Assembly (NCBI RefSeq): GCF_021729085.1
Contig: NZ_JAJSAR010000003.1
Coordinates: 186,001-250,000 of the forward strand
Length of the DNA stretch: 64,000 bases
From: Pseudohongiella sp. O18
Lineage (GTDB): Bacteria > Pseudomonadota > Gammaproteobacteria > Pseudomonadales > Pseudohongiellaceae
Direction: 5' to 3'
In this document: one piece after another, positions 1 through 64,000 of the stretch
Position numbering within the stretch: the stretch's first letter is position 1
How the letters are laid out: each line of letters opens with the position of its first letter
Translations under genes and position numbers: made by a program
The notes under the pieces: generated by a model
The model's input: only the letters and a program-made list of their open reading frames with translations
Database searches by the model: none
What the model was told of the DNA's origin: nothing

Positions 1-498
1 GCGATTGAAGAGGAAGAGATTCCAGACAATGTCAGTACCGGCAAGGCGCTGGGGTTCCTGTTGCTGGGGCTGGCACTGCTGATTGTCAGTGCCGAATATC
101 TGGTTGACGCCTCCATTGAAATCGCCGCCATTCTCGGTGTCACTTCCGGCATTATCGGCCTGACGCTGGTCGCACTGGGTACCAGTCTTCCCGAGCTGGC
201 CGCGACCGTCACCTGTGCGCTGCGTGGACACCACGAACTGGCAGTTGGCAATATCATCGGCTCCAACATCCTCAATATCCTGGTTGTACTGCCATTCCCC
301 GGCCTGCTGGCCGCCGGGTATTTCGACAGCTCCCTGCTGACACGTGATTACGTTGCCATGATGGTACTGACCGCCCTGCTGGTCGCGCTGTGTTATCCGG
401 CCATCCGCGCCCGGCGCCAGCTGGGTCGCCTCAGCGGGCTGGCATTCATAATGCTTTACCTGGCATGGTTCGGCATAATGTATTATCAGATTCACTAG
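1..498 (+). CDS. Na+/Ca2+ exchanger, YrbG family, C-terminal part (5' end outside window)
   Basis: The frame is open from base 1, so this is the 3' part of a larger gene. The visible 165 residues begin with an acidic cytoplasmic stretch (AIEEEEIP) followed by about five hydrophobic helices. They carry the second alpha-repeat signature of the cation/calcium exchanger superfamily: GTSLPEL, then GNIIGSNILN. The family exchanges Na+ (or K+) for Ca2+ across the inner membrane. Its position just upstream of kdsD matches the yrbG-kdsD order of E. coli. The gap to kdsD is 15 bp, so co-transcription is likely. The family is clear; the ion actually carried is not shown by the sequence. Confidence 0.85.
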   Translation, partial: AIEEEEIPDNVSTGKALGFLLLGLALLIVSAEYLVDASIEIAAILGVTSGIIGLTLVALGTSLPELAATVTCALRGHHELAVGNIIGSNILNILVVLPFPGLLAAGYFDSSLLTRDYVAMMVLTALLVALCYPAIRARRQLGRLSGLAFIMLYLAWFGIMYYQIH

Positions 499-513
499 AC
501 TGGCGAGAATTCC

Positions 514-1488
514 ATGGCCGACCCCCAATCACTGATCGACAGTGCGTTGCGCACTATTCGTATTGAACATGACGCGATCGCGGCACTTCTGCCGCGCATC
601 GACGAGGCTTTCGCACGCGCCTGCCAGATCATGCTCGACTGCGAAGGCCGAATTGTTGTCACCGGCATGGGCAAATCCGGCCACATCGCCCGCAAAATAG
701 CTGCCACCCTGTCCAGCACGGGCACTCCAGCCATGTTTGTGCACCCGGCGGAGGCCAGCCACGGCGATCTCGGCATGATTACCGGCAAGGACGTGCTGCT
801 GGCACTGTCGAATTCCGGCACCACCGAGGAGCTGGTAAACATCCTGCCGCTGATCAAACGCAAGGGTGTTCCCTTTATCAGTATGACCGGAAATCCTCAC
901 TCAAGTATGGCAACCACCGCTACCGTCAATATTGATGCCAGCGTGACCAAGGAGGCCTGCCCGCTGGGACAGGCCCCGACCGCCAGTACGACCGTCGCAC
1001 TGGTTCTTGGCGACGCACTGGCGATGGCACTGCTGGAGGCCAAAGGGTTTACTGAAGAGGATTTTGCATTTTCACACCCGGGCGGTCGTCTGGGTCGACG
1101 CCTGTTGCTCAAAGTCAGGGATATCATGCACAGTGGTGACAGTATCCCCAGGGTCAAGGCTGGCACCCTGCTGAAGGACGCGCTGTTTGAAATAAGCAGC
1201 AAAGGGCTGGGTATGACCACGGTTGTTGACGACAGTGGCAGGCTGCAGGGGGTTTTTACCGATGGCGACCTGCGACGGACCCTGGATGCCGGCAAGGACA
1301 TTACCCGCACCCTTATCACCGATGTCATGTCCGTTAACGGCAAAACTGTGTCCGTGGATGCCATGGCTACTGAAGCTGCCAGACTGATGGAAGAGAACCG
1401 AATCTATACACTGGTGGTGCTGGATGACAATCAACAGTTGAGCGGCATCATTCGTATGCACGACCTGCTGCAGGCCAATGTGGTCTAG
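514..1488 (+). CDS. kdsD: Arabinose-5-phosphate isomerase (KdsD/KpsF/GutQ family)
   Basis: Interconverts D-ribulose 5-phosphate and D-arabinose 5-phosphate, the first step towards Kdo in the LPS inner core. 324 aa, the normal length. An SIS sugar-isomerase domain covers about residues 35-180, with GMGKSGHIARKIA near residue 51 and the SNSGTTEE phosphate-binding loop. SHPGGRLGRRL follows near 188, and then two CBS domains (about 205-262 and 270-324). The ATG follows GGCGAG by a short gap. kdsC starts 8 bp downstream, so the first and third steps of Kdo synthesis are encoded together, directly ahead of the LPS transport genes. This genomic position favours the LPS isozyme over GutQ or KpsF. Confidence 0.95.
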   Translation: MADPQSLIDSALRTIRIEHDAIAALLPRIDEAFARACQIMLDCEGRIVVTGMGKSGHIARKIAATLSSTGTPAMFVHPAEASHGDLGMITGKDVLLALSNSGTTEELVNILPLIKRKGVPFISMTGNPHSSMATTATVNIDASVTKEACPLGQAPTASTTVALVLGDALAMALLEAKGFTEEDFAFSHPGGRLGRRLLLKVRDIMHSGDSIPRVKAGTLLKDALFEISSKGLGMTTVVDDSGRLQGVFTDGDLRRTLDAGKDITRTLITDVMSVNGKTVSVDAMATEAARLMEENRIYTLVVLDDNQQLSGIIRMHDLLQANVV

Positions 1489-1496
1489 GAGTACCG

Positions 1497-2051
1497 ATGA
1501 AGTTTCTGACCGACTCTGCCGATGCCACTCGCCGCGCAGCCAGCATATCGCTGCTGTTGCTTGATGTGGACGGCATCCTGACCAATGGCCAGCTTTACTT
1601 TGGCGATCAGGGCGAGATTTTCAAAGCATTCAATACGCTGGACGGCCATGGCATAAAGCTGTTGCAGGCCAATGGTATTCGTGTCGGCATCGTATCCGGC
1701 CGCCACTCGCAGGCCCTTTCCACACGCGCCAGCGCTTTGGGCATCACCCTGATCAAAAGCGGACGCGAAGACAAGCTGACTGCCACTCGCGAGCTCTTGT
1801 CAGATCACCCCTGTGACTTTGAACACATTGCTTTCATGGGTGACGACCTGCCCGACCTGCCGGTCATGATGCGCTGCGGACTGGCAATTACTGTCCCCAA
1901 TGCACATCCCAGCATTATCGAACGCGCGCACCTTTGCACAGACGGCGGCGGCGGCACCGGTGCAGTTCGCGAGGTAGCGGACTTTCTGCTTCAGGCGGCA
2001 GGCAAGTATGACGCGATCATCGCTGCCTGCGAGAGCGGACAGGATTCCTGA
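1497..2051 (+). CDS. kdsC: 3-deoxy-D-manno-octulosonate 8-phosphate phosphatase
   Basis: HAD-family phosphatase that removes phosphate from Kdo-8-P to give Kdo. 184 aa, typical of the cap-less KdsC tetramer. The nucleophile motif LLDVDGILTNG places the catalytic aspartates at residues 23 and 25. The later HAD motifs are VSGRHS (motif II), the lysine of SGREDKL, and GDDLPDLPVM (motif III/IV). A GGAG ribosome site lies 5 nt before the ATG. The stop codon overlaps the lptC start by one base (TGATG), so the two are translationally coupled. Confidence 0.96.
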   Translation: MKFLTDSADATRRAASISLLLLDVDGILTNGQLYFGDQGEIFKAFNTLDGHGIKLLQANGIRVGIVSGRHSQALSTRASALGITLIKSGREDKLTATRELLSDHPCDFEHIAFMGDDLPDLPVMMRCGLAITVPNAHPSIIERAHLCTDGGGGTGAVREVADFLLQAAGKYDAIIAACESGQDS

Positions 2052-2674
2052 TGCGTGCGCTGCGATACCTGATAAATCGACTGATTTCATTGCGCCTGAA
2101 AGGCTGGCTGGTGGCGCTGGCCCCAGCCGTTCTGCTGGCATGGCTGATGACTGGCGATCTGGATGTTTCCAATCCCGACCAGAGCAGCTCTCAGGTGCAA
2201 CTGCCTTCGGGCGAACAGTACGAGGGATTCGGCCGTGACATTCACAGCCGTGTATACAATGACAGCGGCGAGCTGGAGTACACGATCGGAGCAGAAGCCC
2301 AACGCCTGTACACAGACGAGGTGACAGAGCTCGATTACCCTATGATCCGCATGTTTCAGCAGGGCCAGGAACGCTGGAATATATCCGCGGTATCAGGCAG
2401 AATTCGAGCCTCGTCGGGCGGCGATATTCAGGAACTGGAACTTCGGGACTCAGTTCAGGTGCGCCACCAGATGGGTGCCGATGATGCCATACAGGTGCAG
2501 ACTGCCTGGCTGATCGTCGAACCGCAGGCCGAGCGGCTGTATACCGACGCGCAGGTACTGATCAACGGCAATCGCATCGAACAGCGTTCTATGGGCCTGC
2601 GGGCCAATTTCTCACTTGATTCACTGGAATTTTTATCAGATGTCGAAGGACGTTTTACAGACATATCACCGTAA
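2051..2674 (+). CDS. lptC: LPS export ABC transporter periplasmic protein LptC
   Basis: Bitopic inner-membrane component of the Lpt machine. It receives LPS from LptB2FG and passes it to LptA through a beta-jellyroll. 207 aa. One N-terminal transmembrane helix (around residues 18-34, LVALAPAVLLAWLM) is followed by a periplasmic domain rich in beta-strand pattern. It has the usual LptC features, with FGRDIHSRVYN-type early strands and a VEPQAERLYTDAQV segment. The C-terminus overlaps the start of lptA. Identification rests on topology plus position between kdsC and lptA/lptB, which is unambiguous. Confidence 0.9.
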   Translation: MRALRYLINRLISLRLKGWLVALAPAVLLAWLMTGDLDVSNPDQSSSQVQLPSGEQYEGFGRDIHSRVYNDSGELEYTIGAEAQRLYTDEVTELDYPMIRMFQQGQERWNISAVSGRIRASSGGDIQELELRDSVQVRHQMGADDAIQVQTAWLIVEPQAERLYTDAQVLINGNRIEQRSMGLRANFSLDSLEFLSDVEGRFTDISP

Positions 2675-3251
2675 ACAGGCACGCCAGTCGCGACTGCCTG
2701 CTGTGCTTTCCAGCGTGAAAGCACTGTCCTTTGGCGTGTGCCTCACACTTATGCTGCCTGCATTTTCGGCCATGGCACCCACTGACAGTGGTGAAGACAT
2801 CCGATACCACTCTGATGGCGGTGGCAGTATCGAAACCGAAGGGAATGTCAGAACCACCACCCTGCGCGAGAACGTTCGCATCCAGCAGGGCATGGTGACG
2901 ATCTTCGGCAACACAGCCAGTCTGATACAGAACACTCAAACCGGTGAGCTGATTCGCGTCACCGTGGCCGGGGAACCCGCGCGCTTCACGCGTGAAGCAC
3001 CACTGGCGTCGGAGACGATCACCGGTAGCAGTGACACCATCATCTATTACAACGAGCCAGGCGCCACGGTCGAGACGCTGCTGTCCGTGGTGGAATTTGT
3101 GGGCGACGCCAGCTTTACCCGCGGCGGGACGGCGCTGGAGTGCTCGGAAATCAAACATGTCATTGAAACAGCGGCAACGGACTCACCCGGCCCCTGCAGC
3201 GGCGTGTTTGCACCCGATGAAACATCTGACGACGATTCGGCGGGCAACTGA
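2640..3251 (+). CDS. lptA: LPS transport periplasmic protein LptA
   Basis: Periplasmic bridge protein whose jellyroll units stack head to tail to carry LPS from LptC to LptD. From the ATG at 2640 the product is 203 aa; a TTG 24 bp upstream would only add eight residues lying inside lptC. The N-terminus has basic residues and a hydrophobic core ending near AFSAMA, consistent with a rather long signal peptide. The mature part contains OstA-type repeats ([27 protein letters not shown]). It overlaps lptC by 35 bp upstream and lptB by one base (TGATG) downstream. Start choice is moderately certain. Confidence 0.9.
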
Positions 3252-3976
3252 TGGATCTGCTGAGCGCCAGCCATCTAGCCAAGTCCTACAAGGGTCGCCA
3301 GGTTGTCCGGGATGTATCCCTGACTGTAAACAGCGGTCAGATTGTTGGTCTGCTTGGCCCCAATGGTGCAGGCAAGACTACATGTTTTTACATGATCGTG
3401 GGCCTGGTAAATGCCGATAAAGGAAGGATCAGCATCAATGATCAGGACCTGACCGGGCTGCCCATTTTTGCCAGAGCGCGCCTGGGGCTGGGTTATCTCC
3501 CTCAGGACTCCTCCATTTTTCGCAACCTGACGGTGGCCGATAACATCATGGCCATTCTGGAAACACGCAAGGAACTGAGCGCCCAGCAGCGCGCAGAAAA
3601 GCTGGAAAGCCTGATTCAGGAATTCCACATCAATCACATTCGCGACAATAAGGGCATGAGCCTGTCCGGCGGTGAGCGCCGCAGGACTGAAATTGCCCGG
3701 GCGCTGGCTACCGACCCACGCTTCATCCTGCTGGATGAGCCATTTGCCGGTGTTGACCCCATATCGGTCAGTGACATCAAGTCCATTATTCAACACCTGA
3801 AGGATCGTGGCATCGGTGTGCTGTTGACTGACCACAACGTTCGTGAAACGCTGGACATCTGTGAGAAAGCTTATATTGTCAGCGATGGTGGCATTATTGC
3901 CGAGGGTGACGCCCAACAGATACTTGCCAACCAGCGTGTGCGCGATGTGTACCTGGGCAAGAATTTCCAGATCTGA
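3251..3976 (+). CDS. lptB: LPS export ABC transporter ATP-binding protein LptB
   Basis: Cytoplasmic ATPase that drives LPS extraction with LptF and LptG (not in this window). 241 aa, standard. Walker [10 protein letters not shown] is near residue 36, the Q-loop is in GYLPQDSS, the ABC signature is LSGGERRR, Walker B with catalytic Glu is [13 protein letters not shown], and the H-loop is in TDHNVRET. The ATG overlaps the lptA stop by one base. It is the last gene of the tightly packed kdsD-lptB run; a 130-bp gap then precedes rpoN. Confidence 0.97.
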
Positions 3977-4106
3977 CCATCAAATGTCGTGACAAAATCT
4001 TGAAAATCCCACTCAATATCGGCATGATGTTTGCTTTAATTAACCGGCCCACATCTGGCCCAGTAATTCACGAGACCGAACCCGTTCTAGCGATGCGCCT
4101 GATGTC

Positions 4107-5657
4107 ATGAAGATTTCGCTCCAGCTCAAACTCGGTCAACAGCTGACCATGACCCCCCAGCTGCAACAGGCAATTCGCCTGCTGCAACTGTCGACGCTTG
4201 ACCTTCAGAACGAGATTCACGAGGCACTGGAATCAAATCCAATGCTGGAGGTAGATGAGTCTCCCGACAGCGATAGCAGCGATCGTTACGAGAACAGCGA
4301 TAACACTGATAAGGCCAATGGTGCTGATGAAGCAACCGACTCACGCACCTACGAGGAGCGCCAGAACGCCTTCGACGAGGTCACTGCGGCCACACCTTCC
4401 AATACCGACAGCGATACTGGCGAAGCCGGCTGGGAGGAACACATTCCCGAGCAGCTTTCTGTGGATACCAACTGGGATGATATTTACCAGACCACCTACT
4501 CCACGGGCAGCCCGATGGCAGACACGGATGATTTCGAATCACGTGACTCCGCCTCAGAAACTCTGCAGGACCACCTCAACTGGCAATTGAACCTTACCAA
4601 CATGTCGGATACCGACCGGCTGATTGGCATGGCAATCATTGATGCCATTGATGCCAACGGCCAGCTGTCGCTGAGCGTTGAGGCCATTCACGAAGGCCTG
4701 ATGGATGATATCGAAGAGCTGGAAGAGGATGAGGTACTCGCCGTATTGCATCGCATTCAGCAGTTCGACCCGGTGGGGGTCGCCTACCGCGACCTGTCGG
4801 AATGCCTTTTGATCCAGTTAAATCAGGTCCCGTCCGAACTCGAGACCGATCCCGTGCGGCACGCCAAGATACTGGTGCGGGACTACCTGGCCCTGTTGGG
4901 CAATCGGGACTACGCCCAGATCATGCGGCTCACACGCTTGAAAGAGCCGGAGCTGCGCGATGCGATTGCCATCATCGAAAAACTTAATCCACGTCCGGGC
5001 GCCGATATCGCACCATCCAGCGCCACCTACGTTATCCCTGATGTGATTGTCAGCAAAGACACCCGCAGCGGGCGCTGGCGTGTCGAGCTCAATCCGGAAA
5101 CAGCGCCCAAGCTGCGTATCAACGCCGATTACGCAGCGCTGGTCAAACGTTCCGATAACAGCTCCGACAACAACTATCTGCGCGACAACCTGCAGGAGGC
5201 ACGCTGGTTCCTCAAGAGCCTGCAAAGTCGTAACGAGACACTGCTGAAAGTAGCCTCGCGCATTGTCGAGCATCAGCAGGGTTTCCTGGAGCAGGGCGAA
5301 GAGGCCATGAAACCGCTGGTCCTGCATGACATTGCCGAAGCAGTAGAGATGCATGAATCAACCATCTCCCGGGTAACCACTCAAAAATACATGCACACGC
5401 CGCGCGGGATATTCGAGCTCAAGTACTTTTTCTCCAGTCACGTCAGTACCGCTGGCGGAGGCGAATGCTCATCAACCGCGATACGCGCACTGATCAAAAA
5501 GCTGGTTGCTGGCGAAAACCCGCGCAAACCACTCAGCGACAGCAAAATCACTCAGTTGCTGGAAGACCAGGGCATTAATGTCGCCCGCCGGACAATCGCC
5601 AAATATCGCGAATCCCTGTCCATCCCCCCTTCCAATGAACGCAAGCGGCTGGTCTGA
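4107..5657 (+). CDS. rpoN: RNA polymerase sigma-54 factor RpoN
   Basis: Alternative sigma factor for -24/-12 promoters that need AAA+ activators. 516 aa, slightly longer than the E. coli protein (477) because of a long acidic linker at about residues 50-135 ([15 protein letters not shown] and following). Region I is the classical Gln/Leu-rich start ([23 protein letters not shown] without a break). The core-binding and HTH regions follow. The RpoN box is [10 protein letters not shown] at 493-502, one conservative V-to-I change from the usual form. A candidate client, the promoter at 27832, lies in this same window and its likely activator is CbrB. Confidence 0.97.
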
Positions 5658-5683
5658 CACCTTGCCAGTCCGCTCGGCGCACG

Positions 5684-5712
5684 TTGCCAGCGCCTGCCCA
5701 AGGCACTAGAAT
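5684..5712 (+). promoter_or_regulatory. Putative sigma-70 promoter for ptsN
   Basis: TTGCCA at 5684-5689 and TAGAAT at 5707-5712 are separated by exactly 17 bp, giving a predicted start near 5719, about 20 nt before the ptsN ATG. It lies in the 82-bp rpoN-ptsN gap where hpf is found in E. coli. It suggests ptsN-rapZ-npr can be transcribed independently of rpoN. Confidence 0.45.
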
Positions 5713-5739
5713 GGCGGCTCTGGAAAACAGGACACAGCA

Positions 5740-6207
5740 ATGCAATTAAGCAGCATACTTACCCCGGAACGCGCCCTGTGCAACCTGCCGGGTGTCAGTA
5801 AGAAACGATTTCTGACCACGATCAGTGAAACCATCGCAGAAACCACGCCCAACCTGTCGGCTGACGCTATCTACACCGCATTGCTGGCACGTGAGCAGTT
5901 GGGCAGCACCGGTATTGGCAATGGTATTGCCATTCCCCACTGTCGCGTTTCCGAATGCACAACAATCACCGGTACCCTGGTAAAGCTGGATGAGGGCATC
6001 GATTTCGATGCCGTCGATTCACAACAGGTCGATCTGCTTTTTGTACTGATCGTGCCGGCCGAGGAAACCGATGAACATCTGCGCGTGCTTAGCGCACTGG
6101 CACGCCTGTTCCATCAGGATGAATTCTGTCAGGCTCTGCGGGGCGCTCGCAGCAATCAGGAACTGTACGACATCGCCGTACGATTTGATCAGGAACAACA
6201 GGCTTAA
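5740..6207 (+). CDS. ptsN: Nitrogen PTS EIIA component PtsN (EIIA-Ntr)
   Basis: Regulatory EIIA protein of the nitrogen phosphotransferase system. It takes phosphate from NPr and regulates by protein contact rather than by sugar transport. 155 aa, normal. The phosphoacceptor histidine is H67 in GIAIPHCRV, within the PTS EIIA type-2 domain. The C-terminal LLFVLIVPAEETDEHL segment is characteristic. It is followed after 47 bp by rapZ and then npr, so the phosphorelay donor and acceptor are in one cluster. PtsP (EI-Ntr) is not in the window. Confidence 0.95.
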   Translation: MQLSSILTPERALCNLPGVSKKRFLTTISETIAETTPNLSADAIYTALLAREQLGSTGIGNGIAIPHCRVSECTTITGTLVKLDEGIDFDAVDSQQVDLLFVLIVPAEETDEHLRVLSALARLFHQDEFCQALRGARSNQELYDIAVRFDQEQQA

Positions 6208-6254
6208 GCCTGACAGTTGACTCAACGATTCATTGAAGCAGGCTGTGAGACGTC

Positions 6255-7136
6255 GTGAAACTCTTGATTATCAGTGGTCGCTCCGGCTCGGGAAAAAGTA
6301 CCGCCCTCAATATGCTCGAGGATCATGGTTATTACTGTATTGATAACCTGCCTGCCAGCCTGCTACAGGCATTTGTGTCGCGCATTTGCCGCGACACACC
6401 CGAACTGCCCCGCGTTGCTGTCAGTATTGACGCGCGCAATATTCCTGAAGACCTGAAGAACGTCCCGCAGATCCTGCACGAGCTGCAGCTGTCGGCGCTC
6501 AATATTGAAATCATTTTCCTTGATGCCAACAGCCCGACGCTGATCAAGCGATTCAGCGAAAGCCGCCGGCGTCACCCGCTTACCAGCAACACGGTTGGAT
6601 TGCGCGAGGCCATCATTCAGGAGCGCGAATTGCTGGAGCCCATTTCCGCTATGGCCGGGCTGTCGATCGACACCAGTACAATGTCGGTACATCAGCTGCG
6701 TGAAGTCGTTCGTTCACGAATTCTCGAAAAAAAGGATTCATCGCTGTCCGTGATGTTTGAATCATTTGGCTTCAAGAATGGTGTGCCGATTGATGCCGAC
6801 TTTGTATTTGACGCCAGGTGCCTGCCCAATCCGTATTGGGACAGCCAGCTGCGCCCTCTCAGTGGGCTGGATGCACCTGTCGCCGATTACCTGAGCAATG
6901 AGCCGGATGTGCAGGCACTGCTGCAGGATATTGAGGCATTTCTGGATCGGTGGCTGCCACGCTTTGAAGCCAGCAATCGCAGCTATATGACTGTTGCAAT
7001 CGGCTGCACAGGCGGCCAGCACCGATCTGTATTCCTGTGTGAACAGCTGAAACTGGCTTTTGCCGACAAGATCAACAATCTGCAGGTTCTCCATCGAGAG
7101 CTGCGACGACGTCAGGACAACACCAACGCAACATGA
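6255..7136 (+). CDS. rapZ: RNase adapter / nucleotide-binding protein RapZ
   Basis: In E. coli RapZ binds GlmZ sRNA, delivers it to RNase E and so controls GlmS and amino-sugar supply. 293 aa with a GTG start. Walker A GRSGSGKS is at residues 8-15, followed by YYCIDNLP, as in the whole family. The C-terminal RNA-binding half has GCTGGQHRSVFLCEQL, with the conserved Cys/His pair. The stop overlaps the npr ATG by four bases (ATGA). No GlmZ-like RNA was identified here, so the client in this organism is unknown. Confidence 0.95.
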   Translation: MKLLIISGRSGSGKSTALNMLEDHGYYCIDNLPASLLQAFVSRICRDTPELPRVAVSIDARNIPEDLKNVPQILHELQLSALNIEIIFLDANSPTLIKRFSESRRRHPLTSNTVGLREAIIQERELLEPISAMAGLSIDTSTMSVHQLREVVRSRILEKKDSSLSVMFESFGFKNGVPIDADFVFDARCLPNPYWDSQLRPLSGLDAPVADYLSNEPDVQALLQDIEAFLDRWLPRFEASNRSYMTVAIGCTGGQHRSVFLCEQLKLAFADKINNLQVLHRELRRRQDNTNAT

Positions 7137-7399
7137 TCGAATCGACCATCACTATCTGTAACAAGGCGGGTCTGCATGCCCGTGCCGCCTCCAAACTGGT
7201 TGGCGTCGTAAACAAGTACCAGAGCAAGGTGCACATCGGCAACGAAAAGCTTGTTGATGCACACAGCATTCTGTCATTGATGATGCTCGCTGCCGGCAAA
7301 GGCACCACATTGCGAATCGTGGTTGATGGCGATGACGAATCAGCGGCACTGGAAGACATCGTGGCGCTGGTAAACAACCGATTTGAAGAAGGCGAGTGA
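7133..7399 (+). CDS. Phosphocarrier protein NPr (HPr family)
   Basis: Small phosphocarrier of the nitrogen PTS (PtsO/NPr), passing phosphate from EI-Ntr to PtsN. 88 aa. The active-site motif NKAGLHARAASKLV puts the phosphorylated histidine at residue 15. The regulatory-serine region (AHSILSLMMLAAGKG) is present. It overlaps rapZ by 4 bp upstream and darP by 4 bp downstream, so the three genes look translationally coupled. The position after rapZ distinguishes it from a carbohydrate-PTS HPr. Confidence 0.94.
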   Translation: MIESTITICNKAGLHARAASKLVGVVNKYQSKVHIGNEKLVDAHSILSLMMLAAGKGTTLRIVVDGDDESAALEDIVALVNNRFEEGE

Positions 7400-8007
7400 G
7401 CGATAGCGTGACTGATTACAACGAATCCCCCTGGGATGACGACAACGAGACAGAGAGCAAGACCCGCCGCAAGCAGCGCATGACCGAGCTGCAGAAAATG
7501 GGTGCGGAACTGATGACTCTGAACAAGCGCCAACTGGATCTTATTGATCTGCCCGAGAATCTGTTGTCGGCTATGCGAGAATACCAGCGCCTGCCTAACC
7601 GCCACGAAGCCAAACGCCGACAGATGCAGTTCATTGGCAAACTGATGCGTGCCGCCGACCACGATGCTATCCGTGAAGCACTGGACAAACTGCGTGCGCC
7701 TGATCGTCAGGAAATGCGCCGGGCCCAACAGATTGAAGCCTGGGGCGAGCGTTTGCTGCAGGGCGACGATGAGACGGTCGAGGCATTTCTGGCTGAATGG
7801 CAGCATGCCGAACGTCAGCCGCTCAGGCAATTACTTAGAAATTGCACCGATGCTGGTGTGAAACCTTTGTCAACGTCTGAGGAAACTGGCTCCGCAAAGA
7901 CCGCGATGGAAAACACTCCGGAGGCAGACAGCTCCTCTCATGCGGTGGTCGCCGCAAGAAAAGCCCGCCGTCGCCTTTTCGACTACCTGGGTCAGGTCAT
8001 TGTCTGA
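7396..8007 (+). CDS. darP: Ribosome biogenesis factor DarP (YjgA/DUF615 family)
   Basis: Homologue of YjgA, which associates with late 50S ribosome precursors. 203 aa, longer than the usual 170-180 because of an inserted Ser/Thr-rich stretch near residues 155-180. Family features: KTRRKQRMTELQKMG near the N-terminus, LPENLLSAM, RHEAKRRQMQFIGKLMR, and the C-terminal ARKARRRLFDYL. The start is a GTG overlapping the npr stop (GTGA); a second GTG at 7408 is a weaker alternative. The last 11 bp overlap the convergent S9 peptidase gene. Confidence 0.88.
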   Translation: MSDSVTDYNESPWDDDNETESKTRRKQRMTELQKMGAELMTLNKRQLDLIDLPENLLSAMREYQRLPNRHEAKRRQMQFIGKLMRAADHDAIREALDKLRAPDRQEMRRAQQIEAWGERLLQGDDETVEAFLAEWQHAERQPLRQLLRNCTDAGVKPLSTSEETGSAKTAMENTPEADSSSHAVVAARKARRRLFDYLGQVIV

Positions 8008-10105
8008 CGTCTGGTGACCATGCCAGAAAACTCCATCTGTCTGCGTATTCCAGGATCAGGGCATTCACAGCCCCCGCTGGCGAGTGGCCCTCGCCCTCCG
8101 CGGCATATAACCAGACTGCAGCCTTGTCACCATGACGACGCTGCAACGCGGCAATCAGTTTGTAACTGTGCGCAGGCGCAACAATGTCATCACCAGGCCG
8201 TGCGACCGTCAGAACAGGCGGCAGTGAAGTCGGTGAACTCTCGCCAGTCAGTGCCTGGTGGTAGGAAGAATTGGCAAGCTGCCATTCTCTTGACTGCTCA
8301 ACACCGGGGTCACCGTATTCCGCCACCCAGGACGGCGACCCTCCCAGTCGCAGAAAGGACGGCAGGTCATGCAACCCTGAATCGGCAACAACCGAACTAA
8401 AGACATCAGGCGCCTTTAACATGGCCATGGTGACCAGCAGCGCACCATGGCTGCGCCCCATAGCGGATACCTTGTTCCCTTGCGTCTGCAAAGCTGACGC
8501 TACATGGACAAACTCATCAACAGCCTGAGGCAGATCACCAGCAGGCCCCACGACGACGTAATGTCCACCAGCCAGCAGCCACACATAACGAGCAATGGAG
8601 AACCCCAACTCGATTGGCGCACCGAAACCACCATAGGTTTCGACCAGCACATGATTATTGATGTCCGGAATCTGCGAATCAGCATCCGTTTCTTTCTCAG
8701 GGGAAACCACAAAGTACGGGACAGTGCCATTCTCGCCTGCTGAATGGCCCATGCTGGACAATTCAAGCCTGACATCCAGATCAGCGGCAGGTGGCATATC
8801 CTGGCTCAGCAACTTCGTATTACCCGTGCTCAGGTCCAGCAAGGTCGCCTGCGGCGGCACGGTCAGACCACTATAGGCCAGCAATAACTGCTGGGGCTCT
8901 ATGGCGCGCATTCGATCAAGTCGCACCGGTTCTGGCAGTGCCACCTGCCCCACTATTACGCCATCCAGGCGTTGCTGGTAGAGCAACGATTGTCCATGGC
9001 GAAGGTATTCCACAAGGAAAACGTCGCCCACGACCTGCACGGAGGACAGCTGGGCGTTTTCGAGTGGCGCATCCAAGGACAGGGGTCGCAGCGCAGTATC
9101 CGCCAGAGAGGCCGCGTAAATGACAGGATCACCAGCCGGTCGACGCCCTTCACGACGATAAAAAATAAACTCATCGCCAATCGCGCCGGCAAACCATAAG
9201 CCGACATCGTCGCCCTGCCAGAACCCGTCGCTTCGAACGGGCATACCGGTGATCCAGCGCGCCAGTTGAGTGCCGGAGCGATCGTCCAGCAGTGTCAGGC
9301 GATGGCGACCTTGATGCGATTCAGCAACAATGACCCGCTCGGACTGCGGTACCGGCAGCAAAGCCTCAATAACCCAGCCTTCCTCAGGCTGATATACCGT
9401 CGCGCTGTTTGCTGACTCTGATGGTGTAGATCGCAGCTGATGATAATAAAGCGATTGAGCATCGCTGCTCCAGACCCCGTCCTGACTGCCAGCCCAGGCG
9501 GCAAGAACAGGGTTCTGACCGTTTGCACTCAATGCCAGACTGTCACCCGAATCGACAAAACCAACATGCCAGGCGTCAGCCAGTTGCAACAGGACTGCCG
9601 ACCCATTCGCATTCACCGATACCGAGCGCCAGCTGTCAGATGTCACACCAGCGACTGGCGGCAAAGTCTGTCCAGCAGCAGCCACATCAAATGAGTTGCG
9701 GGATGCATCGCCGGGTGCCGGCAGCTCAGACCAGTAGAGTTCGTAATGGTCCTGCATGCCTGGATTGAAATAATAGAAATAACGTTGCCCGGCGACAGCA
9801 ACTGCCTGAATGCGGGCATAGTCCCAGCTTTGAGCCATCAATCGCTGCCATTGCTCACGGCTGGGCAGTCTGGACAGCATTTCAACGGTGCGTGCCTGCT
9901 GAGCCTGGCGCCAGGCCCGGCTTTGCCCGTTATCTGTCTCAAGCCACCGAAAGGGGTCGGCTGTCGGCTGTGCGCTGATGGATTCAGACAGCAGCACCAT
10001 AGCAAGCGCCATGATCCGCAGCACGATCGCGCCAGCGCCGTTATGACGGTACTTTCCCGGCACTCTCAGCAGAACATGCTCTGGTTGATGATGCCCGCAC
10101 CCCAT
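7997..10105 (-). CDS. Prolyl oligopeptidase family (S9A-like) serine peptidase, secreted
   Basis: 702 aa. After an N-terminal hydrophobic segment (IMALAMVLL, cleavage likely after ISA) come the S9 N-terminal signature DPFRWLE, a beta-propeller-like region and a C-terminal alpha/beta hydrolase domain. The probable triad is Ser552 in GRSHGA, an Asp in RPGDDIV (about 639) and His674 in GEGHS. The family cleaves short proline-containing or basic peptides; this one is probably periplasmic. The ATG at 10105 is favoured because GAAGGTG lies 7 nt upstream and overlaps the stop of the LysR gene, implying coupling. A start at 10024 or 10012 would give a shorter signal peptide but lacks a ribosome site. 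Confidence 0.82.
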   Translation of the reverse strand: MGCGHHQPEHVLLRVPGKYRHNGAGAIVLRIMALAMVLLSESISAQPTADPFRWLETDNGQSRAWRQAQQARTVEMLSRLPSREQWQRLMAQSWDYARIQAVAVAGQRYFYYFNPGMQDHYELYWSELPAPGDASRNSFDVAAAGQTLPPVAGVTSDSWRSVSVNANGSAVLLQLADAWHVGFVDSGDSLALSANGQNPVLAAWAGSQDGVWSSDAQSLYYHQLRSTPSESANSATVYQPEEGWVIEALLPVPQSERVIVAESHQGRHRLTLLDDRSGTQLARWITGMPVRSDGFWQGDDVGLWFAGAIGDEFIFYRREGRRPAGDPVIYAASLADTALRPLSLDAPLENAQLSSVQVVGDVFLVEYLRHGQSLLYQQRLDGVIVGQVALPEPVRLDRMRAIEPQQLLLAYSGLTVPPQATLLDLSTGNTKLLSQDMPPAADLDVRLELSSMGHSAGENGTVPYFVVSPEKETDADSQIPDINNHVLVETYGGFGAPIELGFSIARYVWLLAGGHYVVVGPAGDLPQAVDEFVHVASALQTQGNKVSAMGRSHGALLVTMAMLKAPDVFSSVVADSGLHDLPSFLRLGGSPSWVAEYGDPGVEQSREWQLANSSYHQALTGESSPTSLPPVLTVARPGDDIVAPAHSYKLIAALQRRHGDKAAVWLYAAEGEGHSPAGAVNALILEYADRWSFLAWSPDVRQ

Positions 10106-10117
10106 GCTGTGTCACCT

Positions 10118-11002
10118 TCAGTGCTTGAACAGCGCCAGCAGGGTCTCACGCAACCAGCGATGTGACGGGTCGCTGTCCGACTGGCGGTGCCAGTAAAGGT
10201 GCAAGTCCAGGGGCATGGTTTCGAAGGGAAGTTTGCGCAATGTCAGCTGGTATTGGGACGCCAGGTAACGTGGGACGGTCAGTACCAGATCGGTGCCACG
10301 CACCACTTCGGCAGCGACCCGGTAGTGCTGAACTCGCAGTTGGATGCGACGTTCAGCCTGATGGCGCAGCAGGGCCATATCGACCTGCCCCAGTCCCCTT
10401 CGACGGCTCGACACATGGATATGACTCAGGGCGAGGTAAGCGTCCAGTGTCAGTGGCTGCTGTGACATGGGATGGTCGGGGCGCATGGCACACACATAGT
10501 CATCCTTGATCAAGGACTGGTGTGACACCTGGGTATCTTCTATCAGGGGTACATCGACAGCAAAGTCCAGCTCACCTCGTGACAACTGACGTACCATCTC
10601 GTGACGCTTGGTATAGTAGCTCTGCAGTGACAGGTGTGGCGCATGCTGCTCGAAATGCGGAAACAGCCTGGGCAGGATGACCGCCTCGGCCAGATCCGTC
10701 ATGCTGAAATGATAGGTACGTTCTGCAGAATCCGGTGAAAAGTCCTCGCGCTCAAGAACACTCGCATTCAACATCCCCAATGCAGCAGAGATGTTCTGGG
10801 CAATACTGTCTGCTACAGGCGTCGGCAACATGCCTTTCGAGGTGCGAACAAAAAGCTCGTCGTTGAACACTCGTCGCAGCCGCGACAGTGCATTACTGAC
10901 CGCCGGCTGGGTGATCGACAGAGCCTTCGCGGCCTGAGTCAGATTACGCTCGGTATAGATCGTGTCAAATACCAGAAACAGATTAAGATCCAGCTTTTTC
11001 AG
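10118..11002 (-). CDS. LysR-family transcriptional regulator, apparent CTG start
   Basis: From the CTG at 11002 the product is 294 aa. The winged HTH is complete (LKKLDLNLFLVFDTIYTE, then RNLTQAAKALSITQPAVSNAL), followed by a LysR substrate-binding domain with VRGTDLVLTVPRYLA near the end. The frame is open to a TAG at 11063-11065 and contains no ATG, GTG or TTG before an internal GTG at 10870, which would delete the whole DNA-binding helix. CTG sits about 7 nt after a GGGGG run, so it is the best start. The gene is followed after 12 bp by the S9 peptidase, whose ribosome site overlaps this stop, so it may regulate that gene. The inducer is unknown. Confidence 0.8.
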   Translation of the reverse strand: MKKLDLNLFLVFDTIYTERNLTQAAKALSITQPAVSNALSRLRRVFNDELFVRTSKGMLPTPVADSIAQNISAALGMLNASVLEREDFSPDSAERTYHFSMTDLAEAVILPRLFPHFEQHAPHLSLQSYYTKRHEMVRQLSRGELDFAVDVPLIEDTQVSHQSLIKDDYVCAMRPDHPMSQQPLTLDAYLALSHIHVSSRRRGLGQVDMALLRHQAERRIQLRVQHYRVAAEVVRGTDLVLTVPRYLASQYQLTLRKLPFETMPLDLHLYWHRQSDSDPSHRWLRETLLALFKH

Positions 11003-11086
11003 AGCACGGCCCCCTTTTATTGTCGCAGTCGCCAGTCCTTGTGCTGTTTCCAGGCTTGAGACCTATGTGTGACTTGCCCTGCTTTA

Positions 11087-11129
11087 TGTATTATTCTCGT
11101 GAATGATACTCAAATTCCGCAATAATACA
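11087..11129. promoter_or_regulatory. Interrupted inverted repeat in the LysR/phosphatase divergent region
   Basis: Nine-base arms TGTATTATT (11087-11095) and AATAATACA (11121-11129) are perfect complements separated by 25 bp. They lie in the only intergenic region between the LysR gene and the divergent phosphatase gene, where a LysR operator would be expected. The T-N11-A LysR core is not obvious, so this is a candidate only. Confidence 0.25.
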
Positions 11130-11153
11130 AATCAATAGTATGGATAAATTTAA

Positions 11154-11849
11154 ATGAGTCAGTTGTATCTGGTCCGCCATGGACAGGCGTCGTTCGGTGC
11201 CGACAATTATGATCAATTATCGGAGCTGGGTGAGCAGCAGGCCGTCTGGCTTGGTGATTATTTTCGCGAACTGGGTGTGACGTTTACCCGCGCCATCGCA
11301 GGCTCCATGAAGCGTCAGCAGCAGACAGCACAGGGCATCCTGCTCGGCGCCGACCAGCCTCTGAGCGTTGCCATCGATGCCGGCTTTAATGAGTTTGACT
11401 TCCATACCCTGGCCGCAGTTTATTGCCACAGTGCCGGTATGGAAGTACCCTCGGTCAGCGATGGTGGACGTCTGTTTTTCCAGATGCTGCGCAAGGCCAT
11501 GCATACCTGGTCGCGTGATGAGCTGCATGCGAGCCACAATGACAACTCCTCACACTCACTGGAACGCTGGCAACAGTTCCATGATCGGGTGCACAACAGC
11601 CTGCATTCCCTGACCGCCCTGGAATCGGGCGAAACTGTGCTGGTTGTCAGTTCTGGCGGCGCAATGGCCATGGCCGTGTCACAGATTCTGGGGTGCGGAG
11701 TCGATACGCTGATCGACCTCAACATGCAGACACGCAACACCGGCATACACCATTTTCATTTCAGTCAGCGCGGCTTTCAGCTGACCACTTTCAACGCGCT
11801 GCCGCACCTGCAGAGACGCGACCGCTTGCACGCGCTTACCTACACCTGA
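11154..11849 (+). CDS. Histidine phosphatase (phosphoglycerate-mutase-like) family protein
   Basis: 231 aa. The branch-1 signature LVRHGQASFG is at residues 5-14, giving the phosphorylated histidine. The second conserved histidine of the superfamily (usually in SHGG) is replaced: the matching segment is VVSSGGAMAM. Related uncharacterised subgroups also have a serine or threonine there, so the protein need not be inactive. The substrate cannot be predicted. It precedes an APH-like kinase gene by 60 bp on the same strand and is divergent from the LysR gene. The upstream AT-rich region has no clear Shine-Dalgarno sequence. Confidence 0.8.
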   Translation: MSQLYLVRHGQASFGADNYDQLSELGEQQAVWLGDYFRELGVTFTRAIAGSMKRQQQTAQGILLGADQPLSVAIDAGFNEFDFHTLAAVYCHSAGMEVPSVSDGGRLFFQMLRKAMHTWSRDELHASHNDNSSHSLERWQQFHDRVHNSLHSLTALESGETVLVVSSGGAMAMAVSQILGCGVDTLIDLNMQTRNTGIHHFHFSQRGFQLTTFNALPHLQRRDRLHALTYT

Positions 11850-11909
11850 ATGCAGGACTTCTGACAGCGAAATGAGACTTGACGGCAAAGCCCGACCGGA
11901 ACTGGCACC

Positions 11910-12914
11910 ATGAACAACAATAATGCTTTGGCAAATTGGCTTAACACTCATATAGATGGCTGTGACGGCCAGTATCAACTTGAAAAGTTTGCAGCTGGAC
12001 AATCCAATCCCAGTTTTCTGCTGCAGTGCGGAGGTCAGCAGTTTGTCCTCAGGCGTAAACCGCCTGGCGAACTTTTGGCTTCGGCTCATGCAGTAGATCG
12101 CGAGTATCGCCTTATCAGTGCACTTCGGCACACTGACGTGCCGGTGCCCCAGGCCCTGGCACTGTGTACCGACGACGGCGTGATTGGCAGCATGTTTTAT
12201 GTGATGAGCTACGAGCCGGGCGACATATTGTGGGACCCGGCGTTGCCTGATGCTGAGACAGCTTTACGGCCGGCGTACTATCACTCGCTGATAGGCGCGC
12301 TAGCAACCTTGCACGATGTCGCCTATGAGAGTGTCGGGCTGCAGGACTTTGGCCGGCCAGGGAACTATTTTGAGCGCCAGCTGACACGCTGGCACAAACA
12401 GTATCAGGCCTCGCAAACCACCGAACTGCCTGCCATGGATTCTCTGATTGCATGGCTGCAGCGCAATATGCCGCCTGATGACGGTGCCAGCAGCATCATT
12501 CATGGTGACTACCGTCTGGACAACGTCATGTTCCATAAGGGATCACCACAGATCCGCGCAGTACTGGACTGGGAGCTGGCGACGCTGGGACACCCAATGG
12601 CTGATCTTGCTTACTACCTGATGGCGCTTCGGCTGCCCGGCGAAGGCGAGATTCGGGGCCTGCAGGGCAAGAATCTGAAGGATCTGAATATCCCAGAAGA
12701 AGCGGAGCTGATTGACCTGTACTGCCAGCAGCGCCAGCTAGCCTCACCGCGACACTGGAACTTCTATATGGCATTCTGCTTCTTCAGACTGGCAGCAATT
12801 CTGCAGGGCGTCTACAAACGTGGCCTCGACGGCAATGCCTCTAATGAGCGAGCGCTGCGCATGGGAGAGCTGGTGGCACCACTGGCGGAAATGGGGCTGG
12901 CCTCGGTTGACTGA
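11910..12914 (+). CDS. APH-like phosphotransferase family protein (acyl-CoA dehydrogenase-associated type)
   Basis: 334 aa kinase-fold protein. The catalytic loop IIHGDYRLDNVMFH is near residue 196, and the metal-binding VLDWELATLGHPMADLAYYL near 217. This DWE-LGHP form is typical of the group that resembles the N-terminal domain of ACAD10/11 and phosphorylates hydroxyacyl groups in fatty-acid catabolism, rather than antibiotics. No acyl-CoA dehydrogenase gene adjoins it. The start codon is followed at once by AACAACAATAAT, a match to the Hfq/Crc recognition pattern (see findings). Function is inferred from the family. Confidence 0.78.
   Translation: MNNNNALANWLNTHIDGCDGQYQLEKFAAGQSNPSFLLQCGGQQFVLRRKPPGELLASAHAVDREYRLISALRHTDVPVPQALALCTDDGVIGSMFYVMSYEPGDILWDPALPDAETALRPAYYHSLIGALATLHDVAYESVGLQDFGRPGNYFERQLTRWHKQYQASQTTELPAMDSLIAWLQRNMPPDDGASSIIHGDYRLDNVMFHKGSPQIRAVLDWELATLGHPMADLAYYLMALRLPGEGEIRGLQGKNLKDLNIPEEAELIDLYCQQRQLASPRHWNFYMAFCFFRLAAILQGVYKRGLDGNASNERALRMGELVAPLAEMGLASVD
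11913..11924 (+). promoter_or_regulatory. AAnAAnAA-type motif at the start codon of the APH-like gene
   Basis: AACAACAATAAT immediately follows the ATG at 11910. In Pseudomonas, repeated AAnAAnAA sequences at translation start sites are bound by Hfq with Crc and block initiation. The sequence match is direct; the regulatory role is inference and depends on a Crc-like partner not visible in this window. Confidence 0.3.
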
Positions 12915-12933
12915 CGAGTGCTACCATCGAAGC

Positions 12934-12945
12934 AATAATAAAAAC
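12934..12945 (+). promoter_or_regulatory. AAnAAnAA-type motif next to the symporter ribosome site
   Basis: AATAATAAAAAC lies directly before the ribosome-binding sequence TGAGGGTG and 12 nt before the ATG of the small symporter subunit gene. Placement and sequence fit a Hfq/Crc catabolite-repression site as known in Pseudomonas. It may be chance in an AT-rich leader. Confidence 0.35.
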
Positions 12946-12957
12946 TGAGGGTGTGTT

Positions 12958-13242
12958 ATGCGCGACAAACACGCACGAGCCTATTGGCGGGCCAACGTCA
13001 GAATACTGGCGGGCCTGTTGTCTGTCTGGTTCTTCATTTCCTACGTCTGTGGCATCCTGCTGGCCGACACGCTGGATGCAATCCGGTTCGGCGGTTTCAA
13101 GCTCGGTTTCTGGATCGCACAGCAGGGATCCATCTACGTTTTTGTGGTGCTGATCATTGTTTATGTTGTGCTGATGGACCGATTGGATGCGCGCTACCGA
13201 AGCGATAGCGAGCAAGGTGTATCCAGGGAGGATCAGTCATGA
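12958..13242 (+). CDS. DUF4212 small membrane subunit of a sodium/solute symporter
   Basis: 94 aa with two transmembrane helices (about 18-38 and 55-78) and the DUF4212 pattern: YWRANVRI at the start, FFISYVCGILLAD, FGGFKLGFWIAQQGSI. These proteins are always encoded immediately before an SLC5-type symporter of the VC_2705 class and probably form its partner subunit. Here the stop overlaps the symporter ATG by four bases (ATGA). A strong TGAGGGTG ribosome site precedes the start. Confidence 0.92.
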   Translation: MRDKHARAYWRANVRILAGLLSVWFFISYVCGILLADTLDAIRFGGFKLGFWIAQQGSIYVFVVLIIVYVVLMDRLDARYRSDSEQGVSREDQS

Positions 13243-14939
13243 CGGTTCAGCTGTGGACCTATATTTTTGTTGCGCTCTCTTTCGGTTTATACATAGGCAT
13301 TGCCGTCTGGTCGCGCGCCGCCTCAACCAATGATTTTTACGTAGCTGGCGGTGGTGTTCACCCTCTCGCCAATGGCATGGCAACTGCCGCCGACTGGATG
13401 TCGGCAGCGTCATTCATCTCCATGGCAGGCCTTATCTCTTTTCTTGGACGCGACGGTGCGTTTTACCTGATGGGCTGGACTGGCGGTTATGTACTTTTGG
13501 CGCTGCTGCTGGCTCCCTACCTGCGCAAGTTTGGCAAGTACACCGTGCCGGACTTCATCGGTGATCGCTATTACTCTCGCAGCGCGCGCCTGGTGGCAAT
13601 TTTCTGCGCCATTTCGGTGTCTTTTGTTTACGTCTGCGGCCAGATGCAGGGGGCAGGTATCGTTTTTTCCAGGTTCCTGGAAGTTGATATCACTACCGGT
13701 GTGATAATAGGCATGGCTATTGTGTTCTTCTATGCCGTTCTGGGTGGCATGAAAGGCATCACATATACGCAGGTTGCTCAGTACTGCGTACTGATTTTCG
13801 CTTACATGGTGCCAGCCATCTTTATCTCGCTGATGATGACAGGCAACCCCATTCCTCAAATTGGTTTTGGTTCCGAACTGACTGCAGAGTATGGTGGTGG
13901 CTATCTGCTTGACCGCCTGGACAGCTTGAGCCAGGACCTGGGCTTCGCAACCTATACCGAAGGTCAACGTGCGACGCAGGACGTCTTTTTCATCACTGCC
14001 GCGCTGATGTTCGGCACAGCCGGACTGCCACACGTGATCATCCGGTTTTTCACCGTGCCAAGCGTCAGGGACGCGCGCAAGTCAGCGGCCTATGCGCTCA
14101 TCTTTATTGCCATTTTATACACGACTGCACCAGCAGTTGCAGCATTCGCACGCACCAACTTATTAAATACCGTTGACAACGCCGTATACGAAGAGCTGCC
14201 GTCCTGGTTCAGCACCTGGGAAACAACCCAGCTGATCTCTTTTGACGACCGCAACGGGGATGGCCGGGTGCAGTACTCGGGCGATGCGGAAACCAACGAA
14301 CTGCAGGTCAATCGCGACATCATGGTGCTCGCCAACCCCGAGATTGCCCAGCTGCCCAACTGGGTGATTGCGCTGGTAGCGGCAGGCGCGCTGGCGGCGG
14401 CGCTATCAACGGCCGCCGGCCTGCTGCTGGTCATTTCAACGGCTGTTTCGCATGACCTGCTTAAACGCAGCCTGATGCCGGGGATCAGTGAGAAGCAGGA
14501 ACTCCTGTTTGCCCGGCTCGCCATCTTTGTCGCTATTCTGATCGCAGGTTATTTCGGCATCAATCCACCCGGGTTTGTCGCCGAGGTAGTCGCCTTCGCG
14601 TTTGGACTGGCTGCCGCATCATTCTTCCCGGCGATTGTACTGGGCATATTCTACCGCCGCATGAACCGTGAAGGAGCGATCGCCGGCATGCTGGCAGGCT
14701 TCCTGTTCACTGCCGGTTACATTGTCGCCTTCAAATTTGTGGTACCCGAACTCAGCACACCTGAACACTGGTGGTTCGGAATATCACCAGAGGGCATTGG
14801 CACCCTGGGCACACTGATCAATACCGTGGTGGCACTGACTGTCAGCCGCCTGTATCCAGCGCCACCGCGTGACATCCAGAACATGGTTGAGGAAATTCGA
14901 TTACCAGGCGCGGTGCCCGCAGCAGTCAATCATCCGTAA
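13239..14939 (+). CDS. Sodium/solute symporter, VC_2705 subfamily (acetate/short-chain carboxylate type)
   Basis: 566 aa SLC5-family permease with about 13-14 hydrophobic helices. It has the family start VAGGGVHPLANGMATAADWMS (in ORF residues about 31-50), GGYVLLALLLAPYLRKFG and FGTAGLPHVIIRFFTV. A soluble loop at about 320-355 carries FDDRNGDGRVQYSGD, an EF-hand-like DRNGDG sequence seen in this subfamily. Relatives such as ActP move acetate or propionate with Na+, but the substrate is not proven. It is coupled to the DUF4212 gene. The 3' end overlaps the convergent mrp gene by 14 bp. Confidence 0.88.
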   Translation: MTVQLWTYIFVALSFGLYIGIAVWSRAASTNDFYVAGGGVHPLANGMATAADWMSAASFISMAGLISFLGRDGAFYLMGWTGGYVLLALLLAPYLRKFGKYTVPDFIGDRYYSRSARLVAIFCAISVSFVYVCGQMQGAGIVFSRFLEVDITTGVIIGMAIVFFYAVLGGMKGITYTQVAQYCVLIFAYMVPAIFISLMMTGNPIPQIGFGSELTAEYGGGYLLDRLDSLSQDLGFATYTEGQRATQDVFFITAALMFGTAGLPHVIIRFFTVPSVRDARKSAAYALIFIAILYTTAPAVAAFARTNLLNTVDNAVYEELPSWFSTWETTQLISFDDRNGDGRVQYSGDAETNELQVNRDIMVLANPEIAQLPNWVIALVAAGALAAALSTAAGLLLVISTAVSHDLLKRSLMPGISEKQELLFARLAIFVAILIAGYFGINPPGFVAEVVAFAFGLAAASFFPAIVLGIFYRRMNREGAIAGMLAGFLFTAGYIVAFKFVVPELSTPEHWWFGISPEGIGTLGTLINTVVALTVSRLYPAPPRDIQNMVEEIRLPGAVPAAVNHP

Positions 14940-15747
14940 CATCGATTGTGGGCGCGGCGGGTCTGGCTTCGACCTGCCGCGCCAGGCGATCGCGCAATGC
15001 GTCGGCCAGAGAATGATAGGCCCTGGCGATCGGACCATCCGGCTGGGCTATTGTCACCGGTGTGCCAGCATCCCCCTGTGATCGGATCAGCCTGTCCAGC
15101 GGCAGGGATCCTATCAGCGGGGTATCAAAGTCCTGCGCCAGGCGATCGCCGCCGCCCTCGCCAAAAATCGTCTCAATATGCCCACAATTGGAACAGACAT
15201 GCTGGCTCATGTTCTCTACCACGCCCAGCAATGGAACCCTCACCTTGCGAAACATCTCCATGCCTTTGCGAGCGTCAGACAGCGCCACATCCTGAGGCGT
15301 GGTGACAATCACAGCACCACTGACACGCGCAGTCTGCGTCAGGCTCAACTGTATGTCACCGGTCCCGGGCGGAAGATCAATGATCAAATAATCCAGTGCC
15401 GACCACTGGGTATTGAGCAGCAGCTGATTGAAGGCACCAACGATCATTGGCGCGCGCCAGACCATGGCAGTTTTCGCATCGACCAGAAAACCTATTGAAT
15501 TGGTCTCGATGCCGTGGGCCACCAGTGGCAACATGATTTTTCCAGGTTTGACCTGCGGACGTGTTCCGTCTGGAACTCCCAGCATCAGCGGCAGGCTGGG
15601 CCCGTAAATATCCGCATCCAGCAAACCTGTTTTATAACCCTGTTGATGTAGCGCCACCGCCAGGTTCACCGCAGTCGTTGACTTGCCTACTCCACCCTTG
15701 CCGGACGCAATACAGATAATGTGTTTAATGGTTGCCAGCGACTCCAT
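14926..15747 (-). CDS. Iron-sulfur cluster carrier protein Mrp/ApbC (NBP35 family)
   Basis: 273 aa P-loop ATPase that assembles or carries Fe-S clusters. The deviant Walker A SGKGGVGKSTTAVNLA is near residue 15. DADIYGPSLP follows, then IIDLPPGTGD and the metal-binding VCSNCGH (CxxC) near residue 192. The protein starts almost directly at the P-loop domain and lacks the N-terminal MIP18 domain found in longer ApbC proteins. It is a single gene convergent with the symporter. The upstream 170 bp is shared with the divergent unknown gene at 15918. Confidence 0.93.
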   Translation of the reverse strand: MESLATIKHIICIASGKGGVGKSTTAVNLAVALHQQGYKTGLLDADIYGPSLPLMLGVPDGTRPQVKPGKIMLPLVAHGIETNSIGFLVDAKTAMVWRAPMIVGAFNQLLLNTQWSALDYLIIDLPPGTGDIQLSLTQTARVSGAVIVTTPQDVALSDARKGMEMFRKVRVPLLGVVENMSQHVCSNCGHIETIFGEGGGDRLAQDFDTPLIGSLPLDRLIRSQGDAGTPVTIAQPDGPIARAYHSLADALRDRLARQVEARPAAPTIDVTDD

Positions 15748-15917
15748 GCGACCCTCCCGCTCAGACAGACACTGCCTGGCTTAATTGCTGTAACTGTAAG
15801 AGGCGTGAGTTTAGCAGGCTGTTGCGCTTAGACACACTTGCAGTCTTGATATTGGCAGCAAAACCATGTTCTATTTGACATCGTACATTAATAGAATCCG
15901 GTAAATCTGGTTGGATC

Positions 15918-16571
15918 ATGACAACGTCTGTTAAACACACTGCAAGAGTCGAGAACAGCCAGGCTGCCCGCAGCAGCTATGGCTTGAGACACTGTTTACG
16001 ACACACGGTGGCATTTGTCATGACCTCCGCGCTGCTGGGCAGCATCGCAGTCGCAGCTGAGGAACAACCCTCCAGCATGGGAAACGACCCACTGGCCAAT
16101 GCCCAGCAATCCTTCGAGCACCCGGTCAAGTATGCAATCTACTCCCCAGCATGGCACCTCAGCACCAATGCCGGCCTGCGCATCGTTGCACAGAACCAGA
16201 GCGACGAAGCCATCGAATTGAAAAAGGTTGTGTTCACAGATGAGTCGGGGGAGGAGCCGCCCTCGGAGCTGCTGTTGAACCTGACGGTACCCGCCCACGG
16301 CTGGGCCGAGACCCAGGTTGCCTATCAGGAGCTTCTGGCCGGAAATGACTGCGTGGAACGCACCATGGAGGATGACTGGAAGCTGGTGGAAATTTCCAAC
16401 TACACGCTTAATCCGTCGGTGCGTGGTCTGATTATTGAAAACACCCGCTCATTTCGAATTTATCAGTGCGTACGCAGCGTTCGCGCACACTGGCACAACA
16501 TCGACCAGGATATCAGCGGAGAAGGCCCGCAATGGTTGATGTACCACTTTGAACGGCTACCCATCGACTGA
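15918..16571 (+). CDS. Uncharacterised secreted protein
   Basis: 217 aa, not recognised. A basic N-terminus (residues 1-28) leads into a hydrophobic segment TVAFVMTSALLGSIAVAA, consistent with a long signal peptide cut after about residue 47 (AVAA|EE). The mature part has two cysteines (NDCVER and YQCVRS) that could form a disulfide, and a beta-rich pattern (LRIVAQNQSDEAIELKKVVF), which suggests a small immunoglobulin-like or jellyroll fold. No catalytic motif is seen. It stands alone, divergent from mrp and convergent with the coiled-coil lipoprotein. The function is unknown. Confidence 0.7.
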   Translation: MTTSVKHTARVENSQAARSSYGLRHCLRHTVAFVMTSALLGSIAVAAEEQPSSMGNDPLANAQQSFEHPVKYAIYSPAWHLSTNAGLRIVAQNQSDEAIELKKVVFTDESGEEPPSELLLNLTVPAHGWAETQVAYQELLAGNDCVERTMEDDWKLVEISNYTLNPSVRGLIIENTRSFRIYQCVRSVRAHWHNIDQDISGEGPQWLMYHFERLPID

Positions 16572-16596
16572 TGTACCTGCAGATTACCTGCTCTGC

Positions 16597-17220
16597 TTAG
16601 TTGCTTAGCGACTGCGCCTCTCTGACCAGACGGTCCTTGCGCGATTCCAGCTCGGAGATAAGAGCCTTCTGGAGGGGCTCGGCGGTCTGCCCATTGGCAT
16701 CCACATTGTCGTACTTGCTCTGCTCGGTTGCCAGCATCTGTAGCAGTTCCTCGGCGGCCGTAATCGCCTCACGCAATCGTGCATTGGCCTGTTCGCGCCG
16801 ACTGATGCGGGCCTCGTACTCGGCCAGTTGCCGTTCCATCGCAGCAATACGCTCTTCCTCGGCCTGAGCCATGCGCGCCCGCTCGGCTGCCATTTGCTGT
16901 TGCTGCAGCACTGCTGCCTGGCGAGCCCGCTCCTCAGCTCTTTGTTCTGCTTCTTCTCGGGCCGCCTCAGCTGCCTCACGTTCCCGCTGAATAATTGCCA
17001 GCTGCTCGCGCAATTCACGTTCGCTGCGTTCAGCCTCAAGTCGCGCGCGCTCAGCCTGTTGAAATTGAACCGCCAGTTCTCTGGCCTCAGCCTGAACCGC
17101 CGCCTGCTGTTCCATCATTTCCTGATGCCCGGCCTGCGACGCGCAGCCCGCCAGCGCCAATAAACTCACTGCTCCGACCAACAGGCGCAGCGATGCTTTG
17201 TTTGAGCTATTCATCTTCAT
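16597..17220 (-). CDS. Coiled-coil lipoprotein, function unknown
   Basis: 207 aa. A lipoprotein signal peptide ends in the lipobox LALAGC, placing the lipidated cysteine at residue 26. Residues 35-150 are almost entirely heptad-like Glu/Ala/Arg/Gln sequence (AREEAEQRAEERARQ and similar), so a long coiled coil projecting into the periplasm is expected. The residue after Cys is Ala (CASQ), which does not give an inner-membrane retention signal, so outer-membrane sorting is likely. Composition resembles DUF4398-type or OmpA-linked lipoproteins, but no OmpA domain is present. Function is unassigned. Confidence 0.75.
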   Translation of the reverse strand: MKMNSSNKASLRLLVGAVSLLALAGCASQAGHQEMMEQQAAVQAEARELAVQFQQAERARLEAERSERELREQLAIIQREREAAEAAREEAEQRAEERARQAAVLQQQQMAAERARMAQAEEERIAAMERQLAEYEARISRREQANARLREAITAAEELLQMLATEQSKYDNVDANGQTAEPLQKALISELESRKDRLVREAQSLSN

Positions 17221-17332
17221 ACCCTTGTCTTCAATCTTGATCAGGGACAGGCAAGCGGGCTTGCCGCATCAAATAGAACGATTTCCATACTTTACCACAC
17301 CCATCAGACTATTGAGCAGCGCTCAGTCCAGA

Positions 17333-17363
17333 TTGGCTGTTGACCACCAACTTACTCTATAAT
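17333..17363 (+). promoter_or_regulatory. Putative sigma-70 promoter for the 17411 gene
   Basis: A perfect TATAAT at 17358-17363 lies about 48 bp before the ATG. TTGGCT at 17333-17338 is the best -35 candidate, with a long 19-bp spacer; the closer TTGACC at 17340 would leave only 12 bp. The -10 element is the convincing part. Confidence 0.4.
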
Positions 17364-17410
17364 CGAGTGCGCCACAGAGGCCACGAGCCAACTCACCGAT
17401 ACCGTGCATC

Positions 17411-18733
17411 ATGCCCAGAACGTTTCTACGACATTTCATTTTCATACTCGGTCTGCTAGTGGCATGTCTGTTGGGCCTGGGCACGCTTATCTTGAGCACA
17501 TCGCCGAATGTGACTGGAAATGGGTCTCTCAATGAAGCAGAACGCCGCGAAGTCGAGCAGCTGATTGCCGATTACAGCCCCAACCGCCTGAGGGGCAGCG
17601 GCGAGCAACAACTGACGTTGAATGCCCACGAGCTGACCATGCTCGGCAACGTCCTGCTGAACAGCGTTCCCGGCCTGCAACCAGCCGCAATGAAAGTGGC
17701 AATCAGCGGTGCAACGGCTGATGGCGAGATCAGCATCCCGCAAACTCTCGGCCCCTTCGGCACCGTTTATCTCAATCTGAGCGCAAGTTTTGCCCAGCAG
17801 GGTGACAGCGTTCAACTGACGTCACTGCGAGCCGGCAGACTGCCAATACCGCGCTACTTCACCAATGCCGCACAAGCCTGGCTTGCCAGCCGTCTGCAGG
17901 CGGCTGGCACCCCAAGAGAAGAGTTGCTGGTGTTAAGACGCAATCTGGACAACACTGCGCTGGCCAATGACGAGCTGCAACTCAGGCTGCAATGGAACGA
18001 ACAGACTCTGGAACGTTTGCGCAGCCAGGCGCGGCAGTGGGCGATTTCCGCTGAAGATCGTGAACGAGTGCGTGCCTATTATCAGGAAATCGTCCGCATA
18101 TCGGAACAGCAGGCCGTCGACAATCGCTTTGTATCTCTGCACCGCTTCCTGCCATCACTGTTCACGCTGGCTGTCGAGCGCAGCGACTCGGCAGACGACG
18201 CTATCGCGGAGAACCGTGCTTTGCTGCTGACCCTGTCCATGTTTACCAATGAACTGCCTGTAAGTGACCTGCTGGGGTCCCAACCCGACATTCAGCCCGG
18301 CGAGGCCGATACCCGGGTCACTGATCTGCGCACAATGATGTTCTACCGTCACGATCTCAGTCTGCACTTTACCACCGCGGCGGCGATAGCCGCCTCGGCC
18401 GGCGTTGATCTGGCGGACATTCTGGGAACCGCCAAGGAAGTCTATGATTCTCGACAGCGCAGCGGTTTCAGTTTCAGCGACCTGACAGCCAATCTGTCAG
18501 GCATGGCGCTGGGAGAGGCGGCCACACAGCCCGAAAGTGCACAGCAACTGCAACGCCGGATGGCTGCAGCGCAGGCCGAGACCGACTATATGCCCACCCC
18601 AAGGACCGATGCAGACGGAATGACCGAGGAGGAATTCGCGCAACGCTTTGTAGATCGGAGCAGCGACGTTTACAATAGCAGGCTTTCCGATATCAATGAG
18701 TTAATAGCGGCTTTGCCGGTTTACACGGACTGA
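17411..18733 (+). CDS. Uncharacterised membrane-anchored protein
   Basis: 440 aa, not recognised. One N-terminal transmembrane helix (about residues 8-30, FIFILGLLVACLLGLGTLIL) is followed by a large domain that is probably periplasmic. Residues 45-170 are beta-strand rich and include LTLNAHELTMLGNVLLNSVPG, resembling a bactofilin- or AsmA-like lipid-facing surface only in a vague way. Residues 180-440 are helical and contain HDLSLHFTTAAAIAASAGV. No catalytic motif is evident. It sits 10 bp upstream of the gamma-synthase gene on the same strand, but a functional link is not obvious. Confidence 0.7.
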   Translation: MPRTFLRHFIFILGLLVACLLGLGTLILSTSPNVTGNGSLNEAERREVEQLIADYSPNRLRGSGEQQLTLNAHELTMLGNVLLNSVPGLQPAAMKVAISGATADGEISIPQTLGPFGTVYLNLSASFAQQGDSVQLTSLRAGRLPIPRYFTNAAQAWLASRLQAAGTPREELLVLRRNLDNTALANDELQLRLQWNEQTLERLRSQARQWAISAEDRERVRAYYQEIVRISEQQAVDNRFVSLHRFLPSLFTLAVERSDSADDAIAENRALLLTLSMFTNELPVSDLLGSQPDIQPGEADTRVTDLRTMMFYRHDLSLHFTTAAAIAASAGVDLADILGTAKEVYDSRQRSGFSFSDLTANLSGMALGEAATQPESAQQLQRRMAAAQAETDYMPTPRTDADGMTEEEFAQRFVDRSSDVYNSRLSDINELIAALPVYTD

Positions 18734-18742
18734 TCATTCAGC

Positions 18743-19984
18743 ATGACAACATCAGACAAGCAGGGATTCATCACGGCAAACCTGCACGCCGACCGTAATG
18801 CCAAACCTGAACACGGTGTGCTGCACAAGCCTGTGCACACTTCAGTTGCATTCAGCTACGACGATGCACGCGATCTGGCGGCAGTCTTTCAGGGCAAAAA
18901 ATCAGGCTTCAATTACGGCCGTCAACAGAACCCCACGGTCAATGCTCTGCAGGACCGCGTCACCCAAATGGAAGGCGGCATTGCCAGCACCGCATTTGCG
19001 ACAGGAATGGCGGCTATTGGTTCGGCCATGTTCGCCCTGCTGAAACATGGCGACCATATTATCTCCAGCGCATTCCTGTTCGGAAACACCAACAGCCTGT
19101 TTAACTCGTTCAAAAAATTTGGGGTTGAAGTCAGCTTTGTCGATACAACCTCAGCCGAGGCTGTTGCGGCGGCGATTCAACCCAACACCAGGCTTGTCTT
19201 TACGGAAACGATCGCCAACCCTGTCACCCAGGTCGCCGACCTTAAAGGTATTGGCGAATTGTGCAGCAAACACGGCATCATTTATATCGTCGACAACACG
19301 ATGACCTCGCCGTGGTTCTTTAAGCCGGTCAATGTTGGGGCCAGTTTGATTATTAACTCGCTCACCAAGTTTATAGGCGGTCACGGTAATGCACTTGGAG
19401 GCATGCTGACCGACACAGGTCTGTATGATTGGCAGGAATACCCGGGCATTGATGACACCTACAAAAAAGGTGACCCGGCGCTATGGGGAACAACCCAGAT
19501 TCGCAAAAAAGGCCTGCGGGATTTTGGTGCCACGCTCGGACCGGAGGCTGCCCATCACCTGGCGGTAGGCTCAGAAACCCTGCCCCTGCGCATTGAACGG
19601 GCGGCCGACAACGCTCTGAAACTGGCGCAGTTCTGTGAACAGCACTCTCGTATCAATAAAGTGTTCTATCCCGGACTGCCATCGCATCCGCAGCATGAGC
19701 GCACACGCGAGCTGTTTCGCAAACCCGGCGCTCTAATGAGTATTGAACTGGATGACAGCATTGACTGCTTCGACTTTCTCAACAAACTGACCTGTGTGGT
19801 TGCTTCAAGCAATCTCGGCGACGTCCGCACACTTGCGATTCCGGTTGCTCATACAATTTTTTATGAAATGGGTGCCGAGCGCCGCGCGTCAATGGGTATC
19901 AGTGACAACCTGATCCGACTGTCTGTGGGAATCGAAGACATTGATGACCTCATTCACGATTTTGAAGAGGCGTTGGCTATATGA
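18743..19984 (+). CDS. Cys/Met metabolism PLP-dependent enzyme (cystathionine gamma-synthase family)
   Basis: 413 aa. PLP-binding hallmarks are present: FATGMAAIGSAMFALLK in the cofactor-stacking region, IVDNTMTSPWFFKP with the pyridine-ring Asp, and the Schiff-base lysine in NSLTKFIGGHGN. The C-terminal SVGIEDIDDLIHDFEEAL is also typical. This family includes cystathionine gamma-synthase, O-acetyl- or O-succinylhomoserine sulfhydrylase and methionine gamma-lyase; the sequence alone does not choose among them. The stop overlaps the start of a Rieske protein gene by four bases, an unusual pairing discussed in findings. Confidence 0.87.
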   Translation: MTTSDKQGFITANLHADRNAKPEHGVLHKPVHTSVAFSYDDARDLAAVFQGKKSGFNYGRQQNPTVNALQDRVTQMEGGIASTAFATGMAAIGSAMFALLKHGDHIISSAFLFGNTNSLFNSFKKFGVEVSFVDTTSAEAVAAAIQPNTRLVFTETIANPVTQVADLKGIGELCSKHGIIYIVDNTMTSPWFFKPVNVGASLIINSLTKFIGGHGNALGGMLTDTGLYDWQEYPGIDDTYKKGDPALWGTTQIRKKGLRDFGATLGPEAAHHLAVGSETLPLRIERAADNALKLAQFCEQHSRINKVFYPGLPSHPQHERTRELFRKPGALMSIELDDSIDCFDFLNKLTCVVASSNLGDVRTLAIPVAHTIFYEMGAERRASMGISDNLIRLSVGIEDIDDLIHDFEEALAI

Positions 19985-20325
19985 TTACACTTTGCCACCA
20001 GTCCGACATCGAGGAAGGCCGCGCCAAGGGATTTGATGTGAATGGCAAACAGCTGTTCGCGGTTAAAAAAGACGAGCAGCTTTTTCTGTATTACAACTAC
20101 TGCCCGCATCTTGGCACCCCACTGGAATGGCTGGAGGATCAGTTTCTCGATCCGGATGGTGTCTTTATTCAATGCGCCACCCATGGCGCCCTGTTCCAGA
20201 TCGAGAACGGTCAGTGTATTCAGGGCCCCTGCAAAGGCAAGTCGCTAAAACCAATCCCCTTTGAGCTGGGCAATGGCTTCATGATGGTTGAAGAATCGCA
20301 GGTCGCCCTGCTTGGTCGCCTCTGA
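19981..20325 (+). CDS. Rieske [2Fe-2S] protein, small ferredoxin type
   Basis: 114 aa cytoplasmic Rieske-fold protein without signal peptide or membrane anchor. The cluster ligands are in CPHLG (Cys/His, near residue 41) and CATHG (Cys/His, near residue 62), which fits CxH...CxxH. The rest (GVFIQCATHGALFQIENGQCIQ across the centre) resembles ferredoxins of aromatic dioxygenases or the NirD-like small Rieske group. Its ATG overlaps the gamma-synthase stop (ATGA), so the two are co-translated. No oxygenase or reductase partner adjoins; it converges on the aminotransferase gene. Confidence 0.88.
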   Translation: MITLCHQSDIEEGRAKGFDVNGKQLFAVKKDEQLFLYYNYCPHLGTPLEWLEDQFLDPDGVFIQCATHGALFQIENGQCIQGPCKGKSLKPIPFELGNGFMMVEESQVALLGRL

Positions 20326-20341
20326 GGTCCGCAGGCGCTTT

Positions 20342-21544
20342 TCAGCCAGACAGCAGGGCTTTGGCCAGACGCTCAACCGCTCGCTCCATATCGGTCAGTG
20401 ACCGTGTGTAGGCGAATCGGACATAACGTCTGGCATTATGCTCACCAAAATCCGTACCTGGCGTCAGTGCCACGCCATGGTTCTCCAGCAGGTTTTGGCA
20501 AAACGCCTCGCAGTCGTCCGAAAACTGATCAATTCCGGCATAGCAGTAGAACGCACCTTGTGGTTGCCACGGCAGGCTGAATCCAAGTTGAGGCAGGGCA
20601 CTGGCCAGGAAGTCGCGCCGCTGCCTGAATGCCTCGCGCCGGGCCTCATGTATCTCTATCGATGCTGGATCAAATGCGGCCAGGGCTGCGTGCTGCGAAG
20701 CTGTGCAGGCAGCAATGAACAGGTTCTGAGCCAGTACATTGGCGGTGGCAGCAAAGCTCTGCGGCACGACCAGCCAACCAACACGCCACCCGGTCATACC
20801 AAAATATTTCGAAAAACTGTTGATGACAAAATTCTGTTCACCGAAGGCAACAGCTGTCGGCAGGTCACCCATGGGCCGGCTCTGTTCCCGCGCGCGGGTG
20901 AAGTCCAGTCCATGGTAAATCTCATCAACCAGCAGGTGGACACCGCGCCGCTGCGCCCAGTCGCTAAGCTCCTGCAAGGCAGCAGATTCAATGACCGCGC
21001 CTGTTGGATTGGCGGGCGAAGCCAGCCACAGACCTTTGACACTATCGGTGTAGATGGCATCCAGCTGACTGATTGATGGCGCCGCCTGGCCAGGTGTTTC
21101 CGGTGCAAGCAGCACCGATCGACCGCCAGCCAACTGCACGTAATTCCGATTGCATGGGTAGGCAGGATCCGGCATCAGTACATGATCGCCAGGGTTGATT
21201 AGCAGATTGGACAACAGCACCAGGGCGCCACTGGCACCTGGCGTAATGATGATGCGAGATGGTTCAACATCTACTTCGTGATGCTCAGCGTAAAACCGGG
21301 CAATGCGTTCGCGCAGAGCAGACAGGCCTGATGCTGCCGTGTAACTGGTCCGGCCAGACTGTAATGCCTGAACGCCCGCAGCAACAATGGGGTCGCAGGT
21401 CGTAAAGTCAGGCTCACCGACCTCAAGATGAATGATGTCACGGCCCTGCACTTCAAGCTGCATGGCTCGCTCGAGCACATCCATGACCCTGAATGGATTC
21501 ACTTTTTTGGCCCGATCGGTCGCCTGAAACGGCAGTTTTGTCAT
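20342..21544 (-). CDS. Pyridoxal-phosphate-dependent aminotransferase, class I/II
   Basis: 400 aa fold-type I aminotransferase. Features: LEVGEPDF near residue 40, PGASGALVLLSNLL, PANPTGAV, VDEIYHGL, and the PLP lysine in NSFSKYFGMTGWRVGWLV. The C-terminal YVRFAYTRS has the substrate-carboxylate arginine. It belongs to the broad AspC/AlaA-like group; substrate not determinable. The ATG overlaps the stop of an 86-codon upstream reading frame, which is probably chance. AGGAA lies about 9 nt upstream of the start. Confidence 0.88.
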   Translation of the reverse strand: MTKLPFQATDRAKKVNPFRVMDVLERAMQLEVQGRDIIHLEVGEPDFTTCDPIVAAGVQALQSGRTSYTAASGLSALRERIARFYAEHHEVDVEPSRIIITPGASGALVLLSNLLINPGDHVLMPDPAYPCNRNYVQLAGGRSVLLAPETPGQAAPSISQLDAIYTDSVKGLWLASPANPTGAVIESAALQELSDWAQRRGVHLLVDEIYHGLDFTRAREQSRPMGDLPTAVAFGEQNFVINSFSKYFGMTGWRVGWLVVPQSFAATANVLAQNLFIAACTASQHAALAAFDPASIEIHEARREAFRQRRDFLASALPQLGFSLPWQPQGAFYCYAGIDQFSDDCEAFCQNLLENHGVALTPGTDFGEHNARRYVRFAYTRSLTDMERAVERLAKALLSG

Positions 21545-21822
21545 GCTTTTTTTCCTGCTTTGCAGTGGTCAAAATTCAGCATCGCAACATAACATTTTTT
21601 GTAGCCTGGACGATAATAATCTGGTAGCTTACTGCGCTTGCTGAATCCGACACCGCCGTCAGGGACGCTCTGCCAGTCAATAAGAGCAGGATGCGCGGGG
21701 ATCAGGCAGTAATTCTGTTGGCAAGCGTGCAGGATCGCGCTACTGTTAAGAGTCAGATTTCGGTCACCGGCGACGGCACCGAAATTATGGAAAACCCGCA
21801 AGGGTACGAGGCCTGGTTAACC

Positions 21823-22275
21823 ATGTCCAAGACACAAACGAGCATCGCAACTGACAGTGCTTCGGTTCTGAAAACGTTCACGCCCTACAAGATCAAGAAG
21901 GGCGAGGAGTACATGAACGAGGCTCAGAAGGAACATTTCAAGGCCATACTTCGCAGCTGGCGCAATCAGCTCATGGAAGAAGTGGATCGCACAGTGCATC
22001 ACCTGCAGGACGATGCGGCGAACTATCCGGATCCAGCAGATCGGGCCACTCAGGAAGAAGAGTTCAGTCTCGAGCTGCGCACCCGTGATCGCGAGCGCAA
22101 GCTGATCAAGAAAATCGACTCTACTATCGAAAAGATCGCCCAGGATGACTACGGATACTGTGAGTCCTGTGGCATAGAGATCGGCATTCGCAGACTCGAA
22201 GCCCGACCGACGGCCGACAAATGCATCGACTGCAAAACACTCGATGAGATCCGCGAAAAGCAGTGGGGAGCCTGA
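21823..22275 (+). CDS. dksA: RNA polymerase-binding transcription factor DksA
   Basis: Secondary-channel regulator that works with ppGpp to repress rRNA and activate biosynthetic promoters. From the ATG at 21823 it is 150 aa, the usual size; longer upstream readings add no family sequence. The coiled-coil domain carries [20 protein letters not shown]. The C-terminal zinc finger has four cysteines: YCESCG and CIDC with [11 protein letters not shown] between. The Asp-Ala tip region is in [13 protein letters not shown]. It is followed by gluQ with a 32-bp overlap, as in Pseudomonas and E. coli. Confidence 0.96.
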
Positions 22276-23161
22276 ACACGGCTACATAGGCCGTTTCGCT
22301 CCCTCACCAAGTGGCGCTCTCCACTTCGGCTCCTTGCTGGCAGCCCTCGCCAGCTATCTTGATGCGCGTGCGCACCGCGGCCAATGGCTGGTGCGCATGG
22401 AAGACCTTGACCCCGCCCGCGAGCCACCCGGAGCTGCTGATCAGATCCTCCGGACACTTGAAGCATTCGGGCTGTTCTGGGATGGTCAGGTAATCTACCA
22501 AAGCCAGCGACAGGCAGCCTATTTTGAGGCACTCGAGCAACTACAGCGCCAGAGCCTTACCTTCCCCTGCACCTGCTCCCGCAAGCGCATTAAAGCCACG
22601 GGGGGCGTATACGATGGCAAATGTCGACAGCGTCAAAGCCCTCCACGGTATGACTTTGCCACACGCGTGAAAGTGAGTGACGAACTTATTTGTATCCCCG
22701 ACCAGATTCAGGGCGACTTCGTACAGAACCTGCTTCACCACTGTGGCGACTTCATCCTGCAGCGTCGCGACGGGCTGATCGCCTATCAACTGGCCGTGGT
22801 TGTTGACGATGCATGGCAACAGGTAACTGATATTGTGCGCGGCTACGACCTGCTTGAATCGACACCGCGCCAGGTGTTTCTGCAGCGTTTGCTGGGTTAC
22901 CCTACGCCCGAGTATGCTCATATTCCCGTCGCCGCCAACGACCTCGGGCAAAAGCTCAGCAAGCAGCATTTTGCGCGACCGTTACTGGCCAGTGAGTCTC
23001 GACAGGCCACTCATAAAGCGCTGGAATTTCTAGGTCAACAGCCTCCAACTGAGCTCGCCAGCGAGGCTGCATCAATTCAGATTGACTGGGCCGTCGAGCA
23101 TTGGGATATACATCACGTGCCCAAGTTGGCTAATATCCCGGTTTCACCCATGTTGAGCTGA
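22244..23161 (+). CDS. gluQ: Glutamyl-Q tRNA(Asp) synthetase
   Basis: Truncated glutamyl-tRNA synthetase paralogue that attaches glutamate to queuosine in the anticodon of tRNA(Asp). 305 aa, with the catalytic fold only and no anticodon-binding domain. The HIGH-type motif is [16 protein letters not shown], followed by [14 protein letters not shown]. The zinc-site region is [10 protein letters not shown] with a later CRQRQ. The KMSKS-equivalent is GQKLSKQ. The ATG at 22244 lies inside the end of dksA; no later ATG, GTG or TTG precedes the conserved GRFAPSP, so the 32-bp overlap is real. Confidence 0.93.
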
Positions 23162-23186
23162 ATGCCGAACCAGAATCGGAAACGTC

Positions 23187-23363
23187 ATGTATCTGCCACC
23201 TGCAACACTGATTGTCATACTGTTCACCTACCTGGTGTTTCTGGTCAGCGTGGAATGGGCCATGCAGATGGACGGCGCATGGTATCGCCCCTTTGTGTTG
23301 TGCTTTCTGGTAATAGCCGCGGGCGCATGGGCATATCGGGAACAGAACTCCGATGAGCTTTGA
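23187..23363 (+). CDS. Small membrane protein upstream of cbrA (CbrX-like)
   Basis: 58 codons, starting at ATG 23187 with GGAA 5 nt upstream and ending TGA at 23361-23363, overlapping the cbrA start at 23353 by 11 bp. The product is almost wholly hydrophobic: MYLPPATLIVILFTYLVFLV, then a short loop EWAMQMDGAWYR, then PFVLCFLVIAAGAWAYR and a charged tail. Two transmembrane helices are expected. In Pseudomonas putida a small gene, cbrX, overlaps cbrA in the same way and is translationally coupled to it. A longer frame from 23162 in another phase is hydrophilic, low-complexity and judged a shadow. Confidence 0.7.
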   Translation: MYLPPATLIVILFTYLVFLVSVEWAMQMDGAWYRPFVLCFLVIAAGAWAYREQNSDEL

Positions 23364-26283
23364 ACTCAGTACATTATTCGCGCTGGGTATTGGTTATCTG
23401 GCCATTCTGTTTGGCATCGCTTTCATTACAGAAAAGGGCTGGATACCCGAGCGCGTGGTGCGCCATCCCATCGTGTATGTTCTCTCGCTCGGTGTGTTTG
23501 CCAGTGTCTGGTCCTATTACGCGTCTACAGGCAATGCCTTCAGGGACGGTTTTGGCTATCTGGCTCCGTTCATTGGTATCTCCCTGGCCTTCCTGCTGTC
23601 GCCGCTCATACTGCGCCCCATTCTGAATCTGACAAAGACCTATCAGCTCAGCTCACTCGCAGACCTGCTGGCGTTTCGCTATCGCAGCCCCTGGGCCGGC
23701 ACGCTGACGACACTGATCATGTTGATCGGTGTCATGCCACTGCTCGCCCTGCAGATTCAGGCAGTAGCCAATACAGTAGGCCTTTTATCACCAGACGCGA
23801 CTCAGACCACTCTGGCACTGACCTTCTGCCTGCTGATCACGCTGTTTGCGATATTTTTTGGCACCGGCAAGGGCTCCGGCCGCGAACGTCATGACGGTCT
23901 GGTCATGACCATTGCGTTCGAGTCCCTGGTTAAATTGCTGGCCGTATTGCTGGTCGGCTGGTTTGCCGTTCATGAGGGATTTGGAGGCTTCGCCGCCATG
24001 GAGGAGTGGCTGCAGGACCAGCCGGAACTGCTGCGACGCTTGAAAGAGCCAGCGCCTCCCGGCACGTTTCAGGTCCAGATGTTGATATTCTTTACGGCTG
24101 CTGTGGCAACGCCACACATGTTTTACATTACCTTTCACGAGAACAATCATCCCAGAGCACTGAATGTTGCCAGCTGGGGTCTGCCCCTGTATTTCCTGTT
24201 GTTGAGCCTGCCGGTGCTGCCCATTCTCTGGGCAGGTCTGAATTCGGGCAGCCTGACACCCATGGAGTACTACCCAGTCACTCTGGGTATTGACTACGAC
24301 ACACCCCTGATGACGCTGATCGGCTTTCTGGGCGGACTGTCAGCAGCCAGTGGTCTGATTATTGTTATCACCCTCGCCCTGTCGACGATGTGTCTGAACC
24401 ACTTGATCCTGCCCATCTGGCAACCTAGGGCAAACCAGGACATTTACCGGTGGCTGCTGTGGAAACGTCGAGCCTTGATTGCTGCACTGATATGGGGTGG
24501 CTTCCTGTTTTACTACATCCCCTCAGACAGCCAGAGCATTCGTGCCGTCAGCAACATTGGCCTGGTGGGCAGCCTGCAGTTTCTGCCGGCAGTTATTGCG
24601 CTACTTTACTGGCCGCGTGGCAACAAAAAAGGTTTCATGGCCGGTGTGGCGGCAGGCACGGTAATCTGGGTGACCTTGCTGGTATTGCCGGTGGCGACCG
24701 GATTCAATCTGGTGGTGCTGGATGGCATGAACACACGCGTCATCATAGCCCTGTCGCTGATCTGCAACATCATCCTGTTCATCACCGTGTCACTGATGAC
24801 ACGCAGTTCGACTGAAGAAAAAGTGTCTGCGGATATCTGCTCAGTCGACAACCTGCGGCGCCAGCGACGCGCCAGGGTCAGCGCCGGTTCGGCCGATGAG
24901 TTCATATCCCAGCTCACCAAACCGCTGGGCGAGCGGACCGCAACACGAGAGGTCATGCAGGCTCTTCGCGACCTCAATATGGATAAAAAAGACAAACGCC
25001 CCAAGTCGCTGCGTTTACTGCGCGGCCGCCTGGAGGCCAACCTGTCGGGTCTGCTCGGCCCCGCCATTGCACATGACCTGATTGATCGATTCCTGCCCTA
25101 CACAGCCAACAGTGAACCCGGCGCATCCGACGTCGCTGCGATCGAGAATCGAATTGAGGCCTATCGCAGCAATCTGTCGGGCATGGCGGCCGACCTGGAC
25201 AACCTGCGCCGCTATCATCGCCAGATTCTAATGGATCTGCCGCTGGGCGTCTGCTCACTGGGACCGGAAGACCAGATCATTATGTGGAACCATGCCATGG
25301 AGAGCCTGACCGGCATCACTCCTGACGAGGCCGCCGGTCTGCAGCTGGGAGAAATCGGTGAACCCTGGTTCTCGCTGCTCAATCAATTCAGAACGGGCGA
25401 CAACACGCATCAGCATAAAGCCACCGTCAACATCCACGGCAGCAAACGCTATGTCAGTCTGCACAAGGCTGTCATCGAAAAGTCAGCCAGCCCCAGGATA
25501 CGTCAGGACGGCGTGATCATTCTGCTGGAAGACCTGACGGAAACCGAGTTGCTAGAAGAAGAACTCGCGCACAGTGAACGTCTGGCTTCCATTGGTCGCC
25601 TGGCTGCAGGCGTAGCGCATGAAATCGGCAACCCTATTACCGGCATTGCCTGCCTGGCACAGAATGTCCGTGATGAAACGCAGAATGATGAAATACGAAA
25701 CATGGCCCGCCAGATCATCGAACAGACAGATCGCACCTCGCGCATCGTACAGTCGCTGGTTAACTTCGCTCACAGCGGCAGTCACAACAAATCTGACCAG
25801 CGCAAAGAACGGGTATCAATATCTGAGTGCATCGATGAGGCCATTACGCTGGTGTCGCTTAACAAGAAGGGCAAGTACATGAACTTCGATGTGCGTTGCG
25901 ATGAGCCGGCCTTTATTCTGGGGGACTCACAGCAGCTGCTGCAGGTACTTGTAAACCTGATCAATAACGCCCGCGATGCCAGCCCGGAGCAAAGTACGAT
26001 AAGCGTTAACTGTGAGCGTATAGCCGCCTCGGTACAGATCAGCGTCAGTGATGAAGGCACAGGCATCCCGGACTCCATCAAAGACCGCATTTTTGAGCCC
26101 TTCTTTACGACCAAGGAGCCAGGAGAAGGAACCGGACTGGGCCTGTCACTGGTTTACAGCCTGGTTGAAAACCTTGGCGGACATATTGATATAATGAATG
26201 CTTCGGCGCGCACCGATAACCCCGGTGCTAAGGTAATTCTGAGTTTTCCCTGTTATGATGCGCAACACGCTCCCAACTCCTGA
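23353..26283 (+). CDS. cbrA: Transporter-fused sensor histidine kinase CbrA
   Basis: 976 aa. Residues 1 to about 500 form an SLC5 (Na+/solute symporter) domain with about 13 helices, including FFTAAVATPHMFYITFHENN. A STAC-like linker follows (about 500-600), then a PAS domain (ILMDLPLGVCSLGPEDQII, about 620-720). The kinase core has H-box AAGVAHEIGNPITGIA, N-box VLVNLINNARDAS, G1 DEGTGIPD and G2 GEGTGLGLSL. In Pseudomonas CbrA senses carbon/nitrogen status, with histidine among possible transporter-domain ligands, and phosphorylates CbrB. Gene order dksA-gluQ-cbrX-cbrA-cbrB supports orthology over the related CrbS, whose partner is not an NtrC-type regulator. Confidence 0.93.
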   Translation: MSFELSTLFALGIGYLAILFGIAFITEKGWIPERVVRHPIVYVLSLGVFASVWSYYASTGNAFRDGFGYLAPFIGISLAFLLSPLILRPILNLTKTYQLSSLADLLAFRYRSPWAGTLTTLIMLIGVMPLLALQIQAVANTVGLLSPDATQTTLALTFCLLITLFAIFFGTGKGSGRERHDGLVMTIAFESLVKLLAVLLVGWFAVHEGFGGFAAMEEWLQDQPELLRRLKEPAPPGTFQVQMLIFFTAAVATPHMFYITFHENNHPRALNVASWGLPLYFLLLSLPVLPILWAGLNSGSLTPMEYYPVTLGIDYDTPLMTLIGFLGGLSAASGLIIVITLALSTMCLNHLILPIWQPRANQDIYRWLLWKRRALIAALIWGGFLFYYIPSDSQSIRAVSNIGLVGSLQFLPAVIALLYWPRGNKKGFMAGVAAGTVIWVTLLVLPVATGFNLVVLDGMNTRVIIALSLICNIILFITVSLMTRSSTEEKVSADICSVDNLRRQRRARVSAGSADEFISQLTKPLGERTATREVMQALRDLNMDKKDKRPKSLRLLRGRLEANLSGLLGPAIAHDLIDRFLPYTANSEPGASDVAAIENRIEAYRSNLSGMAADLDNLRRYHRQILMDLPLGVCSLGPEDQIIMWNHAMESLTGITPDEAAGLQLGEIGEPWFSLLNQFRTGDNTHQHKATVNIHGSKRYVSLHKAVIEKSASPRIRQDGVIILLEDLTETELLEEELAHSERLASIGRLAAGVAHEIGNPITGIACLAQNVRDETQNDEIRNMARQIIEQTDRTSRIVQSLVNFAHSGSHNKSDQRKERVSISECIDEAITLVSLNKKGKYMNFDVRCDEPAFILGDSQQLLQVLVNLINNARDASPEQSTISVNCERIAASVQISVSDEGTGIPDSIKDRIFEPFFTTKEPGEGTGLGLSLVYSLVENLGGHIDIMNASARTDNPGAKVILSFPCYDAQHAPNS

Positions 26284-26309
26284 GTACTAAAGAGCGCCGC
26301 CAACCGAGT

Positions 26310-27707
26310 ATGACGATGACAGCAAAGCACAAGGTTCTGGTAGTAGAAGACGAACAGGTGATTCGTACGGCATTGCGCCGGCTGCTGGAACGTCATGATT
26401 ATCAGGTCAGTGAGGCTGGCTCAGTCAAAGACGCTCTTGAACTTCTGGCAGCGCAGACATTTGATATTGTTGTCAGTGACCTGCGTCTGCCCGGCGCACC
26501 TGGCACAGATCTGATCAAGGCCACCAGCACGCCAGTCCTGATCATGACCAGCTACTCCAGCCTGCGTTCTGCCATCGATTCAATGAAGCTGGGTGCGGTG
26601 GACTACATACCAAAGCCCTTCGAGCATGAAGAAATGCTTCAGGCTGTCGCCCGCATCATTAAAGATCACGGCACCAGAGTCCCCGAGACACCCGTCAGAG
26701 CACCGGTTCAGGAGATCTCAGAACCACCCGTGCCAGGAATGATCGGCAGCTGCCCGCAGATGATGGAGCTGTTCAGACGTATTCGCAAAGTCGCCATGAC
26801 CAGCTCAACTGTGCTGATCAATGGCGAAAGCGGCACTGGCAAAGAGCTCGTAGCCCAGGCAATACACAAACTCAGCGACCGCAAGGATTCCGAAATGATA
26901 TCGGTCAACTGCGCCGCCATTCCGGAAAACCTGATCGAGTCAGAGCTGTTTGGTCATGAGAAAGGTGCGTTCACTGGCGCGACAGCCAACCGCACCGGCC
27001 TGGTCGAGGCTGCCAATGGCAGCACATTGTTCCTGGACGAGATAGGTGAACTACCGCTTGACGCACAGGCCCGCCTGCTGCGGGTACTGCAGGAAAGCGA
27101 GATTCGCAAAGTGGGTTCTGTACAGTCGCGCAAGGTCGATGTTCGCCTGGTGGCAGCCACCCACCGAGACCTCAAGCAGCTGGTTATCGACGGCGATTTC
27201 CGCGAGGATCTGTATTACCGAATCAACGTCATGACGCTGATTCTGCCACCGCTCAGGGAGCGCGGTAACGACATCCTGGAACTCGCTGACGCCATCCTCG
27301 GCCGCACCTGCAGACGCCTTAAGTCGCCGCTGCTGACGTTTACCCGGGATGCAACCCAGGCGATTGCCGACTACTCCTGGCCAGGCAACGTCCGCGAGCT
27401 GGAAAACGCCATCGAACGTGCTGTTGTGCTGGCTGAAACCGACGAAATAGGTGCCGAACTGCTGGCAATCGACCTTAACAGCAAAAAAGCCATTCGGCCG
27501 ATGACCGAGCGCACTCAGCATACGGCAAGCGAAGAAGATGATTCTGCCGAAGAACTCTCTCTGGAGGACTACTTCCAGAAATTCGTCCTTGAGCATCAGG
27601 ACCAGATGAATGAAACACAGCTCGCCAAGAAGCTGGGTATCAGCCGCAAATGTCTCTGGGAGCGCCGCCAGCGGTTCGGCCTGCCGCGCAAGAAAAAACA
27701 AGCCTGA
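26310..27707 (+). CDS. cbrB: Sigma-54-dependent response regulator CbrB
   Basis: 465 aa NtrC-family activator. The receiver domain (residues 1-120) has the phosphoacceptor Asp in VVSDLRLPG and the switch lysine in YIPKPFE. The AAA+ domain (about 145-375) has Walker A GESGTGKE, the sigma-54-contact loop GAFTGA in [14 protein letters not shown], and Walker [12 protein letters not shown] Fis-type HTH closes the protein ([20 protein letters not shown]). It starts 26 bp after cbrA. In Pseudomonas CbrB activates crcZ through RpoN; a sigma-54 promoter and an upstream inverted repeat lie immediately downstream here. Confidence 0.95.
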
Positions 27708-27712
27708 GATTG

Positions 27713-27758
27713 TGTTACCGATACTCAACTACCCAGTCAAGTGTGAATTGGGGTAACA
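27713..27758 (+). promoter_or_regulatory. Candidate CbrB upstream activating sequence
   Basis: TGTTACC at 27713-27719 and GGTAACA at 27752-27758 are perfect inverted 7-mers separated by 32 bp. They centre about 125 bp upstream of the predicted sRNA start, a normal enhancer position for an NtrC-type activator. TGTTAC/GTAACA half-sites are what I recall for Pseudomonas CbrB at crcZ; the spacing here was not compared with a reference. Confidence 0.5.
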
Positions 27759-27831
27759 GATTCCCTGATCTACACAGTCACCAAACAGTCACAAAATTCA
27801 CAAGCAACTGATAAACAAAGAAATTTAATTG

Positions 27832-27848
27832 TTGGCACACTACGTGCA
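27832..27848 (+). promoter_or_regulatory. Sigma-54 (-24/-12) promoter of the CrcZ-like RNA
   Basis: TTGGCACACTACGTGCA contains the invariant GG (27834-27835) and GC (27846-27847) with the required 10 bases between. The TTGGCAC half matches the sigma-54 consensus exactly; the -12 half is TGCA. Predicted transcription start is about 27858-27860. The sigma-54 gene and an AAA+ activator gene are both in this window. Confidence 0.75.
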
Positions 27849-27857
27849 CTAGTACGC

Positions 27858-28121
27858 GCAATAACAATAAAAAGACACAATAAAAATAAATCGCTAAAAA
27901 CAATAAAAATTCGCATCGCTTATGGTGCAAAATAATAAAAATAATCTGACAGGAAGGTAATGAGTCAGGTCTTGCTGATCACTACCGACACTGTGACTGG
28001 ACAGAAAAGAACTGTCACCAACAACAAAAGGCATCCAAAAGTTGCCTGTAAACAAGAACAAAAAGAAATAACAATAAAAATAATCAAATACCTTCCTTGC
28101 GGGGGGGTCGAGTCACCCCCC
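27858..28121 (+). ncRNA. crcZ: CrcZ-like Hfq/Crc-sequestering small RNA
   Basis: The 555 bp between cbrB and pcnB hold no convincing protein gene. Downstream of the sigma-54 promoter the sequence becomes A-rich, with at least six AAnAAnAA clusters: near 27860 (AATAACAATAAAAA), 27877, 27896, 27929, 28020 (AACAACAAAA), and 28050-28090. The run ends at a GC hairpin at 28101-28121. In Pseudomonas, CrcZ lies at this same place (cbrB-pcnB), is transcribed from a CbrB/RpoN promoter, and relieves catabolite repression by titrating Hfq with Crc. The predicted 5' end, GCAATAAC, also resembles CrcZ. The 3' end is uncertain because the hairpin lacks a T-run. Confidence 0.72.
28101..28121 (+). terminator. 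GC hairpin at the 3' end of the CrcZ-like RNA
   Basis: A run of seven G at 28101-28107 can pair with six C at 28116-28121 across a short loop (TCGAGTCA region). No T-tract follows, so it may be a processing or stability hairpin rather than a full intrinsic terminator. Read-through into pcnB remains possible. Confidence 0.4.
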
Positions 28122-28163
28122 AGAGCATTTCACCCTGCACTCCTCGTTCACTTCAGTGTATTA

Positions 28164-28191
28164 TTGGCCTTTGTTACAGATCCTGTATTAG
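28164..28191 (+). promoter_or_regulatory. Possible promoter for pcnB
   Basis: TTGGCC (28164-28169) and TATTAG (28186-28191) are separated by 16 bp, about 70 bp upstream of the pcnB ATG and after the RNA hairpin. Weak matches to sigma-70; offered because pcnB would otherwise depend on read-through from crcZ. Confidence 0.25.
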
Positions 28192-28261
28192 TGCATCATG
28201 CGTGCTTTACAGTCCATAAGGGCTGATCGGGGTCATACAGTGAACGGACACAGATGCCTAG

Positions 28262-29830
28262 ATGTTTAAAAAGCTAACCCGCCTTTTGACAGGTCGCCCG
28301 TGGCGAGACACGGGAATCACGGATGGTGCCAACAGTGCCGACAGTGCCGCTGGCCAACACGACCAGAGTCGCAAAACCAGGCGTCTGGAGCATCCTTCAT
28401 CAGAGAAACCGGGCCGACAGAAGGCCACTTCCCGTCACGGCAAACCCAGCGCAAAAACAGTAGCAGAGACTTCACCTGCCAAGTTGCTGGGTATGGACCT
28501 GCACGACGTCGACATCATCGCCCGCGAAGACCACCATATTTCACGCAAGGACATATCAGCCAACGCACTCAAGGTGCTTTATCGTCTCAACGATGCCGGC
28601 TATCCGGCCTTTCTGGTGGGTGGTGGCGTACGCGACCTGTTGCTGGGCGGCCACCCTAAAGATTTCGACATCTCGACCAATGCGACACCCGAACAGGTCA
28701 AAGATCTGTTCCGTAATTCCCGCGTGGTTGGCCGACGCTTCAAGATTGCTCACGTTCGTTTTGGACGGGAGATTATTGAGGTCACTACCTTCCGCGCACA
28801 CCACGAGATTGAAATTGAAGTGGAAGATGACCAGCCGCGCAAACATATCCGCGACCTGGATTCGGCCCACACCACCGGCGGCATGATTCTGCGCGATAAC
28901 GTTTATGGCTCTATCAACGAAGACGCCATGCGACGCGACTTCACCGTCAACGCGCTGTATTACACAACCAAGGGTTTTTTGCTGCTGGACTTTGTCAAAG
29001 GTCTGGCAGACATTGATGCGCGCCTGATTCGTATGATCGGCGATCCGGAAACCCGCTATCGCGAAGATCCTGTGCGTATTCTGCGTGCGATACGCCTGGC
29101 CGCCAAGCTGGACTTCCAGATCGAAGCTGCCACCGAGGCACCTCTTAAAGAACTGGCAGGTTTGTTGAAACTGATATCCCCAGCCCGTCTGTTCGATGAG
29201 ACGGTCAAACTGTTTACGACTGGCAAGGCGGAGGCAACATTTGCGCTGCTGCGTCACTATGGAGTCGCCGACTACCTTTTCAAACCGGTCATGCCCTATC
29301 TCAAGGATGCGGACTCCATCGACAGCAAACTGATCTCTCTGGCGCTGCGAAACACAGACCAGAGACTGGCAGACGGTAAATCAGTCACTCCCGCGTTCCT
29401 GTATTCGGCGCTGCTGTGGCCCGCTCTCAAGGATGCGCTGACGGACACGGATGGCAATAGACCACCGGCCATGCCGGTTATTCAGCGCGAAGCTTCGGAA
29501 GTTATCAGTCGACAGCTGACGTACACGTCAATTCCCAAGCGTTTCACTGCCATGATGCGAGAAATCTGGGAGCTGCAGTGGCGTCTGCAGCCGCGAAGCC
29601 GGCGCAATGTGGAGAGTGTGATTGCTCACCCTCGATTCAGGGCTGCCTACGACTTCCTGCTGCTGCGAGAAGCTTCCGGTGAAAATCTTGGTGGTATTGG
29701 TGACTGGTGGACACGGTTCCAGGATGGCGATCATGCCCTGCAGGAGAGCATGATTGGCGATCTGCAGCCGGCGCGGTCGCCAAAACGGCGACGCCGCAAA
29801 CCCCGTAAACCCGCGGAGCCCAGCAACTGA
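28262..29830 (+). CDS. pcnB: Poly(A) polymerase I
   Basis: Adds poly(A) tails to RNA 3' ends, promoting decay. 522 aa, long because of a basic, low-complexity N-terminal extension (residues 1-75, rich in Ser, Lys, Arg, with TSRHGKPSAKT). The nucleotidyltransferase core has FLVGGGVRDLLLG and the catalytic DFDIST. The tRNA-nucleotidyltransferase-like body follows with RYREDPVRILRAIRLAAKLDF. The C-terminus is very basic (SPKRRRRKPRKPAE), an RNA-binding tail typical of PcnB and distinguishing it from CCA-adding enzymes. The stop overlaps the next ATG by one base (TGATG). Confidence 0.93.
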   Translation: MFKKLTRLLTGRPWRDTGITDGANSADSAAGQHDQSRKTRRLEHPSSEKPGRQKATSRHGKPSAKTVAETSPAKLLGMDLHDVDIIAREDHHISRKDISANALKVLYRLNDAGYPAFLVGGGVRDLLLGGHPKDFDISTNATPEQVKDLFRNSRVVGRRFKIAHVRFGREIIEVTTFRAHHEIEIEVEDDQPRKHIRDLDSAHTTGGMILRDNVYGSINEDAMRRDFTVNALYYTTKGFLLLDFVKGLADIDARLIRMIGDPETRYREDPVRILRAIRLAAKLDFQIEAATEAPLKELAGLLKLISPARLFDETVKLFTTGKAEATFALLRHYGVADYLFKPVMPYLKDADSIDSKLISLALRNTDQRLADGKSVTPAFLYSALLWPALKDALTDTDGNRPPAMPVIQREASEVISRQLTYTSIPKRFTAMMREIWELQWRLQPRSRRNVESVIAHPRFRAAYDFLLLREASGENLGGIGDWWTRFQDGDHALQESMIGDLQPARSPKRRRRKPRKPAEPSN

Positions 29831-30477
29831 TGTACTATCTGCCTCGCTATATCGCAGTGGAAGGCCCGATTGGCGTCGGCAAAACCAGCCTCGCCAAACG
29901 ACTGGCCGAATCGTTCAACTACGATATAGTGCTGGAGAAACCCGAAGACAATCCTTTCCTGGAACGTTTTTATCGCAACCCCAAACAGCATGCGCTGGCC
30001 ACCCAGCTGTTCTTCCTGTTCCAGCGCTCGCAGCAGTTACAGGGACTGAAACAGAATGACCTGTTTGAGCCGGTCAGGGTGGCCGACTTTCTGATCGAGA
30101 AAGACATGCTGTTTGCACAGCAGAACCTCGACCCGGATGAATTTCAACTCTATCAAACCGTCTATCAACACCTGACGATTGATGCGCCAGTACCCGATCT
30201 GGTGATTTATCTGCAGGCCCCTACACCCGTATTGCTGGCCCGCATTCAGAAACGCGGTATTGCTGCCGAGCAGGCGATTGAGGCGGATTATCTGGAGCGA
30301 CTCAACAACGCCTATACCACCTTTTTTCACTACTACGACCGCTCTCCCCTGCTGATCGTTAATTGCAGTGACCTGGACCTGGTCGGTCGCGATGACGACT
30401 ACGAACAACTGGTCAACCAGATCAAATCAGGGCTGCGTGGTGTACACTATTTCAATCCTAAGCCCACCTTGCTGTGA
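29830..30477 (+). CDS. Deoxynucleoside kinase (dNK/deoxyadenosine-deoxyguanosine kinase family)
   Basis: Salvage kinase transferring phosphate from ATP to deoxynucleosides. 215 aa. P-loop EGPIGVGKTSLAKRL is near residue 8. LEKPEDNPFLERFY follows, then the substrate-base region LFFLFQRSQQL, the DRS-like ADFLIEKDMLFA and the lid RIQKRGIAAEQ. It sits exactly where Pseudomonas has folK, between pcnB and panB, and overlaps pcnB by one base. In other gammaproteobacteria a kinase of this kind is found next to or fused with FolK; no FolK sequence is present here. Confidence 0.88.
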   Translation: MYYLPRYIAVEGPIGVGKTSLAKRLAESFNYDIVLEKPEDNPFLERFYRNPKQHALATQLFFLFQRSQQLQGLKQNDLFEPVRVADFLIEKDMLFAQQNLDPDEFQLYQTVYQHLTIDAPVPDLVIYLQAPTPVLLARIQKRGIAAEQAIEADYLERLNNAYTTFFHYYDRSPLLIVNCSDLDLVGRDDDYEQLVNQIKSGLRGVHYFNPKPTLL

Positions 30478-30518
30478 CTACAGCGTCAGGCTAAGCTCAT
30501 CATCAACAAGGGGGAAAC

Positions 30519-31331
30519 ATGAGTACACAGTCCGGTCGCCAGCACGTGACGCTGGCCACTCTGAACAAGATCCACCAGGCTGGCGACAAATTCGCCTGCC
30601 TGACCGCCTACGACGCGCTGTTCGCCTCTCTGGTCAATGAGGCCGGGGTAGAGGTGATCCTGGTGGGCGACTCTCTTGGCATGGTTCTTCAGGGACATGA
30701 CAGCACCTTACCCGTCACGATGAGCGACATGATCTACCATGTCGAATGTGTCAAACGTGGCAACAGCCGCGCCTTCCTGATGGCCGACATGCCATTCATG
30801 AGCTACTCCTCCGAAATCGAGACACTGGAAAATGCAGCTGCCCTGATGAGGGCTGGTGCAGAAATGGTCAAACTTGAGGGCGGCGCCTGGCTGACCAGCT
30901 CCACCCGGCTATTGGCCGAGCGTGGCATTCCTGTCTGCGTCCACATGGGGCTGACACCGCAGTCAATCAATCTGTTTGGCGGTTATCTGGTCCAGGGGCG
31001 GGACCCGGCACAGGCCGACAAGATGGTAGAAGAGGCTCTGCAGTTGCAGCAGGCCGGCGCCAGCATCCTTCTGCTGGAGTGCGTGCCGACAGCTCTGGCC
31101 AAACGCATTACCGACGCGCTGGACATCCCCGTGATCGGCATAGGCGCCGGACCACACACAACCGGACAGGTGCTGGTGTTGCATGACCTGCTGGGTATCT
31201 CACCCATCAAACCCAAGTTCGTGAAGAACTTTCTGGCTGAATCCGACAGCAGTATTCCAGCGGCACTCAAGGCATACGCCGAAGCTGTAAAAAGCGGCCA
31301 GTTTCCTGCACCGGAACACTGTTTCGATTGA
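30519..31331 (+). CDS. panB: 3-methyl-2-oxobutanoate hydroxymethyltransferase
   Basis: First enzyme of pantothenate synthesis: makes ketopantoate from 2-oxoisovalerate and methylene-tetrahydrofolate. 270 aa, a TIM-barrel protein. Conserved segments are [37 protein letters not shown] with the metal-binding Asp, KLEGGAW, and [21 protein letters not shown] strong GGGGGAAAC ribosome site precedes the ATG. panC follows after 80 bp. panD is not adjacent, unlike in Pseudomonas aeruginosa. Confidence 0.97.
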
Positions 31332-31411
31332 TGCTGCGCTTCGCTTCTATTCACCGACCCTGAGCATCAACTGAAAAGGAATACTGCCAAATAAAGCGGA
31401 CCACGGACACT

Positions 31412-32281
31412 ATGCAGATCTGTTACCTCATTCGCGAGTTGCGCGACACGCTCAAACCATTTCGTCAGCAGGGCAAGACCATTGCGGTGGTGCCTACCAT
31501 GGGCAACCTGCACGCAGGCCATATCAAACTGGTGACCACGGCTCGCGCCAAGGCAGACATCGTTGTTGCCACCATTTTCGTGAATCCCATGCAGTTTGGT
31601 CAAAGCGAAGATCTGGACAAGTACCCGCGTACTCCAGATGCTGATATCGAAAAACTGACCTCAGCCGGCTGTGACTACCTGTTCACACCACCGGTCTCCG
31701 AGATTTATCCCAGAGGCCTGAGTAATCACACGGTTGTCCATACGCCGGACATCGCTGAGCGTCACTGTGGTGCGAGTCGCCCGGGTCACTTTGACGGGGT
31801 CGCAACAGTGGTAAGCAAACTGTTCAACATCGTGCAGCCCGACCATGCTGTATTTGGACTCAAAGACTATCAGCAGTTTCAGGTGATTCGTAAAATGGTC
31901 GAAGACCTGTGTTTTGATATCACACTGACTGGCGTCAGCACCGAGCGTGAGCAGAGCGGCCTGGCCTTGAGCTCACGCAACTCCTACCTGAGTGATGCCG
32001 AAAAGACACAGGCACTGGCACTTGGTCAGGTGCTGCGTCAGACGGCCGCAGAAATTCAGTCAGGTCAGCGCGACTATCGTGCGCTGGAGTCAGGTGCATT
32101 GCAGCTCCTTCAGAAGTCGGGCCTGAAGTCTGACTATTTTGTCATATGCACTCAGGATGACCTGCAACCAGCTGCTCCCGGGCAGCACAACGACCGTCCG
32201 CTGGTCATCCTGGCAGCTGCCTTCGCCGGGTCGACTCGGCTGATTGATAACATTGAAGTCGACACTAACAATAATCAGTGA
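31412..32281 (+). CDS. panC: Pantothenate synthetase
   Basis: ATP-dependent condensation of pantoate and beta-alanine. 289 aa. Nucleotidyl-transferase HxGH motif in [14 protein letters not shown] (about residues 29-42), then [19 protein letters not shown], the pantoate-binding [22 protein letters not shown] and the KMSKS-like LSSRNSYLS. All fit the family. The 3' end lies 32 bp before the acs start. Together with panB it gives two of the four pantothenate enzymes in this locus. Confidence 0.97.
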
Positions 32282-32313
32282 GACCCAATACGTCGACACG
32301 TGAGGAGAATCGC

Positions 32314-34251
32314 ATGGCTGAAGACAAACTCTATCCGGTGGATCCCGCCAGAGACCGGCACAGTCTGATCGACTTTGAGCAGTATAAAAAGCTCTATCAG
32401 CAATCGATCAGCCAACCGGAGACCTTCTGGGCCGAGCAGGCAGAACAGTTCCTGTCTTTCTTTGAACCCTGGTCAGCCGTGTACCAGGGCGAATTCGCAA
32501 AAGCGGATGTCCGCTGGTTTGCAGATGCAAAATTGAATGTCTGCTGGAACTGTATCGACCGACATCTGCCAGAACGTGCCGACCAGATCGCCATTATCTG
32601 GGAAGGTGACGAACCGGATACAAGCACACGAATCACGTATGCAGAAATGCATGAGGCCGTCTGCAGACTTGCCAACGTACTGAAGGCGCGTGGTGTCAAA
32701 AAAGGCGATCGTGTCTGTATCTACATGCCGATGATCCCGGAGGCAGCCTATGCCATGCTGGCCTGTGCACGTATTGGTGCAATCCACTCTGTGGTCTTTG
32801 GCGGATTCTCGCCCGACTCTATTCGCGATCGTATTCAGGACAGCGACTGCCGCACTGTCATTACTGCCAATCAGGGCGTTCGTGGTGGCAAGAAGATTCC
32901 CCTGAAACAGAACGTAGACAAAGCACTCGCCCATTGCCCCGATGTGCACAGCGTGATTGTTGTTAAACATACCGATGCGCAGTGCGACTGGACTGTCGGG
33001 CGCGACGTCTGGTACCACGAAGTGGCTGCCGAAGCGGACACTGACTGCCCTGCAGAACCCATGGATGCAGAAGATCCACTGTTTATCCTCTACACCTCAG
33101 GCTCCACCGGCAAACCCAAGGGCGTGCTGCACACCACAGCCGGCTATCTGCTGCAGGCAGCCATGACACACCGCTACATCTTTGATTACCGGGAAGGCGA
33201 AGTCTACTGGTGTAGCGCTGACGTTGGCTGGGTGACCGGACACAGCTATATTGTCTACGGCCCTCTTTGCAATGGCGCCACGACACTTATTTTTGAGGGT
33301 GTCCCCACCTACCCAGATGCCAGCCGCTTCTGGCAGGTCATAGACAAACATCAGGTTAATATTTTTTATACCGCGCCGACGGCCCTGCGCGCGCTGATGG
33401 GTCAGGGTGACGAACTGGTAAAACGCAGCTCTCGAGATTCGCTGCGCCTGCTCGGTTCGGTTGGTGAGCCGATCAACCCCGAAGCCTGGGAGTGGTATTA
33501 CGAGGTAGTCGGTGAACAGCGTTGCCCAATCGTCGACACCTGGTGGCAAACGGAAACCGGCTCATCCATGATCAGTCCAATCGCGGGTGTCACAGACCTG
33601 AAGCCCGGATCGGCAACCCTGCCGTTTTTTGGGGTCAAGCCCGCATTGCTGGACGCTGATGGCAAAGAAGTGACGGGTGCCGGCAAAGGCAACCTGGTCA
33701 TAACCCAGAGTTGGCCAGCACAGATAAGGACGGTTTACGGTGATCACCAGCGCTGCGTGGATACCTATTTCACTGCCTATCCGGGTTATTACTTTACCGG
33801 TGACAGTGCGCGCCGCGACGAGGATGGGTATTACTGGATCATCGGGCGGGTGGACGACGTCATCAATGTTTCTGGTCATCGTCTCGGTACGGCAGAACTG
33901 GAAAGCGCACTGGTATTGCATCCCAAAGTGGCCGAGGCAGCCGTGGTCGGTTATCCGCATGATATCAAGGGCAATGCAGTGTATGCCTATGTCACACTGA
34001 TGTCAGGTATCGAAGAATCCGACGCACTGCGACGCGAGCTCATCCAGTTTGTCGCTGATGAAATTGGTGCGTTTGCAAAACCGGAAATCATACAGTTCGC
34101 CCCGGGCCTGCCAAAAACCCGCTCAGGCAAAATCATGCGCCGAATTTTGCGCAAGATCGCTGCCAACGAGACCTCACAGCTGGGCGATACCACAACACTT
34201 GCCGACCCCTCCGTGGTCGACAATCTGATCGAAAACCGAGTCAACAGGTAA
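32314..34251 (+). CDS. acs: Acetyl-CoA synthetase
   Basis: Activates acetate to acetyl-CoA through acetyl-AMP. From the ATG at 32314 it is 645 aa, the family length; this start has GAGGAG 6 nt upstream, unlike the reading that begins at 32278 inside panC. Motifs: [15 protein letters not shown] (P-loop), [26 protein letters not shown], and the C-terminal acetylatable lysine in [11 protein letters not shown]. The enzyme allows growth on acetate. In Pseudomonas an acs gene also lies downstream of the cbr-pcnB-pan block. A thiolase gene follows after 4 bp. Confidence 0.96.
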
Positions 34252-34255
34252 GCAT

Positions 34256-35434
34256 ATGCAGGACATCGTTATTGTAGCGGCGGGACGCACCGCCATCGGG
34301 AATTTTCAGGGCAGCCTGGCGGACATTCCCGCCGCCCAGCTTGGCAGCGAAGTCATCAAGCAGCTGATGGTCAAGTCAAACATTAAGCCAGAGCTGATAG
34401 ATGAAGTGATCATGGGCCACGTATTGACCGCCGGCTGTGGTCAGAACACCGCCCGCCAGGCCAGCATCAATGCCGGACTGGGCGTGAAAACCCCCGCCAT
34501 GACAGTGAATAAAGTCTGCGGCTCCGGCCTGAAAGCCGTCCACCTGGCGGCCCAGGCCATTGCACTTGGAGACGCCGGTATGGTTGTGGCGGGTGGCATG
34601 GAAAACATGAGCCAGTCGCCCCATGTGATGCCTGGCTCACGGCAAGGCCAGAAAATGGGTCATTGGCAGGCCATCGACACCATGCTGCACGACGGCCTGT
34701 GGGACGCGTTTAACCACTACCACATGGGCATCACTGCCGAGAACCTGGTCGACAAGTATCAGATCAGCCGAGAGGAGCAGGACGCGTTTGCGCTGGCCTC
34801 ACAGCAGAAAGCCGCCGCTGCCATGCAGCATGGCTATTTTGACCGGGAAATCCTGCCCATCGAAGTACCACAGCGTAAAGCCAGCCCCATCATCGTGAAT
34901 CAGGATCAGGGCCCCAGAGCCGACACCACCATCGAACGCCTGGCGCGGCTGTCACCTGCCTTCAAAAAGGATGGCACCGTGACTGCCGGCAATGCCTCAG
35001 GATTAAATGACGGCGCAGCCGCGGTGATTGTCTGCAGCCGCGAAACCGCAGAAAAACACGGGCTCGAGCCCCTGGTGCGTATCAAGGCCTGGGCGAATGC
35101 AGGTGTCGATCCGGCCATCATGGGGATCGGACCCGTCTCTGCCACACGTCGCTGCCTGGAAAAGGCCGGCTGGTCACTGGACCAGCTGGACCTGATCGAG
35201 GCCAATGAAGCCTTTGCCGCACAGTCACTCGCCGTTGGCAAAGAACTGCAGTGGGATATGGAGAAGGTCAACGTGAATGGAGGCGCCATCGCGCTTGGCC
35301 ATCCGATTGGTGCGTCGGGATGTCGCGTGCTGGTCACTCTGATACACGAGATGATGCGTCGGGATGTACAGCGCGGGCTGGCGACACTGTGTATCGGTGG
35401 TGGTCAGGGCGTCGCTATCGCCGTGGAACGCTGA
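34256..35434 (+). CDS. Acetyl-CoA C-acetyltransferase (thiolase II)
   Basis: 392 aa biosynthetic-type thiolase making or cleaving acetoacetyl-CoA. The nucleophilic cysteine is in [11 protein letters not shown] near residue 88, the histidine in [14 protein letters not shown], and the second catalytic cysteine in CIGGGQGVA near the C-terminus. [16 protein letters not shown] sequence ([10 protein letters not shown]) is typical of the AtoB/PhaA group. It is 4 bp after acs, so the pair converts acetate to acetoacetyl-CoA. The last 31 bp overlap the convergent sulP gene. Confidence 0.94.
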
Positions 35435-37137
35435 AGATCGCTAATGGCCTGGTGTTGACTTAGATAGACCTGACCGCTCAAGGCCTGCAGAAAATGCGTG
35501 GTCTCAAGTGCATCCATCACCGGCCCCTTGACCTCGGATAGATGAAGCCTGATGCCATTGTCAGCCAGGCGGCTGTTGATGGCCTCAAGCGACTCCAGCG
35601 CGCTCAGGTCAATCTCATTAACCGCACTGCACATCAGGACGACATGCTGCAGTGCGGGTCGCTCCGCCACTTCACGGTATATCAGGTCTTCCAGGTAACG
35701 CGAGTTGGCGAAATAAAGACTCTCATCGACGCGCAGCGACAGTATCGTGTCATAGGTGATGACCTCGTGTCGTTCAACATTGCGATAGTGCTCTGTACCG
35801 GGCACCTGTCCCACGATGGCAACATGCGGGCGCGAACTTTTGTACATGTGAACAAGTATTGAGACGATGATACCGGCAGCCACGCCGGCCTCAACACCTT
35901 CCAGCCAGGTCAGCAGAATGGTACTGCAGACAGCGAGAAAATCGGCGCGTGAATACTGCCATGCCTTTTTTACAATACTGAAATCAACCAGAGACAGCAC
36001 AGCGGAAATAATGGTTGCCGACAGTGTGGCTTTTGGCAACCACGCTAGCAAAGGCATCAGGAAAAAGGTTGCCAGTCCCATCAGTAAAGCGGCGAGAAGA
36101 CCGGCAGCCGGGGTCGCTGCGCCCGCATCAAAATTTACTACCGAGCGTGCGAAACCGCCCGCCACCGGAAACCCGCCGGCGAACGAGGCCGCCATGTTTG
36201 ACGCCCCCAGACCTATGAGTTCCTGATCCGGATCAATCCTTTCGCGACGCCTGGCGGCCAGTCCCTGAGCCACGGAAACTGACTCCACAAACCCAAGAAT
36301 GGCAATCAGGGCTGCAGAACCCGCCAGCGCCAGCCACAGCTCAGAATCCATTACTGGCAAGGACAGTGCCGGCAACCCCGCCGGTACATCACCGACCAGT
36401 GCCAGCCCCCTGCTGCCAAGATCCAGCGACCACGCCGCAACTGCTGTTGCAATCACTGCGACAATCGGGCTGAGTCTCGACAGTATGACGGCAAGACGCT
36501 GATTGAGACCAAACCGAACCAGTAGTGCCGCCAGGTAACGTTTTGCCCACAGCAGATACGCCAGCGTCCCTACACCAACTGTAATCGTTGGCCAGTTTAG
36601 ACTGCCAGCCGCAGACTGAAGCCCTGCCACAAGCGATGGCACCAGCAGTAGCAGTGTCTGGCCACCTGCCTGTATGCCAAGAATACCCGGCAATTGCCCC
36701 AACGCAATAATGACACCTGACGCCGTTATGAAGCCCGCGATGACTGGATGCGATAAAAAATTGGCCAGAAAACCCAGCCTCAATAAACCCAGCAATACCA
36801 GAAACAGGCCCGCCATCATCGCCAGCAACGTTGACGCAGCTATCACCTGGGCAGCATCAGCCAGTTCCAGTCTGGCTACCGCAGCGGCTGTCATCAGTGA
36901 CACCACCGCGACGGGTCCCACAGACAGTGAGCGGCTGGTGCCGAAAACCGCGTATACCATCAACGGCAAAATACTGGCGTACAGGCCCATCTCCGGTGGC
37001 AAGCCAGCCAGCAGTGCGTAGGCAAGTGATTGGGGAACCAGCATGACCGTGACGATGACGGCCGCCAGCAAATCGTCAGTGAACTGGGCCGCGCGGTATT
37101 GCCGGCCCCAGTTCAGAATGGGCAGGTAACGGTTCAA
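35404..37137 (-). CDS. SulP family anion permease with STAS domain
   Basis: 577 aa. About 12-14 membrane helices with SulP signatures: [20 protein letters not shown] and [28 protein letters not shown] (read across residues 28-75), and [17 protein letters not shown]-terminal STAS domain (about 440-550, [20 protein letters not shown]) is present. The start codon is TTG overlapping the TGA of the upstream gene (TTGA), so translation is probably coupled. As the last gene of a sulfide-oxidation operon it may move sulfate or sulfite; the direction is not evident from sequence. It converges on the thiolase gene. Confidence 0.88.
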
Positions 37138-37562
37138 CCCTGGCTTTGTTGCGCCAGCCAGCCCGCGACCCCTCTCAGGTCATAGCCAGCTTCCGCACCA
37201 TGAGTGACAACAGCTTCCGGAGCCATGCCTTTCAGGCCTGATGCCAATCCCCACAGTTGGATGGATCGTGTACCACTGCGACAGTAAGCCAGTACCGGAC
37301 GTGGTGCGTTGTCCAGTGCTTCGGAAAAAGCCGCCACATCTTCCAGGCTAAGCTCCCCGGACACAACCGGGATATAGCGAAACTGCATGCCATGATCCTC
37401 AGCAACGGCCTGAATCTCGGCGCGCAACGGCTGACCGGCCGCTTCACCGTCGGGGCGATTGCAGATGATGGTCTTGAAGCCGGCAGCGGCCATCATGTCG
37501 ACATCATCTGCTGTCAATTGCTCCGCGACCGCGAATTCGTCAGTCACCTGTTTTGCCTTCAT
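37134..37562 (-). CDS. DUF442 / TIGR01244 sulfurtransferase-phosphatase-like protein
   Basis: 142 aa single-domain protein with the tyrosine-phosphatase-like loop CRSGTRS near residue 93. Family features include ADDVDMMAAAGFKTIICNRPDGE at the start and YIPVVSGELSLEDV. The same domain forms the N-terminal half of Blh (beta-lactamase-like hydrolase), where it acts with a persulfide dioxygenase in sulfide detoxification. Here it stands alone between sqr and sulP, with GGAG 8 nt before the ATG. It may handle persulfide sulfur made by SQR. No persulfide dioxygenase gene is adjacent. Confidence 0.85.
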   Translation of the reverse strand: MKAKQVTDEFAVAEQLTADDVDMMAAAGFKTIICNRPDGEAAGQPLRAEIQAVAEDHGMQFRYIPVVSGELSLEDVAAFSEALDNAPRPVLAYCRSGTRSIQLWGLASGLKGMAPEAVVTHGAEAGYDLRGVAGWLAQQSQG

Positions 37563-37605
37563 ATACTTTACTCCATGTTCTTCATAAATTTACGCCCTTG
37601 GGCAG

Positions 37606-38841
37606 TCACACCACATCGGGCTTAACAAGCCACTCCCTGCCTTTCAGCATGCCGTTCCAGTAGAGCCAGGGCAGGAAGTCCTTTTTCAGCATCCACGCCA
37701 GGCGTGTCGGCTGCCTGCCCTCCAGCAGCCATGTCGGCATACTGGGCAACAGCTTTCCACCGTAACCAAACTCTGCAAGTACGATTTTGCCCCGTTCAAC
37801 CGTGAGCGGACATGAACCATACCCATTGTAATGCGCATGACCCTTCAGCACGCCCATGTCAGACAGAACATTGCAGGCCACAATTGGTGCCTGCTTGCGG
37901 GCGGCCGCTGCCGTTTTGGCATTGGGCGCGTTGATGACATCACCCAGCGACCAGATATTATCGTAGCGCTTGTGACGCAGGGTTTGCTGATCCACATCAA
38001 CCCATCCGGCACTGTCTGCCAGCGGGCTGCTGCGAATGAAATCCGGCGCCTGCTGTGGTGGGCAGACGTGAATCATATCAAATTCTGTCTCGACAGTTTC
38101 CTTGTTTCCGTCACTATCGCTTTTCACGAACCAGGCTTTACGGGCTTCGCCGTCTATCTTCACCAGGTTGTGACTGAACTTTAATTCTGCCTCATAGCGT
38201 TTGACGTACTCCATCAGGGCAGGCACGTAGTCGGAAACGCCAAAAAGCGCACCTCCGGCATTGTAAAACTCAATATCGATGTTCTTAAGGAGACCCTGGC
38301 GCAGCCAGTAATCTGCAGACAGATACATGGCTTTCTGCGGAGCGCCGGCGCACTTGATGGGCATGGGTGGCTGGGTAAACAAGGCGCGGCCGGATTTCAG
38401 ACCCTGCACCAGCTTCCAGGTATAAGGCGCCAGGTCATACCTGTAGTTGGAGGTTACCCCATTCAGACCAAGTGTATCGGTCAGGCCTTCGACTCCTTCC
38501 CAGTTCAGCTTCAGACCCGGGGCAACAATCAGCCGCTCATAGGTCAACTGGCTGTTGTCATCAAGCCTCACAGTATTATTGTCAGGCTCAAACTCGGTAA
38601 CCGCAGCTTTTATCCAGTTGGCGCCATCGGGAATCAGTGAGGGAGTTGTACGTTCAGTCTGGGCTGCGTCAAAAATACCGCCACCGACCATGGTCCAGCC
38701 GGGTTGGTAGTAATGCTTCTCGGATTTATCAACCAGCGCGATGCTCAGACCGGATTTGCGCTTTAGCAGACTGGCAGCCACAGAAATTCCGCCGGCGCCG
38801 GCACCCACAATCACGATATCGAAGTGTGTCCTGGTAGTCAT
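37606..38841 (-). CDS. Sulfide:quinone oxidoreductase (FAD-dependent)
   Basis: 411 aa from the ATG at 38841 (a start at 38862 would add seven residues). The N-terminal dinucleotide fold is FDIVIVGAGAGGISVAASLL. Two cysteines expected for SQR are present: one in PIKCAGAPQKA (about residue 162) and one in GYGSCPLTV near residue 345. The FAD-end motif NIWSLGDVINAPNAKTAAAARKQAP fits, and the C-terminus ends in the amphipathic LPWLYWNGMLKGREW of membrane-associated SQRs. It oxidises sulfide to persulfide or S0 and passes electrons to the quinone pool. First gene of sqr-DUF442-sulP. Confidence 0.9.
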   Translation of the reverse strand: MTTRTHFDIVIVGAGAGGISVAASLLKRKSGLSIALVDKSEKHYYQPGWTMVGGGIFDAAQTERTTPSLIPDGANWIKAAVTEFEPDNNTVRLDDNSQLTYERLIVAPGLKLNWEGVEGLTDTLGLNGVTSNYRYDLAPYTWKLVQGLKSGRALFTQPPMPIKCAGAPQKAMYLSADYWLRQGLLKNIDIEFYNAGGALFGVSDYVPALMEYVKRYEAELKFSHNLVKIDGEARKAWFVKSDSDGNKETVETEFDMIHVCPPQQAPDFIRSSPLADSAGWVDVDQQTLRHKRYDNIWSLGDVINAPNAKTAAAARKQAPIVACNVLSDMGVLKGHAHYNGYGSCPLTVERGKIVLAEFGYGGKLLPSMPTWLLEGRQPTRLAWMLKKDFLPWLYWNGMLKGREWLVKPDVV

Positions 38842-38932
38842 GACATGATCCCCGCTGTTCATGTTGAAACAGTGGTTATCATGACGCCTGGGCCTGCAGC
38901 GGTCAATCGCCGCCGCCAGTGTTGAGGACTGC

Positions 38933-39742
38933 TCAGGCGGCCTTCTGTTTGCTGCCGCTTACGGCAATATCTGCTCTTGGGCGCAGCGCTGACACCGCGC
39001 TCTCACGTGCCCAGAACACCAGGCTGAGATTGCCCTGCATGTCCTCGGTCAGCGCCGAGCAGTTTTCCACCCAGTCACCATCGTTGCAGTAAAGAACACC
39101 ATCCAGCTCAGTAATTTCAGGGTGATGAATATGGCCGCAGACAATGCCATCAAGCCCGCGCCTGCGGACATGCGCGCATCCTGTCTGGCGATAGCGCACA
39201 ATGGCTTCGCCGGCGCCACTGATGCGCTGTTTTATGTAGCCTGCCAGCGACCAGTAGTCGCGGCCACGCCAGACGCGGTAACGGTTGTACCAGCGGTTGA
39301 TGAACATCAGCATACGGTAGGCTTTGTCGCCCAGCCAGGCATGCCAGGGCCCGAAACAGACTTCCTGATCAAACTGATCACCATGCAGCACCAGCAATTT
39401 GCGACCATCTGCCAGCGTGTGAATGTACTCCCGGTGGATCTCGACATCACCGAGTGCCATGCCGTCATATTTTTGCGCCGGTTCATCGTGATTGCCAGGC
39501 AGGTAAATGACCTGGGTTCCCTCTGAGGAGAGGCTGATGAGTTTATGAAGCAGACGATTGTGGCTGTCAGGCCACATGAACTGGCGCTGCATGGCCCACA
39601 TGTCGATGATATCGCCGATCAGATACAGGCGATCAATACGAGTGTGCTTAAGAAAATCCAGCAGAAATTCTGCCTTGCAGTCCTGATCACCGAGGTGGAT
39701 ATCAGACAGGAAAACTGTGCGGTAATGTTTGCGCTTTTCCAT
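38933..39742 (-). CDS. LpxH-type UDP-2,3-diacylglucosamine diphosphatase family metallophosphoesterase
   Basis: 269 aa from the ATG at 39742, which has AGGAG 8 nt upstream; the reading can be extended to 39868 but the added part runs through a terminator hairpin. Metallophosphoesterase motifs: SDIHLGD (residues 13-19), GDIIDMW, GNHDE, HGDQFD and GHIHHPE. The sequence matches the COG2908 group that includes LpxH2-like proteins. Classical LpxH hydrolyses UDP-2,3-diacylglucosamine in lipid A synthesis; whether this is the lipid A enzyme or a paralogue cannot be decided here. It is on the same strand as sqr, 91 bp upstream of it. Confidence 0.82.
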   Translation of the reverse strand: MEKRKHYRTVFLSDIHLGDQDCKAEFLLDFLKHTRIDRLYLIGDIIDMWAMQRQFMWPDSHNRLLHKLISLSSEGTQVIYLPGNHDEPAQKYDGMALGDVEIHREYIHTLADGRKLLVLHGDQFDQEVCFGPWHAWLGDKAYRMLMFINRWYNRYRVWRGRDYWSLAGYIKQRISGAGEAIVRYRQTGCAHVRRRGLDGIVCGHIHHPEITELDGVLYCNDGDWVENCSALTEDMQGNLSLVFWARESAVSALRPRADIAVSGSKQKAA

Positions 39743-39831
39743 CAGAACAACTCCTGTTGCCATCTTGATGGAAGCACAGCTTAACAACCGGACATAACAG
39801 AACCGTAAACAAGCAGTGACAATTGCGTGAC

Positions 39832-39866
39832 AAATAAAAGGCCCGGCAGAGCGGGTCTGCCGGGCC
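39832..39866 (-). terminator. Rho-independent terminator downstream of modC
   Basis: Perfect 11-bp arms GGCCCGGCAGA (39840-39850) and TCTGCCGGGCC (39856-39866) with a 5-base loop. On the minus strand the stem is followed by TTTTATTTG. It lies 133 bp past the modC stop and just before the LpxH-type gene, ending the mod transcript or a short RNA from its 3' region. Confidence 0.85.
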
Positions 39867-39998
39867 AAGGGAGAGAACTGTACCTTTACACCTTCCTTTA
39901 CGTGCTGAAAGCCAAGACTGTCTCATACCAAACTATTGCGAACTGCCAGCAAGGCTTTGTCAGTGATTACGGTAAGTAAGACGAATCGGTTCAGTCTT

Positions 39999-41063
39999 TT
40001 ATTCCATTAATGCCACCGACTTTACGAGTGCCCATATTTCGGTACCGACATTGAGCCCCAGTCGCTCTGCAGACCAGGCGGTGACTTCTATCTGGAGAGC
40101 CTGACCGTCTGCCAGTTGGGCCGTCAGCAATTGCTGCTGATCGGCGATCGGCGTGCTTGCCACGATAGTGGCTCTCAGCTGGTTACGAATACTGATGCGG
40201 CCAGGGTCGTCCAGCGCCACGCTGACATCTCGTGCCAGCACCCGAACCCTCGCCTCTCCGGAGCGAGCGGATCCTGCTCGGACCAAAAGGGAGATATTAT
40301 CGGTCGTGAAGGTCCGCAGGCCGGATGCATCCGCTTCATCAAGAGTTCCCCGCAGGATACTCGCCGGGCCCTCATCAGCGAACAGTGGAGACGCCGGGTC
40401 TGCCATTGCCTGTTCAATTGCCAGGGTCCTGGTAACACGTCCCTGATCCATGAATACTACACGGTCCGCCAGGCGCTGCACTTCATCGGGTGAGTGCGTC
40501 ACGAGAATAACTGGCACTTCGCTGTCGCGGGTCACATCCAGCAGAAAGGGCAGAATATCGCGCTTGCTCTGGGTATCCAGCGCTGCCAGAGGTTCATCCA
40601 GCAGTAAAAGATCAGGGCTGGTCAGCAGCGCGCGACCCAGTGACACCCGTTGTCGCTGCCCTCCGGACAGCTGATCAATGCGCCGACCCAGCAGTGGTTC
40701 CAGCTCCAGGCGACTGAAAACCTGCTCTGGGTGTTGGCGACGATGTTCTGGTTTGGTCCGTTTGTAGCCATAAAGCAGATTGTCGGTAACATTCAGGTGC
40801 GGCAGCAGACTGTGCTCCTGAAACACCAGACCAACGCGACGCTGCTCGGTGGGTTTGAATGCGCTGCCCTTTTGCCATACTGACTCGCCCAGCAGGACCT
40901 CCGCTCCCCGCACGCGATCGAGCCCTGCGATAACTCGCAGCAGGCTGGTTTTGCCGCAGCCAGAGCGACCAAACAACGCAGTCACTCCCGTCATTTCAAA
41001 CTGCTCCGCAACGTTCAGGAGAAACTGTTCGCGCCGCCAATCGACCTTGATACTCAGTTGCAT
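39999..41063 (-). CDS. modC: Molybdate ABC transporter ATP-binding protein ModC
   Basis: 354 aa from the ATG at 41063, which has AAGGAG 7-8 nt upstream; a longer reading to 41117 is not needed. Walker A FGRSGCGKTSLLRVIAGL (about 31-48), signature LSGGQRQRVSLGRAL, Walker B LLLLDEPLAALD, H-loop VTHSPDEV. A C-terminal TOBE/Mop domain (about 290-354, RNQLRATIVASTPIADQ) binds molybdate and senses it. It is the last gene of modE-modA-modB-modC. Confidence 0.95.
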   Translation of the reverse strand: MQLSIKVDWRREQFLLNVAEQFEMTGVTALFGRSGCGKTSLLRVIAGLDRVRGAEVLLGESVWQKGSAFKPTEQRRVGLVFQEHSLLPHLNVTDNLLYGYKRTKPEHRRQHPEQVFSRLELEPLLGRRIDQLSGGQRQRVSLGRALLTSPDLLLLDEPLAALDTQSKRDILPFLLDVTRDSEVPVILVTHSPDEVQRLADRVVFMDQGRVTRTLAIEQAMADPASPLFADEGPASILRGTLDEADASGLRTFTTDNISLLVRAGSARSGEARVRVLARDVSVALDDPGRISIRNQLRATIVASTPIADQQQLLTAQLADGQALQIEVTAWSAERLGLNVGTEIWALVKSVALME

Positions 41064-41127
41064 GGCAATACTCCTTGAGTAAGGGCAAGGGTTGACCCAT
41101 CCGTCAAGTGCAGCCAAAAGTTACTCA

Positions 41128-41814
41128 TCAGAATCTGACCGTCCGGAATCGACGATTGAAGGCATAAACAACAAACAGCACAACAAACGCAAATATCAGC
41201 AACATGGCCGACAATCTGTGCGCTGCCGCGTAGTTCATGGATTCGGCGTGATCATAGATTAACACGGACAGCACGCGCGTCTCTCCCGGTATGCTGCCAC
41301 CGAGCATAAGAATGACACCGAACTCGCCGATGGTGTGAGCAAAGGTCAGCGTGGCTGCGACAATAAACCCCCCGCTGGTGAGCGGCAGAATCACGCTGAA
41401 AAACCGGTCGATCGGGCCTGCGCCCAGTGATGATGCAACTTCTGCTGGCCTGCGGCCCAGCGTGGAGAAGGCCTCATGCAGTGGCTGCACTGCAAACGGC
41501 ATGGAGTAGATGACAGAGGCGAGCAGAATTCCCTCAAAACTGAAGGCCAGATGGTTGAGGCCCATCTGTTCCAGCGTTGCGCCAATCGGACCTCGCGGTC
41601 CCAGGACGATCAACAGATAGAAACCAAGCACAGTTGGTGGCAATACCAGTGGCAAAGCCACCACCGACTGTACCAGCGTGCGCAGCCATGAGCGTCCGCT
41701 GGCCAGCCACCAGGCTAACGGTGTCGCCAGCAACAGCAGTATCAGGGTGGTATACAGGCACAGCCGCAACGTAAGCTCAATGGCCTGCCAGTCTTCAGGG
41801 CTCAATCCCAACAC
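41128..41814 (-). CDS. modB: Molybdate ABC transporter permease ModB
   Basis: 228 aa inner-membrane permease with five to six helices. The EAA loop contacting ModC is in EVASSLGAGPIDRFFSVILPL. The start region (LTLRLCLYTTLILLLLATPLAWWLA) and FAHTIGEFGVILMLGGSIPGETR are typical of ModB. It lies 6 bp after modA and 64 bp before modC, consistent with one transcript. Confidence 0.95.
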   Translation of the reverse strand: MLGLSPEDWQAIELTLRLCLYTTLILLLLATPLAWWLASGRSWLRTLVQSVVALPLVLPPTVLGFYLLIVLGPRGPIGATLEQMGLNHLAFSFEGILLASVIYSMPFAVQPLHEAFSTLGRRPAEVASSLGAGPIDRFFSVILPLTSGGFIVAATLTFAHTIGEFGVILMLGGSIPGETRVLSVLIYDHAESMNYAAAHRLSAMLLIFAFVVLFVVYAFNRRFRTVRF

Positions 41815-41820
41815 CTGACG

Positions 41821-42618
41821 TCAGCTCCCTGCTGCCATGCCGGGGACCGGCATCTGGAATCCCGCCCGCACGAGAATGTCTGCTGCCACCGCATGACGCA
41901 TAAACTCAACGAAGCGGCGCGCCGCATTGTTATCCTGTCCACGCGCAGTTACCACCACCGACTGGGCAAGTGGCTCATGCAGCAAATCATCGATCAAGGC
42001 ATAGGGTCGTTCCGCCAGACCATCCTGCATGGCCAGCGACAGCGCAGTGATTGCGAGGTCTGCTGCTCCTGTCGCAGACATCTGCGCAACTTGCGAGATA
42101 TTCTCCCCGTACACAATCCGGCTTTCAATCTTTGACCATACCCCTTGTGCCTCCAGAGCCTCTCTGGCGCGCTGGCCATAGGGCGCAATGGCCGGCTGGG
42201 CAATGGCAATGCGCCGGAATCTGTCCTGAGTCAGATCAGTCAGCGCCAGGCCCGTAACGTCATGATTGGCACTCCACAGCACCAGACGGCCCAGCGCATA
42301 AATTACCGGCTCGGAGGTGCCGGGCGCCTGTTCAAAAAGTGCCGCTGGATATGCAGTGTCTGCTGACAGAAACGCATCAAAAGGGGCGCCATTCAAAATC
42401 TGCGCGGTCAGTCTCCCGGAGGCGCCATATATGATAGTGATCGAATCTTCTGGATTGGCCTCCATATAGGCTTCAGCAATCCGGTCGAGAGTCGGGCGCA
42501 GGGAGGAGGCCGCAGCAACCGTCGCTGACTCCGCCCAGCTCCAGGCCGACGGCAAGCCTGTCAGAACCAAAAGCAGGATGAGTCGCAATCGGACAGTTGG
42601 CAGTTTGAAAAACATCAT
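41821..42618 (-). CDS. modA: Molybdate-binding periplasmic protein ModA
   Basis: 265 aa from the ATG at 42618, with AGGA 6 nt upstream; the longer frame would run back into modE. A signal peptide (LRLILLLVLTGLPSAWSWA) precedes the mature start ESATVAAASSLRPTLDRIA. Ligand-site segments are SSLRPT, YGASGRLTAQI and PFDAFLSAD, the last near residue 95. Captures molybdate or tungstate for ModB/ModC. It begins 34 bp downstream of modE. Confidence 0.94.
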   Translation of the reverse strand: MMFFKLPTVRLRLILLLVLTGLPSAWSWAESATVAAASSLRPTLDRIAEAYMEANPEDSITIIYGASGRLTAQILNGAPFDAFLSADTAYPAALFEQAPGTSEPVIYALGRLVLWSANHDVTGLALTDLTQDRFRRIAIAQPAIAPYGQRAREALEAQGVWSKIESRIVYGENISQVAQMSATGAADLAITALSLAMQDGLAERPYALIDDLLHEPLAQSVVVTARGQDNNAARRFVEFMRHAVAADILVRAGFQMPVPGMAAGS

Positions 42619-42652
42619 AAGTGTTCCTGTCGTGAGATGCGGCAAGGTGTGC

Positions 42653-43495
42653 TCAATCTTCCTGTACACTAAGAATTATATTTGACGCCTTAATCAGAGC
42701 ACAGATTGGCTTCCCCTCCTCCAGCTCCATGGCCTGAAGGCTTTCCGAGGTAATGATGGCCGCTAGCGTGTTACCACCATCGAGGCGAATCACAACTTCG
42801 GCATTCACAGCCCCAGGGGTTATTCTCTGCACAATTCCGCACAGACGGTTGCGGGCAGAGGTTCTGCCCGTGCTGTCTGCATCGGCCAGAATAATCCAGG
42901 ACGCATTGATCAGCGCCTGCACCTCGCGACCTACAGCCAACCCCAGGTCCCGTGTGCTTTCCTCTGTACAGATCGCAATCAACTGATCATCGCCACCCAG
43001 CCGAATCGACACTTCGGCGTTAACAGCGCCATGCGTGACCCCGGCAATCCTGCCACTGAGTACGTTGCGCGCACTGGTTTTGCTTGTCAGCCGTCGGAGC
43101 ATGCGCAATGAATCATCCAAATCAAATTCCCCGTCCTTACCCGTGGTCACACTTTCAATAAACGCCTGCTGCAGGTTGCGCAATTGTTGAAGATCGCGCA
43201 CCAGTTGCCTGCCTTCGTCGGTCAGTTCTGCCCCACCGCCGCCGCGGCCACCATGCTGGGCGCTGACCAGCGGGCAGTCCGCCAGATTGTTCATGGCATC
43301 GACCGCATCCCAGGCGGCCTTGTAGGTAATGCCAACCTTTCGCGCGGCAGCGCTGATCGAACCACAATCGCCAATTGCCTCCAGCAGGGCCAGCCGCCGC
43401 GGCGAAATTTCCCCCGCCGACGTCGTCAGGATCCATGGAGCAACGAAGTCGCCGCGCTCATGCGGAACACTCCTGTTTTGATCTGCTTTTTTCAT
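42653..43495 (-). CDS. modE: Molybdate-responsive transcriptional regulator ModE
   Basis: 280 aa. An N-terminal winged HTH of the LysR-like ModE type (ISPRRLALLEAIGDCGSISA, AARKVGITYKAAWDAVDAMN) is followed by two tandem molybdate-binding Mop domains (about 143-205 and 215-278). The two share SARN, GAVNAEV and IRL motifs. ModE with molybdate represses mod transcription and can activate molybdoenzyme genes. It is the first gene of the operon it should control. A ModE-like palindrome overlaps its promoter, and the predicted transcript has almost no 5' leader. Confidence 0.95.
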   Translation of the reverse strand: MKKADQNRSVPHERGDFVAPWILTTSAGEISPRRLALLEAIGDCGSISAAARKVGITYKAAWDAVDAMNNLADCPLVSAQHGGRGGGGAELTDEGRQLVRDLQQLRNLQQAFIESVTTGKDGEFDLDDSLRMLRRLTSKTSARNVLSGRIAGVTHGAVNAEVSIRLGGDDQLIAICTEESTRDLGLAVGREVQALINASWIILADADSTGRTSARNRLCGIVQRITPGAVNAEVVIRLDGGNTLAAIITSESLQAMELEEGKPICALIKASNIILSVQED

Positions 43496-43499
43496 AAAA

Positions 43500-43523
43500 C
43501 GAAATATAGTTTAGTATATATCT
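43500..43523 (-). promoter_or_regulatory. Putative ModE operator
   Basis: Plus-strand CGAAATATA, six bases, then TATATATCT closely resembles the ModE operator pattern CGnTATATA-N6-TATATAACG. It overlaps the -10 element and spacer of the promoter for modE, so binding would block transcription: autorepression of modE-modABC. Confidence 0.6.
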
Positions 43524-43531
43524 TGATGCAA
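43503..43531 (-). promoter_or_regulatory. Putative sigma-70 promoter of modEABC
   Basis: On the minus strand TTGCAT, a 17-bp spacer and TATATT are followed after only 7 bases by the modE ATG. The predicted transcription start therefore falls at or next to the start codon, and no Shine-Dalgarno sequence is present. Confidence 0.55.
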
Positions 43532-43622
43532 GCAGGTGTTTGTCTGCATTCCTCAGCATTTGTTGTCAGCGTTTTCGTTTGACTGATAGACTGTTCATCC
43601 AATAATCAAAAGAGAAAGTTCG

Positions 43623-44033
43623 ATGCTGCGTTCTGTCAATCTGGAAGATTACATGGTCGACAAGCCGATCACGGTCGCACCTGAGACACCACTGATCGAG
43701 GCAGTCGATCTGATCACCAAAAACCGGGTATCCGGTCTGTGTGTGGTCAACGAGACGGGTCAACTGCTGGGTATTCTGTCAGAGCTGGACTGCCTGAGGG
43801 GTATTCTTGGAGCCAGTTATGATCAGGGCTCGATAGGCCTGGTGCAGGACTATATGGTGTCAGCCAACATCAACTCCGCCAAGCCCGGCGACCACATCAT
43901 TGATATCGCCACCGACATGCTGTCAAAAGGGCAGCGGCGACGCCCCGTCGTCAATGACAGCGGTCAGCTGGTCGGACAGATTACCTGCCGTCAGATACTC
44001 GCCGCGGTTCGGCAGTTGTCAGCAGGCAACTGA
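43623..44033 (+). CDS. CBS-domain pair protein
   Basis: 136 aa made of two CBS motifs (about residues 10-68 and 78-134) and nothing else. Typical CBS phrases: DYMVDKPITVAPETPLIEAVDLI, VSGLCVVNETGQLLGILSE, RRRPVVNDSGQLVGQIT (each a separate segment). Such stand-alone pairs bind adenosine nucleotides and often regulate an enzyme or channel elsewhere. AGAGAAAG precedes the ATG. It is divergent from modE, sharing a 127-bp promoter region, but no molybdate link is evident. Its partner is unknown. Confidence 0.85.
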   Translation: MLRSVNLEDYMVDKPITVAPETPLIEAVDLITKNRVSGLCVVNETGQLLGILSELDCLRGILGASYDQGSIGLVQDYMVSANINSAKPGDHIIDIATDMLSKGQRRRPVVNDSGQLVGQITCRQILAAVRQLSAGN

Positions 44034-44053
44034 ACCGGATCACGCGAGTCTGC

Positions 44054-44087
44054 AATTCCCGGTGCGGCTAACCCGGCTGGGAATTTT
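44054..44087. terminator. Possible bidirectional terminator between convergent genes
   Basis: AATTCCC (44054-44060) and GGGAATT (44079-44085) pair, with extra CCGG/CCGG pairing inside. The plus strand continues TTTTAAAA. It separates the CBS gene from the convergent PepSY gene and touches the stop codon of the latter. Confidence 0.4.
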
Positions 44088-45564
44088 AAAATGCGCGGCG
44101 CTTTTGCTGCCGCGCGGATCGCATGTCGTGGCGAATGCGTTGAAAGCTCATCCAGGTTCCAGTCAGACATAACAGGGTAACGCCTGCCAGCAGAATAATC
44201 ACGAGGATATCCCACAGCGGCCTGTCCTTCATGAAGGCAAAGTCCAGGCGATGCAAACCCACCCTCAACCAGCGCGAAGTGCGACTGGTCTCGGTCATTA
44301 CCCGCACGCTGGCCGACTCCGGCCCGATGTAAATGGCAGTGTTATCGGAATCAATCAGTTGCGCGCGCCAGACAGGCAACTCAATCGGGCTCTTGTGCGC
44401 GTAGTAATACGCGTCTTCCTCAGTCAGCAGCCTTAGTGACTCCAGCGGCACTCCGGCAGCTGCAGTATGCTGTCGAATAACACTCTCGGTCAGCGGCTCA
44501 GCGGGTCGTGCCGTGGCGTCAATTCGAAGTGACTGCTCACCATCAGCGGTACCCACGAAAGCATGCAAATCTCCTGCAAAAACACCTGACTGCAGGGAAA
44601 CCATATTTTGCGGTAGCTCGCCCTGTTGCTGCGCCTGTGTTGCCGATCTGAGCAGATTGCGAACCTGCTGCCAGGACGCATCTCCCACAAAATCCTGGCG
44701 GTAGGAGCTTCCGTCACTTGCAAGAGCACCCCATGGATTCATGGTCAGCAGCCCGCTGAACACCCAGGTGAGAGTCAGAATGCCAAACACCAGTCCGAGC
44801 ATGTGATGCCAGTACCAGAGCCCCCTGAACGGGGATATCTGGCTTCTTGGCTGGGCTCCTGCGTCACGTCTGGCACGTCGGGTTCGCAGGCGGGCGATAC
44901 CGACATAGAGTCCGGTTGCAGTCAGAAACGTACCCGCAATCGACGTCCAGATGACAATCTCGGACCACAAGGCGCCGTTCTGACGCAGCGCAGTCGGGTA
45001 CAGCCAGTGAGGTATCACGCCAAGCCAGGCCAGCACTCTCTCGCGCCGGGTGGTTTTCTGAAACACCTCGCCTGTGCTGCCGTTAATGTAGATCTCGGTA
45101 CCGGCTCTATCGCCCATCAACACGTGGTGAACTGGCCGGTTGCGACGCGCAGACTGGATAATCCACTGGTCCATCTCTAGCTCACCCTGCAAGCTCAGGT
45201 TGGCATCCTGAAGATTGTTTCCTTCCGCCCAGAGACGCGCAACCTGCATGAGCTCGGCATCACCTAGCAGTGTAATGGGCTGGCCCGTGCGTAGATTGAT
45301 AACGGCAGCCGGCGTCCGCATCACCGGATCATTCAGTAACATTTCAATGCGGAAAGGCGGTGCCACACTGCTATCCACCGCCGCCAGGGAAGACAGGTCG
45401 CAGCATTCCTGCAGGTCCAGGGGAGCCAGACCCTGCAGGCGCTGCGCCAGGGTCTGCTCCGGGAAGGCCTGATACATCATCACGAAGCCTGACAGGCACC
45501 ACAGGCTCATTAAGAGGCCTACGGCAACTGCCAGGTAACGGTGTGTGATCAGGATATATCGCAT
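44086..45564 (-). CDS. PepSY-domain inner-membrane protein (PepSY-TM family)
   Basis: 492 aa. Four membrane helices: one near residues 10-32 (YLAVAVGLLMSLWCLSGFVMM), two in the middle (about 205-228 and 258-282, WYWHHMLGLVFGILTLTWVF) and one near the C-terminus (about 455-478). Between them lie periplasmic PepSY-like regions. Conserved histidines in HRYLAV and YWHHMLGL could ligate haem, as in FoxB/FsrB-type ferrisiderophore reductases. It starts 2 bp after the TonB receptor stop, so it probably acts on that receptor's ligand, perhaps reducing ferric iron. Confidence 0.82.
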   Translation of the reverse strand: MRYILITHRYLAVAVGLLMSLWCLSGFVMMYQAFPEQTLAQRLQGLAPLDLQECCDLSSLAAVDSSVAPPFRIEMLLNDPVMRTPAAVINLRTGQPITLLGDAELMQVARLWAEGNNLQDANLSLQGELEMDQWIIQSARRNRPVHHVLMGDRAGTEIYINGSTGEVFQKTTRRERVLAWLGVIPHWLYPTALRQNGALWSEIVIWTSIAGTFLTATGLYVGIARLRTRRARRDAGAQPRSQISPFRGLWYWHHMLGLVFGILTLTWVFSGLLTMNPWGALASDGSSYRQDFVGDASWQQVRNLLRSATQAQQQGELPQNMVSLQSGVFAGDLHAFVGTADGEQSLRIDATARPAEPLTESVIRQHTAAAGVPLESLRLLTEEDAYYYAHKSPIELPVWRAQLIDSDNTAIYIGPESASVRVMTETSRTSRWLRVGLHRLDFAFMKDRPLWDILVIILLAGVTLLCLTGTWMSFQRIRHDMRSARQQKRRAF

Positions 45565-45566
45565 TA

Positions 45567-47630
45567 TCAGAAGTTATAGCTGTAATTCAGGTGCACCGTG
45601 CGTGGTGGTGCGAGGCGCTGCCATAGGAATCGCTCGGATGGGTTGGAGCCGGCCAGTACCGCTGAGCCCAGGCTGCTGGCATAGTCCTCATCCAGCAGAT
45701 TTTCGAGTCGCAGGGTCAGGCGGTGTTGCTGATCCCGGTCAAGGTACAGGTGAGCACCCATGTCGAGCACGTGGTTGTCACCATAGTACTGGAGCCCAAA
45801 ACCATTCACATCGGAAGACTTGCGACCAATGTATTTGAAGGCGACGTTGGCACCAAAACGACCACTGGGAGCGCTGTAGGCCAGCGCACCCTTGTAGCTG
45901 CGCGGTGGACGATCCTGTATCTGCTGCCCGGTGTTGCGTACTTCCTCTTGACTGTAGGTGTAGCTGAGGTCGTAGGACAATGTGCTGGTCAGCTCACCAT
46001 TCAGCAACAGTTCGGCGCCGCGAACTTCGACCTCCTCGCCAATATTGATGAAGGTGTTGTCGAACTCGGGGCCCGGTCGGTTGGGCATGCCAGCCGGTAT
46101 GGGCGCACGCGTGATCAGGTTGTCCACCGAGCGGTCCCACACGGATACCTGCCAGCCGATTTCGCGCTCTGCCAGTGCCAGCAAACCACCCACTGACGCG
46201 TTGATGGCAAAACTTTCCTCTGGCGCCAGGTTTGGATTGCCGTGGGTACAGCCACTGCCGCTGGGACAATGAATACGATACAGGTTCTCGGCACTCGGCA
46301 ACATGAAGGACGTCCCTGTCATGCCCTTTACATAGAGGGTGTCCGTGAACTCATACACGCCGGTCACATTCCAGGTGTTGGAGCTGTTGCCACCGGTCTC
46401 ATCACGACGGAACCCGGCAGAAAAACGTGCCCGATCACTAAGATCGTCAGTACTGCGCAGCTGAGTGAATACGGCGTGCACATCTTCGCGCTGACGTGCG
46501 ATCAGCAGGTAGTCATCCTGACCGGTATAGGTCTGGAAGTCGTAACCCACATGGTATTCAAGAAAACCTTCGGGTTTGAAAACTGCAGCGGCATTGACGC
46601 CCTTGTCTTCATATCCCCAGTAGTCTGAGGCGTTGCCAGGCGTGTAATAGTCAGTGTCCCAGCTGTGGTAATAACTTTTCAGGAAAAACTGGGCAGCCTC
46701 GGATGGCAGCCAGTCGAGCCTGGCACTGATGATGTTTTCAGTCCGGTCATTGATGCTGATATTGCTCACATTCGGATAGTCGATACGACCTTCTGTGTGA
46801 ATGCCAGTCAATGACAGGCTCAGATCAGGGGTAAAGTCGTAGCCGTACTTAACACCGGCACTGTCAACTTTGTAGCCGCGCTTGCGAAACTGCGAGGTAG
46901 GCTGGTAGTTGTCGTAGATATCATAACCATCGCTTTCATCGCGTGACGCCCAGCCGACGAGTTTGTGATCACCTATGGCGCCACGACCATAGCCGTTAAT
47001 GCGCATCAGGCCATCGCTGCCAGCACCCACGCTGATCTGTCCGTCCGGGGTTTCGGAAAAACCACGTGTAACGACGTTGATCACTCCGGCGATGGCCTGG
47101 GTACCGTACATCAGGCCATGACTGCCCTTCAGCACTTCGGTGCGCTCAATCATGCTGGACGGAAGTGTGTCGGCCGGACTGGTTGAGTTGTACAGACGGT
47201 TATTGATCCGCACGCCATCTACGGTCCAGAGGATATCGCTGGATCGTGAACCCTGCATGGCGACATTCACATAGCTGAATGCGCCAGCCTGAGTCGTCAG
47301 TGACAGACCTGGCACCAGCATTTCCAGCGCCTGGGCCACATCCACAAAACCGTGATTACGGATCTGCTGCTCGGTCACAATCTCCAGATCAGCGCCATAG
47401 CGTGCCAGCTCCAGCGGCAGGGTGTTCTCAATGCTGCGCTCGGTGATCAGCATCTCCTGGATCTGCGGGTCATCGCTGTTCTGGGCCATGGCAAGCTGAC
47501 AGGAAGCCATCAGCGAGGCAGAAATGATCAAGGTGCTGGTGACCTTTGCAGCGGGCAGTGATCTGGACACTGCATGCTGCAATTGAGTGGACGCGTTAGC
47601 GGACCTGTAAGCGTCGTGCCTGGTGTTCAT
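45567..47630 (-). CDS. TonB-dependent outer-membrane receptor
   Basis: 687 aa from the ATG at 47630, which has AAGGGGAAG upstream; a longer frame to 47699 is unsupported. The signal peptide ends near ASCQLAMAQ. Plug domain: EMLITERSIEN, DVAQALEMLVPGLSL, DGVRINNRLYN, GSHGLMYGTQAIAGVINV. The 22-strand barrel ends in the aromatic-rich TVHLNYSYNF expected of a BamA-recognised C-terminus. The ligand is unknown; pairing with a PepSY membrane protein suggests a ferric siderophore or similar iron complex. A weak Fur-like sequence lies 62 bp upstream of the start. Confidence 0.9.
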   Translation of the reverse strand: MNTRHDAYRSANASTQLQHAVSRSLPAAKVTSTLIISASLMASCQLAMAQNSDDPQIQEMLITERSIENTLPLELARYGADLEIVTEQQIRNHGFVDVAQALEMLVPGLSLTTQAGAFSYVNVAMQGSRSSDILWTVDGVRINNRLYNSTSPADTLPSSMIERTEVLKGSHGLMYGTQAIAGVINVVTRGFSETPDGQISVGAGSDGLMRINGYGRGAIGDHKLVGWASRDESDGYDIYDNYQPTSQFRKRGYKVDSAGVKYGYDFTPDLSLSLTGIHTEGRIDYPNVSNISINDRTENIISARLDWLPSEAAQFFLKSYYHSWDTDYYTPGNASDYWGYEDKGVNAAAVFKPEGFLEYHVGYDFQTYTGQDDYLLIARQREDVHAVFTQLRSTDDLSDRARFSAGFRRDETGGNSSNTWNVTGVYEFTDTLYVKGMTGTSFMLPSAENLYRIHCPSGSGCTHGNPNLAPEESFAINASVGGLLALAEREIGWQVSVWDRSVDNLITRAPIPAGMPNRPGPEFDNTFINIGEEVEVRGAELLLNGELTSTLSYDLSYTYSQEEVRNTGQQIQDRPPRSYKGALAYSAPSGRFGANVAFKYIGRKSSDVNGFGLQYYGDNHVLDMGAHLYLDRDQQHRLTLRLENLLDEDYASSLGSAVLAGSNPSERFLWQRLAPPRTVHLNYSYNF

Positions 47631-47691
47631 AACTGCTTCCCCTTGTAGCAATAGAATGCGCAGCGGCCTGGCGTTAAAGCCGGCCACTGTC

Positions 47692-47704
47692 GATATCATT
47701 ATTC
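47692..47704 (-). promoter_or_regulatory. Weak Fur-box-like sequence upstream of the TonB receptor
   Basis: GATATCATTATTC resembles GATAATCATTATC with one base missing and one changed. It is 62 bp upstream of the receptor ATG, where a Fur site would act. One imperfect unit is weak evidence. Confidence 0.25.
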
Positions 47705-47803
47705 CCGATACAGTTCTTGTTGAATCTGCGAAATTTCGGTTGCTGCACTATAGGTGCATCGGAGGCTGGTGGCACGAAGCCGGTAGTTACGAAACGGTTG
47801 TCG

Positions 47804-47834
47804 ATCAGCGTTAACGAAAATCGTTAACGCTGAT
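47804..47834. repeat. Perfect 14-bp inverted repeat between the TonB receptor and DASS genes
   Basis: ATCAGCGTTAACGA (47804-47817) and TCGTTAACGCTGAT (47821-47834) are exact reverse complements with a 3-base AAA loop. It lies 22 bp past the DASS transporter stop. No T-run follows on either strand, so it may be a weak terminator for that gene or an operator; the rest of the 225-bp gap (47631-47855) holds nothing else I recognise. Confidence 0.6.
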
Positions 47835-47855
47835 TATTGAAATTAAAACAAAGCC

Positions 47856-49439
47856 TTACTGAAGGAATGCAGCAGGAACTGTAGTGAGATCAATACCCCA
47901 GAGCAGGGGCACACCAAAGTACACCATCAAGGTGATCAGCACGGTTGCTATCAGATTGAGCAGAAAACCCACCTGCATCATCTCGACAATACGCAGCTTT
48001 TCCGTGGCAAAAATAATGGCATTGGGAGGCGTACCCACAGGTAGCATGAAGGCACAGTTGGCCGCCATGGCACACGGAATCATCAAGGCAAATGGATGCA
48101 CATTCAGCGCCAGGGCGAGACTCGCCACAACCGGCAGAATCATGGTGGCAGTGGCTGTATTGGACGTGATTTCGGTCAGGAACAGAATCAGCAGCGCCGC
48201 CGTGGCGATCATCACCATCAGATGCACGCCGTCAAGAATGGTCAATTGACTGCCCATCCAGTCAGACAGGCCGGTCGAGCGAAAACCTGCCGCTATCGCC
48301 AGGCCACCACCAAACAGCAACAAAATGCCCCAGGGGATTTCTTTGCTGTCCTTCCACATCAGCACGCGTGACCCCGCCTCGGAACGTGACGGAATGACAA
48401 ACAAAAGTACTGCGGCCATAACGGCAATCATGCCATCTCTGATTTCCGGGACCAGATCGGCCCAGATGAACCCTCGACTGATCCACATGAAGGCAGCAAA
48501 CGCAAACACCGCTGCCACCGCCTTCTCTTCAAAAGAGATGATGCCCAGCGCGTCGCGTTCCTGCTGGATCAGTTGACGCCCGCCAGGCAGTGACTTGATA
48601 TGCATTCGAAACGCCACACGACCCAGGTAGAGCCAGGTGATGACCAGCAGGGCCACGACCATGGGTACACCAATCAGCATCCAGCCCGCAAAACTGATCT
48701 CAACGCCAAACAGCTCGCGCGCCTGGGCGGCCAGAATAATATTGGGCGGCGTACCAATCAGAGTGCCCAGTCCACCGATAGTTCCGGCATAACCAACACC
48801 AAAGATCAGTGACTTTTCAAATACCGGGATGTCTTCTTCCCCCGGCTTGCCGCGCAGGGTATGCGCAACCTGCGCCGTGATCGCCAGCGCCATCGGCACC
48901 ATCATCATCACCGAGGCAGTGTTGGATACCCACATGGACAAAAATGCGGTGGCCAGCATAAATCCCAGCAGTATGCGCTGTGTGCTGGTACCCACGTAGG
49001 CAATGATGGCCAGCGCCATCCGCTTGTGAAGATTCCACTTCTCCATCGCTGTGGCGATAAAAAAACCACCCAGGAACAGAAAGATGATGTCATCACCGTA
49101 GGCTGAGGTAACCGTGGCATTGTCCACGGCACCCGTAATCGGCAGTAGCAGTATAGGTAGCAGCGATGTGGCTGGTATGGGAATCGCCTCAGTTATCCAC
49201 CAGGTCGCGATCCACAAGGTGACACCAAGCACGGCTTTGGCTTCGTAGCTCAGGCCCTGTGGCTCAAAAACCAGCATAACCAGGATAAACAGCAGCGGTC
49301 CAAGCAGTAGCCCGACAATTTGTGAGCGGGAATAGGCCTGTGGTGGAGTGTCCTCAGGTGGCCTGCCTCGCAGCGCATTCTTGGTCTGGCGGTGGGATGT
49401 CCAAAGGCTTTGCCATAGCGCGGCGATCGACTTGCTCAT
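47856..49439 (-). CDS. DASS family (SLC13) sodium/dicarboxylate symporter
   Basis: 527 aa with about 12 helices. Family marks: WWITEAIPIPATSLLPI, two SNT-type substrate/sodium motifs (WVSNTASVMMMVP and EITSNTATATMILPV), and the GTPPN pairs LIGTPPNIILA and PVGTPPNAIIFA. Such carriers take up succinate, malate, fumarate or related dicarboxylates with Na+. The N-terminus (about 45 residues) is hydrophilic. The gene appears monocistronic: an intrinsic terminator for the upstream gene lies 90 bp before it and a palindrome follows it. Confidence 0.92.
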   Translation of the reverse strand: MSKSIAALWQSLWTSHRQTKNALRGRPPEDTPPQAYSRSQIVGLLLGPLLFILVMLVFEPQGLSYEAKAVLGVTLWIATWWITEAIPIPATSLLPILLLPITGAVDNATVTSAYGDDIIFLFLGGFFIATAMEKWNLHKRMALAIIAYVGTSTQRILLGFMLATAFLSMWVSNTASVMMMVPMALAITAQVAHTLRGKPGEEDIPVFEKSLIFGVGYAGTIGGLGTLIGTPPNIILAAQARELFGVEISFAGWMLIGVPMVVALLVITWLYLGRVAFRMHIKSLPGGRQLIQQERDALGIISFEEKAVAAVFAFAAFMWISRGFIWADLVPEIRDGMIAVMAAVLLFVIPSRSEAGSRVLMWKDSKEIPWGILLLFGGGLAIAAGFRSTGLSDWMGSQLTILDGVHLMVMIATAALLILFLTEITSNTATATMILPVVASLALALNVHPFALMIPCAMAANCAFMLPVGTPPNAIIFATEKLRIVEMMQVGFLLNLIATVLITLMVYFGVPLLWGIDLTTVPAAFLQ

Positions 49440-49529
49440 AGCTGTCTGATGACCTCAATGTCTTTTCATTATTGAGGGCCAAGCCTAAATAGAGCATCAC
49501 AAAATGTAAAGGTAGTTCCTCTTCCGCAT

Positions 49530-49566
49530 AAAAAAACAGGCTTTTCGGTAAGGGCCGAAAAGCCTG
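49530..49566 (-). terminator. Rho-independent terminator of the TPR lipoprotein gene
   Basis: CAGGCTTTTCGG (49537-49548) and CCGAAAAGCCTG (49555-49566) are perfect 12-bp arms with a 6-base loop. On the minus strand they are followed by a run of T (complement of the A-run at 49530-49536). It ends transcription from the gene at 49736. The remaining bases of this 296-bp gap (49440-49735) hold no recognised gene. Confidence 0.88.
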
Positions 49567-49735
49567 GCAGTGGTAGGCGGGGAGAATTCCACTTACAGCA
49601 AAAAGGTCTATCTGAATGAACAAAAAGAATCGACTCCAGGACCAACCTTGGCATTCGGTTCTGGTGAGTACTCTAGCAATGAGGTGTGACAGTATGATGA
49701 AGTGAATTCGAAATTGCGGAAACCAACTTCTGGCT

Positions 49736-50512
49736 TCAGCTGTTGCCAGTCCTGACCAGTCTGACGGTGGCCTGGTCACCAATCTCGATATCACCGCGAA
49801 CACGGTAATCCGTCAAGGCGTCCTGCATTCGTGCGTAAATCCAGCGACCCAGTTCATCATTGGGTGCTGTAATCAAGACAAAGGCCTGAGTCTCGTGAAC
49901 AACGCGTGCCAGTTGTTGCAACTGGTTCACCATTGCCTCATTGCGGGCATATAGAGCGCGGCCATCCAGCGTATGAACGCTGTGCGTCCGCTCTCTCTCG
50001 GCAGCAAGGTTGTTGCGGGCAGCGACAATCCCGTCATGCCCGGGATCAACCTGAGCGGCGCGGCGCAGGTAGGTCTCGGCATTTTCGAACTGGCCCTGCC
50101 GCGATGACAGCTCGGCAAGTTGCAGATAGCGGAGGACGATATCCTGCATGCCGTCCAGCGCCACACTATTTCCCGGATCCAGAGCCAGTGCGCGACTGAA
50201 ATACCGATAGGCACTGTCCTCGGGTGGCGTCAGCAGTCGGTCGGCGCGAAGGGCTCGCATGCCGCTATACAGAATATCAGCCACGATTCGTCGCTGCTGT
50301 TCTGCTTCATCCCTTTCTGCGCTGACACTGTCGAGATCGTCAGAAGGTACTTCTACGACAGGTTCCTGCGCCGGTGGAGCCGGTTGCGCCTGCTGCACAG
50401 TGCAGCCGATCGCTCCAGTCAAAAACAACAGACTGACAAAACCCTGTTTTCCATATTTCGCAAAGGACCGTAAAACGTGAGGCGACGGAAAACAGAAGGG
50501 CGCGTAATGCAT
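49736..50512 (-). CDS. TPR-containing lipoprotein, function unknown
   Basis: 258 aa. A lipoprotein-type signal (FVSLLFLTGAIGC) places the lipidated cysteine at about residue 37, with a long N-region; a later in-frame start could shorten it. A Pro-rich stretch (AQPAPPAQEPVVEVP) follows. Two or three TPR-like helical pairs cover residues 95-170 (YRYFSRALALDPGNSVALDG, FENAETYLRRAAQVDPGHDG). The C-terminal 60 residues form a separate small domain (FVLITAPNDELGRWIYARMQ). No partner is obvious; it is 30 bp downstream of moeA on the same strand. Ends at an intrinsic terminator. Confidence 0.72.
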   Translation of the reverse strand: MHYAPFCFPSPHVLRSFAKYGKQGFVSLLFLTGAIGCTVQQAQPAPPAQEPVVEVPSDDLDSVSAERDEAEQQRRIVADILYSGMRALRADRLLTPPEDSAYRYFSRALALDPGNSVALDGMQDIVLRYLQLAELSSRQGQFENAETYLRRAAQVDPGHDGIVAARNNLAAERERTHSVHTLDGRALYARNEAMVNQLQQLARVVHETQAFVLITAPNDELGRWIYARMQDALTDYRVRGDIEIGDQATVRLVRTGNS

Positions 50513-50542
50513 GATGACTTCACAGTGGGGGTAATTACTTGT

Positions 50543-51790
50543 CTAAACTATGTCACTAAACGCGATAAATCGCAATGCATCGCCAATTGCCAGCGTCTGG
50601 CCGCTGGGCACAATCGCCAACCCGTCAGCTGTATGAATTGAGCTCAATACGCCGGAACTCTGATCAGCGAGCGGTGTTACCCAGACCTGACTGTCCCTCT
50701 CATGACATGTTACCCGGAGATACTCCTCACGTTCGCTGGCAACCGGGCGCTCAAAATCCGCGCGCACAGGCCAGGACGTTGGTAGCGGCCGGGCCGCACC
50801 CATCCACGCCAACAGCGCTGGACGTACCAGCAGAACGAATGTTACAAACGAAGACACGGGATTACCCGGCAAGCCAAAGAACAGCGTATCGTGAAGATGC
50901 CCAAAGGCAAATGGTTTGCCTGGCTTTAAAGCCAGCTTCCAGACATCAAGCTGGCCCTCTTCCTGAAGTGCACGACGGACGTGATCCTCTTCGCCTGCCG
51001 AGACACCTCCGCTGCTGATAATACAGTCACAGGTCTGCGCCAGCTCGCGTAACACGCCCTGAGTCTGTGCCAGAGTGTCAGCGACGTGCCTGACCTGCTG
51101 CGGCACTATACCCAATCCGTTAAGCAGGCCTTGCAGCGTCACTGCATTGCTGTTGTAGATCTGCCCGGGCGCCAGCTCCTCGCCAGGCGCAACCAGCTCA
51201 TCCCCAGTTGTCAGAATGGCCACTCTGGGCATTCGACCAACTGCGATATGCGATACCCCTGTTGACGCCAGCAGTCCAAGATCGGCTGCCTGCAATCGGT
51301 AGCCGGCCGCGAACAACAACTCACCCTTCTGAATGTCGGCGCCTCGGCGCCGGACATTGGCGCCTGCCTGCGGAACCTGCAGAATGCAAACAGACTGTGT
51401 GTTGGTTTCGACGCCTGACTGCTCACAGTTTTCCTGCATGACCACAGCGTCAGCGCCATCTGGGACGGGCGCACCCGTAAAAATGCGGGCTGCAGTGCCC
51501 GGATGCAGTGGCACAGGAGAGCTGCCTGCGGTGATTCGTTGACTCACTGGCAGTACATCGCCATCCGCCAGTTCAGCAACCCGTATGGCATAACCATCCA
51601 TGGCGCTGTTGTCCCACGGCGGAACATCAACTGCCGCAATCACGTCCGTGGCGAGGATCCGGCCCAGCGCCTCGGACAAAGGTATGGTTTCACGCGTTAG
51701 GCGAGTACGCGCCACCTGCAGAATATGGTCACGAACCTGCCCGACGGGTTTCAGGGTGGCCGTTGACATGAAAGCGCCGGAGCTGGCCAT
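50543..51790 (-). CDS. moeA: Molybdopterin molybdotransferase MoeA
   Basis: Inserts molybdate into adenylated molybdopterin to give the Mo cofactor. 415 aa. Signatures are PPWDNSAMDGYAIR near residue 58, GAPVPDGADAVVMQE, TGDELV and the MogA-like SSGGVSAGEEDHV. Domains I to IV are all represented. The ATG overlaps the stop of the SDR gene (TAATG). It is not linked to the mod operon 8 kb away, but the two together show active molybdenum use. Confidence 0.95.
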   Translation of the reverse strand: MASSGAFMSTATLKPVGQVRDHILQVARTRLTRETIPLSEALGRILATDVIAAVDVPPWDNSAMDGYAIRVAELADGDVLPVSQRITAGSSPVPLHPGTAARIFTGAPVPDGADAVVMQENCEQSGVETNTQSVCILQVPQAGANVRRRGADIQKGELLFAAGYRLQAADLGLLASTGVSHIAVGRMPRVAILTTGDELVAPGEELAPGQIYNSNAVTLQGLLNGLGIVPQQVRHVADTLAQTQGVLRELAQTCDCIISSGGVSAGEEDHVRRALQEEGQLDVWKLALKPGKPFAFGHLHDTLFFGLPGNPVSSFVTFVLLVRPALLAWMGAARPLPTSWPVRADFERPVASEREEYLRVTCHERDSQVWVTPLADQSSGVLSSIHTADGLAIVPSGQTLAIGDALRFIAFSDIV

Positions 51791-52692
51791 TACGCAGGCT
51801 GTCCCTTGTACCAGGATTTGATCAGCTTTTGCAGGCTGCCCTGCCAGGGTCGCTGCTTGATACCAAAGGTCTCGAAAATCTTCTTGGTTGCCAGCGTGTT
51901 ATTGGCAATATGTGGCGTTTCGACGCGAACCAGGTTGATATTGAGGTGGTCAAGCAGCGCATACACGCGCTCGTCATGTTGCGCGGCAAACTTGACGAGA
52001 TGCTGGACGAACTCACTTTCACGCAGCGGTTCCAGTGCCGCATAATGGTACACACCCCAGACATCGGCATGACAATCCACTTGCAGAGCAACCGCCAGAA
52101 TGACTCGCGCCAGGTCCTCAATGGGCGTTGGTGAAAGTTTGCGGCGCATCACCCGGACATTGCCGTCGCCGTCACGCAGCTCATCCAGCCAGCGACGCAG
52201 ATCCTGGTCCTGCCCCGGGCCGAACAGCCATCCTGAACGGATAATAATATGCTGCTTGAGGTTTTTCTGGATGGCCTGCTCGCCTGCGAATGCCGCTGCA
52301 CCATAAACACCTACCGGTGCCGGGGTGTCCTGCTCGTTATATGCCAGCTTCTTGTCGCCACCAAACACCTGCGCTGTGGAGAGGTGAATCATGGGTATAT
52401 GCAGATGATCACAGACCTGTGATAACAGGTCGGCCAGCTGGTGGTTCTGTTTATCTGTATCGTCGGGTGCTGCTTCGGCCAGCTCCAGAGCATCCTGGCG
52501 GCCGGCCGCATAGGCGGTCAGGTTTATCACCTGACCCGCGCCAGCATGGGTAATGACCCGAGCTGCGCCAACCGGGTCATCTACATTGACACTCTTGTGA
52601 TCAGCCGCAACCCATTGAATCTGGCGTTCGTCGAACAGTCGGCACAACTCCTGTCCGATACCACTGCCCGCCCCGAGAATTAAGACCTTCAC
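51790..52692 (-). CDS. RmlD-like SDR protein lacking the catalytic lysine
   Basis: 300 aa extended-SDR (dTDP-4-dehydrorhamnose reductase-like) fold. The NAD(P)-binding GAGSGIGQELCRLF starts at residue 7. The active-site Tyr is at 130 with LSTAQVFGG before it. Where RmlD has YxxxK the sequence is YGAAAFAGE, so the lysine is Ala134. The protein may bind a nucleotide-sugar without reducing it, or use another residue. It lies between ssb and moeA, coupled to moeA by a one-base overlap, with no sugar-biosynthesis genes nearby. Its role is unknown. Confidence 0.8.
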   Translation of the reverse strand: MKVLILGAGSGIGQELCRLFDERQIQWVAADHKSVNVDDPVGAARVITHAGAGQVINLTAYAAGRQDALELAEAAPDDTDKQNHQLADLLSQVCDHLHIPMIHLSTAQVFGGDKKLAYNEQDTPAPVGVYGAAAFAGEQAIQKNLKQHIIIRSGWLFGPGQDQDLRRWLDELRDGDGNVRVMRRKLSPTPIEDLARVILAVALQVDCHADVWGVYHYAALEPLRESEFVQHLVKFAAQHDERVYALLDHLNINLVRVETPHIANNTLATKKIFETFGIKQRPWQGSLQKLIKSWYKGQPA

Positions 52693-52720
52693 CGACTGAG
52701 TTCACTCCCCGCCCAACGGA

Positions 52721-53212
52721 TCAAAAAGGAATGTCGTCGTCAAAATTATCGAAGTCCGCCGGCCGCGAGCTGCCCTGGGCTGCCTGGCCGCCGCTGCGTT
52801 GCGACGGTGCATTTTGAGACGGCATATCCTGATTCATGTCCTGTCCAAAGCGATCGTCACTGCCACTGGACGCGCCACGTGAATCCAGCATCTGCATTTC
52901 GTTGGCAACAATTTCAGTTGCATAGCGGGTAATGCCATCCTGCTCCCATGAACGGGTACGCAGACTGCCTTCGATATACAGTTTGCTGCCCTTGCGGACA
53001 TATTCATTCACAATTTCTGCGAGACGGTTGAAGAAAACAATACGGTGCCATTCCGTACGTTCCTGCTGTTGCCCGGTATTTTTATCCTTCCAGGTATCGC
53101 CAGTTGCCAGGGTCAGGTTGGTGACCGCGCCACCGCTGGGCATATAGCGGGTTTCGGGATCCTTGCCTACATTGCCTACCAGAATAACTTTGTTGATGCC
53201 GCGACTTGCCAC
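52721..53212 (-). CDS. ssb: Single-stranded DNA-binding protein
   Basis: 163 aa. The OB fold (residues 1-110) starts [20 protein letters not shown] and includes [16 protein letters not shown] Gln/Ser/Gly-rich linker follows (about 115-150), and the acidic tip [11 protein letters not shown] recruits partner proteins. It is divergent from uvrA across a 198-bp gap, a conserved pairing in gammaproteobacteria. I found no clear LexA box there. Confidence 0.97.
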
Positions 53213-53410
53213 CTTTTCTAATCCTCCCGTGCCCTTGGCGTCTTCTGCCGTCTATTGTCAGACTGAAGATAAATTCGTTACGTTCGGTTTAAGCATAGCA
53301 TGTTTCCTGGGACTGCGCCGACAGCAGATTTACGTTCAGTGCCCTTTGCGCTGGGACAGGGATTTGACCATAATGGGCTGTTGTATTGCGATGGGAGCAG
53401 CAGGAACAGC

Positions 53411-56233
53411 ATGGATAAAATCACGATCCGGGGGGCGCGCACCCACAACCTGAAGAACGTCAGTCTGAGTATCCCCAGGGACAAACTGGTAGTGATCACC
53501 GGGCTGTCGGGTTCGGGAAAATCCTCGCTGGCATTCGACACGCTGTATGCCGAGGGCCAGCGCCGTTATGTGGAATCGCTGTCCACCTATGCCCGGCAGT
53601 TCCTGTCCATGATGGACAAACCGGACATTGATCATATCGAAGGCCTCTCTCCTGCCATTTCCATAGAGCAGAAATCGACGTCTCATAACCCACGTTCGAC
53701 TGTCGGTACCATCACCGAGATCTACGACTATCTGCGGCTGCTGTTTGCTCGTGCCGGCGAACCATTCTGTCCCGAACACCATCAGAAGCTGCAGGCGCAA
53801 ACCGTCAGTCAGATGGTCGATCAGCTGCTGGCCCTGCCCGAGGGCAGCAAGATCATGGTACTGGCACCCGTGATAAGGGAGCGCAAAGGTGAACATCTGC
53901 ACGTTTTCAAGGAACTGCAGAGCAGCGGATTCATCCGTGCCCGTATCGATGGCACCGTAACCGAACTCGACTATCCGCCAGCGCTTGAGAAAAACAAGAA
54001 ACATACCATTGAGGCTGTCATCGACCGGCTGAAAATTCGGGATGATATTCAGCAGCGTCTGGCAGAAAGTCTGGAGACTGCCATTCAACTCAGTGACGGT
54101 ACGGTCACGATCGCTTTCATGGACGAAGAACGCGATGAAATCATGTTCTCTGCGCGCTTTGCCTGCCCCGTCTGCGGCCACAGCATCAGCGAACTGGAAC
54201 CCCGCATGTTCTCGTTCAATAACCCGGCAGGTGCCTGCAGCAGCTGTGATGGCCTGGGTGTCAAACAGTTCTTTGACCCGCAGCGGATTATCACTGACAC
54301 ATCTTTATCGCTGGCAGAAGGCGCAATTCGCGGTTGGGATCGTCGCAACTTCTATTATTTCCAGATGCTCACATCACTGGCTGAGCACTATAAATTTGCT
54401 GTGGACACACCATTTGCCGAGCTGAGTGATGCCCATCAAAGCCTGATCCTTTACGGCAGCAAGGGCAAACAGATCGACTTCAGGTTTGCCAATGACCGGG
54501 GCGACACCATGGTCCGGCGCCATGCGTTTGAAGGCATTCTGCCCAATATGGAGCGTCGCTACCGGGAAACCGAATCTCAGGCCGTCCGCGATGACCTGGC
54601 GCGTTTTCTGAACTCACACGCCTGTCCGGATTGCGAAGGCACACGGCTGTGTTCCGATGCTCGCCATGTGTATATCGAAGGAACAACCCTGCCCGACATT
54701 ACACACATGACAATCGCACAGGCGAGGGACTATTTTGGCTCGCTCAAATTAAGTGGAGCACGTGCGACCATTGCCGACAAGATCCTGAAAGAACTGGAAC
54801 TGCGCCTGCAGTTTCTTATTGACGTGGGCCTGAACTACCTGACGCTCAGTCGAAGTGCCGACACCCTGTCTGGTGGCGAAGCGCAGCGAATCCGCCTGGC
54901 CAGCCAGATTGGCGCTGGCCTGGTCGGAGTCATGTACATCCTGGATGAGCCGTCCATCGGGCTGCACCAGCGTGACAACGACAGGCTGCTGAACACGTTG
55001 TTCCATTTGCGTGACATCGGCAATACAGTCATCGTAGTCGAACATGATGAAGATGCCATCCGCAGCGCCGACCATCTGATTGACATCGGACCTGGCGCCG
55101 GGGTGCACGGCGGTGAAATTGTGGCACAAGGCACTATTGACGATATTATCGCCGAACCGCGCTCGCTTACCGGCCAGTACCTGTCCAATAAACGCCGCAT
55201 CGAAATACCTGACAGTCGGCATACACCCAAAAAAGGCAAAACGCTGAGCCTGATCGGCGCAAGTGGCAACAACCTTAAACACGTAAACCTGGAAATTCCT
55301 TTGGGTCTGTTCACCTGTGTCACGGGTGTGTCTGGTTCGGGTAAATCAACACTGATCAACAACACCCTTTATCCGGTCGCTGCAACGCGTCTGAATGGTG
55401 CCACCACCCTGACACCCTCCGAGCATGCAGAGATACGCGGTTTGGACCTACTGGACAAGGTGGTTGATATTGACCAGAGCCCTATCGGCCGAACCCCCCG
55501 TTCCAACCCGGCGACCTACACCGGTATCTTCACGCCAGTTCGCGAGCTGTTTGCCGGCACCCAGGAAGCACGCTCACGGGGCTACACCCCTGGCCGATTC
55601 AGTTTCAATGTTAAAGGTGGACGCTGCGAAGCCTGTCAGGGCGATGGTGTTGTCAAAGTCGAAATGCACTTCCTGCCGGACGTTTATGTGGCATGTGACA
55701 TCTGTCACGGCAAGCGCTACAACCGCGAAACACTGGAAGTGAAATACAAGGGTCGCAATATCGCCGAAGTACTGGACATGACCATTGAGGACGCCCGTGA
55801 GTTTTTTGATCCGGTACCGGTCGTTGCGCGCAAACTGCAGACCCTGATGGATGTTGGTCTGTCCTACATCCGTCTTGGCCAGGCAGCGACGACACTGTCC
55901 GGCGGCGAAGCGCAGCGCGTCAAGCTGGCACGTGAACTTTCCAAGCGCGATACCGGTCAGACCTTGTATATCCTGGACGAACCTACAACAGGGCTTCATT
56001 TTGACGATATTCAGCAACTGCTGACTGTGCTGCATCGTCTGCGGGACCAGGGCAATACCATTGTGGTTATTGAGCACAATCTTGATGTCATCAAGACGGC
56101 CGACTGGATTGTTGACCTGGGGCCGGAAGGTGGCAGTGGTGGTGGCGAGATAATCGCACAGGGCACGCCGGAAACGATTGCCGAGAGCCAGCACTCGCAC
56201 ACTGGTCATTATCTGCGCAGACTTTTGCCCTGA
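53411..56233 (+). CDS. uvrA: Excinuclease ABC subunit A
   Basis: DNA-damage recognition ATPase of nucleotide excision repair. 940 aa from the ATG at 53411 (AGGA 5 nt upstream), the standard length; an upstream frame to 53300 is not family sequence. Two ABC units: Walker [10 protein letters not shown] near residue 31 and GVSGSGKST near 640, signatures [16 protein letters not shown] and [16 protein letters not shown]. Zinc sites: CPVCGH with [16 protein letters not shown], and CEACQGDG with CDICHGKRY. All motifs are intact. Confidence 0.98.
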
Positions 56234-56327
56234 CCGCAGACAGACTGCACGCCTGGCAGGCTGAAAGGGCTATGCCGACAGGCAATGGCGAGTACAATGG
56301 GTTTACCTGACACAACAATTAAAAACT

Positions 56328-57056
56328 TTGAGGTGTAAAACGATAAGAATAATGACCGCTTGCCTGCTGACATGCCTGATGATGTTGTCGGCAGGCGCGC
56401 AGGCGCAGGCCCGGATCATCCCGAATGTGGTATACGGGCACAAAGACGGCATGGCCTTGATTTATGACGTCTTTCAACCCGAACAGAACGCCAATGGCGC
56501 GGCGATTGTCTACATGGTCAGTGGTGGATGGTTCTCCCGCTGGACTGAACCCGAGAATCGCCTGGCTTCCTTTGCCTCCATGCTGGCCGAGGGCTATACC
56601 GTGATTGCTGTCCATCATGGCAGCGCAGGGGGCCATCTATCCTTGATGCTGGGACTGGACGCCGATGATGGCATGGCAGACAGCGACGACCCGATTATGC
56701 AGGCAGGCAATGGCGTGGCCGCCGTGGTCGCCTATTTCCCACCGGTGGATCTGCGGCAAATGACCGGTCCGAACGACCGCTTCCCGGCCCTGGATTTTCC
56801 CCAGGAACTGGCCGCTGGTATCTCACCCTTGCTGCTTGCAGACCGAAACGATCCGCCCGTCTTGCTGATCCATGGTGATGCCGACGAACTGGTCAATATC
56901 AGTCACAGCGAGCGAATGTACTCGGCGCTGCAGGAAGCGGGCGTGGTCAGTGAGTTCATCACAATCGAAGGCGGCGCGCATGGTTTTCGTGGCGACGATG
57001 CGCAGGAAGCTGCCATGGCTCGCCTGGAGTGGTTCAATCAGCACCTGCTGGATTGA
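56328..57056 (+). CDS. Secreted alpha/beta hydrolase, apparently with an internal deletion
   Basis: 242 aa from a TTG start; an ATG at 56352 is the alternative but would lose the basic n-region of the signal peptide (TACLLTCLMMLSAGAQA). Putative triad: Ser99 in HHGSAGGHLS, Asp near 186 in LLIHGDADELV, His218 in GGAHGF. In related esterases about 40 residues (helix plus the strand before the nucleophile elbow) separate the GYTVIAVHH-like strand from GGSAGGHLS; here the two are directly joined. The 3' end is repeated in tandem just downstream. It may be a decaying or altered enzyme. Confidence 0.65.
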   Translation: MRCKTIRIMTACLLTCLMMLSAGAQAQARIIPNVVYGHKDGMALIYDVFQPEQNANGAAIVYMVSGGWFSRWTEPENRLASFASMLAEGYTVIAVHHGSAGGHLSLMLGLDADDGMADSDDPIMQAGNGVAAVVAYFPPVDLRQMTGPNDRFPALDFPQELAAGISPLLLADRNDPPVLLIHGDADELVNISHSERMYSALQEAGVVSEFITIEGGAHGFRGDDAQEAAMARLEWFNQHLLD

Positions 57057-57100
57057 TCATCGCCTGGTATGGTTTAACCAGCACTTGCTGGATTGATCAC
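57021..57100. repeat. Tandem 40-bp repeat at the 3' end of the hydrolase gene
   Basis: Unit 1 (57021-57060) encodes the hydrolase C-terminus RLEWFNQHLLD and stop. Unit 2 (57061-57100) repeats it with six mismatches and encodes RLVWFNQHLLD plus stop in the frame set by its own sequence. A third copy at 58697-58735 differs from unit 1 at only one base. Confidence 0.85.
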
Positions 57101-57176
57101 CGTTCAGTACTCCTCCCATCGACGCTCGATGGGAGGAGCTGAATCACAGCAGAGTTACTCAGCCGCCACAGTGGCG
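57061..57176. repeat. Left copy of a ~116-bp imperfect direct repeat flanking the GGDEF gene
   Basis: This segment and 58697-58813 agree at all but about 13 positions. Each holds, in order, the hydrolase 3' end, a 13-bp hairpin, and the last codons of the PQQ dehydrogenase on the minus strand (CAGCCGCCAC). Only the right copy is joined to the real dehydrogenase gene; the left one is a remnant. The remainder of this 361-bp gap (57177-57417) holds a 75-codon minus-strand frame I do not recognise. Confidence 0.8.
57110..57138. repeat. Hairpin with 13-bp stem (left copy)
   Basis: CTCCTCCCATCGA and TCGATGGGAGGAG are perfect complements around a 3-base loop (CGC). No T-run on either side, so not a canonical terminator, though it may act as one with Rho or protect mRNA ends. 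An equal stem occurs at 58746-58774. Confidence 0.75.
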
Positions 57177-57417
57177 CAGGCCTAGATCTGTCCAATTATA
57201 GGCCAGAAGTGTCTGGCAAACCGGGATCAGTCCATCGCAGTCGGTCCAGCTTGTTGTTGGTGCCTGAATCCTGGTCATAGCCTGATTCGTCATTGATTCC
57301 GGCATTTTTGCCACATGACTTTGGCAGGAGGCAAAACCGGGGATTGCCTTCTCCGTTGATCCACTGCATAGTTCCTAACGTAGCAACACGCTTGTAGCAT
57401 GAACCGGGACTCAAAGG

Positions 57418-58539
57418 ATGCAAGAGCTGAATAAAAATAACCTGCCCAACCCGCTGAACACGTCACGTCGCTCAGACCCCATTCGACAGATCCGCACCAA
57501 ACGTATAGGCCAGGGCATCATGGTTATGCTGTTGGCAATCATCACCCTCTCCTTGGTCAACTTCCTGGACAATCGACCCGTTGTTGTAACAGCGCTGCTG
57601 TTTACTGTCATATTTCTGTTACTTGCCCTGTTGCTTTTACGTAATGGCTATCCGCAGGCGGCTGCCGCATTGACCGTAATAGTCATGTTTGTCTGTGTGG
57701 CACAGGCCATGTGGGGAGGTGCAGGTTTGCGTTCATCTGCCTTGATGGGTTACCCGGCAATTTTATTGTTCGCCATGATCATGATTGGCAAACGGACGTT
57801 TTACATGGCCCTGATCGCCATGCTGGTGTACATGCCAATTCTGCTATATGCCACCCAAAACGGCTGGCGAACCGGCCTGGAAGACGCCACTGCCTATCGC
57901 TGGCTGGGCGACTACGGAGTTATTCTGATTGCCGCGGCCTTCATTATTCGCGTGCTGGCTTCAGACCTGCTTGCGCTGTTGGCCGCGTTGCATGTGCAAA
58001 TGGACGATGTCACTCAGTCGAAACTGCGGGCCGAGCACATGGCCAATCACGACAATCTGACCGGGCTGCCGAACCGACGGATGGCCGAGCAGTACTTTCA
58101 GGAGCTCTTGCAGCACGCCCAGCGAGAAGCGGCGGGTGTGGGTCTGGTCTTTGTTGATGTCGACAACTTCAAGACCTTCAACGATTCACATGGCCACGAC
58201 CTGGGCGACGAGCTGCTCCGCCATTTGGGCCAGACCATCAGCTCGCAGCTGCGCAAGTCCGACCGACTGGTCCGCATCGCCGGCGACGAATTCCTGATCC
58301 TGCTATCCGATATTTCCAAAAGCGCGGATGTCGAGATTATTCTGGAAAAGGTCCGCCGCGCTGTCGCCAATCCTGTCACCATCCGCAGCGAGACCCTGAT
58401 CCCTGCGCTGTCCATGGGCATAGCGCTGGCGCCGGATCACGGCCTAGATTTCAAGGAACTGGTGACCAAGGCCGACCACGCCATGTATCAGGCCAAGGCC
58501 GCCGGCCGGAATCAGTACCAGTTTTTCCGCCCGACCTAA
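57418..58539 (+). CDS. Membrane-bound diguanylate cyclase (GGDEF domain)
   Basis: 373 aa. Six hydrophobic helices in residues 35-190 (a MASE-like 6-TM region of no named type) lead through a short coiled linker to a GGDEF domain (about 205-370). The catalytic motif is RIAGDEF, the AGDEF variant commonly still active. Substrate-binding HDNLTGLPNRR and VDVDNFKTFND are intact. An I-site RxxD may be QLRKSD five residues before the motif, suggesting product inhibition. It makes c-di-GMP. The gene lies inside a ~1.6-kb segment bracketed by direct repeats and seems inserted between two convergent genes. Confidence 0.88.
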   Translation: MQELNKNNLPNPLNTSRRSDPIRQIRTKRIGQGIMVMLLAIITLSLVNFLDNRPVVVTALLFTVIFLLLALLLLRNGYPQAAAALTVIVMFVCVAQAMWGGAGLRSSALMGYPAILLFAMIMIGKRTFYMALIAMLVYMPILLYATQNGWRTGLEDATAYRWLGDYGVILIAAAFIIRVLASDLLALLAALHVQMDDVTQSKLRAEHMANHDNLTGLPNRRMAEQYFQELLQHAQREAAGVGLVFVDVDNFKTFNDSHGHDLGDELLRHLGQTISSQLRKSDRLVRIAGDEFLILLSDISKSADVEIILEKVRRAVANPVTIRSETLIPALSMGIALAPDHGLDFKELVTKADHAMYQAKAAGRNQYQFFRPT

Positions 58540-58696
58540 TACATAACGTTAACATTTATGGGCAAGGCAAACAGACTGCTGCGGGCCGTGTTGTGGGCGA
58601 AGCCGGCTCTGTGGATCAGGTCTGTGACGATACAGCGGGTGACGATCCCCAACGCCTTGCCCATCAGGTTGGTGGCACCCACATGATTACCGGGCT

Positions 58697-58813
58697 CGCC
58701 TGGAATGGTTCAATCAGCACCTGCTGGATTGATCAACATTCAGTACTCCTCCCATCGAAGCTCGATGGGAGGAGTTGAATCACAGTAGTGTCACTCAGCC
58801 GCCACGGTTGCGG
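58697..58813. repeat. Right copy of the ~116-bp imperfect direct repeat
   Basis: Starts with a fragment of the hydrolase 3' end (RLEWFNQHLLD and stop, 58697-58732) with no hydrolase gene in front of it, then the hairpin, then the true 3' end of the PQQ dehydrogenase gene. The 155 bp before it (58540-58696) contain an open frame with protein-like composition (GEAGSVDQVCDDTAGDD) that I do not recognise. Confidence 0.8.
58746..58774. repeat. Hairpin with 13-bp stem (right copy)
   Basis: Same arms as at 57110 (CTCCTCCCATCGA / TCGATGGGAGGAG), loop AGC instead of CGC. Conservation of both arms in the two copies, while the loop differs, suggests the stem is maintained. It lies 16 bp past the PQQ dehydrogenase stop. 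Confidence 0.75.
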
Positions 58814-60983
58814 CGCGCTGTAGCAGAAACGCCCGGATGCCTTCCACCTGCGCTTCACCTATGTCAGCCGAGAAATTCGGCATGCCACGGCTTTCCAGCG
58901 TGCCTTCCAGCACGATGCCATGGAAGGCTTCACTGCTCAGCAGCATCGGGCTGTAACGCAGGTCAGGAATCGGGCCAGCGCTCAGGGCCATTGGGCCATG
59001 ACACACAGAGCAGTAAGCGCCATACATGGCCGCACCCAACTCAACACTGCCATCGCTGCTGATGCCTTCCAGGTTTAATGGCACTCGTTCGGTCGTTGCC
59101 ATTTCTGGCATCTGGCCCTCAGCACCCAGTTTGAATGCCATCAGGCGACCATTCCGCTCTCGCGGATAATTGCCAGACAGCAGCCCCATGGTCAATGGCA
59201 TCGCACCGCCCTGACCAGCCAGCGCCAGCACATATTGTTCACCATCAAGTTCATAAGTGACTGCACCGCCGAGAATGGCATCACCAACGGGGTAGGACCA
59301 CAGGCGTTCACCATTGTCCGTGCGATAGGCATGGAAGAGCCCATCTGCAGAGCCCTGGAAGACCAGGCCGCCACCTGTCGATAACAGACCACTGTTTCCA
59401 TAGACGGGATATTCGACGCGCCAGCGCTCCTGTTGTGTAACAGGATCCCAGGCCAACAGGGCTGATGCCGGTAGCTGCTGGGCTCGCTGCGCATCTTCAG
59501 GGTTTGCGGGTGGCGCATTGACGCCACCAACACCGAGGTTCCAGCCTACTTCCTGCTCTTCGAAGTCACCCGGGTTCGAATAGACATAGGAAGTGTTCTG
59601 ACTCGGAATGAAGACCAGACCAGTATTGGGATCGTATGACATCGGGTACCAGTTGTGACCACCCAGGGGACCGGGGATAACCACGGCAGGGTCGCGCTCG
59701 TAGCGCACGATTTCCGCTTCTATCGGACGTCCGGTCACCGGATCCAGGCCGCTGGCCCAGTTAATCTCAACGTAATTGTTACCGGAGATAAATTCACCAG
59801 TGGTGCGGTCAATCACGTAGAAGAAACCGTTTTTGGGCGCCTGCATGATCACCTGACGCATGCGTCCATCAATTTCGATATCTGCGAGGATCATGTGCTG
59901 CGTTGCTGTGTAGTCCCAGGATTCCGCAGGTGTGGTCTGGAAATGCCAGGCGTACTCACCGGTATCAGCGTGCAATGCAACAATGGATGACAGGAACAGG
60001 TTGTCACCCTCTCCATTGGAACGGATGTGATGATTCCAGGGGCTGCCGTTACCAACGCCGATATACAGCAGGTCCAATTCTGGATCATAGGCCATGGAAT
60101 CCCAGACTGTACCGCCGCCCCCGATTCGCCACCATTCGCCGGCCCAGGTCTCGGCGGCCATTTCCATGGCGTCGCTTTCGAAGCCCTCTTCCGGATTACC
60201 GGGCACCGTGTAGAAGCGCCATACCATATCGCCAGATTCCGCATCGTATGCAGATACATAGCCACGAACACCCAGCTCACCACCACCATTGCCAATCACA
60301 ACCTTGCCATCGACGACTCGAGGCGCGCCAGTGATTGTGTAGCGACCCTCCGGATCGACGGTCATGGTTGACCAGACTTCGGCACCGGTTTCGCGATCCA
60401 GCGCAATCAGGCGGCCATCAAGGGCACCCAGGAATACCATGTCACCCCAGGCTGCCAGACCCCGGTTGACAACGTCACAGCAGGCATCAGCCGCCTTCGC
60501 ACCAGGTACCTCAGGGTCATAACGCCAGATTTCCTCACCAGTGCGCGCATCAACAGCAAACGCCTTGCTCCAGGCAGAGGTGAAATAAACTACGCCATCA
60601 ATGACCAGTGGTGTGGCTTCCTGGCCGCGATCCGTGTCCAGTTCAAAGTCCCAGGCCAGGCCCAGCTGTTCGACATTGCTGCGGTTAATGGTATCCAGCG
60701 GGCTATGACGCTGCTCTGAATAGGTCCGCCCATGACTTAACCAGTCAGCAGTGTTGCTCCCCGCATTGATGATACGGCTGGCATCTACCGGCCGCAGATC
60801 CTCAGGTCGATCGGCCGCCATCTGGTCAACGGACGCACTGCCTGTGGTTTCGTTCAGGGTTTCTACCGGGGGAGTCGTCTCCTCACTGGAACATGCTGCC
60901 AGCAGCACGCCTGACATGATCATGGCCAGCGCCAGTTTTTTGCGCAAAAAAGGGGTCGACGCCGGTGGGTTGTGGGTTTGCAT
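58791..60983 (-). CDS. PQQ-dependent alcohol dehydrogenase with C-terminal haem c, lipoprotein
   Basis: 730 aa quinohaemoprotein. An N-terminal lipobox (LLAACSS) puts a lipidated cysteine at about residue 31, so the enzyme is probably membrane-tethered in the periplasm. The eight-bladed PQQ propeller includes the adjacent-cysteine motif KAADACCDVVNRG, typical of methanol/ethanol dehydrogenases, and repeated W-docking blades (GQEATPLVIDGVVYFTSAWS). A cytochrome c domain at the C-terminus has CSVCH and a candidate Met ligand in SRGMPNFS. It oxidises alcohols and passes electrons to another cytochrome. PQQ-synthesis genes are not in the window. GGAG lies upstream of the ATG. Confidence 0.9.
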   Translation of the reverse strand: MQTHNPPASTPFLRKKLALAMIMSGVLLAACSSEETTPPVETLNETTGSASVDQMAADRPEDLRPVDASRIINAGSNTADWLSHGRTYSEQRHSPLDTINRSNVEQLGLAWDFELDTDRGQEATPLVIDGVVYFTSAWSKAFAVDARTGEEIWRYDPEVPGAKAADACCDVVNRGLAAWGDMVFLGALDGRLIALDRETGAEVWSTMTVDPEGRYTITGAPRVVDGKVVIGNGGGELGVRGYVSAYDAESGDMVWRFYTVPGNPEEGFESDAMEMAAETWAGEWWRIGGGGTVWDSMAYDPELDLLYIGVGNGSPWNHHIRSNGEGDNLFLSSIVALHADTGEYAWHFQTTPAESWDYTATQHMILADIEIDGRMRQVIMQAPKNGFFYVIDRTTGEFISGNNYVEINWASGLDPVTGRPIEAEIVRYERDPAVVIPGPLGGHNWYPMSYDPNTGLVFIPSQNTSYVYSNPGDFEEQEVGWNLGVGGVNAPPANPEDAQRAQQLPASALLAWDPVTQQERWRVEYPVYGNSGLLSTGGGLVFQGSADGLFHAYRTDNGERLWSYPVGDAILGGAVTYELDGEQYVLALAGQGGAMPLTMGLLSGNYPRERNGRLMAFKLGAEGQMPEMATTERVPLNLEGISSDGSVELGAAMYGAYCSVCHGPMALSAGPIPDLRYSPMLLSSEAFHGIVLEGTLESRGMPNFSADIGEAQVEGIRAFLLQRAATVAAE

Positions 60984-61120
60984 ACCTGAAATCTCCGCTG
61001 CTTATTTTTGTGCTTTGATTTCGGAGCATAAACAGGGGGGCACGGCAAGGCAAGAGCAGGCGCTCGATGAATGACTTTTGACGTGCCCCAAACCCGTAAC
61101 GAGGGGTCAGCTTGTGATGA

Positions 61121-61849
61121 TCAGCGCGCGACTGCCTGCACATTGACCGTCAGCGAAACCTCGGACTCGCCTGCCTCCGCAGATGGTGTTGCCATCTCGC
61201 GCGAGCCTGTGTCCATGGCCCGCATCATCACCGGTGCCGCGTATGACATGCCTGTCTCGATGGTTAATGAAGCGATCTCTACCTCAGGACGGCCCAGCGC
61301 TGCCGCCGCGCGTTCGGCATTGGCACGAGCCCTGGCGATGGCGGTTTCCATCAATGAATCGCGTACCTCATCCGCACGTTCAGTGCTCAGGCGATAGGAC
61401 AACTGACTCATGACAAAACCCATATCCTGCAGCTCACCCGCCAGCGACAATAAAGTCTGAGGGTCTTTGCTCTCCAGTGTGATGCTCTGGGAACCGCGCC
61501 AGACCGGATCAGCGCGCCCACCCTGAGGCTGGCGATTGATCTGATAAACGCTGTAGTGACCTGTCGCAGCATCTACTCCTGTCACGGCACGCGCCACGAT
61601 CAGCCCCTCACGCATCTGCTCATTGATGGCATTCTGGACAACACTCGCATCGCGGTCCTCTACTTCTACTCGCAGATCGGCAACAATCTCGTCCTGAGCC
61701 ACGTTGATCCGCTCTGTGACTGACAGATTGATCAGCGTCTGCCCCTCCGGCAGTTGCGGTAATACTGATTGCTGTGCATTTGCGGACAAAGCCAGCAATG
61801 CCAGTGTGGCGCTCATTACCGTGAATCTTATCCCCTTGCGAAAAGTCAT
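61121..61849 (-). CDS. SIMPL domain (DUF541) periplasmic protein
   Basis: 242 aa. A signal peptide (FTVMSATLALLALSANA, cut before QQS) is followed by a SIMPL/DUF541 domain over residues 35-240. Typical stretches: LINLSVTERINVAQDEIVADL at the start, YSVYQINRQPQ, ARANAERAAAALGRPEVEI near residue 170, and VSLTVNVQAVA at the end. E. coli YggE is a relative linked to oxidative-stress tolerance; the biochemical role is unclear. It stands alone, divergent from pxpB, which shares its 157-bp upstream region. Confidence 0.88.
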   Translation of the reverse strand: MTFRKGIRFTVMSATLALLALSANAQQSVLPQLPEGQTLINLSVTERINVAQDEIVADLRVEVEDRDASVVQNAINEQMREGLIVARAVTGVDAATGHYSVYQINRQPQGGRADPVWRGSQSITLESKDPQTLLSLAGELQDMGFVMSQLSYRLSTERADEVRDSLMETAIARARANAERAAAALGRPEVEIASLTIETGMSYAAPVMMRAMDTGSREMATPSAEAGESEVSLTVNVQAVAR

Positions 61850-62006
61850 ATGAAACTCCTTTCATTCGTCGCTTTTTTACAACGTCACCAGTTGCAGGTT
61901 CTGCCAGCTAAAACATGCCTGTCACGATTGGCTGTTGACTAAGTCTTCGACATCCATAACAGTGAACTTATTCTCACGTATGCAATCAACCAGTTAGACC
62001 TTAGCC

Positions 62007-62723
62007 ATGAGCCGTCATCGTGAGCAAAGTAGCGATATGAGCATATCAGAACCTGGAATCAGTTTTGTTACTGAAAGTGCTATTCTCCTGCAGTTCGCTG
62101 AACCTTCGCTGAACAGCGTTGATGTCGAGCTGCAGGCCAGAATCTGTCAGCTGGCCAGTACCCTGCAGGCACACCTTCAGATTGGCCCCTTAGTGACCGA
62201 TGCGGTACCGGGGCCAGGCAGTCTTTTGCTGGCGCTGCGAGACGGACATGCGGCGCGTCGTGTGCTGCGCGAAGCTGAGCAGCTCTGGCAACACCTAGAA
62301 TTCAATGCCAGCGCAGGTCAACGACATGATATTCCGGTGCATTACGGTGGCGACCATGGCCCTGACCTGCTGGCGGTTGCTGAAATCACGGGCTTTTCCC
62401 CGCGCGAAGTCATTCAGCGCCACTGTTCGGTAGACTACTTTGTATTGTGTCTGGGTTTCATGCCGGGCTTCCCGTATCTTGGCGGCATGGATCCGGCACT
62501 GGCCACACCTCGCAAGGATAATCCGGCAACCCGCGTGATGCCTGGCGCCGTTGGCATTGGTGGCGCCACAACCGGCATTTACCCCTCGGCGAGTCCGGGC
62601 GGCTGGCATATCATCGGACGCACTTCCATCAAACTCTTCGACCCTGAGAAGCAGCTTCCCAGCCTGCTGCAGCCAGGCGACTGGGTTCGATTTGTAGCGG
62701 TCAATGAGGAGCTCCCGGCATGA
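62007..62723 (+). CDS. pxpB: 5-oxoprolinase subunit PxpB (KipI family)
   Basis: Part of the PxpABC ATP-dependent 5-oxoprolinase that opens pyroglutamate to glutamate. 238 aa; a second ATG at 62037 is possible, and neither has a good ribosome site. The KipI/AHS1 domain shows VPVHYGGDHGPDLL-like sequence (IPVHYGGDHGPDL), CLGFMPGFPYLGGMDP and PGGWHIIGRTSIKLFDP. The stop overlaps the pxpC ATG by 4 bp (ATGA). Confidence 0.93.
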   Translation: MSRHREQSSDMSISEPGISFVTESAILLQFAEPSLNSVDVELQARICQLASTLQAHLQIGPLVTDAVPGPGSLLLALRDGHAARRVLREAEQLWQHLEFNASAGQRHDIPVHYGGDHGPDLLAVAEITGFSPREVIQRHCSVDYFVLCLGFMPGFPYLGGMDPALATPRKDNPATRVMPGAVGIGGATTGIYPSASPGGWHIIGRTSIKLFDPEKQLPSLLQPGDWVRFVAVNEELPA

Positions 62724-63688
62724 TAGAGGTCATCACCACAGCGCCACTTTTGACCGTGCAGGATCAGGGCCGATTCGGCATGCGCCATCTCGGTGTACCT
62801 CGCTGCGGCATGATGGATGCCCCAGCCCTGTTGCGGGCCAACCTGCTACTGGAGAATGATCCGCTGGCCGCTGGTCTGGAAATTTCTGCTGGACCCGTGG
62901 TCCTGCAGAGCGATCGGGACCAGCATATTGTTCTGTCTGGCGCAGATATGTCAGCTCAGCTATTGCAGGCCGATATGCAAACCGTGGTGCAAAATTATCT
63001 GCCGCCAGGATTCATTATGCGCTGGCCCGCAGGAACACGACTGCTACTCAACCGCCCTCAGATTCCCGGACAACGCGCTGTTCTCGCCATTGCCGGAGGC
63101 ATTGATGTTGCCCCCACACTAAACTCCCGCAGCACTGATCTGAATAATCAGCTTGGCGGTTATCAGGGGCGCGCCCTGCGGGCGGGAGATCGATTGCCCG
63201 TTGGCGAAGCGGCAAATCAGCAATTTTCTTCCGGAGGCATTCGGCAACCAGCCATCACCATGTCACTGCGCGCCATACGCGGGCTGGACTACGAGCATTT
63301 CGATCCCCAAAGCCAGAATGCTTTATGGCAGTTTCCGTGGCGAGTGCAGGCCAACAGCAACCGCACCGGGCTACGTTTGTCAGGCCCCACCCTGAGATAT
63401 CAGGGAGACACCTTGCGTCTGTCAGCCGGAGTGCTGCCCGGACTGTTGCAGGTGCCAGGCAATGGTCAGCCGATTCTGCTAGGCTGCGACGCCCAGACAA
63501 CCGGAGGCTATCCGGTCATTGCCAGCGTCATCGAGGTCGACTTCCACCAGCTTGCTTATGCAACACCTGGCACGCTTCTTTATTTCACGGAAGTAAGCGT
63601 TGCTGAAGCGCAGGGTCTACATAGCGCCGGGCAGCATGAGCTGCAGATACTCAGGCAACAGATACAGTACCGGAAGCAGGCAAGATGA
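62720..63688 (+). CDS. pxpC: 5-oxoprolinase subunit PxpC (KipA/AHS2 family)
   Basis: 322 aa biotin-dependent-carboxylase-like domain protein. Family features: LLTVQDQGRFGMRHLGVPRCG (residues 9-29 region), GMMDAPALLRANLLLEND, LAIAGGIDVAPTLNSRSTD, and NRTGLRLSGP near residue 215, then GNGQPILLGCDAQTTGGYPVI. It acts with PxpB and PxpA. It overlaps pxpB upstream and pxpA downstream, each by 4 bp, so the three form one coupled unit. Confidence 0.94.
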   Translation: MIEVITTAPLLTVQDQGRFGMRHLGVPRCGMMDAPALLRANLLLENDPLAAGLEISAGPVVLQSDRDQHIVLSGADMSAQLLQADMQTVVQNYLPPGFIMRWPAGTRLLLNRPQIPGQRAVLAIAGGIDVAPTLNSRSTDLNNQLGGYQGRALRAGDRLPVGEAANQQFSSGGIRQPAITMSLRAIRGLDYEHFDPQSQNALWQFPWRVQANSNRTGLRLSGPTLRYQGDTLRLSAGVLPGLLQVPGNGQPILLGCDAQTTGGYPVIASVIEVDFHQLAYATPGTLLYFTEVSVAEAQGLHSAGQHELQILRQQIQYRKQAR

Positions 63689-64000
63689 AGGCAACGCAGG
63701 TAGACCTGAACGCAGACCTGGGTGAAGGCGCCCCCAATGACAGAGAGCTGCTGCAGCTGATCAGTTCTGCAAATATCAGTTGCGGCGCTCACGCTGGCGA
63801 CGCTGACAGTATCCGGGCCGCGCTGCAAAACGCTGTCGAGTTTGGTGTTGTCGTTGGCGCTCACCCCTCATATCCGGACCGGGAACACATGGGCAGGCGC
63901 TCGCTGGACATCCCGATAAATGAGCTGCGCGACAGCATCTTGCGACAATTGAAATATCTGTGCGACATGGCTTCATTTGAAGGTGCTCGCGTCTGTCACG
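63685..64000 (+). CDS. pxpA: 5-oxoprolinase subunit PxpA (LamB/YcsF family), 5' part
   Basis: Starts at ATG 63685, overlapping the pxpC stop by 4 bp, and runs out of the window after 105 codons. The visible sequence begins MKATQVDLNADLGEG, followed by SSANISCGAHAGDADSI and VGAHPSYPDREHMGRRS, all diagnostic of the LamB/YcsF family and including its metal-binding Asp/His residues. Completes the pxpB-pxpC-pxpA set for pyroglutamate use. Confidence 0.95.
   Translation, partial: MKATQVDLNADLGEGAPNDRELLQLISSANISCGAHAGDADSIRAALQNAVEFGVVVGAHPSYPDREHMGRRSLDIPINELRDSILRQLKYLCDMASFEGARVCH

Follow-up and report, generated by a model that had tools for sequence, protein, structure and literature searches.

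A CrcZ-type RNA, driven by CbrB and RpoN and acting as a decoy for the distal face of Hfq without Crc, is the reading best supported by the sequence for positions 27859 to about 28131 of the window (probability about 0.86); by the window we mean the whole stretch of 64,000 nucleotides analysed (contig C3, 186001–250000). The original prediction had placed a CrcZ-like element between cbrB and pcnB; each part that it named was found in its place, and the likeness is confirmed beyond chance. Its interpretation is partly supported, as likeness and position were right and the proposed partners were only in part. Under poor carbon supply, CbrA would signal and CbrB would occupy the subsites at 27713–27758, allowing sigma-54 RNA polymerase at 27833–27848 to transcribe the RNA, whose unstructured (AAN)n arrays would load onto the Hfq distal face. 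Hfq would then be drawn off the A-rich ribosome-binding sites of catabolic mRNAs, permitting their translation, and in this organism the decoy would act without the Crc co-repressor. The analysis shows the sequence parts, their conservation and the presence of cbrA, cbrB, rpoN and hfq; that the RNA is transcribed under CbrB control and binds Hfq, as well as its targets and role in physiology, we infer.

The genome is 3.47 Mb and 99.99% complete. By CbrB identity to named records, the organism belongs to the genus Pseudohongiella or near it: its CbrB is 98% identical to that of UBA2675 (L060), with Pseudohongiella nitratireducens and others next at 80–85%. The genes are ordered dksA, gluQRS, cbrA, cbrB, the gap, pcnB, a deoxynucleoside kinase gene, panB, panC and acs, and the gap (27708–28261) is the place of CrcZ as defined for the family RF01675. 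The features are as follows.

4107–5657, + strand: rpoN (sigma-54), an ORF on the same contig (TIGR02395, 487 bits, E 3.3e-146)
23353–26283, + strand: cbrA, SLC5-STAC-type sensor kinase (HisKA and HATPase_c)
26310–27707, + strand: cbrB, sigma-54 activator (receiver and Sigma54_activat domains)
27713–27718, + strand: CbrB-type subsite F, TGTTAC (by sequence; similar place in relatives)
27753–27758, + strand: CbrB-type subsite R, GTAACA (by sequence; similar place in relatives)
27833–27848, + strand: sigma-54 promoter TGGCAC-N6-TGCA, TGGCACACTACGTGCA (consensus score 11 positions)
27859–28131, + strand: proposed CrcZ-type RNA, 3' end uncertain (Rfam match below cut-off; alignment A2)
27860–27873, + strand: (AAN) array 1, 5 units
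27879–27889, + strand: (AAN) array 2, 4 units
27896–27909, + strand: (AAN) array 3, 5 units
27913–27928, + strand: small hairpin GCAUC/GGUGC (helix 1), a consensus helix
27931–27944, + strand: (AAN) array 4, 5 units
27950–27993, + strand: covarying helix 2, arms about 27950–27959 and 27983–27993
28020–28027, + strand: (AAN) array 5, 3 units
28030–28046, + strand: possible hairpin GGCAUC/GUUGCC, seen by eye and absent from the consensus fold
28051–28067, + strand: (AAN) array 6, 6 units
28070–28083, + strand: (AAN) array 7, 5 units
28090–28131, + strand: conserved 3' element with GC hairpin and no U tract, near-invariant in A2
28262–29830, + strand: pcnB (TIGR01942, 486 bits)

CbrB is 65% identical to CbrB of a Pseudomonas-like genome (G054), with near-identical last 40 residues. 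A deoxynucleoside kinase (PF01712) is encoded at 29830–30477, where Amphritea and also Pseudomonas have folK. A 64-aa ORF without a Pfam match (23162–23356) overlaps the start of cbrA; Amphritea has a hypothetical gene there, and P. putida has cbrX at the equivalent position (PMC8871633). Residues 1–586 of CbrA match PDB 10ed_A (606 aa, 'histidine kinase'; 632 bits, E 1.3e-188), which is probably the CbrA structure of PMC13022988, and no transporter-domain match to CbrA was obtained in the Pfam scan.

The sigma-54 promoter with GG-N10-GC spacing, one of the predicted parts, is present (score 11; GG at 27834–27835, N10, GC at 27846–27847), and its position suggests a transcription start near 27858. 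Nine sigma-54 sites scoring at least 10 occur on the two strands of the window, and only this one precedes any AANAANAA within 350 nt. Upstream, where CrcZ promoters carry TGTTAC/GTAACA elements, two of the three subsites are found by sequence, F and R, 40 bp apart; a third, middle subsite is not recognisable in the window. In P. putida, the CbrB subsites are given as TGTTAC and GTAACA with 20–25 bp between centres (PMC6296734). By eye, two TGTTAC and one GTAAC resembling CbrB subsites also precede a very small ORF at 2391–2460 of locus L005, which encodes a nuclease-fold protein discussed below.

The gap contains eight non-overlapping AANAANAA; 100 dinucleotide shuffles averaged 1.3 and never reached eight. 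When 350-nt segments were scanned every 50 nt on both strands of the whole 64 kb, at least four AANAANAA were found in nine, all on the + strand with starts at 27600–28000. Where at least six AAnAAnAA clusters had been predicted, there are seven (AAN)n arrays of 3–6 units (27860–28083), in agreement with the several A-rich (ARN) Hfq sites that characterise CrcZ (six in PAO1). To compare loci, we called a module any GG-N10-GC sigma-54 site with a score of 10 or more that is followed within 350 nt by three or more AANAANAA and preceded within 180 nt by one or more GTTAC or GTAAC. Of 7,450 dinucleotide-shuffled gaps, 2 show this combination; it is absent from all 824 segments (900 nt each) of 60 other loci, and among the 282 segments of the 64 kb only the one at the locus itself has it. 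The thresholds were chosen after the first gaps were seen, so these figures are not blind.

The Rfam CrcZ model (RF01675) matches 27877–28154 with 34.6 bits (E 1.8e-7). The check proposed with the prediction thus returned a significant match that stays below the gathering cut-off of 95, the score at which Rfam has no match in the window, and the family's own cut-off keeps the RNA out of RF01675. Among 19 more loci, seven give a match at E ≤ 0.1, the best with 66.9 bits (L203), and none reaches the cut-off; the three outsiders among them (L225, L228 and L231) give no CrcZ match. Twelve of these further loci, from other families and species, carry the module, and only some of the twelve have a match at E ≤ 0.1 on the expected strand and in the expected place.

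Alignment A2 comprises 25 sequences from family members, the window included, and in it the arrays are preserved as triplets. When 13 sequences of the genus were compared with the window as reference, substitutions amounted to 28/394 and 16/384 at the two A's of the triplet, 76/304 at N and 812/2252 elsewhere. Since the window's arrays are themselves defined by their A's, a comparison of A's only was added: A's are substituted at 17/91 N positions and 44/778 other A positions (Fisher p 6e-5, an optimistic value because the aligned rows are related). This pattern is the trace expected from Hfq pockets that read A, purine and any base.

Four consensus helices were evaluated in the same alignment. 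They contain 40 pair cells changed on both sides, compared with 14.3 in shuffles (0/500 as high) and with 2–13 when the helices were slid; 39 of the 40 fall in helix 2 (columns 120–129 with 162–172), in which 4/9 pairs show changes on both sides and one of the nine is broken in the window's own sequence. The number of pairs changed on both sides (5, compared with 3.8 in shuffles; 41/500 as high) and the further pair types (75/500 shuffles as high) do not stand out. The predicted GC hairpin is borne out at about 28100–28120, pairing in 25/25 aligned sequences including that of the window, with a loop length that differs by one base among them. The 3' element that contains it gives no covariation test because it hardly varies. 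Its first 17 bases are single-copy in the genome at up to 2 mismatches, so it represents no repeat family. As a side observation, the element (ACCTTCCTTGCGGGGGGG...CCCCCCAGAGCATTTC) varies less across the 25 sequences than a plain terminator would require; in some other genera of the family, a U-tailed hairpin is seen by eye at its place. A terminator scan found none on the + strand, and the 3' end of the RNA is uncertain because the GC hairpin is without a U tract.

These data bear on the idea that the gap encodes an ordinary base-pairing sRNA or a small protein. The covarying helix and the conserved 3' element could contact other RNAs, and an 88-aa ORF exists at 27960–28226, the only ORF of at least 60 aa lying wholly inside the gap. 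Its start and length recur only in the near-identical L011; the remaining 23 of the 25 sequences have, in the frame that spans the 3' element, ORFs of 0–82 aa with other starts. The protein reading was thus rejected, and the description of the gap as lacking a credible gene stands. Given also that, the 3' element aside, the strongest constraint falls on the A's of the triplets, an origin as a base-pairing sRNA or small-protein gene is very improbable, and the Hfq decoy is preferred.

CbrB was found at E ≤ 1e-145 in 204/293 genomes and 91/118 genera of the order, and at E ≤ 1e-140 in 21/274 genomes drawn from the class, three of the 21 belonging to the order. The stretch 3' of cbrB was read in 98 of the 204 CbrB-carrying genomes, covering 36 families of the order. 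The module is present in 84 of the 98 genomes and in 33 of the 36 families examined, including 29/33 in the window's own family. This conservation across the order supports a CrcZ-type RNA in the organism, which is no lone exception. All 84 genomes, picked by promoter and arrays regardless of subsites, carry at least two GTTAC/GTAAC within 180 nt of the promoter, with peaks near −120, −100 and −80 from it; the background in the window is 0.15 per 180-nt stretch.

The misses among the 98 genomes number 14. In G042, G144, G074 and G100, the promoter and subsites are present with only two arrays. The gap of G035 is interrupted by a contig end; its CrcZ (110.8 bits), complete with the promoter, the subsites and seven arrays, is found at the margin of a different contig, ahead of a stretch read by eye as pcnB. 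Three families (f8, f9 and f10) include no passing genome. G041 of family f8 bears, at a locus other than the cbrB–pcnB gap (L102), a sigma-54 site with two subsites and six arrays, a candidate for a moved or second CrcZ as judged by its sequence. Within the window's family, the gaps of three genomes of genus g2 (L048, L053 and L058) measure 511, 411 and 159 nt and lack the module, with pcnB retained, and the module was likely lost in these genomes.

Such exceptions also help to evaluate whether the stretch is simply an AT-rich spacer, or an A-rich leader at the 5' end of pcnB, with no separate RNA. Read-through into pcnB is possible as there is no U-tract terminator; the triplet arrays nevertheless share their conservation with the CbrB subsites and the sigma-54 site, pcnB persists without the module in the three g2 genomes, and the G041 module stands outside the gap. 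A leader or spacer is accordingly most unlikely, and a separate CrcZ-type RNA is favoured.

Named loci give a similar count: 39/40 had a readable gap and 32/39 carry the module, among them Pseudohongiella nitratireducens (L061) and Halomonas litopenaei, although these counts are not independent of the genome counts because many of the 40 look to be of the same species as genomes already counted. Of the seven misses, L085 and Parendozoicomonas (L087) are true ones; the remaining five are loci of other activators (36–51% identity) and have no pcnB. Amphritea japonica, added separately, has the module. Outside the order, none of the seven loci read (of 18 matches) carries the module, and none of these seven has pcnB within about 1.5 kb beyond. 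Some families are richer in arrays, as L198 and L217 have 12 and 14 AANAANAA within 350 nt of the promoter. Family f21, with a CrcZ of 306.8 bits and Crc, can on these grounds be taken as Pseudomonadaceae. A 2022 review describes CbrAB-crcZ as unique to Pseudomonadaceae (PMC8871633), and a literature search returned no report of CrcZ outside Pseudomonadaceae in the extracts of open-licence papers that it covered, a scope that is not proof of absence. The wide distribution of the module, together with the missing Crc described below, is new.

hfq is present in the genome, as the prediction required, and Hfq is near-identical to P. aeruginosa Hfq over residues 1–73. It retains Y25, G29, I30, K31, Q33, Q52 and T61, among them residues of the distal face. 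Ser is found at position 28, where Pseudomonas has N28, and Ala replaces T49, a residue that touches Crc in one complex (PMC6422490).

The other predicted partner fared differently. The genome encodes four nuclease-fold proteins, one XthA-type (L004), one NApe-like (L005) and two distant (L003 and L006). In an alignment of such relatives from 56 genomes with P. aeruginosa Crc, 16 proteins, one each in 16 of 21 other sampled families, keep K135, K139, R140 and R141, which contact RNA in the Hfq/Crc complex (PMC6422490). E35 is found in none of the 16, and D148 is lacking in 14, N150 in 11 and D245 in 13; in a quick tree with some long branches, these dead Crc proteins and P. aeruginosa Crc form one clade (SH-aLRT 100) within NApe-like proteins. 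No Crc with this basic patch and lacking the full active site was found in the window's genome (G000), and a search of the family genomes with a profile of the 16 proteins found dead Crc in 0/35: 34 give NApe-like or XthA-like matches only, and G020 gives no match. The translated family matches all keep E35, D148, N150, D245 and H246. G006 (72% complete) has one XthA-type match only. Dead Crc was likewise not found in G036 (75% complete) and G050, which have the module, and CbrB and Crc do not strictly travel together, because a Crc-like protein (L167) occurs in G048, a genome that gave no match to CbrB at E ≤ 1e-145. Thus, of the predicted sequestration of Hfq/Crc, the Hfq half agrees with the decoy features and with the retained Y25, and the Crc half found no dead-nuclease counterpart.

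The RNA might still act on an Hfq–corepressor complex as in Pseudomonas if the NApe-like L005 replaced Crc. No protein found in the genome is more closely related to Crc than L005 (247 bits to 4jg3 and 301 bits to the Crc profile), which retains R137, R141, E142, W161 and R162 of the Crc surface. However, it keeps the active-site residues E35, D148, N150, D245 and H246 (Crc numbering), has D139 and G140 where 16/16 dead Crc proteins have K139 and R140, and finds its best solved relative in 2jc5 (317 bits), annotated as an exodeoxyribonuclease. Moreover, G037, G042 and G046 carry both a dead Crc and an NApe-like protein, indicating that the two are distinct. Replacement of Crc by L005 is unlikely on this evidence, and a decoy for Hfq without Crc remains the preferred reading. 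In P. aeruginosa, Hfq is reported to be the principal translational repressor and Crc ancillary, and the CrcZ of PAO1, with its six A-rich stretches, titrates Hfq via the distal face (PMC4063720); Crc prolongs the life of Hfq/RNA complexes (PMC5815094). This makes a decoy for Hfq without Crc plausible, and Hfq alone is its likely target since no dead-nuclease Crc was found in the genome.

Possible mRNA targets were sought with AANAANAANAANAA, which occurs 24 times in the genome, including 7 occurrences within the CrcZ-type locus. Among the 17 outside, no catabolic gene was recognised, with L234 and L239 left out of the domain scan, and no clear set of target mRNAs emerged from the genome. A 283-aa ORF starts 7 nt ahead of the overlapping matches L234/L235, and the first start of a 231-aa ORF is 30 nt ahead of L239. 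At 1500–2040 of L237, AACAACAATAACAA is located 24 nt before the ATG of a 172-aa bPH_2 (bacterial PH-domain) protein, whose mRNA is a candidate Hfq target by sequence.

A broader view is that CbrAB–sigma-54–CrcZ is an old, order-wide regulator of Hfq that is separable from Crc, with the RNA titrating Hfq alone in Pseudohongiellaceae and Crc being an add-on; we regard its chances of being right or wrong as evenly balanced. On this view Crc would have arisen, in part of the order, from a duplicate of an NApe-type DNA-repair enzyme whose catalytic activity was lost and which acquired a patch that binds RNA and Hfq. Many other bacteria, marine ones such as Amphritea and Pseudohongiella among them, would control carbon use through an Hfq decoy if the module extends across the order, and both protein annotation and the Rfam cut-off miss it. 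Given the main role of Hfq and the ancillary role of Crc reported in PMC4063720, Crc-less lineages offer a natural test of what Crc contributes.

Among known systems, sRNA99 of Acinetobacter baumannii has AAN motifs and is compared to CrcZ by its authors (PMC12802169). CrcY and CrcX, the extra copies in Pseudomonas and Azotobacter, are also A-rich decoys, and crcY is driven by CbrB/RpoN; unlike their hosts, the window's genome yields no second copy, the only other CrcZ-model match having 8.9 bits. Compared with CrcZ (RF01675; Pseudomonas, Azotobacter), the RNA is shorter (about 270 nt; PAO1 CrcZ, 407 nt), scores below the cut-off, has a 3' hairpin without a U tract and occurs in a genome in which no dead Crc was found. 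The two are alike in the location between cbrB and pcnB, the sigma-54 promoter, the upstream CbrB-type subsites, the several A-rich (ARN) stretches and the hairpin near the 3' end; by the sequence features compared, bar the model score and the Crc partner, the RNA of the window is predicted to have a CrcZ-like function.
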